64,000 nucleotides of DNA, from positions 1 through 64,000 of the forward strand of contig JAFMCB010000001.1 in NCBI GenBank assembly GCA_017858095.1. Direction: 5' to 3'. The stretch is from Methylophilaceae bacterium (GTDB lineage Bacteria; Pseudomonadota; Gammaproteobacteria; Burkholderiales; Methylophilaceae). Position numbers and translations under genes: made by a program. Below the pieces are notes generated by a model, which worked only from the letters and a program-made list of their open reading frames with translations, ran no database searches and had not been told where the DNA came from. The first letter of the stretch is position 1. Every line of letters starts with the position of its first letter. Below, piece by piece: positions 1 through 64,000 of this stretch.

Positions 1-1163
1 CTTGCTTTGGAATTTATAATGGCTGGATAAAATTGATAATTTATTACCTGACCCTCGTTATCAATAAGCATGTCACAGACCATGGTTAAGCGATTTACCT
101 TGGGGTTAAGCGAGCACAAACCATTTGATAACTTCTCAGGCAACATCGGAATAACACGTCTTGGGAAGTAGATTGAATTTCCTCGGTTGAGTGCTTCTTG
201 ATCCAATGCAGAATTCATTCTAACGTAACTACTAACGTCAGCGATAGCAACAAGTAACCTAATATTATCTTCTAGCGGTTCTGCAAAAACAGCATCGTCA
301 AAATCTTTTGCCGTTTCTCCATCAATGGTAACAAAATTCATTTTTGTGAGATCGCGGTGCTGCTTATGATCTTTCCTTAAAACAGCATCATTAAATTTTT
401 CTGCTTCATGCAATACTTCTTTTGGAAATTCATAGGGCAAATGATATTTTCGCAGTGCTATTTCAATCTCAATACCACTATCCGCATAACTGCCTAAAAT
501 CTTAATAATTTTTCCCATTGGCTTGACACGAAAGTTGGGCTGCACTGTAATGACTACCTCAACTACTTGGCCGGGTTTTGCATTCATATCCTCATTGTAT
601 GGAACGATAATGTCCTGTGTGATACGCTTATCTTCTGCAGAAACGATGGTAACACCATGATTTTGAATTACTCGACCAACTAAAATAGCATTTGCTCGCT
701 CGAGCACCTCAACAATTATTCCCTCTTGCCTGCCACGTTTATCAATACCGGTAACCTGAACCATAACGCGATCATTATTAAATACCTTTGACATTTCCTT
801 CGGTGATAAAAAAATATCGGGGTTGGATGAATCCTCAGCTATTAAGAAACCAAACCCATCATGATGGCCAAGCACCCTTCCAGGAATAAGGTTTATCTTT
901 TTTGCAACGCAAAGGACATCTTTACGATTAATCATGATTTGTCCTTGCCTCGCCATGGCATTTAAACGCTTTTCAAAAAAAATCTCTTCATCTTTTGCAA
1001 TATCAAGCAGCTTACTCAATTCATTTTTTTTAAGGGGTACCCCATGCTTATTCATCACATCCAGAATTAATTCTCGACTTGGAATGGGGTTTGGATAAAT
1101 TTCTTTTTCTCGTGAAATTTTAGGGTCGTTATCTCGAATTCTATTTTTTTTAATTTTTTTCAT
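1..1163 (-). CDS. rnr: Ribonuclease R (partial, C-terminus beyond window start)
   Basis: Reverse-strand translation MKKIKKNRIRDNDPKISREKEIYPNPIPSRELILDVMNKHG...HHDGFGFLIAEDSSNPDIFLSPKEM...TIDGETAKDFDDAVFAEPL...NRGNSIYFPRRVIPMLPEKLSNGLCSLNP, matching RNase II/R cold-shock and RNB motifs. Open at position 1. Confidence 0.93.
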   Translation of the reverse strand, partial: MKKIKKNRIRDNDPKISREKEIYPNPIPSRELILDVMNKHGVPLKKNELSKLLDIAKDEEIFFEKRLNAMARQGQIMINRKDVLCVAKKINLIPGRVLGHHDGFGFLIAEDSSNPDIFLSPKEMSKVFNNDRVMVQVTGIDKRGRQEGIIVEVLERANAILVGRVIQNHGVTIVSAEDKRITQDIIVPYNEDMNAKPGQVVEVVITVQPNFRVKPMGKIIKILGSYADSGIEIEIALRKYHLPYEFPKEVLHEAEKFNDAVLRKDHKQHRDLTKMNFVTIDGETAKDFDDAVFAEPLEDNIRLLVAIADVSSYVRMNSALDQEALNRGNSIYFPRRVIPMLPEKLSNGLCSLNPKVNRLTMVCDMLIDNEGQVINYQFYPAIINSKA

Positions 1164-1710
1164 TTACTGTGGTGTTGTTTAATGCATACAAATCTGCAAT
1201 ATTTCTCCCTAATCCATTGTAATCGAGTCCAAAACCATAAACGTAGGCGTCATCAACTTCGAGCCCATAAAAGTCTGCTTCAATCATTTTCTTTTTATTT
1301 ATTTTTTTTTCAAAAAGAGCAACATTTGTTATTGATTTGGGATCATGCTGAGCTAGACGTTGGTAGATGTAATGCATTGTATTACCCTCGTCTAAAATAT
1401 CATCAACAACCAAAATATGCTGATTTTTAATTTCTTTTGCAGAAGGTTCATGCGTTAACGTAATTTTAGCTTGGCCAACATTATCTTGATAACGAGACAC
1501 ATGGATGTAGTTAACCTCCATCGTAAACGTTAACTTAGGGATTAAAATCCCAACAAAAGGAATTGCCCCTGTCAAAACGGGCAACAAAAGAACTTTTTTA
1601 CCACTAAACTCTTTATTTAATCTAGTGGCAATATGATTTATAGAATGCAGAATTTCTTCATGCGTATAGATAATATGCGAATTGGCTAAGATTGCTTGAT
1701 CTAACATCAA
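1150..1710 (-). CDS. hpt: Hypoxanthine(-guanine) phosphoribosyltransferase
   Basis: PRPP-binding motif ILVVDDILDEGNTM; PRTase fold; overlaps rnr start by 14 nt. Confidence 0.88.
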   Translation of the reverse strand: MMLDQAILANSHIIYTHEEILHSINHIATRLNKEFSGKKVLLLPVLTGAIPFVGILIPKLTFTMEVNYIHVSRYQDNVGQAKITLTHEPSAKEIKNQHILVVDDILDEGNTMHYIYQRLAQHDPKSITNVALFEKKINKKKMIEADFYGLEVDDAYVYGFGLDYNGLGRNIADLYALNNTTVNEKN

Positions 1711-2573
1711 GTCAGCCTATTTCTAAGGTAACTCTCCAACTCAACACCAAAATCGTTATTTTTAAGCGCGTATTCGATATTCGCTTTTACAAAGCCCAAT
1801 TTATCGCCACAATCATAGCGCGTACCTAAGAATTCATAAGCTGAAACATTATTGGTCGCCAGCATACTTTTGATAGCATCTGTTAATTGAATTTCATTAC
1901 CCGTACCTACATTCGTCTTAGCGAGATAATCAAGTATTTGATTGGTAAAGATGTACCGACCAACAACACCAAAATCTGACGGGGCATCAACAGGATCGGG
2001 TTTCTCAATAATATCAATAATGTTTGCTAAAGCTTTGTTGAACGAATCAATCTCAATCATGCCGTAGTGAATGGAGTCTGCCTTTTTTATTTTTTCCACG
2101 GCAATCAATGACGTATTTGAATCATCATACCTATCAACCATTTGCTTTAATACACCAGGCTTAGCATCAATCAAGTCATCAGCGAGAACGACAGCAAAGG
2201 GCTCGTCACCCAAGACAGGTTTTGCCTGCAGAATTGCATGCCCTAAGCCCAATGGCTCCCCCTGTCTAATGTATATACATGACGCACTTTTAGGGATTAT
2301 ATTATTCATTTCATCAAATAATTGCTTTTTCTTATCAGTCATATTCGATACACCAATTTCAAGCGTTTGATCAAAATGATCGGTGATAGCACGCTTGGTT
2401 TTCCCTGTGATAAAAATAAGCTCAGTAAAACCAGCCTCAAGAGCCTCTTCCACTGCGTATTGAATTAAAGGTTTATCAACCACAGGAAGCATTTCCTTTG
2501 GAGTAGCTTTGGTAGCAGGCAAGAAACGAGAGCCGTGTCCAGCCACTGGAAAAACAACTTTCTTTAACCTCAT
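1707..2573 (-). CDS. galU: UTP--glucose-1-phosphate uridylyltransferase
   Basis: KKVVFPVAGHGSRFLPATKATPKEMLPVVDKPLIQYAVEEA is the GalU nucleotidyltransferase signature. Confidence 0.95.
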   Translation of the reverse strand: MRLKKVVFPVAGHGSRFLPATKATPKEMLPVVDKPLIQYAVEEALEAGFTELIFITGKTKRAITDHFDQTLEIGVSNMTDKKKQLFDEMNNIIPKSASCIYIRQGEPLGLGHAILQAKPVLGDEPFAVVLADDLIDAKPGVLKQMVDRYDDSNTSLIAVEKIKKADSIHYGMIEIDSFNKALANIIDIIEKPDPVDAPSDFGVVGRYIFTNQILDYLAKTNVGTGNEIQLTDAIKSMLATNNVSAYEFLGTRYDCGDKLGFVKANIEYALKNNDFGVELESYLRNRLT

Positions 2574-2642
2574 ATTAAACCCTGATATTTCATAGCGTCA
2601 TATTAACAGATGAATGATTTATTATTTTGATTCAAGATAACA

Positions 2643-3131
2643 TTATGAAACTTTAGTTTTGCAATCTTGCAGTTTTGATTGCCATTTTTTAGTGTTTGAT
2701 TCATCCCCCACTTTTCTTTCCACCCAATACTCACCCTTTGATGTCAACTCTTTTTTCCAAAAAGGTGCCTCCGTTTTTAGGTAATCGATGACAAATCGGC
2801 ATGCATCAAACGCTTCATCGCGATGCTCACTTAAAACAATCACGCCCACAATAGGTTCATTGGGCTCCAATAACCCATAACGGTGAATAATTTGCACAGC
2901 CGTTATATTCCAATTCTTTTTTGCATATTGCTCAATTTTTATTAACGCTTTTATGGTCATTTCTGGGTAATGCTCAATATGTAGTTTGGATAACTTTTTA
3001 TTTGTTTTATTTGGGTCAAATTCTCTGACATACCCAGTGAATGACACCACAGCTCCGATTGATGTGGTATTAGCTCTGAGAGACTTTATCAAATCCTCAA
3101 TGGAAAAGGTTTCTTGTTGAACGATTGCCAT
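2643..3131 (-). CDS. moaE: Molybdopterin synthase catalytic subunit MoaE
   Basis: GAVVSFTGYVRE, HRYGLLEPNEPIVGVIVLSEHRDEAFDACRFVIDYLKTEAPFWKKE. Confidence 0.93.
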   Translation of the reverse strand: MAIVQQETFSIEDLIKSLRANTTSIGAVVSFTGYVREFDPNKTNKKLSKLHIEHYPEMTIKALIKIEQYAKKNWNITAVQIIHRYGLLEPNEPIVGVIVLSEHRDEAFDACRFVIDYLKTEAPFWKKELTSKGEYWVERKVGDESNTKKWQSKLQDCKTKVS

Positions 3132-3392
3132 TTAACCTCCAGTGATAGGTGGTAGAAAGGCGACTTCGTCACCTTGCCTGACGGGTGTGTCCCAATCTAC
3201 AATTTCATGATTAACAGCGACGCGGAGATTCTTTCTCATTTCCACTAATTTTAGCCATGGGTCTTCGTTATTTTCCGTTAAAAAAATCAATAATTGTTCA
3301 ACATTTTTAACCTTTGATTCGTTAATGCTCATTTCTATCGATTCTTTACCGAAAAGCTCTCTTAAACTCGCAAAAAATAAAATTTTAATCAT
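3132..3392 (-). CDS. moaD: Molybdopterin synthase sulfur carrier subunit MoaD
   Basis: Ubiquitin-like small protein ending in ...FLPPITGG (C-terminal GG). Start moved from the ORF track's 3419 to MIKILFFASLRELFG at 3392. Confidence 0.9.
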   Translation of the reverse strand: MIKILFFASLRELFGKESIEMSINESKVKNVEQLLIFLTENNEDPWLKLVEMRKNLRVAVNHEIVDWDTPVRQGDEVAFLPPITGG

Positions 3393-4422
3393 CTGACCTC
3401 TTTTCCGATAATGTGTCATCCAAATCTAGTAAGTCTTCATCAATGTCATCAAGCTGCACACGTTCAATTTGTTTGAAACGTGAGGTAATTTTTTTACTTG
3501 TGATATTAATTTTTTGCGCATTGTCATTAGCTTGGCTGATGTTATCTGTTAATTTTTTCATACGCGAATCAAACCGTTCAAATTCTTGACCAAGTTTGCC
3601 TAATTCAGATTTGATAATATGCACCTGTTTCTTTGTTTCAATATCTTTCAGCACTGCTCTGGCCGTATTTAGAACAGCCATTAATGTGGTGGGTGATACT
3701 AACCAGACACGATGCAACATTGCCTCTTTAATAATATCAGGGTGGTGCCCATGAATTTCTGCAAAGACCGCTTCTGCAGGTATAAACATTACCGCGCCAT
3801 CCGATGTTTCATTGGGAATAATATATTTTGAAGATATGTCGGTAATATGCTTTCTCACATCTAGCTTAAACTGGCGTTTTGCTCGCTCTTTATCCCCCTC
3901 AGCAATATTTTGGTCAAACATTTTATGGTAATTTTCCATTGGAAATTTAGAGTCAACTCCAATAGTGCCCGTCGGCTCTGGTAAAAATAATGCGCAATCC
4001 ACTCGTGCGCCGGATAAAAAAGTATGTTGAAAGGCATAAGAATCCGGCGGCATAATATTTGAAATAAGCTCTTTAAGTTGAATTTCCCCATAGGTACCTC
4101 TGGAGCGCTTGTCCCCTAATATTTCTTGCAGGCTCACCATGTTTGTCATCATGCCATCGATTTTTTTTTGCGCCTCATCAATAGTCGCCAGCGTTTTAGC
4201 AACATTCACAAAGGTTTCATTTTGGGATTTTTCTTGATCAGATAACGTGTTATGCAGACGGTCTGATAACTTATTCATCGCGTCATTGATATCCACAATG
4301 ATTTGCCTATGCTTTTCTTCAAGTGTTTGCGTCACATTTAACTCAGATTTATTAAAGAATAGTTTCCAAATCAATACAGCTAACGCTAGAAAAATGAATA
4401 ACAGTGAAAATTCAACTAACAT
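3385..4422 (-). CDS. rmuC: DNA recombination protein RmuC
   Basis: GTYGEIQLKELI..., VDCALFLPEPTGTIGVDSKFPMENYHKM..., MFIPAEAVFAEIH are RmuC family motifs; N-terminal TM. Confidence 0.92.
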   Translation of the reverse strand: MLVEFSLLFIFLALAVLIWKLFFNKSELNVTQTLEEKHRQIIVDINDAMNKLSDRLHNTLSDQEKSQNETFVNVAKTLATIDEAQKKIDGMMTNMVSLQEILGDKRSRGTYGEIQLKELISNIMPPDSYAFQHTFLSGARVDCALFLPEPTGTIGVDSKFPMENYHKMFDQNIAEGDKERAKRQFKLDVRKHITDISSKYIIPNETSDGAVMFIPAEAVFAEIHGHHPDIIKEAMLHRVWLVSPTTLMAVLNTARAVLKDIETKKQVHIIKSELGKLGQEFERFDSRMKKLTDNISQANDNAQKINITSKKITSRFKQIERVQLDDIDEDLLDLDDTLSEKRSDD

Positions 4423-4430
4423 AGGAGTAA

Positions 4431-5705
4431 TTATTTGGCAGCCTTCAGTGCCTGAGTAATATCAGCAAGGATGTCATCAATGTGTTCAATGCCCACAGAG
4501 ATTCTGACCATATCTTCAGAGACACCAGCTAATTTTAATTCCTTATCATCCAATTGACGATGCGTCGTTGAGGCGGGATGGCAAGCAAGGGATTTAGCAT
4601 CACCGATATTCACCAATCGTAAAATCATTTTTAGCGCATCAATAAATTTTGCTCCAGCAACCTTCCCCCCCTTAATGCCAAAACTGATGATACCCGCGGC
4701 CTGCCCTTTAGTAATTTTTTTACAAATTGTATGGTAAGGGTCACTTGGTAACCCTGCATAGTTAACCCAACTCACTTGTTCATTTTTCTGCAAGAATTCA
4801 GCTACCTTGAATGCATTGAAACAATGACGCTCAATTCTTAAACCTAAGGTTTCCAATCCTTGCATAATTTGAAACGCGCTACTAGCAGCCAAGGCAGCAC
4901 CCGTATTTCGAAGTGGCACAACACGACAACGCCCAATATAGGCGGCTGGACCAAGCGCTTCGGTATAAACAACGCCATGATAAGAAGGGTCTGGTTCATT
5001 CAGCATAGGAAATTTTTTCGCTTCTTTTGCCCAATCAAACTTACCACTATCTACAATGACCCCGCCCACTGTCGTTCCATGTCCGCCTATATATTTTGTT
5101 AATGAATGAATAACAATGTCCGCACCAAAGTCTATTGGGCGACACAAATAAGGGGTAGCCACTGTGTTATCAACGATTAATGGAATGCCTTTTTCATGCG
5201 CAATATCTGCCAATATTTTCAGATCAACCACATTGCCTAATGGGTTGCCAATCGTCTCACAATATAGCGCTTTGGTTTTACTATCAATCGCCGCTTTAAT
5301 TTCATCATAGTTACCCGCATCAACCATTTTCACTTCCACACCTTGATTGGGTAATGTGTGCGCAAAAAGATTGTATGTACCACCGTAGAGCTGACTGGTG
5401 CTAACAATATTGTCACCAACTCTGGTAATACACGAAATTGCATAGGTTATGGCTGCCATGCCTGATGCTAAAGCTAATGCAGCAATACCCCCCTCCATCT
5501 CGGCTATTCTTTGCTCAAGCACTGCGTTGGTGGGGTTCATAATCCTGCTGTAAATATTGCCCTCTACTTTGAGGTCAAATAAATCTGCGCCATGTTGGGT
5601 ATTATCAAATGTAAATGAAGTGGTTTGATAAATAGGCGTGGTGGCAGCCTTAGTTGTTTTCTCCGACTCGTAACCATGGTGAAGGGCAATCGATTCGAGT
5701 TTCAT
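4431..5705 (-). CDS. metY: O-acetylhomoserine aminocarboxypropyltransferase / homocysteine synthase
   Basis: PLP Cys/Met-metabolism enzyme: LALASGMAAITYAI, VIHSLTKYIGGHGTTVGGVIVD; ~424 aa typical of MetY. Confidence 0.92.
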   Translation of the reverse strand: MKLESIALHHGYESEKTTKAATTPIYQTTSFTFDNTQHGADLFDLKVEGNIYSRIMNPTNAVLEQRIAEMEGGIAALALASGMAAITYAISCITRVGDNIVSTSQLYGGTYNLFAHTLPNQGVEVKMVDAGNYDEIKAAIDSKTKALYCETIGNPLGNVVDLKILADIAHEKGIPLIVDNTVATPYLCRPIDFGADIVIHSLTKYIGGHGTTVGGVIVDSGKFDWAKEAKKFPMLNEPDPSYHGVVYTEALGPAAYIGRCRVVPLRNTGAALAASSAFQIMQGLETLGLRIERHCFNAFKVAEFLQKNEQVSWVNYAGLPSDPYHTICKKITKGQAAGIISFGIKGGKVAGAKFIDALKMILRLVNIGDAKSLACHPASTTHRQLDDKELKLAGVSEDMVRISVGIEHIDDILADITQALKAAK

Positions 5706-5758
5706 AATTTTTATCCTCTAATTTTTTCTGATACTTAATAGTAACAAGATATTTTAAT

Positions 5759-6349
5759 TTATTGCGATATCTCCTCAATATTAATTAAGGGAAACCGCGC
5801 TACAATTTCTTGCACACCCTTGGGTGTTATTTTAACTTTAAGCTGGATTTCTTCTGTAAATTGCTTGTCTATAATGCTCCCATTATTACTATAAATTACA
5901 TGAGTTATACTATCTAACATACTGTATTTAAATGATAATAAATAATAATTATTTAAAGTAAAATCGGCAACCTTGCTTCTTTTTAACGCCAACATGCCAG
6001 CCTTGCTGTAGGCTCTTGCCAAACCACCAGTACCTAAATTAATGCCCCCATAATAACGCACCACAGCCAAGCATGTATTAACAATGTTCTGGTTTTCTAA
6101 TATATTTAACAAGGGCTTGCCTGCCGTTCCAGATGGTTCACCAGCGTCGTTAAAATAGGGTTCAATGCTATTGCCTAAGTAGGTTTGGTAAGCATAAGCG
6201 ATGTGGCTGCAAGATGGGTGAGCTGATTGCAGGCACTTAATCTTTTCTAACGCGCTGTCTCTTGTTGTGATAATGAAAGATAGTCCAATAAATTTAGATT
6301 TGTTGATTATTAGGTCTTCCGAAGTGCTTTCTAGTGAAATAATCTTCAA
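5759..6349 (-). CDS. YigZ/IMPACT family protein
   Basis: NKSKFIGL, YFNDAGEPSGTAGKPLLNILE, VVRYYGGINLGTGGLARAYSKA are UPF0029/IMPACT signatures. Confidence 0.92.
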   Translation of the reverse strand: MKIISLESTSEDLIINKSKFIGLSFIITTRDSALEKIKCLQSAHPSCSHIAYAYQTYLGNSIEPYFNDAGEPSGTAGKPLLNILENQNIVNTCLAVVRYYGGINLGTGGLARAYSKAGMLALKRSKVADFTLNNYYLLSFKYSMLDSITHVIYSNNGSIIDKQFTEEIQLKVKITPKGVQEIVARFPLINIEEISQ

Positions 6350-6351
6350 AT

Positions 6352-8013
6352 TTAACTCAAACCAACAATATTTCCTTTTTTATCAACAAAAATATGTTCA
6401 CTCGCAGGTATCTTTGGAAGTCCTGGTAATGTCATTAAATCCCCGCATACAGCGACAATAAAACCCGCACCCCTTGACAACCTTATCTCTCTTATATTTA
6501 GATCGTGATCAGTAGCGGCTCCCCGTTGCTTAGGGTCACTTGAAAAAGAATACGGGGTTTTGGCAATACACACCGGCAAATTATCATATAACTTGGCGAG
6601 CTCATTTATTTGTTCATCTGCCTCAGGTTCATAAATAACACTTTTCGCTCGATAGATTTTTTTTGCCAGCACTTCTATCTTCTGCTTTAATGATAAATCT
6701 GGCTCGTAGACATAACGAAAGTTTGATTTGTTATTTTCTAACAATGTAATTGCAGCATTCGCCAACTCAACTGCGCCTTTGGCACCCTCAGACCAGTGGT
6801 TGCATAAAATTGCTTGAAATCCAAGTTTTTCGACCGCAGTTTTGACAAAGGCAATCTCGTCTTGCGTGTCAGCACTAAATTGGTTAATCGCAACAATTAA
6901 ATCAAGCCCGTAATGTTCGCTGCAATTTTCAATATGCCGTTTTAAATTTTCAAAACCCAAGGCCAGTGCTTGTAAATTTTCTTGGTTTAAATCGGCAACT
7001 TCAATGCCGCCGTGGTATTTTAGCGCCCTGATGGTGGCGACTAAAACAATCATATGCGGCTCAAGGCCAGTTTGACGGCACTTAATATCGATAAATTTCT
7101 CAGCACCAAGGTCCGCCCCAAACCCTGCTTCTGTAACGACATAATCAGATAATGAAAGAGCTAAATTGGTGGCGGCGTAAGAATTGCAACCATGCGCAAT
7201 ATTAGCAAAAGGGCCTCCGTGCACCAGTGTCGGGGTGTGATGAATGGTTTGTACAAGGTTGGGCATAAAGGCATCTTTCAAAAGCGCTACCATTGGCCCT
7301 TGAGCTTTCAGATCTTTTGCCAATATAGGTGGCTTCGAGGGATCAATATGCTTAGCAACCTCCATTTCTCCAAGTCGCTTTTCAAGATCTTTGTAGGAAG
7401 TTGCAAGACAAAAAATTGCCATTACCTCACTTGCCACGGTGATGTTGAATTTGGATGTGTATTGATAGCGACTCATCTCTACCTTGACTTGACGCAGCGA
7501 TCGATCATTCATATCCAAACAGCGATCAAAGCTTATTCTATTGACATCAATGCCGAGCTCATTACCGTGCCAAATATGATTATCAATTAAAGCAGATAAA
7601 AGGTTATTGGCTGAGGTAATTGCATGAAAGTCGCCAGTGAAATGTAAATTAATATTTTCCATAGGTAACGCTTGTGACATTCCGCCACCGGTAGCACCAC
7701 CTTTCATTCCAAAAACGGGGCCTAATGAAGGCTCCCTCACACACACCATGGATTTTTTCCCCACATACGACAATGCGTCAGCAAGCCCAATTGTGGTGGT
7801 GGTTTTCCCCTCACCAGCTGGCGTGGGACTCATGGCTGTGACGAGAATTAATTTTGCGTTGGATTTATTTTTTTTGGGGAGCTTACTTGTATCAATTTTT
7901 GCAATGGATGGACCAAAATTAATTAGGCAATCTTTTGCTACTCCAACTTTCGCAGCAATGTCCTCAATTGGCAGTAGTTTCGCGTTTTGGGCTATTTCTA
8001 TATCTGATTTCAT
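6352..8013 (-). CDS. fhs: Formate--tetrahydrofolate ligase
   Basis: VTAMSPTPAGEGKTTTTIGLADAL and VREPSLGPVFGMKGGATGGG signatures. Confidence 0.97.
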   Translation of the reverse strand: MKSDIEIAQNAKLLPIEDIAAKVGVAKDCLINFGPSIAKIDTSKLPKKNKSNAKLILVTAMSPTPAGEGKTTTTIGLADALSYVGKKSMVCVREPSLGPVFGMKGGATGGGMSQALPMENINLHFTGDFHAITSANNLLSALIDNHIWHGNELGIDVNRISFDRCLDMNDRSLRQVKVEMSRYQYTSKFNITVASEVMAIFCLATSYKDLEKRLGEMEVAKHIDPSKPPILAKDLKAQGPMVALLKDAFMPNLVQTIHHTPTLVHGGPFANIAHGCNSYAATNLALSLSDYVVTEAGFGADLGAEKFIDIKCRQTGLEPHMIVLVATIRALKYHGGIEVADLNQENLQALALGFENLKRHIENCSEHYGLDLIVAINQFSADTQDEIAFVKTAVEKLGFQAILCNHWSEGAKGAVELANAAITLLENNKSNFRYVYEPDLSLKQKIEVLAKKIYRAKSVIYEPEADEQINELAKLYDNLPVCIAKTPYSFSSDPKQRGAATDHDLNIREIRLSRGAGFIVAVCGDLMTLPGLPKIPASEHIFVDKKGNIVGLS

Positions 8014-8026
8014 ATTAACTTTATAC

Positions 8027-8956
8027 CTAAATATGGCGTTTTTGTAAAAAGTTTTTTAGCTCATTATCGCTCATGTGAGGGGTAAACATTTTTATAAAAT
8101 CATGGGTAAATTGTCTTATAAATGTGTCTTTTCTGATACCCAGATATGTGGTGCTGGTTGGAAAAAGATGACTCACATCACGACTGACTAAACCTTTATC
8201 TTTTTCTTTATCAAAAGCCATTTGAGCAATTAAACCGACACCCAAATTAAGACTAACATAGGTTTTAATAACATCCGCATCAATCGCTGTGAGCATGATA
8301 TTTGGATTTATATTGGCGTCCTTAAAAACGTTAGAAACAATGGTGCTGCCTGTAAATGCATAATCATAGGTAATTAAAGGATACGTGGATAAGTCTTTTA
8401 ACGTAATTTCATCTTTTTCACCTAATGGATGCCCCTTCGGCATGACAACGCATCGATTCCATGAATAGCATGGAATGCAAAAAATTTTTTCATTTAAACT
8501 AATGGACTCAGTGGCAATGCCTATGTCTGCTTCACCGGAGACGATTTGTTCGGTTACCTGGGTAGGGTTACCCTGATGAATATTTAAATTTATCTTTGGG
8601 TATTGTTTCACAAAGGACTCTACAATTTTTGGTAATTTATAACGTGCCTGTGTATGCGTGGTAGCGATAGTAAAGTTTCCTGCATCTGTCTTTTCGTACT
8701 CCTCAGAGACACGTTTAATATTTTTTGTCTCACGCATAATTTCGGTAATGGAAAATATGACTTTGTGACCAGGTTCAGTCAACCCGACTAAACGCTTGCC
8801 ATTTCTTTGAAATATCTGAATACCAATTTCATCCTCAAGTAATTGGATTTGTTTGCTTATTCCGGGCTGTGAGGTATGGAGAGAATGGGCGGCTTTAGAG
8901 ATATTAAATTGGTTTTGTACCACCTCATAAATGCAGCGTAATTGTTGTAATTTCAT
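8027..8956 (-). CDS. cysB: CysB-type LysR transcriptional regulator
   Basis: MKLQQLRCIYEVVQNQFNISKAAHSLHTSQPGISKQIQLLEDEIGIQIFQRNGKRLVGLTEPG; divergent from sulfur-assimilation genes. Confidence 0.9.
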   Translation of the reverse strand: MKLQQLRCIYEVVQNQFNISKAAHSLHTSQPGISKQIQLLEDEIGIQIFQRNGKRLVGLTEPGHKVIFSITEIMRETKNIKRVSEEYEKTDAGNFTIATTHTQARYKLPKIVESFVKQYPKINLNIHQGNPTQVTEQIVSGEADIGIATESISLNEKIFCIPCYSWNRCVVMPKGHPLGEKDEITLKDLSTYPLITYDYAFTGSTIVSNVFKDANINPNIMLTAIDADVIKTYVSLNLGVGLIAQMAFDKEKDKGLVSRDVSHLFPTSTTYLGIRKDTFIRQFTHDFIKMFTPHMSDNELKNFLQKRHI

Positions 8957-9008
8957 ATAGCTAAAAGTTATATCTTTATCATTTAATATTACTAGAATAA
9001 TATATTAA

Positions 9009-9045
9009 AACCTGATATATTTCACCTCAATTTTTCTATCAGGTT
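9009..9045 (+). promoter_or_regulatory. 9-bp perfect inverted repeat in the leader of the sulfur operon
   Basis: AACCTGATA (9009-9017) / TATCAGGTT (9037-9045), 19-nt spacer, ending 4 nt before the ATG at 9050; the 3' arm contains the AGG SD-like sequence. Confidence 0.6.
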
Positions 9046-9049
9046 ATCT

Positions 9050-9823
9050 ATGGGTATTGAGCTTACCATATCGGGGTTTGTTGTCGGTTTGTTGGTTGGA
9101 TTAACAGGTGTTGGTGGTGGATCATTAATGACACCACTGTTGGTGCTCCTTTTTAAAGTGAACCCAGCGGTTGCGATTGGCACCGATTTGATTTACGCAT
9201 CCATAACCAAATCTGCTGGCGTTATTTCGCATAATAAATTAGGTCATATCAAGTGGGGTATCGTAGGCAAACTAATGCTCGGTAGTATTCCTGCATCATT
9301 AATCACCACACTCTTCTTGAAGCAAATTAATTTAAAATCTCCAGAGGTTATTGGTATTATAGAATTGAGTTTAGGTATAGCACTTATTTTGACTGCGGTG
9401 GCTGTGCTATACCAACCTATTATTGTAGAAAAATCAAAACATAATAAAATTAGAACGCCACGGCATACGGCCATACTCACTTTTGCTTTAGGCTTAATTT
9501 TAGGCGCCATGGTGACATTAACCTCAGTCGGTGCGGGTGCACTTGGGGTCACAGCGCTGTTATTGCTTTACCCTAAAATGACAGTAAAAAGTATTATTGG
9601 AACAGACATTGCTCATGCAGTGCCCATTACCTTTTTTGCTGGATTGGGGCATTATAATCTTGGCCATGTTGATTTTGTTTTACTAAGCTCTTTATTAATT
9701 GGATCAATTCCTGGTATTTGGACAGGAAGCTTTTTAAGTGCGAAGATTAATGAAAATAAATTAAGGTTAATTCTTGTATTTATTTTATTTGCCATTGGTT
9801 TGAAATTAATAATTAATACTTAA
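9050..9823 (+). CDS. Sulfite exporter TauE/SafE family membrane protein
   Basis: GFVVGLLVGLTGVGGGSLMTPLLVLLF and GTDIAHAVPITFFAGLGH repeats; multi-TM. Confidence 0.88.
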   Translation: MGIELTISGFVVGLLVGLTGVGGGSLMTPLLVLLFKVNPAVAIGTDLIYASITKSAGVISHNKLGHIKWGIVGKLMLGSIPASLITTLFLKQINLKSPEVIGIIELSLGIALILTAVAVLYQPIIVEKSKHNKIRTPRHTAILTFALGLILGAMVTLTSVGAGALGVTALLLLYPKMTVKSIIGTDIAHAVPITFFAGLGHYNLGHVDFVLLSSLLIGSIPGIWTGSFLSAKINENKLRLILVFILFAIGLKLIINT

Positions 9824-9831
9824 GGTTTTAT

Positions 9832-11484
9832 ATGTACAAATATGATGATATAGATCAAACGATTGTGGATGAACGGGTAGCTCAGTATGAGGACCAACTT
9901 AATCGTTATCTTAAAAAACAATTAACCGATGAAGAATTTCGGCCGCTAAGGTTGCAAAATGGTCTATACATTCAGCGTCATGCACCCATGCTTCGCATTG
10001 CGATTCCCTATGGATTATTATCGTCAACACAATTACGTAAATTAGCTGAAATTGCGGATAAATATGACCGGGGTTATGGGCATTTCAGTACGCGACAAAA
10101 TTTACAACTTAATTGGCCAAAACTTGAAGACACACCGAATATACTAAGAGAATTAGCCAGTGTACAAATGCACGCTATTCAAACGTCAGGTAATTGCGTC
10201 AGAAACATTACAACAGATCACTTTTCTGGCATTACGCCTGATGAGATTATAGACCCCCGACACATTGCAGAAATTTTACGCCAATGGAGCACATTTCATC
10301 CGGAATTTGCCTTGCTTCCACGAAAATTTAAAATTGCGGTGACGGGTTCTAGAAAAGATCGTGCACTAGTGCAAGCACACGATATCGGGTTAGAGTTTTT
10401 TCTTGATGAAACAAATAAAATTGTCGTTAAGGTATGGGTAGGGGGTGGCCTGGGTCGCACACCAATTTTAGGTTCTGTCATCAACGAAAAACTTGAGTGG
10501 CAACACATTCTCACCTACTGTGAGGCAATCTTGCGCGTATACAACCTCTATGGTCGCCGAGACAATAGTTTTAAAGCAAGAATTAAAATCCTGGTTAAGG
10601 CGCTGGGTATCGATAAATTCAAGGCCTTGGTTGAAGAGGAATGGCAATACATCAAAGATGGACCTAATACCATTACTGAAGCTGAATTGAGCCGTATAAA
10701 AGCTTTTTTTACAGAGCCAGCCTATAAAACAAATCTGGATTCAAATTTAGAGTCGCATCAAAATGAAAAGGCTTTCACGCAATGGCTCACACGCTGCACC
10801 CATGCGCATAAAAAACAAGGCTATCGAGCCGTTACGCTATCATTAAAACCAACGTATACCGCGCCAGGTGATGCAAGCTCCGATCAGATGCGAGCTGTTG
10901 CGGACATGGCAGATGATTATAGTTTTGGTGAATTACGCGTGTCGCATGAACAAAATCTCATATTGGCAGATGTGCAGGAGGATAAGTTGTATGAGTTATG
11001 GCAAAAAGCTAAAACGCTGAGTCTTGCAACACCCAATGTGGGCTTGTTAACGGATATTATTTGTTGCCCTGGGGGTGATTTTTGCTCCCTAGCGAATGCC
11101 AAGAGCATACCGATCGCGGAATCAATCCAAGCAGTCTTTGATGATATGGATTACTTACACGACATTGGTGACATAAACCTCAATATCTCTGGCTGCATGA
11201 ATGCTTGTGGGCACCATCATGTCGGTCATATAGGAATTTTAGGTGTTGATAAAAATGATACCGAGTGGTACCAAGTGACTTTGGGTGGGAACCAAGGCAA
11301 CTTTGCTAGTATTGGAAAAGTTATTGGGCCCTCATTTTCAGCTGAGCAAATGCCAGCAGTGATTCGTAAGATAATTGACGTTTATATAAGTGTTCGGCAG
11401 GATGACGAGGCATTTATTGATTGTGTACATCGGGTCGGAATTGAACCCTTTAAAAATACTATCTATCAAGAAACGGCGCATTAA
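9832..11484 (+). CDS. cysI: Sulfite reductase hemoprotein (nitrite/sulfite reductase family)
   Basis: Siroheme/4Fe-4S motifs CCPGGDFCSLANAKS and NISGCMNACGHHHVGHIGILG; HFSTRQNLQLNWP. Confidence 0.93.
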   Translation: MYKYDDIDQTIVDERVAQYEDQLNRYLKKQLTDEEFRPLRLQNGLYIQRHAPMLRIAIPYGLLSSTQLRKLAEIADKYDRGYGHFSTRQNLQLNWPKLEDTPNILRELASVQMHAIQTSGNCVRNITTDHFSGITPDEIIDPRHIAEILRQWSTFHPEFALLPRKFKIAVTGSRKDRALVQAHDIGLEFFLDETNKIVVKVWVGGGLGRTPILGSVINEKLEWQHILTYCEAILRVYNLYGRRDNSFKARIKILVKALGIDKFKALVEEEWQYIKDGPNTITEAELSRIKAFFTEPAYKTNLDSNLESHQNEKAFTQWLTRCTHAHKKQGYRAVTLSLKPTYTAPGDASSDQMRAVADMADDYSFGELRVSHEQNLILADVQEDKLYELWQKAKTLSLATPNVGLLTDIICCPGGDFCSLANAKSIPIAESIQAVFDDMDYLHDIGDINLNISGCMNACGHHHVGHIGILGVDKNDTEWYQVTLGGNQGNFASIGKVIGPSFSAEQMPAVIRKIIDVYISVRQDDEAFIDCVHRVGIEPFKNTIYQETAH

Positions 11485-11486
11485 TT

Positions 11487-12092
11487 ATGGCTACACAACT
11501 AATTCAAATTGATAAAATTCAAGATGATGATTGGGTCATCATTGATCTCCCAGTAATAGAGGTCGAAATCAAAAAACAAGCAGGTAAAGTTGTTCAATTT
11601 AAATTGACCGGTGAAGCCTACCCTACATCAGAGCAAATTGAAAAAACAGTGATCCCTGCTTCGGGCAATATCATTTTACCGCTTCAGGTGTATGCAAAAA
11701 ATAAAGCTCGTTTAGCAGAGCGATTAAATAAGGGTGAAATTGGTATTTGGCTTTTAACTCACGAGGAAATAGAAAAATACATCGCAAGTGAAGAAGAAAT
11801 AAACCAATTTTCAATTATCGCAATAAAAACAGAAAAATTTGCTGACGGACGTATCTTTTCTATTGCAGCGCGAATAAGAAATAAGTTTCGTTTTACTCAC
11901 GATCTTCGAGCAATTGGTGATGTATTAAAAGATCAGCTCTATTTTTTAAAAAGAGTCGGATTTAGCAGTTATGTTATTCGAGAAGATAGAAATGCAGATG
12001 AGGCCCTTGAAGCACTTTATGATTTTAGTGACCCTTACCAGGGGGCTTTTGACCTCAAAGAACCGGTATGGCGTAGAAAAAAAAGAAAATGA
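11487..12092 (+). CDS. DUF934 family protein, sulfur-cluster associated
   Basis: GRIFSIAARIRNKFRFTHDLRAIGDVLKDQLYFLKRVGFSSYVI; position between cysI and cysH. Confidence 0.85.
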   Translation: MATQLIQIDKIQDDDWVIIDLPVIEVEIKKQAGKVVQFKLTGEAYPTSEQIEKTVIPASGNIILPLQVYAKNKARLAERLNKGEIGIWLLTHEEIEKYIASEEEINQFSIIAIKTEKFADGRIFSIAARIRNKFRFTHDLRAIGDVLKDQLYFLKRVGFSSYVIREDRNADEALEALYDFSDPYQGAFDLKEPVWRRKKRK

Positions 12093-12817
12093 AAAAAACT
12101 GATCAAATTAACCTATCTGAAACTTTAATAAACCAAGTAAAAGAGAAAACTGATGTACTTTATGTTTTACTCAATGAGATGGCTAACAAGTATCCTGCAA
12201 TTGCTTTTGCAAGCAGTTTTGGTGCTGAAGATGTTGTGTTGCATCATGCCATTCATGAGTCACAAAGCAAAATTGCAATATTTTCGCTAGATACAGGTCG
12301 ACTTCCAAACCAAACCTTTGAGCTCATCAGTACAATCAAAAAACAATACGATCAAGCAATAGAATTTTTTTTTCCTAATCAAGAAAACATTGAGAGGTAT
12401 ATGAATGATAAGGGCGTCAATGCTTTTTATGAGTCACTTGAGCTTCGCAAAGAATGTTGTTACATCAGAAAAGTTGAGCCGTTGAAACGTGCACTCAAAA
12501 ATCGTGATGCGTGGATCACAGGCATGCGTGCTAGTCAATCACAAACTAGGCTAGCACTCAAAATACAAGAGCATGACAGTGTTCATGGCATCGCGAAAAT
12601 CAACCCATTAACAGATTGGACTGACATGGAAATATGGGCATACATCAAACTTCATGGTTTACCCTACAACAGCTTACATGATGAATTTTATCCTAGTATT
12701 GGATGTGCGCCATGCACGCGTGCAGTCTCCCTAGGCGAAGATATTCGTGCAGGACGTTGGTGGTGGGAAAATCCTGAACATAAAGAATGTGGGCTGCATT
12801 TAAAGGATAAAAAATAA
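12089..12817 (+). CDS. cysH: Adenylyl-/phosphoadenylyl-sulfate reductase (Fe-S APS-reductase type)
   Basis: SSFGAEDVVLHHAI, RKECCYIRKVEPLKRAL, GCAPCTRAV, EHKECGLH: CC...CxxC cluster motif plus catalytic ECGLH. Confidence 0.92.
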   Translation: MKKTDQINLSETLINQVKEKTDVLYVLLNEMANKYPAIAFASSFGAEDVVLHHAIHESQSKIAIFSLDTGRLPNQTFELISTIKKQYDQAIEFFFPNQENIERYMNDKGVNAFYESLELRKECCYIRKVEPLKRALKNRDAWITGMRASQSQTRLALKIQEHDSVHGIAKINPLTDWTDMEIWAYIKLHGLPYNSLHDEFYPSIGCAPCTRAVSLGEDIRAGRWWWENPEHKECGLHLKDKK

Positions 12818-13720
12818 ATGGCAAAAGTATTATCACATTTAGATTGGTTAGAGTCTGAAGCAATTCATATTATGCGTGAAGTTGCAGGGCAATGCAGCAA
12901 TCCTGTTTTACTTTTTTCAGGAGGAAAAGATTCTTTATGCCTGTTACGAATTGCTGAAAAAGCTTTTCGGCCTGGACGTTTTCCATTTCCCTTGATGCAT
13001 GTTGATACTGGCCACAATTATCCTGAAGTAATTGCATTTCGAGATAGAAAAGTTAATGAGCTCGGGGAGCGTCTTGTTGTCGCGTCAGTTGAGGAATCGA
13101 TGAAAAAAGGTACAGTGATGCTCAATTCGCCCAATGAGCCAAGAAATAAATACCAATCCATTACCTTGCTTGAAGCTATTGAAGAACATGGATTTGATTG
13201 TTGTATTGGTGGTGCCAGAAGAGATGAAGAAAAGGCGCGTGCGAAAGAACGCATAATGAGCTTTCGTGATGAATTTGGTCAGTGGGATCCAAAAAATCAA
13301 CGTCCAGAGTTATGGGATCTCTACAATGCTCGAGTTCATAAAGGGGAAAATATCCGTGCGTTCCCTATCTCTAATTGGACCGAAATGGACGTCTGGCAAT
13401 ATATTGAAAGAGAGCAACTTGAGCTGCCTAACATATATTATGCACACCAAAGAGATGTAGTTAAACGCAATGGCGCTATAGTTCCAGTGACTGAATTTAC
13501 CCCTCCAAAACCCGGAGAGTTAATTGAAAATCTAATGGTAAGATTTCGCACAGTGGGAGATATTACTTGCACCGCACCTGTCCTAAGTCATGCAGATACT
13601 GTTGAAAAAATTATTTTAGAAACTGCGTCAACAATTATTTCAGAGCGAGGTGAAACGCGGCTTGATGACCAAATGTCAGAGTCAGCGATGGAGCAGCGTA
13701 AGAAAGAAGGCTATTTTTAA
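12818..13720 (+). CDS. cysD: Sulfate adenylyltransferase subunit 2
   Basis: LFSGGKDSLCLLRIAEKAF; LMHVDTGHNYPEVIAFRD; GGARRDEEKARAKER. Confidence 0.97.
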   Translation: MAKVLSHLDWLESEAIHIMREVAGQCSNPVLLFSGGKDSLCLLRIAEKAFRPGRFPFPLMHVDTGHNYPEVIAFRDRKVNELGERLVVASVEESMKKGTVMLNSPNEPRNKYQSITLLEAIEEHGFDCCIGGARRDEEKARAKERIMSFRDEFGQWDPKNQRPELWDLYNARVHKGENIRAFPISNWTEMDVWQYIEREQLELPNIYYAHQRDVVKRNGAIVPVTEFTPPKPGELIENLMVRFRTVGDITCTAPVLSHADTVEKIILETASTIISERGETRLDDQMSESAMEQRKKEGYF

Positions 13721-13721
13721 T

Positions 13722-15005
13722 ATGACAAAAAAAACAAATGATACGGTATTAAGATTCATGACATGCGGCAGCGTCGATGATGGTAAAAGTACCTTAATTG
13801 GACGACTACTTTTTGATACCAAAACAATTCTTACTGATACCTTAAGCCAGATTGAAAAAACTTCCAAAAAACGAGGGATGTCTGCGCTTGATTTATCCTT
13901 AATCACGGATGGCTTACAGGCAGAAAGAGAACAAGGTATTACCATTGATGTGGCCTACCGCTACTTTAGTACAGGAACGCGAAAGTATATTATTGCTGAT
14001 GCCCCAGGTCATGAGCAGTATACAAGGAATATGGTTACTGCCGCATCAACGGCAGAATGTGCCATTATTCTTATTGATGCCAGAAAAGGTATCCTTACCC
14101 AAACCAAACGCCATACCTATTTATCAAAATTGGTTGGCATCAAACATATTTTGGTCGCAATAAATAAAATGGATTTAATTGACTATGCTGAGGACCAATT
14201 TAAAGAAATTCAGCATGACTATTTGGCTTTCACTAATGCAATAAACCTTAAGGATACAGAAATAAAATTTATTCCTATTTCTGCCCTAGCCGGTGACATG
14301 ATTGTTGATCGTGGGGAAAAATTAAATTGGTATAACGGACCTACCCTGCTAGATTATCTTGAAAATTTAGATGCCAGCGAAAAAAATGCGATGAAGGAAT
14401 TACGTTTTCCTGTCCAGTATGTGTGTCGTCCACAGGATTCTGCCAATAAAGAATTACATGACTTCCGAGGTTTTATGGGCCGTATCGAATCAGGATTATT
14501 GTGCGTAAATGATAAGGTAAAAATTCTTCCTTCCGGACATCAATCTGAGGTAAAAGATATTCGAGTGGGTAATGATTTTATTGAAGAGGCGATACCTGAG
14601 CAATCAGTAACTATTACATTAAAGGACGAAATTGATATTTCACGTGGTGATATGATCGTCCATGAAGAAGATTCGATTAAAAGTACCAAATCGTTTAACG
14701 CAACTGTTTGCTGGTTAAATGAAAGCCCTTTAACCATGAATAGAACTTATTTAATTATGCATGCCGCCCGTGCATCTAAAGCAAAAATTACCCATATTGA
14801 ACACAAAATAGATGTCAATACACTTGCTAAAGAAAAAACAAGTCAGCTTAATGTAAATGATATTGCTGATTTATCTTTTAAACTTGCCCAGCCACTTATC
14901 CTTGATACATATGAAGATAACCGCGTTACCGGTGCATTTATTCTGGTCGATGAGTCAACCTTTCATACGGTTGCTGCGGGAATGATAAATAACATAGATT
15001 CATAA
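13722..15005 (+). CDS. cysN: Sulfate adenylyltransferase subunit 1 (GTPase), not fused to CysC
   Basis: MTKKTNDTVLRFMTCGSVDDGKSTLIGRLL; EREQGITIDVAYRYF; DAPGHEQYTRNM. Track ORF starts at 13650, but ATG at 13722 follows the cysD stop. Confidence 0.95.
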   Translation: MTKKTNDTVLRFMTCGSVDDGKSTLIGRLLFDTKTILTDTLSQIEKTSKKRGMSALDLSLITDGLQAEREQGITIDVAYRYFSTGTRKYIIADAPGHEQYTRNMVTAASTAECAIILIDARKGILTQTKRHTYLSKLVGIKHILVAINKMDLIDYAEDQFKEIQHDYLAFTNAINLKDTEIKFIPISALAGDMIVDRGEKLNWYNGPTLLDYLENLDASEKNAMKELRFPVQYVCRPQDSANKELHDFRGFMGRIESGLLCVNDKVKILPSGHQSEVKDIRVGNDFIEEAIPEQSVTITLKDEIDISRGDMIVHEEDSIKSTKSFNATVCWLNESPLTMNRTYLIMHAARASKAKITHIEHKIDVNTLAKEKTSQLNVNDIADLSFKLAQPLILDTYEDNRVTGAFILVDESTFHTVAAGMINNIDS

Positions 15006-15049
15006 TTAAAAATAAATTAAAATAAGTTAAATTTTCATGAGGAATTACC

Positions 15050-15376
15050 ATGACATACGTAGTTACTGAAAGTTGTATTCAATGCAAATATACAGATTGT
15101 GTTGATGTTTGCCCGGTTGATTGTTTTGTTGAAGGACCAAATTTTCTTGCTATCGACCCTGAAGAGTGTATCGATTGCACCTTATGCGTTGCTGAATGCC
15201 CAGTTGAGGCTATCTTCGCTGAGGATGATGTGCCTGAAGATCAACAAGAATTTATTGAAATTAACGCTAAATTGGCAAAAGTCTGGCCTATTATTTCATC
15301 CAGGAAGGATCCGTTACCGGATGCAGATAAATTTGCTAATGAGCCTAATAAACGCGAACTGTTACTAAAAGAATAA
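15050..15376 (+). CDS. fdxA: 7Fe (3Fe-4S/4Fe-4S) ferredoxin
   Basis: [18 protein letters not shown]...[16 protein letters not shown]; 108 aa FdxA architecture; RBS gagga. Confidence 0.93.
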
Positions 15377-15380
15377 TTTT

Positions 15381-15698
15381 ATGCGCGCCTTAATTATTTT
15401 AATTATCTATACATTTTTAGTTGGCTGTGGCCCTCAATATGTTGAAGTTAAGCCTGGGGCTGATGGTGTTGCAGTGGTCGAGAATATTAATGAAGAAAAA
15501 TGTGAACTTAAAGGGACGAACACAGTAAGAATTACGGGTTATGCTGAACGCCTGCCTGAATACATACAGCGTGATTTGTTACAGCTGAGTAAAAATGCTG
15601 CTTTTGATATGGGTGCCAATACCATCAAAATGTCAGAACAGTTTGAAAAAGGTCGAGGAACTCAATCGGCAACATTTGAAGCTTACCTGTGTAATTAA
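15381..15698 (+). CDS. Small lipoprotein, DUF4156-like
   Basis: Signal peptide with lipobox LVGC; conserved-looking C-terminal domain DMGANTIKM...ATFEAYLC. Confidence 0.65.
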   Translation: MRALIILIIYTFLVGCGPQYVEVKPGADGVAVVENINEEKCELKGTNTVRITGYAERLPEYIQRDLLQLSKNAAFDMGANTIKMSEQFEKGRGTQSATFEAYLCN

Positions 15699-16885
15699 TC
15701 GCTTTTCCAAAATAATGTTTTTGATGCAGCAAATAATCCGCAACACAAGATTAAAAACAATCCTGAAGCTAACCCAAAGGTTGAAAACCATAATACAGGA
15801 ATCACGAGCCCTGCAACTAATGTTGAAAAGAGCATTTGCATGAAAGCTTGGCCTGAGGCAGCTGTTCCACGCATCCTTGGAAAACAATCAAGGGCTGCTA
15901 GTGAAATAACCGGCATCACTGCTGCCATTCCAATATTGTAGAGGGCAATCAACCCAATATTGATCATTGCGTAATTATCAAAAAAAGCACAAAACAATAA
16001 ATTTATAAGTGAAATAAAAAACATCCAAAAGTACCCATATCTTAATAATCTTGATGGCGAGAAAACTCCTGCAGATCGTTTCGAAATAAAAGAACCAATC
16101 ATCATGCCAGTCACGGTTGGAATAAAAAGGTAGCCGAATTGTTGTGCAGTAAAGCCTAAATGGTCAATCAAAAAAACAGGACTTGCTAAAACATAAATAA
16201 AAAAAGCAGAAAAATTTGCAGACACGGCTAAAATAAGCAGTACAAATTCTTTATTAGAAAATAATTCACGGTATCTTACTGAGATAGCGCTGCATGAAAA
16301 GGGTAATAAATCTTTTTTTGCTAAAGTTTCTGGCAGAATTTTATTTGCCATAAATACAGATAATGCGGCATAAATTGCTAAAAAAACAAAAATAATTTGC
16401 CAATGAAATGCAAGCAATAATCCACCAATCATCGGTGCTATGGCAGGAGCAATTCCAAAAATAATCTGAATCGTTGCCATCACCCTTTGTGCCTCCGGGC
16501 CTTGATAAAGATCCCTCACCATCGCGCGTGCAACAACATTACCTGCCCCGCCTCCAATACCTTGTAAAATCCTAAAAAACCAAAGCATTTCCACCGAGGT
16601 TGATAAAGCACATCCGATAGAGGCAAAGAAAAAAAGCCCCAAACCAAATTTCATGGTTTTAATACGGCCAATAGAGTCTGATATAGCCCCATGAAACAGA
16701 GTCATAAGCGTATAAGGTGCTAGATAAAACGTTAAACTTTGCTGGATAGCATTGGGTGTCGAATTGAGGTCAAATGCAATTAAATGGAATGCAGGCAGAT
16801 AGGTGTCAATGGCGAATGGCGCAAGACTTGCCAGCATAGCCAAAGTGATCACCTTAGGATTTAGGAAAAGACTCATATTCACCAA
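15695..16885 (-). CDS. MFS drug-resistance transporter, Bcr/CflA family
   Basis: 12-TM profile; APFAIDTYLPAFHLIAFDL; GGGAGNVVARAMVRDLY. Confidence 0.88.
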   Translation of the reverse strand: MVNMSLFLNPKVITLAMLASLAPFAIDTYLPAFHLIAFDLNSTPNAIQQSLTFYLAPYTLMTLFHGAISDSIGRIKTMKFGLGLFFFASIGCALSTSVEMLWFFRILQGIGGGAGNVVARAMVRDLYQGPEAQRVMATIQIIFGIAPAIAPMIGGLLLAFHWQIIFVFLAIYAALSVFMANKILPETLAKKDLLPFSCSAISVRYRELFSNKEFVLLILAVSANFSAFFIYVLASPVFLIDHLGFTAQQFGYLFIPTVTGMMIGSFISKRSAGVFSPSRLLRYGYFWMFFISLINLLFCAFFDNYAMINIGLIALYNIGMAAVMPVISLAALDCFPRMRGTAASGQAFMQMLFSTLVAGLVIPVLWFSTFGLASGLFLILCCGLFAASKTLFWKSD

Positions 16886-16899
16886 AGATTATAGGGGAT

Positions 16900-18084
16900 T
16901 TATGGTAAAGCGTGAAAGTCTGCTAGGCGATCTTTTTCTTCCCCATCGATAACGCGTTGAGAATTTTTATCAGTTCTAAAGACAATCGGTTGTTCTTTTA
17001 GAACACCGTTTTGTGCATCCTCAACTGCTTTAACAATCAGAGGACGACCAGGTGATTTATCACAGACTGGATCAGCACCTTCAGCATCCCCTGTAATTAA
17101 AAAAGCTTGGCATCGGCACCCACCTAAATCATTCTCTTTTTCAGGACAGGTTCTACAAGGTTCTTTCATCCACGCATCACCACGGTATTTATTAAACGCT
17201 GGAGATTCATGCCACGCGTAACCCAAATCATTATTTTTTACATTAGGGAATTTCATGTTAGGTAACACACGGGCTGAATGACAAGGTAACACATCACCAT
17301 CGGCAGTTACAATCATAAAGACTTCACCCCAACCGTTCATACACTTCTTCGGGCGATTACCAAAATAGTCAGGTACCACAAAAAAAACTTTCATTTTATT
17401 ACCAACCTTATCTCGAAAGCGATTTGTAACTTCTTCAGCTTTATCCACTTGTTCTTTGGTCGGCATTAATTGATTTCGATTAAGAAGTGACCAGCCGTAA
17501 TATTGGGTATTGGCCAACTCGACATAATCCGCACCTAACTTTTCTGCCATTTCTAAAATTTCTTGAATGTGCTCAATATTATAGCGATGTATGACGACGT
17601 TCAAAACCATAGGATAGCCACGATCTTTAATCATGGCCGCAACTTTTTGCTTTAATTTGAAAGTACGAGTATCGGTAACAAAGTTGCTAATTTCCTCAGT
17701 AATATCATGCATGGAGAGCTGAATATGGTCCAACCCACCTTTTTTAAAAGCATCGATTCTCTTTTCTGTTAACCCTACACCTGAAGTAATTAGATTGCTG
17801 TAATAACCTAAACTATGAGCTTCTTCTACAATCGTCTCAATATCATCTCTTAATAAAGGTTCGCCACCGGAAATACCTAATTGCAGCGCCCCTAACTCAC
17901 GAGCTTGATTTAATACCTTGATCCAACCTTTTGTGTCTAACTCGTTATTAGTGTGATTCGTATAATCAGTTGGGTTATAACAAAAAGCACAATGTAATGG
18001 GCAGCGATAGGTAATCTCCGCTAACAACCACAAAGGCTGTTTATTAGTAACATTTGAATCAACTCCATTATTTTGTTGTGCCAT
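16900..18084 (-). CDS. pqqE: PqqA peptide cyclase (radical SAM)
   Basis: PLWLLAEITYRCPLHCAFCYNP; LGISGGEPLLRDD; SPASM cysteines CRTCPEKENDLGGCRCQAF. Confidence 0.97.
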   Translation of the reverse strand: MAQQNNGVDSNVTNKQPLWLLAEITYRCPLHCAFCYNPTDYTNHTNNELDTKGWIKVLNQARELGALQLGISGGEPLLRDDIETIVEEAHSLGYYSNLITSGVGLTEKRIDAFKKGGLDHIQLSMHDITEEISNFVTDTRTFKLKQKVAAMIKDRGYPMVLNVVIHRYNIEHIQEILEMAEKLGADYVELANTQYYGWSLLNRNQLMPTKEQVDKAEEVTNRFRDKVGNKMKVFFVVPDYFGNRPKKCMNGWGEVFMIVTADGDVLPCHSARVLPNMKFPNVKNNDLGYAWHESPAFNKYRGDAWMKEPCRTCPEKENDLGGCRCQAFLITGDAEGADPVCDKSPGRPLIVKAVEDAQNGVLKEQPIVFRTDKNSQRVIDGEEKDRLADFHALP

Positions 18085-18093
18085 TTTTTACCC

Positions 18094-18372
18094 CTAATTC
18101 ACTTTTTCAATCCAAGCTTTGCCAATAGCAAAATCCAGCATCGCTAAAATATCTTTTTCAATTTCACCAACATCTGGAAATTGCTCTTGAAGTTTTGTAA
18201 CAATTTCACCTGCGGAGGTACTACCATCGACTAATTTCAAGACCTCGCCTGCACTACCATTCAATTTCACCATACCCTCAGGGAACAAAATAACATAGCA
18301 ATCTTGCGCTTTTTCCCACTGAAATCGATGATGCGCAGCAATTTTGTATATATCTGAATGTTCAATAGCCAT
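18094..18372 (-). CDS. pqqD: PQQ biosynthesis peptide chaperone PqqD
   Basis: 92 aa; [42 protein letters not shown]; adjacent to pqqC/E. Confidence 0.95.
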
Positions 18373-19104
18373 TTATCGTGGTTGCCTCAAATAATCACGT
18401 CCCTCAACTTTGATATCAGACGAGGCTAACATAATTGAATCTGCTATAACCCATAATACATCAAGTTTAAACTGAAGGATATTTAATGCTTTTTCCTGCA
18501 TCTCTCTTGTCTGACTAAAATGGTCTAATGTTACAGATAAACCATGTTCAACATCACGTCTTGCTTCTGTTAATCTTTTCTTGAAATATGAAAGTCCTGA
18601 TTCATCAATCCAAGGGTACATTTCTGGCCATGAGCTAATTCGCTGTTGGTGAATATGTGGGGCAAAAAGCTCAGTAAGTGAGGAGCAAATTGATTCCTGC
18701 CAAGACCGTTGCTTAGCAAAATTAATGTAAGCATCCACCGCAAAGCGGACACCTGGAGAAACCATTCTTAGAGAAGTAACATCTTCTCTGGATAAACCAA
18801 CAGCTTTGCCTAATTGAATCCAAGCTTCGATACCCCCCTCAGCTTGACCATCTCCGTCATGGTCAATTATTCTTACTATCCATTCTTTACGAATTTCTTT
18901 ATCAGGACAATTTGACAAAATCGCAGCATCTTTCTGGGGAATTCCTATTTGATAATAAAATCGATTGGCAACCCAACGCTGTAATTGTTCTTTAGTTAAC
19001 TTCCCTTCATACATTAAAACGTGAAAAGGATGATATATATGGTAACCCTTACCTTTTTCTCTTAATTGATTTTCAAACTCTTCGCGACTCCAAGGTTTTG
19101 TCAT
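18373..19104 (-). CDS. pqqC: Pyrroloquinoline-quinone synthase PqqC
   Basis: [44 protein letters not shown]. Confidence 0.97.
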
Positions 19105-19116
19105 GGATGCATTCCT

Positions 19117-20031
19117 TTACAATATGATATCCATACCATCATGAGCAACTTCAATTCCATGATCATCTAAAATTTGACGTTCAGGTGAATCTTCTCTGAG
19201 GATTGGATTGGTGTTATTAATGTGAATAAGTATTTTTCTTGGCTTTGAAAGGGCACTTAAAGTTTCCATAATGCCGCCCTTGCTTGACTGATCTAAATGG
19301 CCCATTTCACTGGCTAATTTATCATTAATTCCATGCCGAGACATTTCGTCGTTTGTCCATACAGTTCCATCGACCAGAATCACATCTGCATTACTCATGT
19401 ATTCCAAAACATGGTCTTCAATGACACCTAAGCCTGGGGCGTAAAATAAGTTTTTACCTGATTTTTTATCTTCAACACGGTAACCAACATTATCGCCGGG
19501 CACTGTATTATGACGATGCGGCGAATAAGGGGGCGCCTCGCTTTTTAATGGAACGGCAGTAAATATTAATTCATCCGCTTTAGGGATGGTAAAAGGCTGT
19601 TGTTCAGTTTTCACTTCATGCCAATTCACTCCTCTAAAATGACCTAAAATATTAAATATTGGGTAGCCTGTTGTCATATCCTCATAGACTGACTTTGTGC
19701 AATAAATATCCCAGGGTTTATCGTGTTCTCTTAGAATTAAAAGGCCCGTTGTGTGGTCAATTTGACCGTCACACAATATGATTGATGCAATACCTGTGTC
19801 ACGAATTTTTCTTGCTGGCTGGAGTGGCGGAAAAGATTCAATTTGTGCGCGTATATCAGGTGATGCATTAAACAAGATCCAGTCTTCGCCATTTGCGCTT
19901 ACAGTGATGGAGGATTGCGTTCTTGCTGAAGATTTAATGGAGTGAGTGCGAAGCCCCTTGCAGTTTTGACAATTACAATTCCACTGTGGAAAGCCTCCAC
20001 CGGCACCTGAACCTAAAACGCGAATATGCAT
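19117..20031 (-). CDS. pqqB: PQQ biosynthesis protein PqqB
   Basis: MHIRVLGSGAGGGFPQWNCNCQNC; metallo-beta-lactamase fold motifs. Confidence 0.97.
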   Translation of the reverse strand: MHIRVLGSGAGGGFPQWNCNCQNCKGLRTHSIKSSARTQSSITVSANGEDWILFNASPDIRAQIESFPPLQPARKIRDTGIASIILCDGQIDHTTGLLILREHDKPWDIYCTKSVYEDMTTGYPIFNILGHFRGVNWHEVKTEQQPFTIPKADELIFTAVPLKSEAPPYSPHRHNTVPGDNVGYRVEDKKSGKNLFYAPGLGVIEDHVLEYMSNADVILVDGTVWTNDEMSRHGINDKLASEMGHLDQSSKGGIMETLSALSKPRKILIHINNTNPILREDSPERQILDDHGIEVAHDGMDIIL

Positions 20032-20103
20032 AAAATCCTCTAACGATAAATTTAATAGCGAATATTGAAGCAGAACAGGTGTTTGTAACAGGGGAAAACA
20101 TCT

Positions 20104-20130
20104 AAAAAAAACTCATGATATCCATGAGTT
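20104..20130 (-). terminator. Rho-independent terminator of aroF
   Basis: Minus strand AACTCATG-GATAT-CATGAGTT followed by a T run; the hairpin starts at the aroF stop codon. Confidence 0.85.
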
Positions 20131-21151
20131 ACTGATTAATATTGCGACCTAATATTTTTGCTATTTGAGTTAATTCATTCATAAGGTGTTTTAATTCCTC
20201 AGGATTAATTGCCTGGTCTGCGTCACACCAAGCCTCACAGGGATTTGGATGCATTTCCACTAATAAACCATCCGCCCCAGCAGCAATCGCAGCGCGAGAT
20301 AATGCTGCCACCATCCATGCTTTTCCACCCGCATGGGATGGGTCAATAATTACAGGCAGGTGCGTTTCCTTTTTTAAAACAGGAATGGCTGTAACGTCCA
20401 AGACATTTCTGTAATAAGTTTCGAAGGTTCTTATGCCACGTTCACAAAAGATAATATTGTGATTTCCGCCCGAGGCAATGTATTCAGCAGCCATGAGCCA
20501 CTCAGAAATGGTTGCTGACATGCCACGTTTTAGAATTACTGGGACATTGATTTTTCCAACCTCTCTTAGTAACTCAAAATTTTGCATGCTCCTTGTTCCA
20601 ATCTGAATAATATCAACTTTTTTCTCAAGAAATTTATCAAGGTGACGAATATCTAACAATTCAGTAACAATAGGCAGTCCTTCTTTATCAGCGGCCGCCC
20701 TGAACATATCTAGCCCCTCAAAACCAACTCCTTGGAATGTGTAAGGACTTGTACGTGGTTTGAAAGCACCTCCACGCATGAGATTAACTCCTGCGGCACG
20801 AACTGCTTTTGCAGATTGTTCCATTTGTTCTGGAGTTTCGACGGAGCATGGGCCTGAAATAATTTGAATATCTTTTCCACCAATTCGATGACCTGCAATA
20901 TCGATTACCGTGTCTTCGTTATGCCATTCGCGAGCAACAATTTTGTATGGCTTTACAATATGAAGGGCTTGTTCAACCCCAGGAAGTGATGCAAGAAGTT
21001 CTTCATCTAAAAGTCTCTCATCACCGATAGCACCAATAACAGTTTTTTCAATACCCTTAGAGACGCTTGCTTCAAGGCCTTTGTCTTTGATGCGGTTGAG
21101 AACGTTATCAATTTGCTCATCAGTCGCCGTTTTGTTCATCACAATAATCAT
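20129..21151 (-). CDS. aroF: 3-deoxy-7-phosphoheptulonate synthase (type I-beta with N-terminal regulatory domain)
   Basis: ISGPCSVETPEQM, GAFKPRTSPYTFQG, IDPSHAGGKAWMV; ~70-aa ferredoxin-like N-terminal extension. Confidence 0.93.
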   Translation of the reverse strand: MIIVMNKTATDEQIDNVLNRIKDKGLEASVSKGIEKTVIGAIGDERLLDEELLASLPGVEQALHIVKPYKIVAREWHNEDTVIDIAGHRIGGKDIQIISGPCSVETPEQMEQSAKAVRAAGVNLMRGGAFKPRTSPYTFQGVGFEGLDMFRAAADKEGLPIVTELLDIRHLDKFLEKKVDIIQIGTRSMQNFELLREVGKINVPVILKRGMSATISEWLMAAEYIASGGNHNIIFCERGIRTFETYYRNVLDVTAIPVLKKETHLPVIIDPSHAGGKAWMVAALSRAAIAAGADGLLVEMHPNPCEAWCDADQAINPEELKHLMNELTQIAKILGRNINQ

Positions 21152-21164
21152 ATTTTTCTAAACC

Positions 21165-22265
21165 TTAAACACATGCTAATTTTTCAAGAAATATTTTATT
21201 TTCATCTTTTAAACCAATGCTTACCCTAAGATAACTTGGCATTTTATAATTTGCTATAGGCCTTACAATCACACCATTTTTCAATAAATGGTGATAATAC
21301 ATCATTGATGCTTGTTCGTCTCTAAGTTTAAAGCTAATGAAATTGCCGTAAGAAGGGATATAGATTATATTTAGTTTCTCAAACCCGGTAATTAACTGTT
21401 TCATACCGGCATCATTAATTTTTTTACTACGCTTAATAAAATCATCATCGGCAAGTGATTCGATTGCAGCCAATTGTGCAATTTGATTCACATTAAATGG
21501 CTGCCGAATTCGATTCATGTATTCTGCAAGTGATTTATGTGTAACACCATAACCAACTCTTAATCCTGCCAATCCATGTGCTTTTGAAAAGCTTCTTGAG
21601 ACCAGTAGATTTGGATACTGCTCAAGCCAAGAAAAAGCCTCTGATTTTAAGTTATCATCCAAATATTCATCGTAAGCTTCATCCAACACAACAATAATGC
21701 TTTTTGGAACAGCAGATAAAAAATCTCTTAATTTTTTTTTATTAATTAATGTGCCTGTTGGATTATTTGGATTAGCGATAAAAATAACTTTCGTTTTGCT
21801 AGTTATTGCTTTTTCAAATGCATCCAAATCATGCTCAAAATTATTTGCTTTAACTTCTACTCCTCTTGCTCCCATCGCTTTCACAACGAGCTCATAAACG
21901 GCAAAAGCATGTTCTGAGAAAATGGCCTCGTCATTAGGTATTAAAAATGTTCGAGCGACCAGCTCAAGGATGTCATTTGATCCATTGCCTAAAATAATTT
22001 GCTTATCGTTAAGTTTAAATTTTGTTGCGATGGCTTGTTTAAGATAATAGCCATTTCCGTCTGGATAACGCTCAATATCTTTCAAGCCCTTTAAAATTAT
22101 TTTTTTTACACGCGGGCTAACTCCTAAAGGATTTTCGTTGGATGCTAGCTTAACAATTTTACTTTCATCAAGATTTAGCTCTCGCGCTACCTCTTTTATT
22201 GGACGACCACCTTGATAAGGCTCTATCTCTCCAATGTGGTTTGGAACATTGATATTAACTATCAT
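21165..22265 (-). CDS. hisC: Histidinol-phosphate aminotransferase
   Basis: KLASNENPLGVSPR, NPNNPTGTLI, SFSKAHGLAGLRVGYG. ATG at 22265 preferred over 22286 to limit overlap with pheA. Confidence 0.92.
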   Translation of the reverse strand: MIVNINVPNHIGEIEPYQGGRPIKEVARELNLDESKIVKLASNENPLGVSPRVKKIILKGLKDIERYPDGNGYYLKQAIATKFKLNDKQIILGNGSNDILELVARTFLIPNDEAIFSEHAFAVYELVVKAMGARGVEVKANNFEHDLDAFEKAITSKTKVIFIANPNNPTGTLINKKKLRDFLSAVPKSIIVVLDEAYDEYLDDNLKSEAFSWLEQYPNLLVSRSFSKAHGLAGLRVGYGVTHKSLAEYMNRIRQPFNVNQIAQLAAIESLADDDFIKRSKKINDAGMKQLITGFEKLNIIYIPSYGNFISFKLRDEQASMMYYHHLLKNGVIVRPIANYKMPSYLRVSIGLKDENKIFLEKLACV

Positions 22266-23325
22266 GACTTGCTGGGTAGGAGCCAAGTAATTTTATAAAA
22301 GAAGCTTTTGACTCTACTTGATCTATCGACAATCGAACTTTCTTCTCTTTGTAATGCCCTTCAAGGTCAATAAAAAAAACATATTCCCACAAACCAATTT
22401 TTGCTGGACGTGACTCTAACTTTGTCATACTCACCTTATTTTTTGCAAACGGTGCAACTAAATCAGCAATAGCGCCAGGCTTATTCTTTGTCGCAACTAC
22501 AATCGATGTTTTATCATTTCCACTAGGATCAACATCTTGTTTTGAGATAACAAGAAATCGCGTTGAATTCTTTCGATCATCTTCAATATTTTCAAACAAA
22601 TTATTGAGCTGGTAAAGATCAGCTGCTTTACTGCTCGCAATGGCAGCAGCATTTTTTTGATTTGCGGCTAAGCGTGCGCCTTCGGCGTTGCTCGTAACGG
22701 CAATTTTATCGACATTCGGCATGTTACTCATCAACCAATCATGACATTGGGCTAAAGACTGCCCGTGTGCATATACTTTTTTTATCGAATTTAAAGACCG
22801 GTTTTTTGATATTAAGCAATGATGAACAGGTAAAATTATTTCGCCACAAATTCTTAAGTCTTTTATTAAAAGTAGGTCGAGCGTGCGACTGATTGCTCCT
22901 TCGGTTGAATTCTCCACTGGAACTACGCCGTAATGCGCAATATCAGATTGGACTTGACTAAATACCTCATCAATACTGAAAGTCGGCATAGATTCAATAT
23001 TTTCGCCAAAATGCTTAATTGTTGCCTCTTCACTAAAAGTTCCGAGCGGGCCTAAAAAAGAAACGCTTAATTTTTTCTCTAGTGCTCGACAATTTGAAAT
23101 GATTGATTTAAAAATATTAATAACACTGGCCTGTGATAAAGGTCCTTGATTTAATTTTTTTAATTTTGCTATAAGGCTGGCTTCACGTTCTGGCTTATAA
23201 ATAACTCCATCATTTTTAAGCGTGCCAATATCTTTTGCAATAGCGGCGCGCTTTGAGAGCAAATCTAAAATATCACGATCAATCTTGTCAATATCGCTTC
23301 TTAATTTGTTTAAATTCTTTTTCAT
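22255..23325 (-). CDS. pheA: Bifunctional chorismate mutase/prephenate dehydratase (P-protein)
   Basis: N-terminal chorismate mutase helix, SFLGPLGTFSEEA, VPVENSTEGAISRTLD, ESRPAKIGLWEYVFFIDLEGH. Confidence 0.95.
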   Translation of the reverse strand: MKKNLNKLRSDIDKIDRDILDLLSKRAAIAKDIGTLKNDGVIYKPEREASLIAKLKKLNQGPLSQASVINIFKSIISNCRALEKKLSVSFLGPLGTFSEEATIKHFGENIESMPTFSIDEVFSQVQSDIAHYGVVPVENSTEGAISRTLDLLLIKDLRICGEIILPVHHCLISKNRSLNSIKKVYAHGQSLAQCHDWLMSNMPNVDKIAVTSNAEGARLAANQKNAAAIASSKAADLYQLNNLFENIEDDRKNSTRFLVISKQDVDPSGNDKTSIVVATKNKPGAIADLVAPFAKNKVSMTKLESRPAKIGLWEYVFFIDLEGHYKEKKVRLSIDQVESKASFIKLLGSYPASHDS

Positions 23326-24401
23326 GAATTATTATTTTTAAATTTTTCCATAAAAGTAATTAAAGCTTCTACGCCTTCGATTGGCATGGCGTTATAAATT
23401 GACGCACGTAAACCACCAACCAAACGATGCCCTTTTAGCTGGTATAGACCCTCTGCTTCTGCTTCTGCAACAAATTTCATAGTGAGCTCATCATTTAGAA
23501 TTCTAAACGGAATATTCATTCGAGAACGATTATTTATATCAACATTATTGTAGTAAAAGGTTGTTGAATCAATATACTCATACAAAATGGAAGCTTTTTT
23601 CTTATTTTTCTTTTCGATCTCTTGAAGGCCGCCTTGGTCTAATAGCCATTTAAAAACAAGTCCGGCCATGTAGATACTGTAAGTTGTGGGCGTATTAATC
23701 ATCGATTTATTGTCAGATTGAATTTTCCAATTGAATGTTGTAGGAGTTTTTTTATCAGAAAAATCAAGCAAGTCATCTCTTACTATTACCAATGTTACTC
23801 CTGCTGGACCAATATTTTTTTGCGCCCCCGCATAAATTACGCCAAATTTATCAATATCTAGGGGTCGCGACAAAATGTTTGATGACATATCGCAAACTAA
23901 GGTGGGTGCAATGTTTTTTGGTATTTCAAAGTATTCCACACCATGAATAGTTTCATTCATGCAAAAGTGAACGTATGCATCTGTTTCTGAAGTAACCCAA
24001 CCTTTCGGGTCAGGCGCTTTTAAAAAATGTTCCGCCTCTGAGGTGGCACCTAATTTAATGTTACCAAAAACTTGTGCGTCATTAAAAGTTCGCTTTGACC
24101 AATATCCCGATACAATATAACTAGCTGATTTTTGGTTTAAGAGATTCATTGGCACCATAAAGTTTTGTGTAATAGCGCCACCTTGAAGAAATAAAACTTT
24201 ATAATTCTTAGGAATACAAAATAATTTTCTTAAATTTTCTTCAGTTTCATCATAGATCGATAGGTAGTGTTTTCCACGATGTGACATCTCCATAACAGAC
24301 ATGCCTGTAGCGTTCCAGTTTATAAGTTCAGATTGAGCCTGGAGCAAAACTTCCTTAGGAAGAACAGAAGGTCCGGCAGAAAAATTAAATTGGCAACTCA
24401 T
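23322..24401 (-). CDS. serC: Phosphoserine aminotransferase
   Basis: [42 protein letters not shown]. Confidence 0.96.
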
Positions 24402-26952
24402 CTTGATCAGCTTCTAAATGTTCTGATTCAACTATTTTTTCTAAACCAGAAAGTTTTTCATCTTTAGATAAGTTGATAAGCGTGACTCCTTGTGTGGCTC
24501 TTCCAAGTTCTCGTATTTCACTTACCCTTGTACGAATTAATACCCCACCAGTGGTAATAAGCATAATTTCATCATTGTCATGAACAAGTTTAGCGGCAAC
24601 CACAACGCCATTTCGATCACTTACTTGGATTGCTTTAACGCCCTGCGTTCCTCGTCCTGATCGTCTAAATTCGGACAAAACAGTTCGTTTACCATAACCA
24701 TTTTCAGTTGCCACCAAAACAGATTCTTCATCTGAGGATGCAATTAGTAAAGATAAAACCTGGTTTTCTGTTGGCAGCTTCATACCCCTTACTCCACGAG
24801 CATTTCTGCCCATACTTCTGACATCGTTTTCATCAAACCAAACAGCTTTACCACCATTAGACACTAATACAACATCTTGACTACCATTGGTCACATCAGC
24901 GCCAATCAAATAATCTCCATTATCAAGTTTAATTGCAATAATGCCCGACTTCCTAGGGTTGGAAAAATCTGAAAGCGGGGTTTTTTTCACTGTTCCTTTT
25001 GAGGTAGCCATGAAAATAAATTGATCGTCAACAAAATCCTTTACCGCAAGGATGGCATTAATCTTTTCACCTGGCATTAGCGGAAACAGGTTAACAATCG
25101 GTTTACCACGGCTTACGCGACTTCCTTGTGGTACTTCATATACTTTTAACCAATAAACTTGGCCACGACTGGAAAAACAAAGGATATTGTCATGTGAGTT
25201 GGCAACAAACATCTTTTCTATAAAGTCATCTTCTTTTGTTGTCATGGCTTGTTTACCGCGTCCGCCTCTTCTTTGCGCGCGATAGTCATCTAAAACTTGA
25301 GCTTTGATATAACCAGTATTTGATAATGTCACCACCATGTCCTGAGGCGCTATTAAATCCTCAATCGAAAGGTCCTGCGCATTAACAATAATTTCGCTTC
25401 TTCTTTTATCGCCATACTGGGATTTGACTTCTTCCAATTCGTCATCAATGATTTTTGTTACTCTTTCTGATTTCGATAAAATATCAAGCAAGTCAAGAAT
25501 TAAATCCATGATTTCATGATACTCGTTTACAATTTTTTCTTGCTCTAATCCCGTTAATCGTTGGAGTCTTAGCTGAAGTATCTCTTGCGCTTGTGTGTCA
25601 GATAATTTATAGCCCGTTGCTTTTAATCCAAACGTACTTGGCAGGCCATCAGGCTTTGATAAATTTTCAGAAGCCTGCTTCAACATTTCTTCTACCACAG
25701 GCGATTTCCAATCGCGCCGCATTAACTCATCTTTTGCTTCCGGTGGAGTGGCAGCTGCCTTGATAATTTTGATCATTTCATCAACGTTAGCCAATGCAAC
25801 TGCTAAGCCTTCAAGAACATGCCCGCGCTCTCTAGCTTTTTTAAGTTCATAAACAGTTTTACGGGTAATAACCTCTCTTCGATGTTTTAAAAAGGCCTCT
25901 AGAATTTGCTTAAGGTTATGAAGCTTTGGTTGACCATCATTGAGGGCAACCATGTTCATACCGAAGCTATCTTGCAGTTGCGTTTGTTTGTAGAGATTAT
26001 TTAGAATAACATCAGGAATCTCGCCTTTTTTAAGCTCAATCACAACGCGCATGCCAGATTTATCTGACTCATCTCTTAAATCCGAGATGCCATCAATTTT
26101 TTTATCCCCAACTAGCTCAGCAATTTTTTCTATAAATGTCTTTTTATTGACCTGGTAGGGTAACTCATCAACGATAATCGCCTCCCTATTTCCTTTCTCC
26201 ATCGGCTCAACATGTGTTTTTCCTCGCATTACCACCCTGCCGCGACCTGTCTTGTAACCATCTCTAACTCCGGCAATCCCATGAATAATTCCAGCAGTCG
26301 GGAAATCAGGTCCAGGAATATGTTCAATTAGGTCATCTATAGTTAATTCAGGATCTTTCAGTAATGCTTGAAGGCCATTGATTACCTCGGTTAGATTATG
26401 TGGCGGGATATTAGTGGCCATACCTACGGCAATTCCTGAACTGCCATTAATTAGTAAGTTTGGTATTTTAGTTGGCATGATTAACGGTTCGTTTTCAGAT
26501 CCGTCATAATTAGGGCCAAAATTCACTGTTTCTTTGTCAATATCGGTAAGCAGTTCATGCGCTATTTTTGACATTCGTATTTCTGTATATCGCATGGCTG
26601 CAGCATTATCGCCATCTACAGAGCCAAAGTTTCCTTGGCCATCCACTAACATGTAACGTAAACTAAAATCTTGTGCCATTCGAACGATGGTGTCATAGAC
26701 GGCAGTATCGCCATGCGGATGATATTTACCGATGACATCACCAACAATTCTGGCTGATTTTTTATAAGGTCGATTGTAATTATTGCTTAGCTCATGCATA
26801 GCAAAAAGCACTCTTCTATGCACTGGTTTTAAACCATCTCTCACATCGGGTAATGCGCGACCAACAATAACGCTCATCGCGTAATCCAGATAGGATTTTT
26901 TCATTTCATCTTCTAAGCTTACAGGGATAGTTTCTTTGGCAAATACGTCCAT
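24385..26952 (-). CDS. gyrA: DNA gyrase subunit A
   Basis: [57 protein letters not shown]. Confidence 0.98.
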
Positions 26953-27039
26953 ATTTTTTTATTCGATTTAATTTTGAAATGAAGTTATATCTAGTCTGAT
27001 TTTATCACGTATTGTGATTGTTTATGAGATAAAAGCGGG

Positions 27040-28212
27040 TTACTTCGTTAGAAAAATTAAGTCCGATTTGATGTCTTCAATATCTTCGATTCCAACCGCA
27101 ATTCGAATCAAATTGTCCTGAATATTTGCCGCGTCTCTCTCAGCTTGAGAAAGTCTTGCATGTGTAGTGGTTGCCGGGTGCGTGATGGTAGATTTTACAT
27201 CTCCAAGATTGGCAGTGATAGATAACATTTTTGTTGAATCTATCAATTTCCAAGCCTCTTTCTTTGAACCTTTTATAGCGAACGATAAAACACCTCCACC
27301 AAGTAACTGTTGTTTCCTTGCTAAAAGGTACTGTGGGTGCGATTTTAAGCCTGGATAATAAACACGCTCAACTTTTTTTTGCTTCTCTAGCCATAATGCT
27401 AATTCAAGCGCATTTTTGGAATGAGCCTCCATTCTTATCTTAAGCGTTTCAAGCCCCTTATAAAACACCCAGGCATTAAATGGACTTAAAGTTGGTCCAG
27501 CTGATCTTAAAAATGAAAATACTTCCTTCATATCTTTTTCTCGGCCTAGAACAGCACCACCCAAACAACGTCCCTGACCGTCCAGGTATTTTGTCGCTGA
27601 ATGAATAATGATATGTGCCCCAAGCTCAATTGGTGTTTGCAAAGCGGGTGTGCAAAAACAATTATCAACAATTAACTTACAACCATTAGCATCTGCTAAA
27701 TTGGCAAGTTTCTTAATGTCACAAAGTTCAGTCAAAGGGTTTGAAGGGGTTTCAACAAACATTAATTTTGTTGTTTTCTTTACAGCCTTCTTCCATTGTG
27801 CAAAGTCAGTTAAATCCACATAAGTAATATCTAATCCCCAGCGTGATAAAATATTGTTAAAAAGCTGGATGGAAGTTCCAAAGATGCTTTTCGATACAAC
27901 CACATGATCACCCTGCGAGCAGAGTGACATAAAGCATGCCAGAATAGCCGACATACCACTTGCAGTTGCAACACATCTCTCTGCACCTTCTAGTGCAGCA
28001 AGGCGATCCTCAAACATTTTTATTGAGGGATTAGTAAATCGTGAATAAACATTGCCGCTATCAGGATTTGCAAATCTATTTGCTGCTTCTTTTGCATTTT
28101 TAAAAACAAAACTTGAAGTCAAAAACATCGCCTCAGAGTGCTCTTGCTCCTGAGTCCTAATAACTCCTGACCGAACTGCGTCAGTCGAAAATTTTGTTTT
28201 ATTTTTTTTCAT
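27040..28212 (-). CDS. metZ: O-succinylhomoserine sulfhydrylase
   Basis: Cys/Met PLP enzyme, IIHSATKYLDGQGRCLGGAVLG; classic purF-metZ neighbourhood. Start set at MKKNKTKF (28212) because the track's upstream extension is the riboswitch leader. Confidence 0.93.
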   Translation of the reverse strand: MKKNKTKFSTDAVRSGVIRTQEQEHSEAMFLTSSFVFKNAKEAANRFANPDSGNVYSRFTNPSIKMFEDRLAALEGAERCVATASGMSAILACFMSLCSQGDHVVVSKSIFGTSIQLFNNILSRWGLDITYVDLTDFAQWKKAVKKTTKLMFVETPSNPLTELCDIKKLANLADANGCKLIVDNCFCTPALQTPIELGAHIIIHSATKYLDGQGRCLGGAVLGREKDMKEVFSFLRSAGPTLSPFNAWVFYKGLETLKIRMEAHSKNALELALWLEKQKKVERVYYPGLKSHPQYLLARKQQLLGGGVLSFAIKGSKKEAWKLIDSTKMLSITANLGDVKSTITHPATTTHARLSQAERDAANIQDNLIRIAVGIEDIEDIKSDLIFLTK

Positions 28213-28223
28213 GACAAATATCC

Positions 28224-28252
28224 AAAAAAAAACCCGCACAGCTTGACGGGTT
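28224..28252 (-). terminator. Intrinsic terminator in the metZ leader
   Basis: Minus strand AACCCG-TCAAGCTGTG-CGGGTT followed by a run of 9 T; lies just before the metZ RBS/ATG. Confidence 0.85.
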
Positions 28253-28258
28253 AACCTC

Positions 28259-28310
28259 GCTTTAGCTGTTATTTTTATTGCGCCCGCAAGCTGATAATTC
28301 AAATCGGCGC
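28259..28310 (-). ncRNA. SAM-II-like riboswitch aptamer upstream of metZ
   Basis: Minus strand GCGCCGATTTGAATTATCAGCTTGCGGGCGCAATAAAAATAACAGCTAAAGC. Shares the SAM-II elements GCGC-YGAUUU...UUGC...GCGC-A/U-rich-GCUAAA; P1 GCGCC(28306-28310)/GGCGC(28280-28284). Confidence 0.85.
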
Positions 28311-28318
28311 ATGTAAAT

Positions 28319-28346
28319 ATTATCCCCTTCTCATATAAAAGGTCAA
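28319..28346 (-). promoter_or_regulatory. Putative sigma70 promoter for metZ leader
   Basis: Minus strand TTGACC (28341-28346), 16-nt spacer, GATAAT (28319-28324), directly upstream of the aptamer. Confidence 0.6.
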
Positions 28347-28350
28347 GGCT

Positions 28351-29892
28351 CTAGACGTGCTCTTCTTGCTCAACTCCATAACTCACTAAATTAAGGTCCA
28401 TTTGCGTAGTAGAATTCGTTGGCTTTTCATTTAAATTATCATCCGCGCGAAGCATTTCAATTTTACTTAAATAAGTTTCTGTAATGTCGCCTGTTACATA
28501 ATTTCCATCAAAACATGAGCAATCAAAACTTTTTAAATGCTGGTTTTCTTCAGTGACGGTTGATTTTAAGTCTTCAAGATCCTGATAAATTAGTTTATCA
28601 GCACCAATTTCTTTTAAAATTTCTTCATCTGATCGGTTGTGAGCAAGTAATTCTTGTCTTGATGGCATATCGATTCCATAAACATTGGGGTATCTTACCG
28701 GTGGTGCCGCCGAGGCGAAATAAACTTTATTGGCACCTGCGTCTCTTGCCATTTGAACAATTTCTCTAGAAGTAGTGCCGCGTACAATTGAATCATCAAT
28801 CAATAATACATTTTTATTTCTAAATTCAATTTTGATTGGATTTAACTTCTGCCTTACAGATTTTTTTCTTAATGCTTGACCTGGCATAATGAATGTACGG
28901 CCAATGTATCTATTCTTGACAAAGCCCTCTCTTAAGTCGGCATTAAGTTTTAAGGCAACCTCTTGCGCACAAGGACGACTCGTATCAGGTATTGGAATTA
29001 CTACATCAATGTCTGTCTCACCCCATTCACTAATAATTTTTTTTGCTAATGTCCTTCCCATATTCAAGCGCGTTTGGTAAACCGATACGTTATCAATGAG
29101 GGAATCAGGTCTGGCTAAATATACATATTCAAAGATGCAAGGCGCTCTTTTTTTAGATTTTACGCATTGTTTAGAATAAAAATTGCCATCCAAATCAATG
29201 AAAATGGCCTCTCCTGGCTCAACATCTCGTAACAGCCTAAATCCTAAGACATCAACAGCAACACTTTCAGAGGCAACCACATACTCAGGGCCAGCTTCTG
29301 TCTCCTTAATGCCAATAACCAATGGGCGAATACCATGAGGGTCCCTAAAAGCAAGTAAGCCAAAGTTTGCAATCATTGAAACCACTGCATACGCGCCATT
29401 ACATCGATTAAATACCGAAGTGACAGCGTCAAATATAATGTCGGAAGTTAAGACATTTTTTTGCGTAGACTTTTCTACCGCATGTGCAAAAACATTGAGC
29501 AATACTTCTGAATCAGAATTGGTATTAATATGCCTTAGGTCTTGCTTAAACATATCTTCTTTAAGACGTTCAGAATTTGTTAGGTTGCCATTGTGGCCCA
29601 AGACGATACCGTAAGGTGAATTTACATAAAAAGGCTGCGCTTCGGCGGCTGAAGATGACCCTGCAGTAGGATAACGCACATGACCAATCCCAGCATTTCC
29701 AGTCAAATGTCTCATGTGTCTTGTATGAAAAACATCTTTTACTAACCCATTGCTCTTATGCATGTAAAATCTACCGCCATCACTTGTGACGATTCCTGCG
29801 GCATCCTGCCCACGATGTTGAAGAACAAGCAAACCATCATAAAGCATCTGGTTGACTGGTTCATTAGCTACAATGCCGATTATTCCACACAT
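28351..29892 (-). CDS. purF: Amidophosphoribosyltransferase
   Basis: [60 protein letters not shown]. Confidence 0.97.
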
Positions 29893-29905
29893 AAATTGAT
29901 CTCAA

Positions 29906-30406
29906 CTAAGTCAGAATATTGTCATATTCTACATGGGTTAACCACTCTTCGGGCAAATAGGGTAAAGTTTTTTCAACGTACTCTTTGATCATTGGAACAA
30001 GTAATGATTTTGAAAGTGTTTCCTTATCAATAAAACGAAAATTTTCTGCAACCAATATTAATAGAAAGGCAATAAGGACACCCCGAATTAAACCAAAAAT
30101 ACTGCCCATTAAAACATTGGTTAATGTTAATCCGACTGTTTTGACAAATTTATTAAGCAATTTAATAAGTATTGATGCGATGATCAAAACAAAAACAAAA
30201 ATTAACAAATAAGCAATAAAATATTTTAGTGAATCATCGAAATCAAATGGGATAAATTTAGAAACAGAGTCACTCAAGATGCTGGAGAAATAAAAAGCTA
30301 GAACCCAGCTAATTATAGCTAGTAATTCTTTAATGAAGCCTCTGAAAATACCAAGTAACGAGGATATGACAATGATAAAAATTATTACATAGTCAATAAA
30401 TAGCAT
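29906..30406 (-). CDS. cvpA: CvpA family membrane protein
   Basis: DYVIIFIIVISSLLGIFRGFIKELLAIISW; adjacent to purF. Confidence 0.92.
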   Translation of the reverse strand: MLFIDYVIIFIIVISSLLGIFRGFIKELLAIISWVLAFYFSSILSDSVSKFIPFDFDDSLKYFIAYLLIFVFVLIIASILIKLLNKFVKTVGLTLTNVLMGSIFGLIRGVLIAFLLILVAENFRFIDKETLSKSLLVPMIKEYVEKTLPYLPEEWLTHVEYDNILT

Positions 30407-30923
30407 TAATATTCTTAACCTTTATCATGCCTGGTAGGTTTGCGCTTTTAATTTTTGACAGCGCTTGTTTTGCCTCATTTTGACTCTCAAAAGATTTTGT
30501 AACGAGCTTTACTTTTTCTTTACCGTCAAATTCAATTACCTCGACTTGCGCTTCAAGTCCCAAACCTTTAATAGATTGTAGTAATTTTTCCGCATTTGCT
30601 TGATTGTTAAAGATGCCTATCTGAATCAAATAAACCTTCTTTGTAGTTTCTATTTTTTCTGAAACAATTATGTTTTCGTTATCCTCTTCTATTTTCTTTA
30701 CAGTTTTAAAAAATGTATCGGGTGATTGGTTGATTTCATCATCACCCATTTGCATAAAAGAAACTTTTACATTTTTATTCAACTCTTTAACTTGAGAACG
30801 ATCTTGCAAAAAAAATATTGAGAGCGAGAATAAAATAATAAGGATAGTTACAGCACCAACTAAACGACGCTTCGCTCTTTTTATTAATATACTTTCGTGT
30901 AATGAATCATTATTTGCCACCAT
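30393..30923 (-). CDS. SPOR-domain protein (DedD-like)
   Basis: N-terminal TM plus C-terminal SPOR repeat YLIQIGIFNNQANAEKLLQSIKGLGLEAQVE; folC-cvpA context. Confidence 0.82.
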   Translation of the reverse strand: MVANNDSLHESILIKRAKRRLVGAVTILIILFSLSIFFLQDRSQVKELNKNVKVSFMQMGDDEINQSPDTFFKTVKKIEEDNENIIVSEKIETTKKVYLIQIGIFNNQANAEKLLQSIKGLGLEAQVEVIEFDGKEKVKLVTKSFESQNEAKQALSKIKSANLPGMIKVKNINAIY

Positions 30924-32191
30924 TAATGAATTGCCCTCGACTCGTCTATTGTATAAAAAGATCCAAACACTATTATATTATCATTTTCCTTGCAATTTTC
31001 TAATGCTGATTGATAAGCTTGTTCAATGTTTTGATAGGTTTTTATTATTGAATTTGGGTGAATTCTTTTGATAGAACTCTCAAGTTGATCTATCTTAAGT
31101 GCCCGTGTATTTTTTAACTCAGCAATGTGCCACTGATCAACCCCATCAAATAATTCAATAATTTTTTCATATTCTTTATCTCGCAAAATGGAAAATACAG
31201 CTTTTAGTATTCCCTCATTTCGATTTTCTTTTAGAATTTTCAATAAATTTTCAGCTGCCGCGAAATTATGTGCTACATCAATAATTAAACATGGATTCCT
31301 CGAGAGAATTTCAGCTCTTGCTGAGAGGATCGTTCGTTGTATGCCTTTTGTAATATCAGCATCAGAAATAGGAAAAAAATTTCTTAACATCTCTACGCAA
31401 CGAATTGTCCCTGCCATATTTTGAACCTGAACCTGGCTGGTGTTTGCCAGAAGCTCATTCAAATCAATTTCTACCATATTACTTTTATAGGTAGAAACTT
31501 TATTGTCAATATCAAGCCCATAATCTTCTCCTAAGCAAGAGACCATGGTGCCAATTTTTTTTGCATGATTAAGGATGCTTTTAGGGATATTTTTAAAGTT
31601 AATTATGCCGGGTGTATTGGGTCGTAAAATACCAGCTTTTTCAAATCCTATTTCTTCAAGTGAATTGCCAAGATAATCTTGATGGTCAAAACTTATAGAG
31701 GAAATGATACTTACTGCAGGATCAAAAATATTGACAGCATCTAATCGCCCGCCCAAGCCAACTTCCATAATACATACATCCACTTTATTTTTCACAAAAA
31801 GATGCATGGCTGCTAATGTAGTAATCTCAAAAAATGTAATGCTTGTGTCACCTCTAACAGATTCAATAAAGTGAATTGATTTAACAATATCTTTATCTGT
31901 AACTTCTTCTTTATTAATACAAATTCGTTCATTAAATCTATGGATATGCGGAGAGGTATAACAAGCTACCTTTAAATTTGCTTGGCATAAAATTGATTCA
32001 AGGTATCTACAAATTGAGCCTTTTCCATTTGTGCCTGCGACAGTAATAATAGGAAATGAAGGATTAATTTTTGCTTTATTTTTAACAGATTCAACGCGCT
32101 CTAAACCAAGTTCAATTTGAGAGGGATGTATCTTTTCTAGATAATTTAACCAACAACCTAAATTGTCAGATAAATCAGGTTTTATTTTCAC
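30923..32191 (-). CDS. folC: Bifunctional folylpolyglutamate/dihydrofolate synthase
   Basis: [44 protein letters not shown]. Confidence 0.95.
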
Positions 32192-33045
32192 TGACTTACT
32201 TTTAAATGCATCAATAGATCTGAGAGAGTTTTTTTCATTTCTCTTCTATCAACAATCATATCAATCGCGCCGTGCTCTAATAAGAACTCCGCTCTTTGGA
32301 ATCCCTCAGGCAGCTTTTCTCGGACAGTTTGCTCTATAACTCGCGGCCCAGCAAAGCCAATTAATGCCTTAGGTTCAGCGATAATTATATCCCCCAACAT
32401 AGCAAAGCTTGCTGAAACTCCACCCATAGTAGGATCTGCAAGGATTGAAATAAAAGGTAATTTTTTTTCACTCAATTTTGTTAATACAGCACTTGTTTTC
32501 GCCATTTGCATAAGGGAAATTAATCCTTCTTGCATTCTCGCGCCCCCACTTGAGGCAACACATATAAAAGCACAATTATTCTTTATGGCCTGGCTGACAC
32601 CTTGAACAAATTTCTCACCGACAACAGAGCCCATCGACCCGCCTAAAAAATTAAACTCGAATGCTGAAATAACTACTGGCTGAGATTCTATAAAACCCTC
32701 AAAAACAACTAGTGCATCATTTTCCTTGGTTGCACTCTTTGCTGCCGACAAACGATCTTTGTAGGGTTTAGTATCCTTGAATTTTAAAGGGTCCGTGGGT
32801 TTAATATTTAACCCAATCTCATTCCTTCCAGGACGATCAAGGATAAGGTCAATTCGGTCCCTTGCTTTTAATCGGTTATGATGTCCACAATTTGGGCATA
32901 CATCAAAATTTTTTTCTAAATCATCATTGTATAAAACTGATTGGCATGAGGCGCATTTATGCCATAAACCCTCAGGCATACTCTTTCTTAAACTGCCCAC
33001 CATTTTTTTAATTTTTGGTGGCATTACATTTTTTAACCAACTCAA
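32188..33045 (-). CDS. accD: Acetyl-CoA carboxylase carboxyltransferase subunit beta
   Basis: Zn ribbon [50 protein letters not shown]. Confidence 0.97.
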
Positions 33046-33059
33046 CTTAATATCCCCTT

Positions 33060-33854
33060 TTACGCAATAGCTTGCTTCATTTCAGTCATTAGTTTTTTTA
33101 TGTTTGATATTAAATCTGCACGGCTTGAATTTTCAATTTCCTGGACAATACGACTGCCTATAACAACTGCATCAGATATCAAGGCAACTTCTTTTGCCGT
33201 TTTGGCATCCCTTACCCCAAATCCAACTCCTATAGGAAGTTTTGTATATCTTTTAATGTTTCGAACTCGCTCTGTAACTTGATCTATGTCAATATTTGCA
33301 GATCCTGTAACCCCTTTCAATGAAACATAATAAATAAATCCAGTGGCTTGTTCAATTATTAGCTTAATACGTTTATCTTCAGTGGTTGGTGAGAGCAAAA
33401 AGATAGTATCAATATTTTTTTCTTTTAATTTCTCAACAAATGATTTTGCTTCTTCCGGGGGGTAATCTACAGTTATTACCCCATCAACATGCGCTTCATG
33501 AATTAATTGGATAAATAAATCAATGCCAATAGCCTCCATTGGGTTGGCATAGCCCATCAAAATTATAGGGGTATGCTTATTTTTTTGTCTAAATTCTTTT
33601 ACTATTTCAATTGTTTTTTTAATACCCACATTGTTTGCAATTGCCCTCTCACTCGCTCTTTGAATAACCGGTCCATCAGCCATGGGGTCGGTAAAGGGGA
33701 TTCCTAATTCAATCATATCAGCACCTGCATCAACCAAGGTGTGCAATATTTCAATTGTCATCTCGGGGTCAGGGTCCCCAGCAGTTATGAAAGGAATTAG
33801 GGCCTTACTTTGTTTTTTATCAAGACTATCAAAAACTGATTTAATTTTAGACAT
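33060..33854 (-). CDS. trpA: Tryptophan synthase alpha chain
   Basis: [37 protein letters not shown]. Confidence 0.97.
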
Positions 33855-35057
33855 TTATAAAGTAATTCCAGCCAAATTAGCAACTGTATTGATATCTTTA
33901 TCTCCCCTACCGGACAAATTGACTAAAATAATTTGATCTGGATCCATTTCTTTTGCAAGTTTTTCCGCATGCGCAAGGGCGTGACTTGTTTCAAGCGCAG
34001 GAATAATTCCTTCAACACGACACAAATTATGAAAAGCAGCCATCGCTTCGTCATCTGTAACAGCAACATATTCAGCACGGCCCGAATCTTTTAACCAGGC
34101 ATGTTCTGGCCCTACGCCAGGATAATCAAGTCCCGCAGATACGGAATGTGTCTCAATAATTTGACCTTCTTCATTTTGCATCAAATAAGTACGGTTACCA
34201 TGCAGTACCCCAATCGCGCTATTTGAGGATAATGGAGCTGCATGCTTGCCGGTCTCAAGTCCATGTCCAGCTGCTTCAACTCCAATCAAACGGACATTTT
34301 CTTGTTCAATGTATGGATAAAAAATTCCCATCGCATTCGATCCTCCACCAACACAAGCTAAAATTGCATCCGGTTGTCGATCACAAAGTTCAAGCATTTG
34401 GCTCTTACATTCTTTGCCGACAACAGAATTAAAATCCCTGACCATCATAGGATAAGGGTGAGGTCCTGCTACGGTTCCAATAATATAAAAAGTATTTGAA
34501 ACATTCGTCACCCAATCACGTAAAGCTTCATTTAAAGCATCTTTTAGTGTTTTTGAACCGCTCTCAACCGGGACAACTTGTGCGCCTAATAGCTTCATAC
34601 GGTAAACATTTGGCGATTGTCGCTTGACATCCTCAAGCCCCATATAAACTACACATTCAAGTCCTAATCGTGCGGCAATTGTAGCAGTTGCTACGCCATG
34701 CTGCCCTGCACCAGTCTCTGCAATAACTCTTGGTTTACCCATTTTTTTTGCCAATAAGGCTTGTCCAACTGTGTTATTTACTTTGTGTGCACCAGTGTGG
34801 TTTAAGTCCTCTCGCTTTAGATATATTTTTGCACCACCAATTTTTTTAGTTAATCTTTCGGCAAAATATATAGGGCTGGGTCGTCCAACAAAATGTTTTA
34901 AATCATGATGAAATTCAGCAAGGAAATCAGGATCATTTTTGTATTTTGCATACATGTCACGAAGCTCATCAAGTGCTTCGATTAATGTTTCTGCAACAAA
35001 AGTGCCGCCAAACTGACCAAAATGACCAAATTGATCAGGTAAATCATATGCTTGCAT
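33855..35057 (-). CDS. trpB: Tryptophan synthase beta chain
   Basis: [43 protein letters not shown]. Confidence 0.98.
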
Positions 35058-35664
35058 GTTTAACTCCCAGGATAAATTCTTTCATTTTTTTAAAATCTTT
35101 TTTTCCTTTAGTAATTTCTACGCCCCCACTCACATCAACAGCATAGGGTTGATGTTGATTGATAAGCAAACTAATATTTTCGTTATTAAGACCACCAGCA
35201 ATAATTAAAGGTTTTAAAGAGTCTTGAGGAATTAAATTCCAATCAAATATTATTCCTGTTCCACCCCTTGCGCTATCAGAAAAAGCATCCAAAAGTAAAG
35301 CTGCGGCACTATTATAATTATTACAGCATTCTACCAAATTAAAGTGGCTCTTTACTTGAAAAGCTTTAATATACCTTCTATTAAATTGCAAGCAAAATTC
35401 TTCGGATTCATCCCCATGAAACTGTAAAATATCGACGCCCGAACGCGTAATACTTTTTTTCACCTCATCTATTGAGGCATTAACAAATAATCCTACTGAG
35501 GTAACAAATGCGGGTAATTTTTTAATAATTTCACCTGCATCCGCAGGATTAATATACCTTGGGCTGTCTTTTACAAAAACAAAACCAAGTGCATCTGCAC
35601 CTAAGCTACATGCGTCTAATGCATCATTTAAATTTGTAATTCCACATATTTTTACTTTAATCAT
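35044..35664 (-). CDS. trpF: Phosphoribosylanthranilate isomerase
   Basis: [43 protein letters not shown]. Confidence 0.95.
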
Positions 35665-36449
35665 GAGTGAAATATATTAACTGAGTTATTTGATTGGGGT
35701 ATCTTCCAAGCATCATCATACTTGATATTTGTGAGATATAAACCATTTGGCATGAATGTTGGGGGAGCCAAACGTCGATCTTTTTTTGTAAATAACTCGT
35801 CAATGTAACTTAATTCTTTTTCTTTGCGAGCAATGACTATTAGTGTTGCTATCATATTTCTGATTTGATGGTGCAAAAAACCGTTCGCTTTTATAGTAAA
35901 TAGGTAAAAATTAGAAAAGAATTCACATTGAAAAAGGGAGATGTTACGAACTGGGGAAAGCGCCTGGCATTCCGAAGAACGAAAGGAACTAAAATCATGT
36001 TCTCCCACAAATTTTTTACATGCAGCATTTATTAAATTATTATCTAGCTGATAATAAGTCCACCCTGCGAGACCACTAAGTAAGGCTGAATGTGATGATC
36101 GGTAATGCAATAAATATTGATATTCACGCTCTACAACAGAATGTCTAGCATGGAACTCTTGGCTGATCTCTTTTGCCCATTTAATTCGAATACTCTCTGG
36201 TAAAAACGAATTTAAACCTTTTACCCATGCTGTAATTGGTCGAACAGCATTTATATCAAAATGGAATACTTGACCTAAGGCATGCACACCTGTATCTGTT
36301 CTTCCAGCTGCATGAGTATCAATCTTTTCATCTGAAATTGAAAAAATAGCTTTTTCAATCTCACTTTGAATAGTTATAACATTAGGTTGTTTTTGCCAAC
36401 CATGAAAATATTGGCCAAGATACTCTACTTCGGCAACAACGCGTCTCAT
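35661..36449 (-). CDS. truA: tRNA pseudouridine(38-40) synthase
   Basis: VEYLGQYFHGWQKQPN; HAAGRTDTGVHALGQVFHFD; HHQIRNMIATLI. Confidence 0.96.
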   Translation of the reverse strand: MRRVVAEVEYLGQYFHGWQKQPNVITIQSEIEKAIFSISDEKIDTHAAGRTDTGVHALGQVFHFDINAVRPITAWVKGLNSFLPESIRIKWAKEISQEFHARHSVVEREYQYLLHYRSSHSALLSGLAGWTYYQLDNNLINAACKKFVGEHDFSSFRSSECQALSPVRNISLFQCEFFSNFYLFTIKANGFLHHQIRNMIATLIVIARKEKELSYIDELFTKKDRRLAPPTFMPNGLYLTNIKYDDAWKIPQSNNSVNIFHS

Positions 36450-37060
36450 AAAAAAACACCAATAAGTGAAGCCACAGATACAAAAATTACTATCCAGATA
36501 AAATCTATATGATTTAGTGCAACACTCTCTGGCATTATTTTTACCTCTGCCTGATAATCTTTTGCTAATATTTTTTTAAGTTCCGACGTGAAAGTAGAAA
36601 ATTTAAACTGATAATTTTTAAATAATTCAAAATATTCAAATGTTAAAAATAAACGTGCGGAAAGACGATCCTTGTTTAATCCAAAGAAACTAAAAAAATC
36701 AGCAAATTTAATTATTTTTACGATCAAATACTTTTTCGGTAAAACAGACATCATAATTGCCACCAGTGAAAAAATATTTAATAGTCTTAGCGAATTAAAA
36801 AATGCCTGCGCTATTCCTTCGTAACTGACTGAAATGAAATAATAATAAAATAATATTTCACCTGGAATAGATAAAGCGTAAATAAGAATAAGCGAAAGAA
36901 GAAAAAATTTAATCCTGTAAAAAATATGGGTTATTGATACCTTAGTTTTTAAGCTAACTAAAAATAAAAATAGAAACAAAATCATTTGATGCGATAAGCT
37001 GAATGAGGAAATAAAGATTAATAAAAGTAATCCTAAAAATAGAACTAGGTTATTTAACAT
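36446..37060 (-). CDS. Small multi-TM protein, weakly CbiQ/ECF T-component-like
   Basis: Highly hydrophobic 204-aa protein; segment LRLLNIFSLVAIMMSV...SARLFLTFEYFELF is reminiscent of ECF-T; family assignment uncertain. Confidence 0.5.
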   Translation of the reverse strand: MLNNLVLFLGLLLLIFISSFSLSHQMILFLFLFLVSLKTKVSITHIFYRIKFFLLSLILIYALSIPGEILFYYYFISVSYEGIAQAFFNSLRLLNIFSLVAIMMSVLPKKYLIVKIIKFADFFSFFGLNKDRLSARLFLTFEYFELFKNYQFKFSTFTSELKKILAKDYQAEVKIMPESVALNHIDFIWIVIFVSVASLIGVFL

Positions 37061-37081
37061 CAGATTAAATCAAAAAATCAC

Positions 37082-38533
37082 TTAATTAGAATTATCTTTA
37101 TTTTTTTTGTAAATATAGGCATCAACGCTTGTCATGTTATTCACATTTTCTTCGTTCGAATCATTGACGATAGATGTAGGGTCAATTTGGACTGGCTCTT
37201 CCAGTGGGCTAACTTTTAAATCATCTGACTTAGCTTCATTTGGCTGAAACGAATAGTTCTCAGGTTCAAAGCGAGTGCTTTCTGCAACTGAGTCATTTTC
37301 ATTAGTTGTGTATTCTGTATTAGAAATTGGGTTTTTAACTTGTTTTAATTTTGCTTTTTTCTTGGATAAATAAACTAAGAAAATTCCTAGGGTCGCAAAC
37401 ACCACTAAAAGGAGGTTCATTAGAATTGGGTTCGACTCGGTTTCGGTTGGGTCATCAATAATTACCTCTTCGATGATTGGTTTATCCTCATTGATAATTG
37501 ATGACTCAAATTCCTCAGATGCAATATTACTTTTTTCGCTATCAAGCTGAATTTCTTTGATAATATTATCTTTCTCTTTGCTTATCGAATTTGTTTTGTC
37601 TGATGTAATATCCTGAGCAGGCTTTGACTCACTTTCGGTGTTTTCTAAATTTTTTGCTGCATCATTTGAGTTTTGTTGAATACCTTGGTCAGGTTCTGTT
37701 GTTTCAATTTTTTTCGTGGATGTTTTATTGGGCTTATTTTGTTTCACAGTTTTTTTGGAATTAATTTCACTCCATTGCATATTTTGTTCACGTAATATTT
37801 TTCGAGCATCCAGATGGCTTAATTTTTCAAAATATTGCTTAGTTGGAAGTATTAATTTCTTTCCTTTTATTAAGCCATTCATATTCTCTTTTGCGAAGGC
37901 TTGAGGATTCATTTGAAAAATTGCAACTGCTATTTGTTCTGTGGTTATACCAGCTATACTATTTTCTCTTGCAATTTGAAATAATGTTTTACCAGCTTTT
38001 GCAATTGTAGTTTTTGTTTTTAATGGTGTAGAAGTGTCATTTTTTTTCGACTCAGATTTCTTAATTTCCTGAAGTTGTGCTTCTTTTTTGGTAATAGGTT
38101 TTATTTCATCTTTTTTTGAAATATCGGATTGCTTTGTTGCCGTGGTTGGTACCGGGTCTAAAAGAACTGTAAATTCTCTTAAACTTCTTCCTTTTTCTGA
38201 TTCAATTTGCAGGAGCAAATCTATGTAGGACTCTTTAATTGGTAAATCAGTTACGAGTTCAATAACAAATTTATCACCAACTTTTTTGAGCTTAACATTA
38301 ATTTGATCATGCACGGGTAAGCGCGGGATTCCTGCGGCATCATAATCTATTTTAGGGGCAATAGATGGCTTTAATGCTTCTATCTTATCGTCTTTAGCTA
38401 AAGATAGATCTACCTGCATTAGCAACGGTGTATCTTGGTAAGACAGGAGTTTAAATGTACCAATTTGAAGCGCAAAGAGTGCTTGGCTTAAACTCAGAAA
38501 AAAAACAATAAATAATATTTTTATGTGTTTCAT
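37082..38533 (-). CDS. fimV: FimV-like protein with LysM domain
   Basis: N-terminal signal plus LQIGTFKLLSYQDTPLLMQVDLSL..., FTVLLDPVP, LysM-like GKTLFQIARENSIAGITTEQIAVAIFQMNPQAFAKENMNGLIKGKKLILP, single TM; between asd and truA. Confidence 0.85.
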   Translation of the reverse strand: MKHIKILFIVFFLSLSQALFALQIGTFKLLSYQDTPLLMQVDLSLAKDDKIEALKPSIAPKIDYDAAGIPRLPVHDQINVKLKKVGDKFVIELVTDLPIKESYIDLLLQIESEKGRSLREFTVLLDPVPTTATKQSDISKKDEIKPITKKEAQLQEIKKSESKKNDTSTPLKTKTTIAKAGKTLFQIARENSIAGITTEQIAVAIFQMNPQAFAKENMNGLIKGKKLILPTKQYFEKLSHLDARKILREQNMQWSEINSKKTVKQNKPNKTSTKKIETTEPDQGIQQNSNDAAKNLENTESESKPAQDITSDKTNSISKEKDNIIKEIQLDSEKSNIASEEFESSIINEDKPIIEEVIIDDPTETESNPILMNLLLVVFATLGIFLVYLSKKKAKLKQVKNPISNTEYTTNENDSVAESTRFEPENYSFQPNEAKSDDLKVSPLEEPVQIDPTSIVNDSNEENVNNMTSVDAYIYKKNKDNSN

Positions 38534-38536
38534 ATT

Positions 38537-39661
38537 TTAAGAGGATTGTGCCTTATTAATAAGAATTCTCAAAATCCTTCTAAGCGGTTCAGCTGCCCCC
38601 CAAAGCAATTGATCCCCAACGGTAAAAGCTGAAATAATATTATCCTCTAAATTTAGCATCCTAACTCTACCAACAGCAATATCCAGTTTACCTGACACCG
38701 CGGCTGGCGATAATTTTTTAATACTATATTCCCTTGAGTTTGGAATTAGATTGACCCATTGATTCCCTGAATCAATTAATTCATTAATCTCTTCTATATT
38801 TAATCTTTTATTCAATTTGATCGTAAGAGCTTGACTGTGAGACCGCATAGCTCCGATTCGAACACATAAGCCATCCACGTTAATCGGATCATAAGAGCCA
38901 TTTAAGATTTTATTGGATTCCACTTGCCCCTTCCATTCCTCTTTACTTCTTCCATCATTTAAATCTTGATCAATCCAAGGAATAAGATTACCTGCCAATG
39001 GTACCGAAAAATTTTTAGTACTAAATGAACTTGAGTGCATCGTTGAAAGAATTTTTTGATCAACTTTTAAAATATCTGATTGCGGGTCTGCAAGTTCTGT
39101 TTTCACAGAAGAATTAAGCTCACCCATTTGTATAATAAGTTCTCTCATATTTTGTGCGCCAGCCCCGCTCGCAGCTTGGTATGTCATAGAGGAAACCCAT
39201 TGAATTAAATTTTCTTTAATTAATCCATGAATTGCAAGCAACATTAATGAAACCGTGCAATTACCTCCTACCCAAGTTTTATTGCCCCTGTTATAAGCTT
39301 CATCGATAGTTTTTTGATTAATTGGATCTAAAACGATTACCGCATCATCAGTCATTCTTAATGTAGATGCTGCATCTATCCAATGGCCGTGCCAGCCCAT
39401 TTTTTTGAGTTTAGGATAAATGTCTTCCGTAAATGTGCCGCCTTGACAAGATAAAATCATATCCATCTCAAATAAATCATGCGTTGAATAAGCGTCATGC
39501 AGTAACGTTTTTTGTTGAAGTATTTCTGGACCATTTTTCCCAACTTGTGATGTTGAAAAAAATACCGGCTCGAATAAAGCAAAGTCGGACTCTTCAACCA
39601 TTCGTTGCATCAATACCGATCCAACCATACCTCGCCAACCAACAAAACCAACTTTTATCAT
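38537..39661 (-). CDS. asd: Aspartate-semialdehyde dehydrogenase
   Basis: [40 protein letters not shown]. Confidence 0.97.
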
Positions 39662-40725
39662 AATGATCCTTCTAATCTATCAACAACCAAATCACCCATC
39701 TGTTCACACCCAATTAACTTTGTATCAGTCGAGAAAATATCTTGCGTCCGATAGCCGTCTTGTAGCACTTGTCTTACAGCATTTTCTATTAACAAATATT
39801 TTGCTTCATCTTTAAATGTATATTTAAACATCATCGCCAATGATAATATTGTTGCTAATGGGTTGGCTGTATCTTTTCCAGCAATGTCTGGTGCAGACCC
39901 GTGACTAGGTTCATACATACCTTTATTATTCGCATCCAGTGATGCAGAGGGAAGCATGCCGATAGAACCCGTTAACATAGATGCTTGATCAGACAATATG
40001 TCACCAAAAATATTTCCTGTCGCAATAACGTCAAATTGTTTTGGGTCTCGAATCAATTGCATTGCTGCATTATCCACATACATATGACTTAACTTGACAT
40101 CAGGGTAGCTTTTGCCGATATTAGTAAAAATTTCACGCCATAATTCGGTAGTTTCCAACACGTTTGCTTTATCAACAGAGCATAATTTTTGTTTTCTACG
40201 CTGTGCTGTTTGAAAGGCAACATGAGCTATCCGTTCAATTTCTGATTCAGCATAACGCATCGTATTTACACCCTCACGCTCATTATTTTCATTTACTGAT
40301 ATGCCGCGAGGTTGGCCAAAATAAATATCGCCCGTCAATTCTCTAATAATCATGATATCTAAACCAGAAACTACTGAAGCTTTTAAACTGGAGGCATGAG
40401 TCAATTCAGGAAACATAATTGCAGGTCTTAAATTGGCAAAAAGATTAAGCCCTTGACGAATTCTTAATAGCCCTTGCTCTGGTCTTTTCTCTCTGGGCAA
40501 TTGATCATATTTCCAATCGCCCACAGCCCCGAGCAAAATCGCGTCAGCTTTTTTTGCTAAATCTAATGTGCTTGCAGGTAATGGATCATTATGTAATTCA
40601 AAAGCAGAACCACCAATAGGTGCATACTCAATATCTTTCGTTAAATCAAAAGCATCAAGAATCTTTACTGCTTGTTTAGTAATTTCAGGACCAATTCCAT
40701 CACCTGGCAGAATCGCAATTTTCAT
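39658..40725 (-). CDS. leuB: 3-isopropylmalate dehydrogenase
   Basis: [52 protein letters not shown]. Confidence 0.98.
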
Positions 40726-40729
40726 AGCA

Positions 40730-41368
40730 TTATTCTCTTATTAACCATGGATAATTTTTTTTATATTGTGACTCAAACAACTGAATATCATTTTCATTTT
40801 TCAAAGTTAAACCAATATCATCTAAACCCTCTAACAAACAATACTTTTTGAAGTCATCAATATCAAAATGGTAGCTGGTTTCTCCATCAATAACTTTTTG
40901 ATGTTGAAGATCAATCTCTAAACTAAATTTGGCAATATTTAATGATTTTTCAAAAAAATTCTGGGTTAATTCCTCACTTAGCGTAATTGGTAGGATGCCA
41001 TTTTTAAAACAATTGCTGTAGAAAATATCTGCAAAACTAGGGGCAATGATGGTACGTATTCCATAATCTAAAATAGCCCATGGAGCATGTTCACGACTGG
41101 ATCCACAGCCAAAATTTTCTCGTGCTAACAAAATTGTTCCGCCCTTGTATTGAGGTTGATTAAGAACAAATTCATGATTAATTTGCCTTGTCGACTCATC
41201 TTGGTCAGGTTCGCCATGATCCCTATAACGCCATTCATCAAACAAATTCTTACCAAAACCAGTTTTTTTTATTGATTTTAAAAACTGTTTTGGAATAATT
41301 GCATCAGTATCAACGTTCGCTCGGTCAAGAGGAATAACAACCCCACTATGTCTTTTGTATTTTTCCAT
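40730..41368 (-). CDS. leuD: 3-isopropylmalate dehydratase small subunit
   Basis: [44 protein letters not shown]. Confidence 0.97.
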
Positions 41369-41370
41369 AC

Positions 41371-42765
41371 TTATAATTTTCTAATATCAACAAATTTTCC
41401 ATAGATGGCCGCTGCAGCTGCCATTTCTGGACTGACCAGGTGCGTTCGCCCACCCTGCCCTTGTCTTCCCTCAAAGTTTCGGTTGGAAGTGGAGGCGCAA
41501 TGCTCTCCTGACTCAAGTCGATCAGCATTCATTGCTAAACACATAGAACAACCCGGCTGCCTCCACTCGAAACCAGCGTTGATAAAAATTTGATCTAAGC
41601 CTTCTTTTTCTGCTTGCATTTTTACCAAACCAGAACCTGGAACAACCATTGCCTGCTTAATAGATTTAGCTACTTTTTTTGACTTTACAATTTCTGCTGC
41701 ACTTCTTAAATCCTCTATTCTCGAGTTAGTGCAAGACCCAATAAAAACTCGATCAACAGGAATATCTGAAATTGGTAAATTTGGCTCAAGATTCATGTAC
41801 TTAAGCGCTTGAAGGTAGCTCTTTTTTTTTGATCCCGACTGAAGATTGGGGTCAGGAATGAAACCTGAAATACTCGTTACCATTTCAGGTGACGTCCCCC
41901 AAGTTACTTGTGGCTCAATAAGGCCAGCGTCAAGGTTGATGACTTGATCAAATGCTGCATCTTTATCACTCACTAATTGTTTCCAATCTTTTATTGCCAT
42001 TTCCCATAATTCACCTTGAGGTACATATGGACGGTCTTTTAGATAATTAATTGTTTTATCATCTACGGCAACCATTCCCGCTCTGGCACCAGCCTCAATA
42101 GCCATATTACATAGGGTCATTCTGCCTTCCATAGATAAATCTTTAATTGCATCACCAGCAAACTCAATCGCATATCCTGTTCCTCCAGCAGTTCCAATAT
42201 GTCCAATGATTGCTAAAGCAATATCTTTTGCTGAAATGAACTTAGGTGCTTGGCCATTAACATTTATTTGCATCGTCTTTAATTTTCTTACAATCAAACA
42301 CTGCGTTGCTAACACATGTTCGACTTCTGAGGTTCCAATTCCCATCGCCAATGCACCAAAGGCACCATGGGTGCTAGTATGAGAGTCACCACAAACTATT
42401 GTCATTCCCGGCAACGTTAATCCTTGCTCAGGACCAATAACATGAACGATACCTTGACGCGTATCATTCATCTTAAACTGATTAAGGCCAAACTCGACAC
42501 AGTTACTGTCCAGCGTATCAACTTGAATTTTGGATATAGGATCTTGAATTCCCTGCTCTCGATCAAGGGTCGGCACATTATGATCCGGCACAGCCACTAT
42601 TGAGTCTGTCCGCCATATTTTCCTTTTGTTTAATCTAATACCATCAAAGGCTTGCGGACTGGTTACCTCATGAATTAAATGTCGGTCAATATAGATTAAG
42701 TAGCTATCTTCTAGCCCTTTTACGACATGACGATTAAAAATCTTTTCGTATAAAGTTAATGCCAT
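41371..42765 (-). CDS. leuC: 3-isopropylmalate dehydratase large subunit
   Basis: [57 protein letters not shown]. Confidence 0.98.
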
Positions 42766-42767
42766 TT

Positions 42768-43262
42768 TTAGTCTCTAAAATTTCCAAAATTTAGAGGGTA
42801 CTGATTGTGTTTCTGTTTTATTAAAGAAATAGCCTCCTGAAGATCATCCCTCTTATTTCCATTTACTCTAACCTCTTCACCTTGGATGCTTGCTTGGACT
42901 TTTAATTTTGCATCTTTTAAAGTTTTAATAATCTGTTTGGCAAAATCAATATCAATTCCACTCTTGATACTTAAGTTTTGTTTAACTTTATTACCCGAAA
43001 CAGTCTCAATGCTTGATGAAATAAGTCGTTTAGAACTATTTGGCTCTTTCTTTTCCAAGGATGGAAATAAAATATCTTTTACCTGATTTAATTGAAACTC
43101 CGCATCGCCAAAGAGTGTAATGTTCATTTCTTTTTCATTTAACTCAACAGCCGCACTCGTCCCTTGAAAGTCGTAGCGATTCTTAATTGTTCTCATCGCA
43201 ACATCAATTGCATTTTTTATATTAACCATATTGGCATCCGAACTTACATCAAATGAAGGCAT
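42768..43262 (-). CDS. yajQ: YajQ family cyclic-di-GMP/nucleotide-binding protein
   Basis: [59 protein letters not shown]. Confidence 0.93.
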
Positions 43263-43271
43263 AATTAACTC

Positions 43272-44489
43272 CTAATTTTTTTTGTATTTTTTTGCAATTC
43301 TTAATCTAAGAGCATTGAGTTTAATAAAGCCGGTAGCATCGAATTGGTCATAAGCGCCAGCATCGTCTTCAAATGTGGCGATGTCTTCATCAAATAATGA
43401 GGAGTCGCTATCTCTGCCAAGTATCTCAATATTGCCTTTGTAGAGTCTAAGCTTGACCCAGCCACCGACATTTTCCTGAGAAAAGTTAATGAGCTGTTGT
43501 AAGGCTTCCCGCTCTGGACTCCACCAGAAACCGTTATAAATAAGTTTGGCATATCGAGGCATTAATTCATCTTTGAGATGCGCAAGCTCTCTGTCTAAAG
43601 TTAAAGCTTCAATGGCTCTGTGCGCTTTAAGTAAGATGGTACCGCCTGGTGTTTCATAGCAGCCTCGAGATTTCATCCCAACAAATCGATTTTCCACCAA
43701 ATCCAGTCTGCCAATACCATGCCTACCTCCAATCAAATTTAATTGGTCGAGTAACTCATGTCCAGGCAAAACCTTTCCATTGATTTTTACTGGGTCCCCT
43801 TTGCTAAATTCAACGGTAATGTCCTCTGCCTCATTTGGCGCTTTCTGTGGACTTACGGTCCATCGCCACATTGATTCCTCAGGAGTATTTTTTGGGTCTT
43901 CCAGATGCCTACCTTCGTAAGAAATATGAAGAAGGTTGGCGTCCATACTATAAGGACTGCCACCTGATTTATGCTTCATCTCAACGGGAATGCCATGACT
44001 TTCTGCATAATGCAGAAGCTTTTCTCTACTAAGCAAATCCCATTCTCTCCATGGAGCAACGATTTTGATATTTGGATCTATCGCATAAGCACCCAGTTCA
44101 AAACGAACCTGGTCGTTTCCTTTGCCAGTCGCACCATGCGCAATAGTGTCGCTCTTTGTTTTATGCGCAATTTCGACTAATCTCTTCGCAATAAGTGGTC
44201 TCGCAATTGATGTTCCCAGCAGGTATTCACCTTCATATACTGTATTGGCTCTAAACATAGGAAAAACATAATTCTCGACAAAATCTTGCCTTAAATCCTC
44301 AATAAAAATTTCTTTTACCCCAGCTGCTTTAGCTTTTTCTCTCGCCGGTTCAATTTCTTCTCTTTGGCCTAGATCTGCAGTAAATGTAACAACCTCGCAC
44401 TGATATTTTTCTTGAAGCCATTTAAGGATAACGGATGTATCAAGACCACCAGAGTAGGCTAAGACAATTTTATTTACTCCTTTAATCAT
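43272..44489 (-). CDS. argG: Argininosuccinate synthase
   Basis: [36 protein letters not shown]. Confidence 0.98.
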
Positions 44490-45403
44490 TTTTGATCTCC
44501 AAGCAATAAGTGTTCAAGTAAGGCCTTTTGCACATGCAATCTATTTTCAGCCTCATCCCAAACTACACTTTGTGGGCCATCAATAACCTCAGCTGTAACT
44601 TCTTCGCCGCGATGTGCTGGAAGGCAATGCATAAAAATGGCTCCATTATTGGCTGATTGCATCATTTCTTGGTCAACCTGCCAATCCGCAAAATCTTTTA
44701 ATCTTTCTTTTTTTTCTGCTTCAAAACCCATACTTGTCCATACATCTGTGGTTACTATATCTGCTCCTTTTACCGCCTCCATTGGATCCTCAAATTCTTC
44801 AAAATGATCATCTCCATAAAGACCTGCTCTTTCTATTTCAACTTCATACCCCTTCGGCGTTGAAACATGAACATTAAAATCCAATAACTCAGCTGCTTGT
44901 AACCAAGTATTGCAAACGTTATTAGAATCACCAATCCACGCCACTGTTTTGCCTTGTATGCTACCTTTTTTTTCAATGTAGGTATAAATATCAGCCAAAA
45001 TCTGACATGGATGATATTCATTAGTCAACCCATTGATGACAGGTACTCTGGAATTTTGTGCAAATCGTTCAATAATGTCCTGTTCAAACGTTCTAATCAT
45101 TACAATGTCACACATTCTTGAAATTACCTGTGCTGCATCTTCCACCGGTTCGCCCCGTCCAAGCTGCGAATCTCTAGTATTTAGATATATCGCTGTTCCG
45201 CCCATTTGATGCATGCCTGACTCAAAAGATAATCTTGTTCTTGTGCTTGCTTTTTCAAAAATCATGACCAAAGTTCTATCTTCGAGTGGCCAATATTTCT
45301 GATAGGTTTTAAATTTTTCTTTAATAATTTTCGTCTTTTCAAAAAGGGATTGAATCTCTTCTTTTGAAAAATCATTAAATTGTAAAAAATGTTTTACTTG
45401 CAT
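44486..45403 (-). CDS. argF: Ornithine carbamoyltransferase
   Basis: [36 protein letters not shown]. Confidence 0.97.
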
Positions 45404-45405
45404 AA

Positions 45406-46599
45406 TTATTTACTCTTTAAAAAATCTTGAATTAACTTTGTTAAGGTAGCAATTAATATTGCAGCTTCATCTTTATTAAGAATCAGTGGGGGAAGCAGTC
45501 TAATAATTTTGTCAGCTGTAACATTAATTAAAATACCTTGATCCAATCCAGCTTTAACTAATTCACCACACGACTGATTCAATTCTATGCCAATCATCAA
45601 ACCCATGCTTCTAATTGCAATAATTTCTTTTACTGTACTTAAATTATTTTTAAAAGAGTTGACAATAAACTCACCTTGTTGAGTAGCATTATCCAGCAAA
45701 TTTTGCTGCTCAATGACACTCAATGTCGTCAAACCTGCTGAGCAAGCTAGAGGATTTCCACCGAAAGTAGAACCATGTTTGCCTGGTGAAATTACCGCAG
45801 CAGCTCTTTCGTTAACAACGCATGCACCAATAGGAATACCTGAAGCCAATCCCTTAGCCAACATCAATACGTCTGGTTTAATTTCTGTGTGTTGATAGGC
45901 AAACCATTTGCCCGTTCTGCCAATACCGCACTGCACTTCGTCAAGCATGAGCAGCCAGTTATTTTCATCACAAATTTTTCTCAAGGTGCATAAGTATGCA
46001 TTCAAGTCTTTGGGTATGTTAATGCCCCCCTCACCTTGTATAGGTTCCACCATAATGGCAGCGACTTTATTTTTCTTATCAGCAATATTTTTGATTGCAT
46101 CTATATCATCAAATGGGACCCTTATAAATCCTGGTACCAAAGGTTCAAAACCAGCCTGAACTTTCCTATTTCCCGTTGCGGTTAAAGTTGCCATCGTTCT
46201 GCCATGAAAAGCTTTTTCCATAACAATAATATTCGGGGAATCGATGCCTTCAGCATGCCCATGTAATTTAGCAATCTTAATAGCTGCCTCATTTGCTTCA
46301 CACCCTGAATTACAGAAAAAAACTGAAGATAACTCAGAAATTGAAGCTAATTTTGAAGCAAGCAAACATTGCTCTTCAATATGATAATAATTTGATACAT
46401 GAATTAATTTACTAGCTTGTTGCGTTATCGTATTTATTAAGTCAGGATGGTTGTGGCCAAGAGTATTAACTGCCACACCCGATAGTGCATCTAAATATTT
46501 TTTTCCGGATTTATCAAACAGCCAAACCCCATCCCCTCTTTCAAAAGAAAGCGGTAGCCTATTGTAAGTATTTAATATGTGATTTTCAAAAAATTTCAT
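45406..46599 (-). CDS. argD: Acetylornithine aminotransferase
   Basis: YLDALSGVAVNTLGHNHP; FFCNSGCEANEAAIKIAK; MLDEVQCGIGRTGKWFAYQH. Confidence 0.95.
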   Translation of the reverse strand: MKFFENHILNTYNRLPLSFERGDGVWLFDKSGKKYLDALSGVAVNTLGHNHPDLINTITQQASKLIHVSNYYHIEEQCLLASKLASISELSSVFFCNSGCEANEAAIKIAKLHGHAEGIDSPNIIVMEKAFHGRTMATLTATGNRKVQAGFEPLVPGFIRVPFDDIDAIKNIADKKNKVAAIMVEPIQGEGGINIPKDLNAYLCTLRKICDENNWLLMLDEVQCGIGRTGKWFAYQHTEIKPDVLMLAKGLASGIPIGACVVNERAAAVISPGKHGSTFGGNPLACSAGLTTLSVIEQQNLLDNATQQGEFIVNSFKNNLSTVKEIIAIRSMGLMIGIELNQSCGELVKAGLDQGILINVTADKIIRLLPPLILNKDEAAILIATLTKLIQDFLKSK

Positions 46600-46606
46600 C
46601 TAGAAT

Positions 46607-46633
46607 AAAAAACGGCGACCTAAAGCCGCCGTT
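46607..46633 (-). terminator. Rho-independent terminator downstream of the PuuD-like gene
   Basis: Minus strand AACGGCG-GCTTTAGGT-CGCCGTT followed by TTTTATT. Confidence 0.85.
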
Positions 46634-46651
46634 ACTAATCTTTAGGTTCAA

Positions 46652-47167
46652 TTAAATATGAAGTAATGCTTTGTGAGAAAGCCCATTTGTCATTAACAAT
46701 AGCATGGGAATCGAAAGCACCACGTTCGTACGAGATGCTAATAAAGCAACTCTTCTGGCTTTAGTTTTTTCATCATCAGTGGCCTTTTTCATGCCTAATA
46801 TTTTTTGTTGATTTGGCCAAATTAGAGCCCACACATTAAAGAGCATAATAGTACCCAACCATGAACCAATACCAATCGCCTCATAACCTGTTTCCAATAA
46901 GAAAGCAGCGGAGAAATTACCGCCGAGAAGTGCTGCACCTGCGAGCCATGTTGCAAGCGCTGCCCATCGAAACCAAAGCAATGCCAATGGAGCAACATGC
47001 TTGGTAATACCCGCACCAGTGCCATCTGCGGCAGCATTCTTTAATGCCGGAACTTGCACAAAATTAAAATAATAAAGGAGCCCAATCCATGCCACACCAG
47101 CAATCACATGAAAAAATCTCATTAAGCCAGCATAAACATCTGTCCCACCTGCAAATATAAAATCCAT
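46652..47167 (-). CDS. PuuD-like (urate hydroxylase N-terminal-type) integral membrane protein
   Basis: 171 aa; MRFFHVIAGVAWIGLLYYFNFVQVPALK; APLALLWFRWAALATWLAGAALL; several TM helices with conserved-looking His. Confidence 0.7.
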   Translation of the reverse strand: MDFIFAGGTDVYAGLMRFFHVIAGVAWIGLLYYFNFVQVPALKNAAADGTGAGITKHVAPLALLWFRWAALATWLAGAALLGGNFSAAFLLETGYEAIGIGSWLGTIMLFNVWALIWPNQQKILGMKKATDDEKTKARRVALLASRTNVVLSIPMLLLMTNGLSHKALLHI

Positions 47168-47177
47168 GTCGATTTCC

Positions 47178-47276
47178 TTATGTGTTAAAAAAATTTTCTA
47201 GTAAAGCAAGAATAATGATTGTTAAAATAATTCCAGAAACAATCGTACCTGTAATTGAATCAAGTGGATTCTTCAT
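47178..47276 (-). CDS. Unlisted 32-aa single-TM small protein
   Basis: MKNPLDSITGTIVSGIILTIIILALLENFFNT; SD CGAGGTAAGATTAG-ATG; stop is 10 nt upstream of the PuuD-like start. Confidence 0.65.
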   Translation of the reverse strand: MKNPLDSITGTIVSGIILTIIILALLENFFNT

Positions 47277-47367
47277 CTAATCTTACCTCGTTATGTTAAT
47301 TTGAAAAAAGTTAATTATACTGAAACTTCAGTATTTTAGATACTCAATCTCAAAGAAAGATTTATAG

Positions 47368-48210
47368 ATGCGCAAACTTCATAAAGGAACATTCTGGATG
47401 GTACTTGCTACATTTTGTTTTGCGATTATGGGGGCATGTGTGAAGTTAGGTTCTTACGATTTTAATACCAATGAATTAGTTTTTTATCGGTCAGGCATCA
47501 ATTTACTAATTGTTTTTTTTATTATGATGCTGTTTAAAGTGCCATTAAAAACTAACTACACAGTTTTGCACCTTAAACGATCAATTATTGGTTTTTTATC
47601 TTTAATTTTATTTTTTTATGCGATCAGTCACCTACCACTTGGGACAGCGATGTCGCTAAATTATACTTCGCCTTTGTTTGTTGGCTTGTTGATGCCTTTT
47701 GTTTTAAAGAGAAAAATAAAGTTTTTACTTCTTTGCGCTATTTTTATCGGTTTTGTTGGAATCGTCCTTATTCTAAAGCCTACTTTTGCTGATCAAAGCT
47801 TCGTTGCAGGAATTATCGGCTTGCTCTCAGGCATTGGGGCAGGTTTTGCCTACCTCTACATAACTCAACTTGGGCAATTGAAGGAGCCGTCATTGAGAAC
47901 AGTCTTTTATTTTGCACTAATCTCAACAATTGGTTCAGCATTGTTTGCGATGTCAGAGCAAATCCGACTACCAAATCACGAAAATATTTGGACTTTATTA
48001 CTTTTGGGCATCTCAGCCACAATTGCGCAACTTGCACTCACCAAGGCTTACAAAATTGGTAACACGCTTAGTAACGCGGGATTGTCATATCTAACTGTCA
48101 TTTTCTCCACAATTATTGGAGTGATTATTTTTAAGGAATATTTAGATTGGCAAACTTATTTTGGCATTTGTTTGATTATTGTCAGCGGAATAATTGCCTC
48201 AAAAAAATAA
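47368..48210 (+). CDS. EamA/DMT superfamily transporter
   Basis: ~10 TM, KGTFWMVLATFCFAIMGACVKLG; LNYTSPLFVGLLMPFVLKRK. Confidence 0.88.
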   Translation: MRKLHKGTFWMVLATFCFAIMGACVKLGSYDFNTNELVFYRSGINLLIVFFIMMLFKVPLKTNYTVLHLKRSIIGFLSLILFFYAISHLPLGTAMSLNYTSPLFVGLLMPFVLKRKIKFLLLCAIFIGFVGIVLILKPTFADQSFVAGIIGLLSGIGAGFAYLYITQLGQLKEPSLRTVFYFALISTIGSALFAMSEQIRLPNHENIWTLLLLGISATIAQLALTKAYKIGNTLSNAGLSYLTVIFSTIIGVIIFKEYLDWQTYFGICLIIVSGIIASKK

Positions 48211-48211
48211 A

Positions 48212-48850
48212 TTAAGGTTCAAGCAATCCGCATCGTATGGCAATTAAGGCAATTTCGGCAGAGTTGTTTGCATTAAGTTTTTGTTTAATATTGTAAAGAT
48301 GAGTTCCAACAGTGCGTGGACTTAGATGCATTGTTTCAGCAATTTCATTAGTACTTTTGCCTTTGGCAAGAGCCATAAACACCTCAAATTCGCGATCTGA
48401 CAATACTTCGACAGGATTATTTTCTCCAGAGAGCTGCGTGATAGCCATTTGTTGGGCAATAGTCGCCTCCAGGTATTTTTTACCGCTACTGATTGATCTT
48501 ATAGCCTTTATTAGCTCTTCGGCCGCACTGCGCTTGGTAAGGTAGCCTAATGCACCAGCATTCAAAACACGTTTCGGGTGAACTGAATCTTCATGGGCAG
48601 ATAAAACCAAAATTTTTGCATTTTTATCAAACGCCAGAATTCTCTCAATAGATTCTAAACCACCAATACCTGGCATAGTAATGTCCATAACAACTACATC
48701 AGGCTTTAGCTCTTTAAAGACTTTAATCCCCTCTTCACCAGATTCTGCCTCACAAATAACCTCCATATCGGATTCAGACTCGATAAGCATTTTAAAACCC
48801 ATACGCACAACGGAGTGATCATCTACCAAAATAACACGAATATTTGCCAT
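48212..48850 (-). CDS. NarL/FixJ-family (LuxR-HTH) response regulator
   Basis: VILVDDHSVVRMGFKMLIE; VVVMDITMPGIGGLE; LSDREFEVFMALAKGKSTNEIAETMHLSPRTVGTHLYNIKQKL. Confidence 0.95.
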   Translation of the reverse strand: MANIRVILVDDHSVVRMGFKMLIESESDMEVICEAESGEEGIKVFKELKPDVVVMDITMPGIGGLESIERILAFDKNAKILVLSAHEDSVHPKRVLNAGALGYLTKRSAAEELIKAIRSISSGKKYLEATIAQQMAITQLSGENNPVEVLSDREFEVFMALAKGKSTNEIAETMHLSPRTVGTHLYNIKQKLNANNSAEIALIAIRCGLLEP

Positions 48851-48861
48851 ACTTTTCCTAT

Positions 48862-50565
48862 TTATATAAAGGGAATTTTAATCTTTAAGGTGGTGCCTTT
48901 ATCTATCACAGAATGGATCAAAAAATCGCCGTTCAGTGATTTTACTCTCTCTTCGATCCCCACTAAACCAAATTGTTTGGAATTTTTTAAAATACCTATA
49001 TCAAAGCCTACACCATTATCCTGAAACTGTATCTCAATATTATTTTTTCTCCGAGCGATATTGATATTCACTTTTGATGCCTTCGCGTGTTTAACGCAAT
49101 TATTCATAGCTTCTTGGATGACACGGTAAATATTTATATTTATCATTTCACCCAAATTATCAATATCACCATTGATATTCAAGTTAATCTTTAACTTGCT
49201 ATATTGCTTTTTCCAATTATTGACAAAATCAACAATGGTCTCATTCAAACCAAGGTTATCAAGCGCTCCAGGCCTAAGTTTTTTTATGATATTGTGCATA
49301 CCATCATAGATTTGATTAGCAGCTGACATCACTGTTGATGCACTTTCTTCAATAACTTTATCCTTTCCTTTTGATCGATTAACAATATTCTGCGTAAAAA
49401 TTTTAATCGCTGAAACATACTGCCCTAATTCATCATGCAGTTCACGTGCCAAACTTTTTCTTTCGTCCTCAACATGCTCTTGGATTATGGCTGTTAATTC
49501 CCTATTTTGCTGTAAGGCCTCAGCAGACTTCAATGCTTGAATTTTTTCAGATATGTCCCGCATACTTACGATATCGCCAACAACTTTTTTAGAGCTTGGA
49601 TCAATTAACGGGGATCGAGAAATAGAGACATTAACTAATTTTCCTGACTTAGTTTTTCTTTGAGTTTCAAGATTGATAATAATATTGCTCAATTTAGAGT
49701 AATTTATTTCTAACTTTTTATTAAGATTTCTGGGTTCTAAAATACTTATTTTTTTTCCAATAATATCGGAAGATTTGTAACCAAAAATTTTTTCAGCAGA
49801 TTTGTTCCAAAAGTTAATTTTCAGATTATGATCATGAATCATGACTGCATCTGCTGTCTGTTGCGCAATGAGCCCCAATCTTTTATTTTCTTGAGTCGAT
49901 TTTTCCAGTGACTGCCCCATGATATTGAAGTTTTTTGAAATTAAATCAAAATCAGGAACTTGAAAGCGTGGAAGGCGCACATTTAAATTGCCTTTCCCCA
50001 TGGCCGTGATCGCTGAAAGCATAGGATTGATAGGTTGTAACCATTTTCCAAGCAAGACGTAAATAATTAGATTTAAAGCCAAAATAAAAAACATGGTGAT
50101 ATAGAAAAGATTGCTCATCACAGCCCATGCTTCCTTGATTGCACCAATAGGATCAGAACGTACGATAAGCCTACCAAACCTTATTAAACGCATATCCTCG
50201 GTCACTGCAGGGGCAAGAAACTTTATAAACCAGCTCGGAGGAGTTTCATTTTGTCGATAGGTACTATCAGGAGACTTATAAAGCAAATTGCTTTGTAAAT
50301 CATAAAGATAAATCTTATTACTTCTTACACGACCTAGGTCCTCTAAATATGCTCTCATGACGATATGAGTATCTCCCCACTCTGGGTTTTGGGATGAGCT
50401 GATTATGACCGAATCGAGAAGTTGTAAAGTAACGTCGTGCGCTGATTCAACGCCCTCTTGAATTGATTGCTTTGATGCATACATAATAACAACGCTTAAG
50501 ACGATTATAAAAAAAAGCATAATAATCGTTATTAATAAATTTAGTCTTAAACGTAATCTCATCAA
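48862..50565 (-). CDS. Sensor histidine kinase (HAMP, PAS, HisKA_3/NarX-type)
   Basis: Two N-terminal TMs, PAS segment VMIHDHNLKINFWNKSAEKIFGY, HisKA_3 DERKSLARELHDELGQYVSAIK, ATPase VIQEAMNNCVKHAKAS...QFQDNGVGFD. Confidence 0.94.
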   Translation of the reverse strand: MMRLRLRLNLLITIIMLFFIIVLSVVIMYASKQSIQEGVESAHDVTLQLLDSVIISSSQNPEWGDTHIVMRAYLEDLGRVRSNKIYLYDLQSNLLYKSPDSTYRQNETPPSWFIKFLAPAVTEDMRLIRFGRLIVRSDPIGAIKEAWAVMSNLFYITMFFILALNLIIYVLLGKWLQPINPMLSAITAMGKGNLNVRLPRFQVPDFDLISKNFNIMGQSLEKSTQENKRLGLIAQQTADAVMIHDHNLKINFWNKSAEKIFGYKSSDIIGKKISILEPRNLNKKLEINYSKLSNIIINLETQRKTKSGKLVNVSISRSPLIDPSSKKVVGDIVSMRDISEKIQALKSAEALQQNRELTAIIQEHVEDERKSLARELHDELGQYVSAIKIFTQNIVNRSKGKDKVIEESASTVMSAANQIYDGMHNIIKKLRPGALDNLGLNETIVDFVNNWKKQYSKLKINLNINGDIDNLGEMININIYRVIQEAMNNCVKHAKASKVNINIARRKNNIEIQFQDNGVGFDIGILKNSKQFGLVGIEERVKSLNGDFLIHSVIDKGTTLKIKIPFI

Positions 50566-50661
50566 AACAAACCACTAAAGTTGTATACTTGGGTTTTAAC
50601 ATGTGTACTTTTTTTCGACAAGCGCAATTTAATTAAAATTCATTTTTAAAAATATCTAGAT

Positions 50662-50694
50662 TATAAGTCTTATATATGATATATAAGACTTATA
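50662..50694. promoter_or_regulatory. 33-bp near-perfect palindrome upstream of acs (two TATAAGnCTTATA sites)
   Basis: TATAAGTCTTATATATGATATATAAGACTTATA; 16-bp arms around a single G (50678). Confidence 0.75.
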
Positions 50695-50723
50695 GAAGAA
50701 AAAAATATGTAAAGAGGTGAATA

Positions 50724-52697
50724 ATGGCCATAGAATCAATGCATCATGAAGATCGTCTTTTTAAACCGTCCGAAGAAATATCAAAAAATGCACACATATC
50801 CAGTTTTGATCATTACAAGGCTTTATGTAAAAAAGCAAATGAAAACTATGAAGAATTTTGGGCTGATTTAGCAAACGAGCTGTTAATTTGGAATAAACCT
50901 TTTACAAAAATTTTAAATGAAGATAATGCCCCCTTTTACAAATGGTTTGAAGACGGAAAGCTTAATGCTTCACATAATTGTCTTGATCGTCATCTAAAAA
51001 CGCAACCTGATAAACCTGCTTTAATATTTGAAGCTGATGATGGCAGCAACAAAGTGGTTACATTTAGAGAACTTTATGAACAAGTCTGTCAATTAGCAAA
51101 TGGTCTTAAAAAGCTCAACTTGGGTACTGGTGAGCGAGTTATTATCTACTTACCTATGACAATCGAAGCGGTTGTTGCGATGCAAGCGTGTGCTCGAATT
51201 GGACTTACACACTCAGTAGTTTTTGGTGGTTTTTCGGCTAAAAGTATTCAAGAGAGAATTGCTGATGCTCAAGCAAAATTAGTTATAACAGCAGATTTTC
51301 AATTCAGGGGTGGGAAAAAAATACCTCTCAAAACAGCCGTCGATGAAGCGCTTGCTATGGGGGGATGTGGCTGTATAGAAAAAGTGATTGTTTTAAAACG
51401 CTCAGATGATGATATAGACCTATCACCAAATGATTTGCTTTGGCAGGATTTGATAAAAGACCAACCGAAAGATTGTGAACCGGTATTTGTTGGCGCTGAA
51501 CATCCCCTATTTCTCCTGTATACCTCAGGTTCCACTGGCAAACCTAAAGGTGTTCAGCACTCGACAGCAGGCTATTTATTGCATGCAATGAATACAAGTC
51601 GATGGACTTTTGACATTCATGCGAATGATATCTATTGGTGTACCGCCGATGTTGGCTGGATTACTGGTCACACTTATGTAGCCTATGGTCCATTGGCATT
51701 AGGTGTAACGCAAGTTATTTTTGAGGGCGTGCCTACCTACCCAGATGCCAGCCGTTTTTGGCAAATAATAGAAAAACATAAAATATCAATTTTTTATACT
51801 GCTCCTACGGCAATCCGTGCTCTTATTAAAGCTTCTGAGGTCAATCCTGAGACCGATCCAAAAAAATACGATTTAACGTCTTTGCGTCTCTTGGGTACGG
51901 TAGGGGAGCCTATAAATCCTGAAGCATGGATGTGGTACTACAATTCCGTTGGGCGTGAGCGTTGTCCGATAATGGATACCTTTTGGCAAACCGAAACTGG
52001 AGGACACGTTATTACTCCCTTGCCTGGCGCAATAGCGTTAGTTCCCGGTTCTTGTACGCTACCTTTTCCTGGCATCGATATTGACGTTGTTGATGAAGTT
52101 GGCAAAGAATTGAACTGGGGTCAAGGCGGGCTGCTAGTGATTAAAAAACCCTGGCCATCAATGATTAGGACAATCTGGGGAGACCCAGATAGATTCAAAA
52201 AAAGCTACTTCCCAGAAGAGTTAGGAGGAAAACTCTATTTGGCGGGAGATGGAGCAATAAGAGATGAAAAAAATGGCTATTTTACAATCATGGGCAGGAT
52301 AGATGATGTTTTAAATGTATCAGGACATCGGCTCGGAACAATGGAAGTTGAATCTGCATTGGTTGCAAACGACCTAGTGGCAGAAGCTGCCGTAGTTGGC
52401 AAGCCGCATGACGTTAAAGGTGAATCAATTGTCGCTTTTGTGGTTCTCAAGGGCAGTCGACCGTCAGCAGATAAAGCTAAAAATATAATATTAACTTTAC
52501 GTGACTGGGTTGGAAAAGAAATTGGGCCTATAGCAAAACCTGATGAAATACGTTTTGGAGATAACCTACCCAAAACAAGGTCAGGGAAAATTATGCGAAG
52601 ACTCCTCCGCTCACTGGCAAAAGGTGAGGCAATCACATCGGATATTTCAACACTAGAGAATCCTGCAATCCTCGAGCAGCTTAGCGAAAAACTATAG
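50724..52697 (+). CDS. acs: Acetyl-CoA synthetase (AMP-forming)
   Basis: [59 protein letters not shown]. Confidence 0.97.
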
Positions 52698-52740
52698 GTT
52701 TCTTGTACAAGTTTAGATAAAACCTATAAAATCTTTTTTT
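52693..52740 (+). terminator. Putative terminator/stem-loop after acs
   Basis: TATAGGTTT (52693-52701)/AAACCTATA (52720-52728) with inner palindrome CTTGTACAAG, then T-rich tail; AT-rich stem, so weak. Confidence 0.45.
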
Positions 52741-52759
52741 AAAGTTTGAATAACTACCC

Positions 52760-55700
52760 ATGCCTAAAAAAATAACATTTTTTTTTAAAAAAATTGTTTT
52801 ACCTTTTTTCATTTTAGGTATTTCTTTTGCTCTCATCGGCAGTGTTGGCGTCTACTTTTACATTAAAACTCATACTGAAACAGTAAAAAACTTTATTGTA
52901 AAAGAAATGGAGACGATTATTGGCTATGACGTTGAAATTGGTTCAATCGAGGCTAATTGGAATTTAACCAATCCCAGCATTACCGTTCATAACTATCAAA
53001 TCTTAAATGCCAACCTAGAGAAATCTTTAGGGGCTGAACAAATTGACATTGATTTCTCATGGCTCTCTTTGGTAAGGCTGGAACCTACTTTAGATAAAAT
53101 AACACTCTACAGACCTAACATGTCAATAGTGAAAGAAAAAGATGGTACGTTAACAATAAATGGCATTAGCTTTGACTATGACGAAGATGGGGGAGGTTTT
53201 TCTAATTGGCTCTTAAATCAAGATGATGTAATCATCGTTGATGCTAGTTTTACTTGGGTTGATTTAACCCGAGGTGATAATAAGCTAGAATTTCATGACG
53301 TAGATATCAATTATGGATCATCAAAAATTTACGCATTTGTGGGTCGAAGAGAATTTAGCTTATCCTCATTTATCGCACCAGGTACCTCAGAAAAAATATC
53401 TATAAGTGGTTATTTTGATCTTCAAGAGATTGATCGAGAAGATGAGATTGACAGTGAAATTGATATAGTGTTTTCTAATTTTAATTTACCCGCTTTAAAG
53501 CCTTGGATCGATTACCCAATAGATATAAATTCAGGTTTCGGCGACCTTAATATCACGACAACAGTAAAAAATGGAATATTTTATTCGCTTGCTGGACGTG
53601 TCGAAATTGAAAATTTAAATATCTTATCTGAAAATAATAAAACCATAAAAATCAATAAATTAGAATCTTTTTTAAATGTTTTAAATGAAAATAATATTTT
53701 AACCGTGACAGCGAATGATGCAACGTTAGGGCTCGATAATGGGCTGAATCTGGATAATTTTAATTTCCAGACAAAGACCCGTCATGAGGAATTAATTGGT
53801 ATCATACTTAATCTTGATTCCATTAATCTTGCATCGCTTTCCGACCTTGCTCAATATTTACCTGAAGATTTTAATACCACCAAACAAGATCTAACTGGAC
53901 TTGCCCCTTCTGGCGGTATTGAAAACCTTAAATTAGAGTGGAATCAAGGTGATAGTTTTTTTGCTGGCCTAAATCTTGAAATGTTAGCAACCAATCTCAC
54001 TGTAAAAGCCTATAAAAATTATCCGGGAATTGAAAACTTTTCTGGGCACCTTAATATACAAGACAACACAGGACAAATTAAGGTAAATGCAAATAATTTT
54101 GTCTTAAGTAAGCTTGATACCTTTAGAGAGAATATTAAATTTAATGAATTGAAAGGCATATTAACTTGGAATAATGATAATTTTTTCATTAAAAATATTT
54201 CAGCTAACAATTCTGACTTTGAAGCCATTATTAATGGACGATACATTGCCTCAACATCAGACGAAGACGCCATAGACATCCGAATTGATATCCCCCGAGC
54301 AGATATATCAGATCTTAAGGAATATTACCCCAAGCAAATGGGTAAAGATGCACTGAGTTGGCTAGATACCTCACTTCTTAAAGGGGTAGCTAAAGATACA
54401 AAAATTAACATGCGCGGCAAACTGAGGGACTTTCCTTTTATTGATGAAAAAAATCAACCCGATGCAAGTGAGGGGGTCTTTACAATCACTACAACAATTG
54501 TAGGAAGTGAAATTGAATACGGAGATAATTGGCCAAATGCAACAAACTTTAATGTTGATGTAAATTTAAATGCCTCAAGAATTGAACTAACCAGTGCTGA
54601 AGGCGAGATTCTTGGTAATCAATTTAAATCTTTTAAAGGGATTATTCCTAATTTTACCGATGATATACCCATGCTCAATATTGATGCAGAGCTTAATAGC
54701 CCGCTTGATATCATCATAAAATTTATTAATAACAGCCCTATTAAAAATGAAATGCAAGGAACTTCTGAGGGAATGAAAGGTTTTGGGCCAGGTTCCCTTA
54801 AGCTTTCACTCAAGATCCCCTTAACTGATGTTGATAAACTCACTTATGATGGAATTTATTCTTTTCAAAATTCATCGCTAGAAAATGAAACACTCGACTT
54901 ACCTTTATTAAGTGAAATTCGAGGAGATCTATTTTTTAATCCAGTGAAAGTATCTATTGTCAATGCTAAAGCTTCTGTTTACGATGAATCTCTAAATATT
55001 TCTTTATCCAATATTAACGAAAAAACAGTTTTAGACGTTGATGGTTTAATTCATAACAATCTAATCAAAACCAAACTTGGAGAAAAGTGGTTAGACAAGA
55101 TTCAGGGTGAAACCAAGTGGAATGCTCAATTAGTCATTGATGATAAACAATCAATTTTCACGTTAAAGAGTGATTTAAAGGGAGTGTCTATCAAGTCGTT
55201 AGAGGGGTTTAATAAAACAGCAGAGCAAGCCATACCCTTTCAGCTTATTAAAAAATCACCAAAAACAGGCAAAGATTTCATAGACATTTCATATGGAAAC
55301 ATCGTGACTGCAAAACTTGAAAGAGATACCAGTAATACCATTCACCATGGTTATATTGGAATTAATGCAAAACCAGAATTGCCAAAGCAAGGTGTAGCCC
55401 TATTTGCAAACTTCAAAGAAATCAACAGCGAGGATTTTGAATTTATTTTTGAGGAGGACCCAGGTGATAAACCAACAACAGCCTCGAGGCAAGCTCTAAA
55501 AGAAGAATTTGACCCCCTCATCGACTCAGCCGTCATTAATATTGAACATTTGATTTTTGAGGGAAACTCGCTGACTCAAAGTTCTTTTAATTTCTACCCT
55601 ACCCCCACTGGATATGAGCTGGATGTTTTGTCCAATGAGGCTATAGGAGAGATTACTTTTGAAGATACGCAAAATTACTACAAAGCGAATTTTTCAAAAA

Positions 55701-56752
55701 TACATCTAAAAAAAGATGAAGATTCAAATGAACAAGAAACTGAGGTTAGTAAAGAAAATACTAATGAAATAACAAATACCTTAGATGAACATCGACAATT
55801 AAGTAAAATTGAATTGAATATTGCCTCATTTAAAATTAACGAAACCGATTATGGTAAAGTTGTTCTGCAGGGGCATGAAGATATCGAAGGTTTCGTCTTT
55901 AATAAATTAAACATAACTACAAAAGATTATTCGATAGATGGAAGCGGGTATTGGAAATCTGAAGTTGAGCCGCAAAAGACAAGTATTAATTTCAAATGGA
56001 CTATTAAAGATATTGGGCTGGCACTTACCAGTCTTGGTTACCCAAATCTCATTAATAAGGGTGAAGCAACTATTGATGGTTTAGTTACCTGGGATGATCG
56101 ACCATCAAATTTTGATGCTGAAGATTTTTACGGAAATTTTGCATTGATTGCCAAAAAAGGCTCGGTACAAAAAATAGAGCCAGGGGTTGCAGGTCGGTTG
56201 GTTGGATTAATCTCTTTACAAAACCTGCCACGCCGTCTTACCCTAGATTTTAGTGATTTATTCGAAGAAGGGTTACCCTTTGACAGGATCCAGAGTAAAG
56301 AAACCATTATTAACAAAGGAATTTTATCTTCTAGTTTGTTTGAGATACAAGGACCATCAGCAGATATTAAGATGAACGGATCAGTTGATTTTACTAAAGA
56401 GACACAAGATATGCGCGTCACCATACAACCAAAAATAAGTGATACGATTACCGCTGGAGCTCTTGTGGGGGGGCCACTTGCAGCTGCTGTTGCATTTGTA
56501 GCACAAAAGATACTAGATGATCCATTTAATAAAATTACAACTGCTGAGTACCATGTAACAGGAACATGGCAAGACCCAAAAGAGAAAATTATAGATACAA
56601 AAGTGGATAATTTTCTTGAAGAGGAAATCCTGGAGCCTACAGGCGAAGTTTTAAAGGGTACGGGCGAGGTGATTGATAATTATCTAATTCAGCCCACAGA
56701 GGATGTAATCGATTTTTTATTTGAACCACGGGATACAAAAAAAACTCAATGA
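52760..56752 (+). CDS. yhdP: YhdP family protein (AsmA-like, DUF3971)
   Basis: 1330 aa, N-terminal TM, extended beta-rich body, C-terminal GSVDFTKETQDMRVTIQPKISDTITAGALVGGPLAAAVAFVAQKILDDPFNKI; upstream of tldD. Confidence 0.88.
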   Translation: MPKKITFFFKKIVLPFFILGISFALIGSVGVYFYIKTHTETVKNFIVKEMETIIGYDVEIGSIEANWNLTNPSITVHNYQILNANLEKSLGAEQIDIDFSWLSLVRLEPTLDKITLYRPNMSIVKEKDGTLTINGISFDYDEDGGGFSNWLLNQDDVIIVDASFTWVDLTRGDNKLEFHDVDINYGSSKIYAFVGRREFSLSSFIAPGTSEKISISGYFDLQEIDREDEIDSEIDIVFSNFNLPALKPWIDYPIDINSGFGDLNITTTVKNGIFYSLAGRVEIENLNILSENNKTIKINKLESFLNVLNENNILTVTANDATLGLDNGLNLDNFNFQTKTRHEELIGIILNLDSINLASLSDLAQYLPEDFNTTKQDLTGLAPSGGIENLKLEWNQGDSFFAGLNLEMLATNLTVKAYKNYPGIENFSGHLNIQDNTGQIKVNANNFVLSKLDTFRENIKFNELKGILTWNNDNFFIKNISANNSDFEAIINGRYIASTSDEDAIDIRIDIPRADISDLKEYYPKQMGKDALSWLDTSLLKGVAKDTKINMRGKLRDFPFIDEKNQPDASEGVFTITTTIVGSEIEYGDNWPNATNFNVDVNLNASRIELTSAEGEILGNQFKSFKGIIPNFTDDIPMLNIDAELNSPLDIIIKFINNSPIKNEMQGTSEGMKGFGPGSLKLSLKIPLTDVDKLTYDGIYSFQNSSLENETLDLPLLSEIRGDLFFNPVKVSIVNAKASVYDESLNISLSNINEKTVLDVDGLIHNNLIKTKLGEKWLDKIQGETKWNAQLVIDDKQSIFTLKSDLKGVSIKSLEGFNKTAEQAIPFQLIKKSPKTGKDFIDISYGNIVTAKLERDTSNTIHHGYIGINAKPELPKQGVALFANFKEINSEDFEFIFEEDPGDKPTTASRQALKEEFDPLIDSAVINIEHLIFEGNSLTQSSFNFYPTPTGYELDVLSNEAIGEITFEDTQNYYKANFSKIHLKKDEDSNEQETEVSKENTNEITNTLDEHRQLSKIELNIASFKINETDYGKVVLQGHEDIEGFVFNKLNITTKDYSIDGSGYWKSEVEPQKTSINFKWTIKDIGLALTSLGYPNLINKGEATIDGLVTWDDRPSNFDAEDFYGNFALIAKKGSVQKIEPGVAGRLVGLISLQNLPRRLTLDFSDLFEEGLPFDRIQSKETIINKGILSSSLFEIQGPSADIKMNGSVDFTKETQDMRVTIQPKISDTITAGALVGGPLAAAVAFVAQKILDDPFNKITTAEYHVTGTWQDPKEKIIDTKVDNFLEEEILEPTGEVLKGTGEVIDNYLIQPTEDVIDFLFEPRDTKKTQ

Positions 56753-58182
56753 CTGCTAACTCACTTGCAAAGCAGTTAATCCTTTTGCCTGCAAATCTTG
56801 ATGAAAAGTCAATCGATCAGCTATTTGCAAAGCTACCTACAACAAAAATTGATTATGCCGATTTGTATTTTCAGTACTCAAAAAATGAATTTTGGTCAAT
56901 CGAAGACGGCAAAGTTAACAACGGGAGTTTTTCAATTGAACAAGGGGTGGGTTTAAGGTCTATTGTTGGCGAAAAAACCGCCTTTACCTATTCTGATGAA
57001 ATCTCTCTAGCTGCACTTGAGAATGGAATTAAAACAATAAAATCCATGCATAGCCAAGGTGAATCAGCCACCTTTCCAATGCAGGCATCTTCATTAAAAA
57101 AATCACTTTACACATCTAGCAATCCTATCGATAGCCTCAATGTAGAAAAAAAAATTAACCTATTGCAAAAAATAGAATCTTTCACCAAAACACTTGATTC
57201 AAGAATTATCAAAGTCTCAGCATCACTTGCTGCAGAATACGATGTAATTTTGATTAAAAATTTTTTTGGTGAATTGATAGAAGATGAAAGGCCCCTTGTT
57301 AGGCTGTCTTTAAGTGTCATTATTGAAAATAACATGAGACGAGAGCAAGGCTCTGCTGGTGGAGGTGGCCGCTACACCCTGGACTATTTTACAGATGAGA
57401 TAATACAATCCTATGCACGTGATGCTGTGGATCAAGCATTGATTAATTTAGAGGCGAAACCTGCACCAGCAGGTTCAATGACAGTAGTTTTAGGTCCAGG
57501 CTGGCCTGGAATATTATTGCATGAGGCGATTGGACATGGATTAGAAGGAGATTTTAATCGTAAAGGAACTTCTGCTTTTAGCAATAAAATAGGTATGAAA
57601 GTGGCTGCAAAAGGGATCACTGTGGTTGATGATGGAACGCTACAAAATAGACGAGGTTCATTAAATGTTGATGACGAAGGGACGCCGACAAGTTCAACCG
57701 TACTCATTGATGATGGCATCCTCGTTGGTTACATGCAAGACAAGCATAACTCGCATTTAATGAATATGAAGCTGACTGGTAACGGAAGACGTGAATCTTA
57801 TGCGCACTTAACGATGCCCAGAATGACGAATACTTACATGTTAAATGGCAACCACCATCCCGACGAAATTATTGCCTCAGTAGAGAATGGTTTGTATGCA
57901 AATAATTTTGGTGGGGGACAGGTTGATATTACCAGCGGAAAATTTGTATTCTCCGCCTCGCAAGCATGGGTTATTAAAAATGGAAAATTAATTCATCCGG
58001 TCAAAGGTGCTTCAATTGTAGGTAATGGGCCAGATATTCTGAATGAAGTAAGTATGGTTGGTAATGACCTAAAGCTTGATACTGGAGTAGGGACTTGCGG
58101 TAAAGAGGGCCAAAGTGTTCCAGTGGGCGTAGGCCAGCCTACTTTAAAAATAGATAATATAATTGTCGGAGGAACAGGATAA
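56749..58182 (+). CDS. tldD: Metalloprotease TldD
   Basis: LLHEAIGHGLEGDFNRKGTSAFS (HExxxH); GGGQVDITSGKFVFSASQAWVI; ATGA overlap with the preceding gene. Confidence 0.97.
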   Translation: MTANSLAKQLILLPANLDEKSIDQLFAKLPTTKIDYADLYFQYSKNEFWSIEDGKVNNGSFSIEQGVGLRSIVGEKTAFTYSDEISLAALENGIKTIKSMHSQGESATFPMQASSLKKSLYTSSNPIDSLNVEKKINLLQKIESFTKTLDSRIIKVSASLAAEYDVILIKNFFGELIEDERPLVRLSLSVIIENNMRREQGSAGGGGRYTLDYFTDEIIQSYARDAVDQALINLEAKPAPAGSMTVVLGPGWPGILLHEAIGHGLEGDFNRKGTSAFSNKIGMKVAAKGITVVDDGTLQNRRGSLNVDDEGTPTSSTVLIDDGILVGYMQDKHNSHLMNMKLTGNGRRESYAHLTMPRMTNTYMLNGNHHPDEIIASVENGLYANNFGGGQVDITSGKFVFSASQAWVIKNGKLIHPVKGASIVGNGPDILNEVSMVGNDLKLDTGVGTCGKEGQSVPVGVGQPTLKIDNIIVGGTG

Positions 58183-58184
58183 AG

Positions 58185-58745
58185 CTATTTCACTCTATTT
58201 TTATATTCAAGTGTTCTTGTATCAATCTCAATTTTGTCGCCAGTATCACAAAATAAAGGAACCATAAGTTCAAATCCGGTGTTAGTTTTTGCTGGCTTCA
58301 TCACTTTGCCAGAGGTTGTATCCCCTTTCACCGCTGGTTCAGTGTAAGAAATTTCCCTTATGACAAAGTTTGGTAATTCCACGGATATAGGTTTTCCCTC
58401 ATAAAAAACCACCTCACATTGCATGCCATCCTCAAGGAAATTTAATGCATCTTCCATATTTTCTGCGTCAACTTCAAATTGATTGTATTCATCATCCATA
58501 AATACATACATCGGATCTGCAAAATAAGAATACGTCACTTCTTTTTTTTCAAGAATAACTTGGTCAAATTTATCTGATGCATTAAATACTGACTCCGATG
58601 TTGCCTCTGTTAAAAGATTTTTCATCTTCATTTTTACAACAGCTGAATTTCTTCCTGACTTGTTATATTCCGCTTTCAAGACAACCATTGGGTCTTGACC
58701 AACCATAAATACATTTCCAACGCGAAGTTCTTGAGCAGTTTTCAT
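58185..58745 (-). CDS. efp: Elongation factor P (Arg32 type)
   Basis: [44 protein letters not shown]; residue 32 is Arg. Confidence 0.97.
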
Positions 58746-58790
58746 AAGATATATTCCAATAAAATTTTAGAAGCGATTATACAAGAAATG

Positions 58791-59825
58791 TTATTTTCGA
58801 CAAGATTCTTTGAGGTTCTCAAACACTGTTTTTTTAAGCATAATCGACGACGATTTTTTAAAGTGATATTCAGTTAAATAATCAAGAAGATTTAAATAAT
58901 TTCTTAATTGAGTTGAGGAAATACAACCTGCAGACCACTCAATATTTGCTGACCTGACAACATCAACTACACTCTTATCAGCCTCTGCATAAAAAAAATT
59001 AATAAAAGCATTAAGTTTATCTAGATGCAAATTATTTTTTTGGCTATAGGGTTGCCAAATAAATGGTTTTTTTGCAAAAATTGCACGACACAAACTATCC
59101 TCTCCACGAACAAAATTAATATCACAAGCAAGTAATAATTGGTCATATTGATTCATTGAGACCATCTTGAATGGGTTAATATTCATTGACTCGCATTCTT
59201 TTCTGCTTAATTGCGTTATGCCCTCTAAAACAAAGGCGCTATAAGATTTTTTTACTACCATAAAATTCATCATAAGTTTTTGCAAATTAGTATGTGGATA
59301 GTAAAAAAAAGAGCACATGAGTTTTTTATTTTGTTTTTTTTCACTTGTAATACGCTGCACTAATGAAAATGGCTTTGAATCATTAAAATTTTTATCGAGC
59401 AACAGTCCCCCGCTGGCTTCACTAAATCCAGGGTAAAAATATTTTTTATTACAATTTGGATTAGTTGAAAATGATGGTTTGTAATGAAAATCATCAATCC
59501 AGGATTCTGCTGATAAATACTCGTAAATATAAAGATTTGTTTTTTCTTTAATATTTGCAAGGTAGTGATCAGGAATTAAAGTATCAAAAATACTTATAAT
59601 ATTTTTCGCTGGCACAACGTCACGTTCAATCTGATTAATATCGACCCAAATAAACAAATGATCAGGCTGTAAGTTATGAAACTCATCAAAAACAGCATCT
59701 TTTTTGATAAATAATCTCGCCGGGTTACTTTTTGTTGATAAACCTTCTGCTAATCGATAGGCAATTGATATATCACCAAAATTATCAATTGCTTTTACGA
59801 ATATATCAAAATTACTCAATAACAA
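58791..59825 (-). CDS. earP: EF-P arginine rhamnosyltransferase EarP
   Basis: FDIFVKAIDNFGDISIAYRLAEGL; CDINFVRGEDSLCRAIFAKKPFIWQPYSQ; next to efp. Confidence 0.94.
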   Translation of the reverse strand: MLLSNFDIFVKAIDNFGDISIAYRLAEGLSTKSNPARLFIKKDAVFDEFHNLQPDHLFIWVDINQIERDVVPAKNIISIFDTLIPDHYLANIKEKTNLYIYEYLSAESWIDDFHYKPSFSTNPNCNKKYFYPGFSEASGGLLLDKNFNDSKPFSLVQRITSEKKQNKKLMCSFFYYPHTNLQKLMMNFMVVKKSYSAFVLEGITQLSRKECESMNINPFKMVSMNQYDQLLLACDINFVRGEDSLCRAIFAKKPFIWQPYSQKNNLHLDKLNAFINFFYAEADKSVVDVVRSANIEWSAGCISSTQLRNYLNLLDYLTEYHFKKSSSIMLKKTVFENLKESCRK

Positions 59826-60295
59826 ATCTCCAGCACACTATATAACTTGGTGCCATTAGGGGTATCAACATCAACATTATCACCAATCATTTTTCCTATA
59901 AGAGCACGCGCTAATGGGCTATGCCAACTGATGTAGCTTGGATGATGATTTATTTCTTGAGCACCTACAATTCGAATATTTATTTCCTTTTCTTCATTTT
60001 CATCAAATAATTTTACTTTGGCTCCGAAAAATATTTTAGATTGGTCCATTTTTTCATCAAAATGAATAATATTTGCATCTTCAATATTGATTAATAAAAA
60101 TTTGATTCTGGCATCAATTTGACGCAACCGCTTCTTACCATAAATATAATCGCCATTTTCACTACGATCACCATTACCTGCAGCCCAGCTGATAACCTTA
60201 ACAAGATCAGGTCGCTCTTGTTTGATTAAATTATTTAATTCCTCCTGAAGCAATTTGAAGCCCTCGGGTGTTATATAATTTTTATTGATACTCAT
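59816..60295 (-). CDS. greB: Transcription elongation factor GreB
   Basis: NYITPEGFKLLQEELNNL; GDRSENGDYIYGKKRLRQIDARIKFL; SPLARALIGKMIGDNVDV. Confidence 0.93.
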   Translation of the reverse strand: MSINKNYITPEGFKLLQEELNNLIKQERPDLVKVISWAAGNGDRSENGDYIYGKKRLRQIDARIKFLLINIEDANIIHFDEKMDQSKIFFGAKVKLFDENEEKEINIRIVGAQEINHHPSYISWHSPLARALIGKMIGDNVDVDTPNGTKLYSVLEICY

Positions 60296-60313
60296 AGTGA
60301 CTCTAGGTAATTA

Positions 60314-62947
60314 ATGATTAACCAATTCTACAACGCAATTCTATGCTCTACCTCAAATCAAGTTGATGATATTTTTCAACAACTTGAAAATAAAAGCACA
60401 AAAGATACATATCATCGACTCGAAGTCTTAACTATAGATCAGTGGGTGGCAAAGGAATACAAAAATCTAGAATTCATTAATCATGAACAAATCCCTAAAC
60501 AAATTATTAATAGCATTGACGAAAAATTCATATGGGAAAAAATAATAATAGATTCTATTAAGAAAAATATTCACAACAAATCAATTACCAACATAGATGA
60601 ATTATGTGAATTTTGTATGCGCTCCAATAAGCTGATTTCTGAATATGAAATCTCAGATAAAGATTTGAAGATGGATCAGTCCTATCGTGAAGCACGAATT
60701 TTTGCTGCTTGGCGCCAAGAATTCTATCAACATATCGAAGACAATCATTTTCTAACTCGTTATGACTTAATAAAACTATTTACAAAAATTATTGATGCAG
60801 ATAACTTCATTCGTGAGCAAAAGTTTTTGGTTGCCAATATTGATCCAGATAAAAAAAATTACCAACGCCTCATAAATGTTTTAGCAAAGAAAAATCAAAT
60901 ATATTGGATTAACGCAGAAGAAAAAAAATCTTCGCCAAAAATAAAAAGATACCAAAATATTGATTTAGAAATAAATGCTGTGTGCGACTGGGTAAGAAAT
61001 TGCCGAATTAAAGGTAAAAAAAATCTTCTTATTGTTAGCCCAGAGTTAAGCCAATATCAACAAATTTTAGAAAGTAAGATTAATAAAATCGTCCAGCCTG
61101 AAATTTACAAAGACTTATCTCAGTTTAGTAAAATTAAAACAAAGTTAAATCGCCCCCTATCCAATGAGCCGTCAATTAAATTTATGCAAAACCTTCTTTG
61201 GCTAATAATTGACGAAAAACCTCTTTCATTAACATGGCAGTCGATCCTTTATTATCCTAATTGGCTTGAAGGTACCGATCTTATAGCCAGACAAAAATTT
61301 GCTGATGTTTTAAAGAGTACAAAACAAAAAAAATTTAGTATTAAAAATATAATATTTTTACTTAATCTGCATAATGAAAAAGAAGAAAATGCACTAATAA
61401 ATTTATTAGAATTTCTATGTTTGATGGAACAAAAAAAGAATATTCTTGCAAAAAAACAGCCTATTGAAGAATTTAATTCTGTACTTATTGAGCTAAAAAG
61501 TAAATCTGGATGGTTTAAAAATAAAAAATATTTACCGTTTGAAATCAATATTTTAGAGTCTTTTGATAAGGTAATTAATTCAATTACTTCTAGCATAATT
61601 ACTGATAAAATCGAAGCAAAAGACTATTTTGCAATACTCAATTATCATTTAGATAATATTGTGCCCCAAACGCATTATCATGGGACCGAAATCACTCTAT
61701 CAGGATTTCTTGAAGACCATATTATTGATTACGATGGCGTATGGCTTCTTAATATGAATAATTGTTTTTGGCCAAAAAAAAATAACTACAATCCTTTTTT
61801 TTCCAAAAATCTCTTACAAAAGTATTGTATCTATGATGATGAATATTATGAGGAATTTACTTATCATAAAATTAATCAATTAGGTACGGGTGTTCACGAC
61901 TTCAATATATCATTTTCTAACATGAATAATGATGTTCCCATGACGCCATCATTAATAGAATTTCTGAATGTGGCTACTTTCATGCCAGAAAAAGTAAAGT
62001 ACTCCTCAATGTTGTCACACCAAGAGCTAATAAGTGATGAAATATCATTACCCTTAAGCCGTGATCAACTCATGCTAAAAAATGGTATTCGGACACTTGA
62101 AAATCAAAAAAAATGTCCTGCGTGGGCATTTTATGAAAACCGATGTGGTGCACTTAGTTTTTCCATTGATGACCCTGATGAGATGACAAAAATGGAGGAA
62201 GGCAACTTCATTCATCATTGCTTGGAGCGCTTTTGGTTAAGGTATAAAAGTCATTCTAGCCTGCTTAAGCTAAATGATCATGAGCTCATGCATATTTTAG
62301 CGAGATATGTTGATGATGAACTGAATAAGCTTAGAGATACAAAAACGAATTTAAGTAATGATCTTTTTGATTGTGAAAAAGATTATCTCCTAAAAGTACT
62401 CTTTCATTGGTTGAATTATGAAAAAGAAAGGAGCCCCTTTGACGTTCTGGGTGTTGAGGAAAGGTATGACATAGAGATTGAGTCATTAAAATTTAAAATT
62501 CGCATTGACCGCATTGACCAATTATCAAAAAATCAAAATATCATTTTAGATTATAAAACTGGTGCAAATATTCCAACACGTAAAAGTTTTTTTGCTGTTG
62601 ATATAGTGGATCTGCAATTACCAATTTATGCTATTTACGCGCCGATAAAAAATATTTCTGGCATTGGTATTGCAAGTATCAATCGTAATGGCAATAAATT
62701 ATTAGGCGTCACATCGGATGAAAAAATCACTATAACAAAAACATTTAACGGCAAAATTGATTCCGATTCAATTAAAAATTGGCATGACTTAAAGTTGCAA
62801 TGGGAAGAAATAATTAAAACTACCGCTGACTCCTATTTAAAAGGCGAATGTGCTGTTCAATTTAACGAAAAAACTGATTTTACTTATTGTCAAATTCTCC
62901 CACTATTAAGGCTTCCGGAAAAAAAATATCAATTTGAAAAACTATGA
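60314..62947 (+). CDS. PD-(D/E)XK nuclease superfamily DNA repair protein (AddB-like)
   Basis: C-terminal nuclease motif FKIRIDRIDQLSKNQNIILDYKTG; immediately upstream of a UvrD/AddA-like helicase. Confidence 0.8.
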   Translation: MINQFYNAILCSTSNQVDDIFQQLENKSTKDTYHRLEVLTIDQWVAKEYKNLEFINHEQIPKQIINSIDEKFIWEKIIIDSIKKNIHNKSITNIDELCEFCMRSNKLISEYEISDKDLKMDQSYREARIFAAWRQEFYQHIEDNHFLTRYDLIKLFTKIIDADNFIREQKFLVANIDPDKKNYQRLINVLAKKNQIYWINAEEKKSSPKIKRYQNIDLEINAVCDWVRNCRIKGKKNLLIVSPELSQYQQILESKINKIVQPEIYKDLSQFSKIKTKLNRPLSNEPSIKFMQNLLWLIIDEKPLSLTWQSILYYPNWLEGTDLIARQKFADVLKSTKQKKFSIKNIIFLLNLHNEKEENALINLLEFLCLMEQKKNILAKKQPIEEFNSVLIELKSKSGWFKNKKYLPFEINILESFDKVINSITSSIITDKIEAKDYFAILNYHLDNIVPQTHYHGTEITLSGFLEDHIIDYDGVWLLNMNNCFWPKKNNYNPFFSKNLLQKYCIYDDEYYEEFTYHKINQLGTGVHDFNISFSNMNNDVPMTPSLIEFLNVATFMPEKVKYSSMLSHQELISDEISLPLSRDQLMLKNGIRTLENQKKCPAWAFYENRCGALSFSIDDPDEMTKMEEGNFIHHCLERFWLRYKSHSSLLKLNDHELMHILARYVDDELNKLRDTKTNLSNDLFDCEKDYLLKVLFHWLNYEKERSPFDVLGVEERYDIEIESLKFKIRIDRIDQLSKNQNIILDYKTGANIPTRKSFFAVDIVDLQLPIYAIYAPIKNISGIGIASINRNGNKLLGVTSDEKITITKTFNGKIDSDSIKNWHDLKLQWEEIIKTTADSYLKGECAVQFNEKTDFTYCQILPLLRLPEKKYQFEKL

Positions 62948-64000
62948 TTAAAAAGAATCCAATTGATTATTTGGTAAGAAAAAAAGCAATAGGTCCAGGT
63001 TCATTTATTGTGAATGCTCCCGCGGGGTCTGGCAAAACAAGCATACTTATTCAACGATTTTTAAACCTATTATTAAAAGTAGATAAACCAACAGCAATCA
63101 TTGCTATCACATTCACAAATAAGGCTGCAATGGAGATGAAGCAGCGCATTGAAACAGCACTTAGTAGCGAAATTAAAGGCTCAGATAATGATGTGCTTAT
63201 AAAAAAAATTAAACATAAAGCGCAAGAATTAGGTTGGCATCCACGATTCTATGAGGAATTAAGGATTCTAACAATTGATAAATTAGCTCATCAAATCATC
63301 AATCAAACCTCCATCTTTGAAAATCATGGAAGAAACCTTACTACGGAGGAAAATCCAGAAGATTTATATGCTGACTCCGTTAAAGAAATAATTAATGAGT
63401 GTAAATACATAAAAACGATATTTACTTACCTAAACAATGATTATGCAAAAATCATTCAACAACTCGTCAATGCATTGAAGAAAAGAGGTCAGTGGTTACC
63501 AAAAATAATAGAGTATAAGAACAAAGAAATGAATCAACTTAAGAAAGAATATGAGAATTATGCTGAAAAAGAAATTAAAAATATTTTTGAACAAATAAAT
63601 GCTAGTTTTACTCGCGATGAAAAAAAAGAGATTAGATCTATCATTGAAGCTACCCAGGGGATTAATTTAAGCCAAAATGAATATCAATACTGGCATGATT
63701 TTGCCAAATTAATTTTCACGAATAATTATGAAATAAGAAAGCAGTTTGATAAAAGACAAGGGGTGAGTAACGACCAAAAAGGGGAGGATATTAAATTAAA
63801 AATAATAAATTTTATTAAAAATAATTACAATAAAATCAATATTTTAAAAAAGTTATCTACAGTGAATTATCTAAAAAAATATGATGATTTTTTACCTATT
63901 ATTCCAGACCTTATACTTATTCTTGCATTAATTTATCAACGGTTGAATGAAAAATTTACCGTTCAAAAAAAACTTGATTTTGAACAAGTCATGATTAATG
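62944..64000 (+). CDS. UvrD/AddA-like helicase (partial, C-terminus beyond window end)
   Basis: MIKKNPIDYLVRKKAIGPGSFIVNAPAGSGKTSILIQRFLNLLL...AIIAITFTNKAAMEMKQRI; ATGA overlap with upstream ORF. Confidence 0.9.
   Translation, partial: MIKKNPIDYLVRKKAIGPGSFIVNAPAGSGKTSILIQRFLNLLLKVDKPTAIIAITFTNKAAMEMKQRIETALSSEIKGSDNDVLIKKIKHKAQELGWHPRFYEELRILTIDKLAHQIINQTSIFENHGRNLTTEENPEDLYADSVKEIINECKYIKTIFTYLNNDYAKIIQQLVNALKKRGQWLPKIIEYKNKEMNQLKKEYENYAEKEIKNIFEQINASFTRDEKKEIRSIIEATQGINLSQNEYQYWHDFAKLIFTNNYEIRKQFDKRQGVSNDQKGEDIKLKIINFIKNNYNKINILKKLSTVNYLKKYDDFLPIIPDLILILALIYQRLNEKFTVQKKLDFEQVMIN

Follow-up and report, generated by a model that had tools for sequence, protein, structure and literature searches.

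The purF–metZ intergenic region and its aptamer

The window, i.e. the whole stretch of 64,000 nucleotides that was analysed, belongs to the genus of Methylophilales HTCC2181, which agrees with the betaproteobacterial host guessed in the initial annotation. On its minus strand purF and metZ are separated by 138 nt that contain, in this order, a promoter, an aptamer, a terminator, a GGA and the ATG of metZ (28212-28210). The features are listed below. A1 is an alignment of 42 relatives from which the window's genus was wholly excluded, and R1 is the model built from it.

28351-29892 (-): purF, same-strand neighbour upstream of metZ (TIGR01134, 535.6 bits)
28341-28346 (-): promoter -35 TTGACC (from the sequence; position conserved in relatives)
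28319-28324 (-): promoter -10 GATAAT, spacer 16 nt (from the sequence)
28245-28320 (-): SAM-II (SAM_alpha, RF00521) aptamer, extent of the Rfam match (cmscan 32.3 bits, E 8.6e-6)
28255-28310 (-): aptamer core, R1 match (68.6 bits, E 7.2e-17)
28306-28311 (-): P1 5' strand UGCGCC, pairs with 28279-28284
28301-28305 (-): GAUUU, conserved SAM-binding strand (L1), putative here ((near-)invariant in A1; fits the U10 and U11 sites in PMC11508383)
28286-28293 (-): P2 5' strand CAGCUUGC, near-invariant in A1, pseudoknot partner 28258-28266
28279-28284 (-): P1 3' strand GGCGCA, pairs with 28306-28311
28264-28269 (-): putative antiterminator 5' strand ACAGCU, pairs with AGCUGU 28243-28238 in the minimum-energy fold of the whole leader
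28258-28266 (-): GCUAAAGCG, P2 3' strand with putative SAM-binding residues, predicted antiterminator strand without SAM (GCUAAA invariant in A1)
28224-28252 (-): intrinsic terminator AACCCG-UCAAGCUGUG-CGGGUU with U-run (nine T, 28232-28224), seen in the sequence; hairpin -8.7 kcal/mol
28221-28223 (-): GGA adjoining the U-run (from the sequence), a putative weak Shine-Dalgarno
27040-28212 (-): metZ, O-succinylhomoserine sulfhydrylase, 390 aa (NF006003, E 1.8e-200; TIGR01325 above cut-off)

The initial annotation had named metZ as the target of a SAM-II-like riboswitch, and two curated models bear out the gene: its product scores 665.7 bits against NF006003 (cut-off 522) and also exceeds the cut-off of TIGR01325. 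The promoter proposed at the same time, TTGACC-N16-GATAAT, was found at 28346-28319 (-) and its position is conserved, i.e. of 142 related leaders 108 have TTGAC 26-52 nt upstream of P1, mostly at -35 to -39, whereas shuffling would give 3. The same placement of the promoter relative to SAM-II was described by Corbino 2005 (PMC1273637). Transcription of metZ is predicted to start at about 28312-28310, at the base of P1.

The RNA described in the initial annotation is present on the minus strand as GCGCCGAUUUGAAUUAUCAGCUUGCGGGCGC (28310-28280), an A-rich linker and GCUAAA (28266-28261). When the whole window was compared with Rfam, no family reached its gathering score. With permissive filters RF00521 was the best family for the metZ leader, and the next best match in the 1.15-Mb genome lies four orders of magnitude behind. 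Taken literally, the RF00521 search suggested in the initial annotation fell under one of its refuting conditions, since the score of 32.3 bits is below the cut-off of 36; the E value, however, is 8.6e-6 in a 301-nt stretch, and the same threshold also misses the element in the named relatives HTCC2181 and Nitrosospira. We note that the 36-bit gathering cut-off is a curation threshold and not a structural feature; Burkholderiales relatives with the same core score from under 36 up to 45.2 bits. RF01726 (SAM-II long loop) reached 21 bits on the metZ leader, under its 44-bit cut-off. Matches to SNORD79, Trp_leader, anti-hemB and Atu_C9 in the leader were far under cut-off and were dismissed as chance.

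R1 matched the window with 68.6 bits (E 7.2e-17), the runner-up match reaching 12.7 bits. As 18 of the 42 members of A1 were retrieved with a pattern in which the letters of P1, and some of those of the core, were fixed, this score measures likeness to the A1 set and not covariation of P1. R1 also matches 137 of 150 Methylophilaceae genomes, and in the window's genome it found no second SAM-II aptamer (next match E 0.5). The conserved SAM-contacting residues GAUUU, UUGC and GCUAAA are all present in the window and near-invariant in A1. A mere chance resemblance to SAM-II is ruled out by the E values of RF00521 (8.6e-6) and R1 (7.2e-17).

Both helices covary in relatives; the initial annotation had named a lack of covariation as grounds for refutation. 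In 143 leaders the P2 pair just outside CAGC/GCG has a mutual information (MI) of 0.248 versus 0.050 in permutations that ignore the relatedness of the leaders (0 of 1000 as high), and this extension pair is paired in 73% versus 57%. The P2 extension beyond CAGC/GCG is short in the window. Within A1, 94.2% of the P2 cells and 96.6% of the whole structure are paired, and the whole structure pairs at 24-58% when the 3' partners are slid by 1-3 columns. The outer P1 pair, G28310-C28280, occurs as G-C, A-U, C-G or U-A among diverged copies; rows of the class C leaders described below were mis-anchored by an early UUGC and left out of this P1 count. P1 varies little in most of the beta set and is nearly fixed as GCGCY/RGCGC, which is in part an effect of selection, since the pattern used to collect many of the members leaves P1 no freedom.

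The window's element shares with the SAM-II of RF00521 (Corbino 2005) P1, the H-type pseudoknot P2, GAUUUG, CUUGC, the A-rich L3 and GCUAAA, as well as a promoter a few nucleotides before P1, a terminator and a methionine gene. It differs in scoring under the Rfam cut-off, in its short P2 and, together with the beta set, in a near-fixed P1. The conserved core GAUUU..UUGC..GCUAAA also occurs in SAM-V, and sister genomes contain SAM-V-like elements. Nevertheless, it is very improbable that the leader is a SAM-V class riboswitch, or a SAM-II/SAM-V variant whose ligand has changed by drift: RF01826 (SAM-V) has no match in it (best in the genome E 1.27, at another place), R2, a model of SAM-V-like elements, finds nothing in the window's genome, every conserved core residue of the beta SAM-II set is kept, and the regulated gene is a methionine gene. 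The SAM-II class proposed in the initial annotation is supported by the R1 score, by RF00521 as best family and by the covariation of P1 and P2, and it is confirmed that 28245-28320 (-), between purF and metZ, is the aptamer of a SAM-II-class riboswitch.

Terminator and proposed switch

The terminator between the aptamer and the ATG was absent from the initial annotation. A U-run within 120 nt 3' of the aptamer is found in 111 of 143 related leaders. At -8.7 kcal/mol the window's hairpin looks weak beside the relatives' median of -18.1, although the latter were folded with more flanking sequence. When the full leader is folded, its MFE structure has P1 and ACAGCU/AGCUGU with inner pairs and lacks the terminator, and the same region has already reached -17.4 kcal/mol before the 3' arm of the terminator is transcribed; the pseudoknot is not included in these folding energies.

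The 3' P2 strand shows the clearest complementarity to the terminators. TTTAGC, its complement, occurs in 23 of the 108 terminators against an expectation of 1.5, and duplexes of NNNNGCUAAAGCGNNN (3' P2 strand) with the terminators average -13.5 kcal/mol versus -9.9 in shuffles. The strand CAGCUUGCGGGCGC is less specific (-15.6 versus -13.5 kcal/mol), and the control strands, P1 5' and L3, showed no enriched pairing with related terminators. An earlier candidate antiterminator, AGCUUGCGGG with CCCGUCAAGCU (-12.8), is possible but was ranked second, since the enrichment of the 3' P2 strand is stronger and more specific. Within the window itself the competing helix could be either of the two.

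The proposed sequence of events is as follows. RNA polymerase would start at the base of P1. If SAM is absent, ACAGCUAAAGCG would pair with CGUCAAGCUGU, i.e. with the 5' arm and loop of the terminator, so that no terminator forms and metZ is transcribed. When SAM is present, CAGCUUGC would pair with GCUAAAGCG, forming the P2 pseudoknot around SAM and freeing the 5' arm of the terminator; AACCCG/CGGGUU could then close ahead of the U-run, and transcription would stop just short of the ATG. In other words, the SAM-bound P2 and the antiterminator use the same residues, and SAM should therefore favour termination. The nearest tested case is the metZ SAM-II riboswitch of S. meliloti (Scheuer 2022, PMC9373788), which is predicted to act in the same way and where a terminated RNA of about 100 nt is commoner under high SAM; we count this in favour of SAM-dependent termination. 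That leader likewise precedes metZ and has a predicted SAM-dependent terminator; it differs in being alphaproteobacterial and experimentally studied, with the terminated RNA seen on a Northern blot.

An aptamer that is real but acts mainly on translation, through access to the Shine-Dalgarno, or has a dual output, would fit the GGA directly 3' of the U-run, the dual effects of S. meliloti SAM-II leaders (PMC9373788) and the GAGG within P2 of the class C relatives. We regard it as unlikely, because P2 of the window contains no Shine-Dalgarno, and a nine-U terminator stands between aptamer and ATG, with a U-run likewise in most related leaders. It is highly probable that the SAM-II riboswitch shuts metZ off at high SAM via transcription termination. 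Aptamer identity, P1/P2 covariation, the terminator, the conserved promoter and a competing helix were established by computation, as were all results of this work; SAM as the ligand, the direction of the switch and its kinetics are what we infer.

Earlier records and distribution

The initial annotation saw a range extension of SAM-II in the betaproteobacterial host, which does not hold. The founding SAM-II (metA motif) alignment of Corbino 2005 already includes Bordetella bronchiseptica (PMC1273637), and SAM-II with terminators was reported from beta-Proteobacteria in 2007. In Leyn 2014 (PMC4239095) SAM_alpha was detected in Rhizobiales and Rhodobacterales only, and that study reported from beta-proteobacteria a "metXZ" RNA, called novel and given no ligand, with a pseudoknot, an alternative fold and a terminator. 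It precedes metX in 30 of 35 cases, and metZ in three Methylophilales, Nitrosospira and Thiobacillus. The window's element is like metXZ in clade, genes, pseudoknot with alternative fold and downstream terminator, and differs in that metXZ was described as novel and was assigned no ligand. It is also found at HTCC2181 and Nitrosospira, named genomes that match metXZ by gene, taxa and anatomy. The two are very probably the same element, as judged from gene, taxa and architecture and not from a sequence alignment; in the literature searched we found no paper that equates the metXZ RNA with SAM-II.

A second record is RF02424, derived from Bp2_Cand287_SIPHT (Bp2_287), a "Burkholderia sRNA" that precedes methionine genes in the majority of genomes (Khoo 2012, PMC3521395). 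This family matches the window at 28189-28344 on the plus strand with 19.8 bits, and the SAM-II core is visible in the alignment as reverse complement. Such a match could suggest that there is no riboswitch and that the leader is an antisense small RNA as in RF02424 or, in another form of the argument, the terminator of purF with a chance similarity. This is hardly credible, given that RF00521 outscores RF02424 at the metZ leader, that promoter, U-run and gene order all agree with the minus strand, and that the aptamer covaries. Moreover, in 101 related genomes 20 of 24 RF02424 matches (E <=0.01) overlap an RF00521 or R1 match, always on the opposite strand; the remaining four have no SAM-II partner in the match lists. 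The family's own cut-off of 70 was not reached in any of these 101 genomes, which include no Burkholderia. RF02424 and the window's element lie in intergenic regions of one type (purF, metZ, metX), and the RF02424 consensus contains the SAM-II core when reversed; the differences are the strand and the annotation as sRNA. RF02424 appears, with good support, to be the reverse complement of the beta SAM-II aptamer, annotated on the wrong strand.

The element is thus real, correctly named SAM-II and ordinary for its bacterial class. It links records that seemed separate, SAM-II, the metXZ RNA with no assigned ligand and an sRNA family apparently on the wrong strand. What this analysis adds is that two entries, in databases or the literature, probably need another name, and that the platform changes within the genus as described below. 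If this is true, homocysteine synthesis in much of the beta-proteobacteria would be under SAM-II control that is often missed by Rfam cut-offs.

An exact 25-base core occurs in at least 118 genome stretches, with 67 beta-, 24 gamma- and 12 alphaproteobacterial ones among the matches listed; the few core matches outside these groups may be contaminant or mis-binned. The reading frames downstream of the core and of the Rfam-found loci are metZ (52, the window's included), metX-like (30) and metH-like (17), besides metK and transporter genes, where all group names except metZ were read from the sequences and not profile-scanned. The set metZ, metX, metH and metK fits SAM as the ligand.

Two variants were observed among these loci. 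In L078, L086, L096, L102, L124 and others, L3 is enlarged between P1 and AAAUACGGCUAAA by additional sequence that often forms a hairpin, and several such leaders precede metX- or metH-like genes. Tandems were seen in the Burkholderiales loci L012, L017, L032, L034 and L037, where the terminator of the first element is followed by another SAM-II-like element (GATTTAA..ACAACTTGC.. or similar).

metZ leader architectures within the genus

The metZ leaders (L187-L197, L205-L209, L229 and others, from G001-G030) were compared in 26 genomes of the window's genus, one of which (G009) was unclear. Class A (7 genomes, including the window and HTCC2181) has SAM-II and a terminator. Class B (4 genomes) has a diverged SAM-II, a terminator and, before the ATG, a second element, GGUGGAUUUAUACCAACUUGC..GCUAAACAGGAA. 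Class C (8 genomes) has SAM-II without a terminator and GAGG within the 3' P2 strand, and class D (6 genomes) has the second type of element alone, GGGUGAAUUUAGUCCAACUUGC..GCUAAAAAGGAA. A generic motif scan found the arrangement of the second element in 18 of 20000 shuffled class B/D leaders and in 8 of 10 real ones. It was also observed that class C and D leaders have no terminator and carry the Shine-Dalgarno in the pseudoknot strand.

Three of the classes each form one clade of the MetZ tree, with support of 100/100 for C, 100/98 for B and 100/100 for D, and B and D are sisters (99/98); class A comprises the outgroups and early branches, and C joins B+D weakly (84/82). On the simplest reading of these sequences, class A would be ancestral and two separate changes would have followed. 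The ancestor of B+D would have been a tandem, replacement or transfer being the alternatives.

The second element resembles SAM-V, as judged by sequence. RF01826 matches the sister-genome copies that stand before small genes weakly (32.6 bits, cut-off 41). R2 is strong on those copies and on the second elements of metZ; it was built from many of the same copies, so these scores are not independent. In the R2 alignment only one P1 pair is compensated, which supports P1 but says nothing for P2. Tandem SAM-II and tandem SAM-II/SAM-V are known arrangements (PMC9481103). Class B resembles the tandem SAM-II/SAM-V of Pelagibacter (PMC9481103, PMC11508383) in having SAM-II with a terminator and, 3' of it, a SAM-V-like element that holds the Shine-Dalgarno; the differences are that the tandem is absent from the window, that the class B hosts are OM43-type and that their second element is under the Rfam SAM-V cut-off or unmatched.

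There may have been two independent moves from transcriptional to translational control, a reading to which we give an even chance. Class C would have dropped the terminator and taken the Shine-Dalgarno into P2, class B would have added a SAM-V-like aptamer 3' of the terminator, class D would later have kept this new aptamer alone, and the window would represent the ancestral form. The variation within the genus is a natural series for such a shift; if the twofold switch is true, a fixed gene, close relatives and intermediates make the change of platform directly testable.

SAM-V-like elements with AGGAG were also seen before short hypothetical genes for which Pfam gave no match above cut-off (L254 in G008, L255 in G019, L256 in G023, L257 in G005, L258 in G013 and L259 in G028). 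A pair of SAM-V-like elements lies 225 nt apart in G005. Single copies of the second type of element occur at L200 (G047), L201 (G060) and L202 (G055), and L201 precedes the start of metK.
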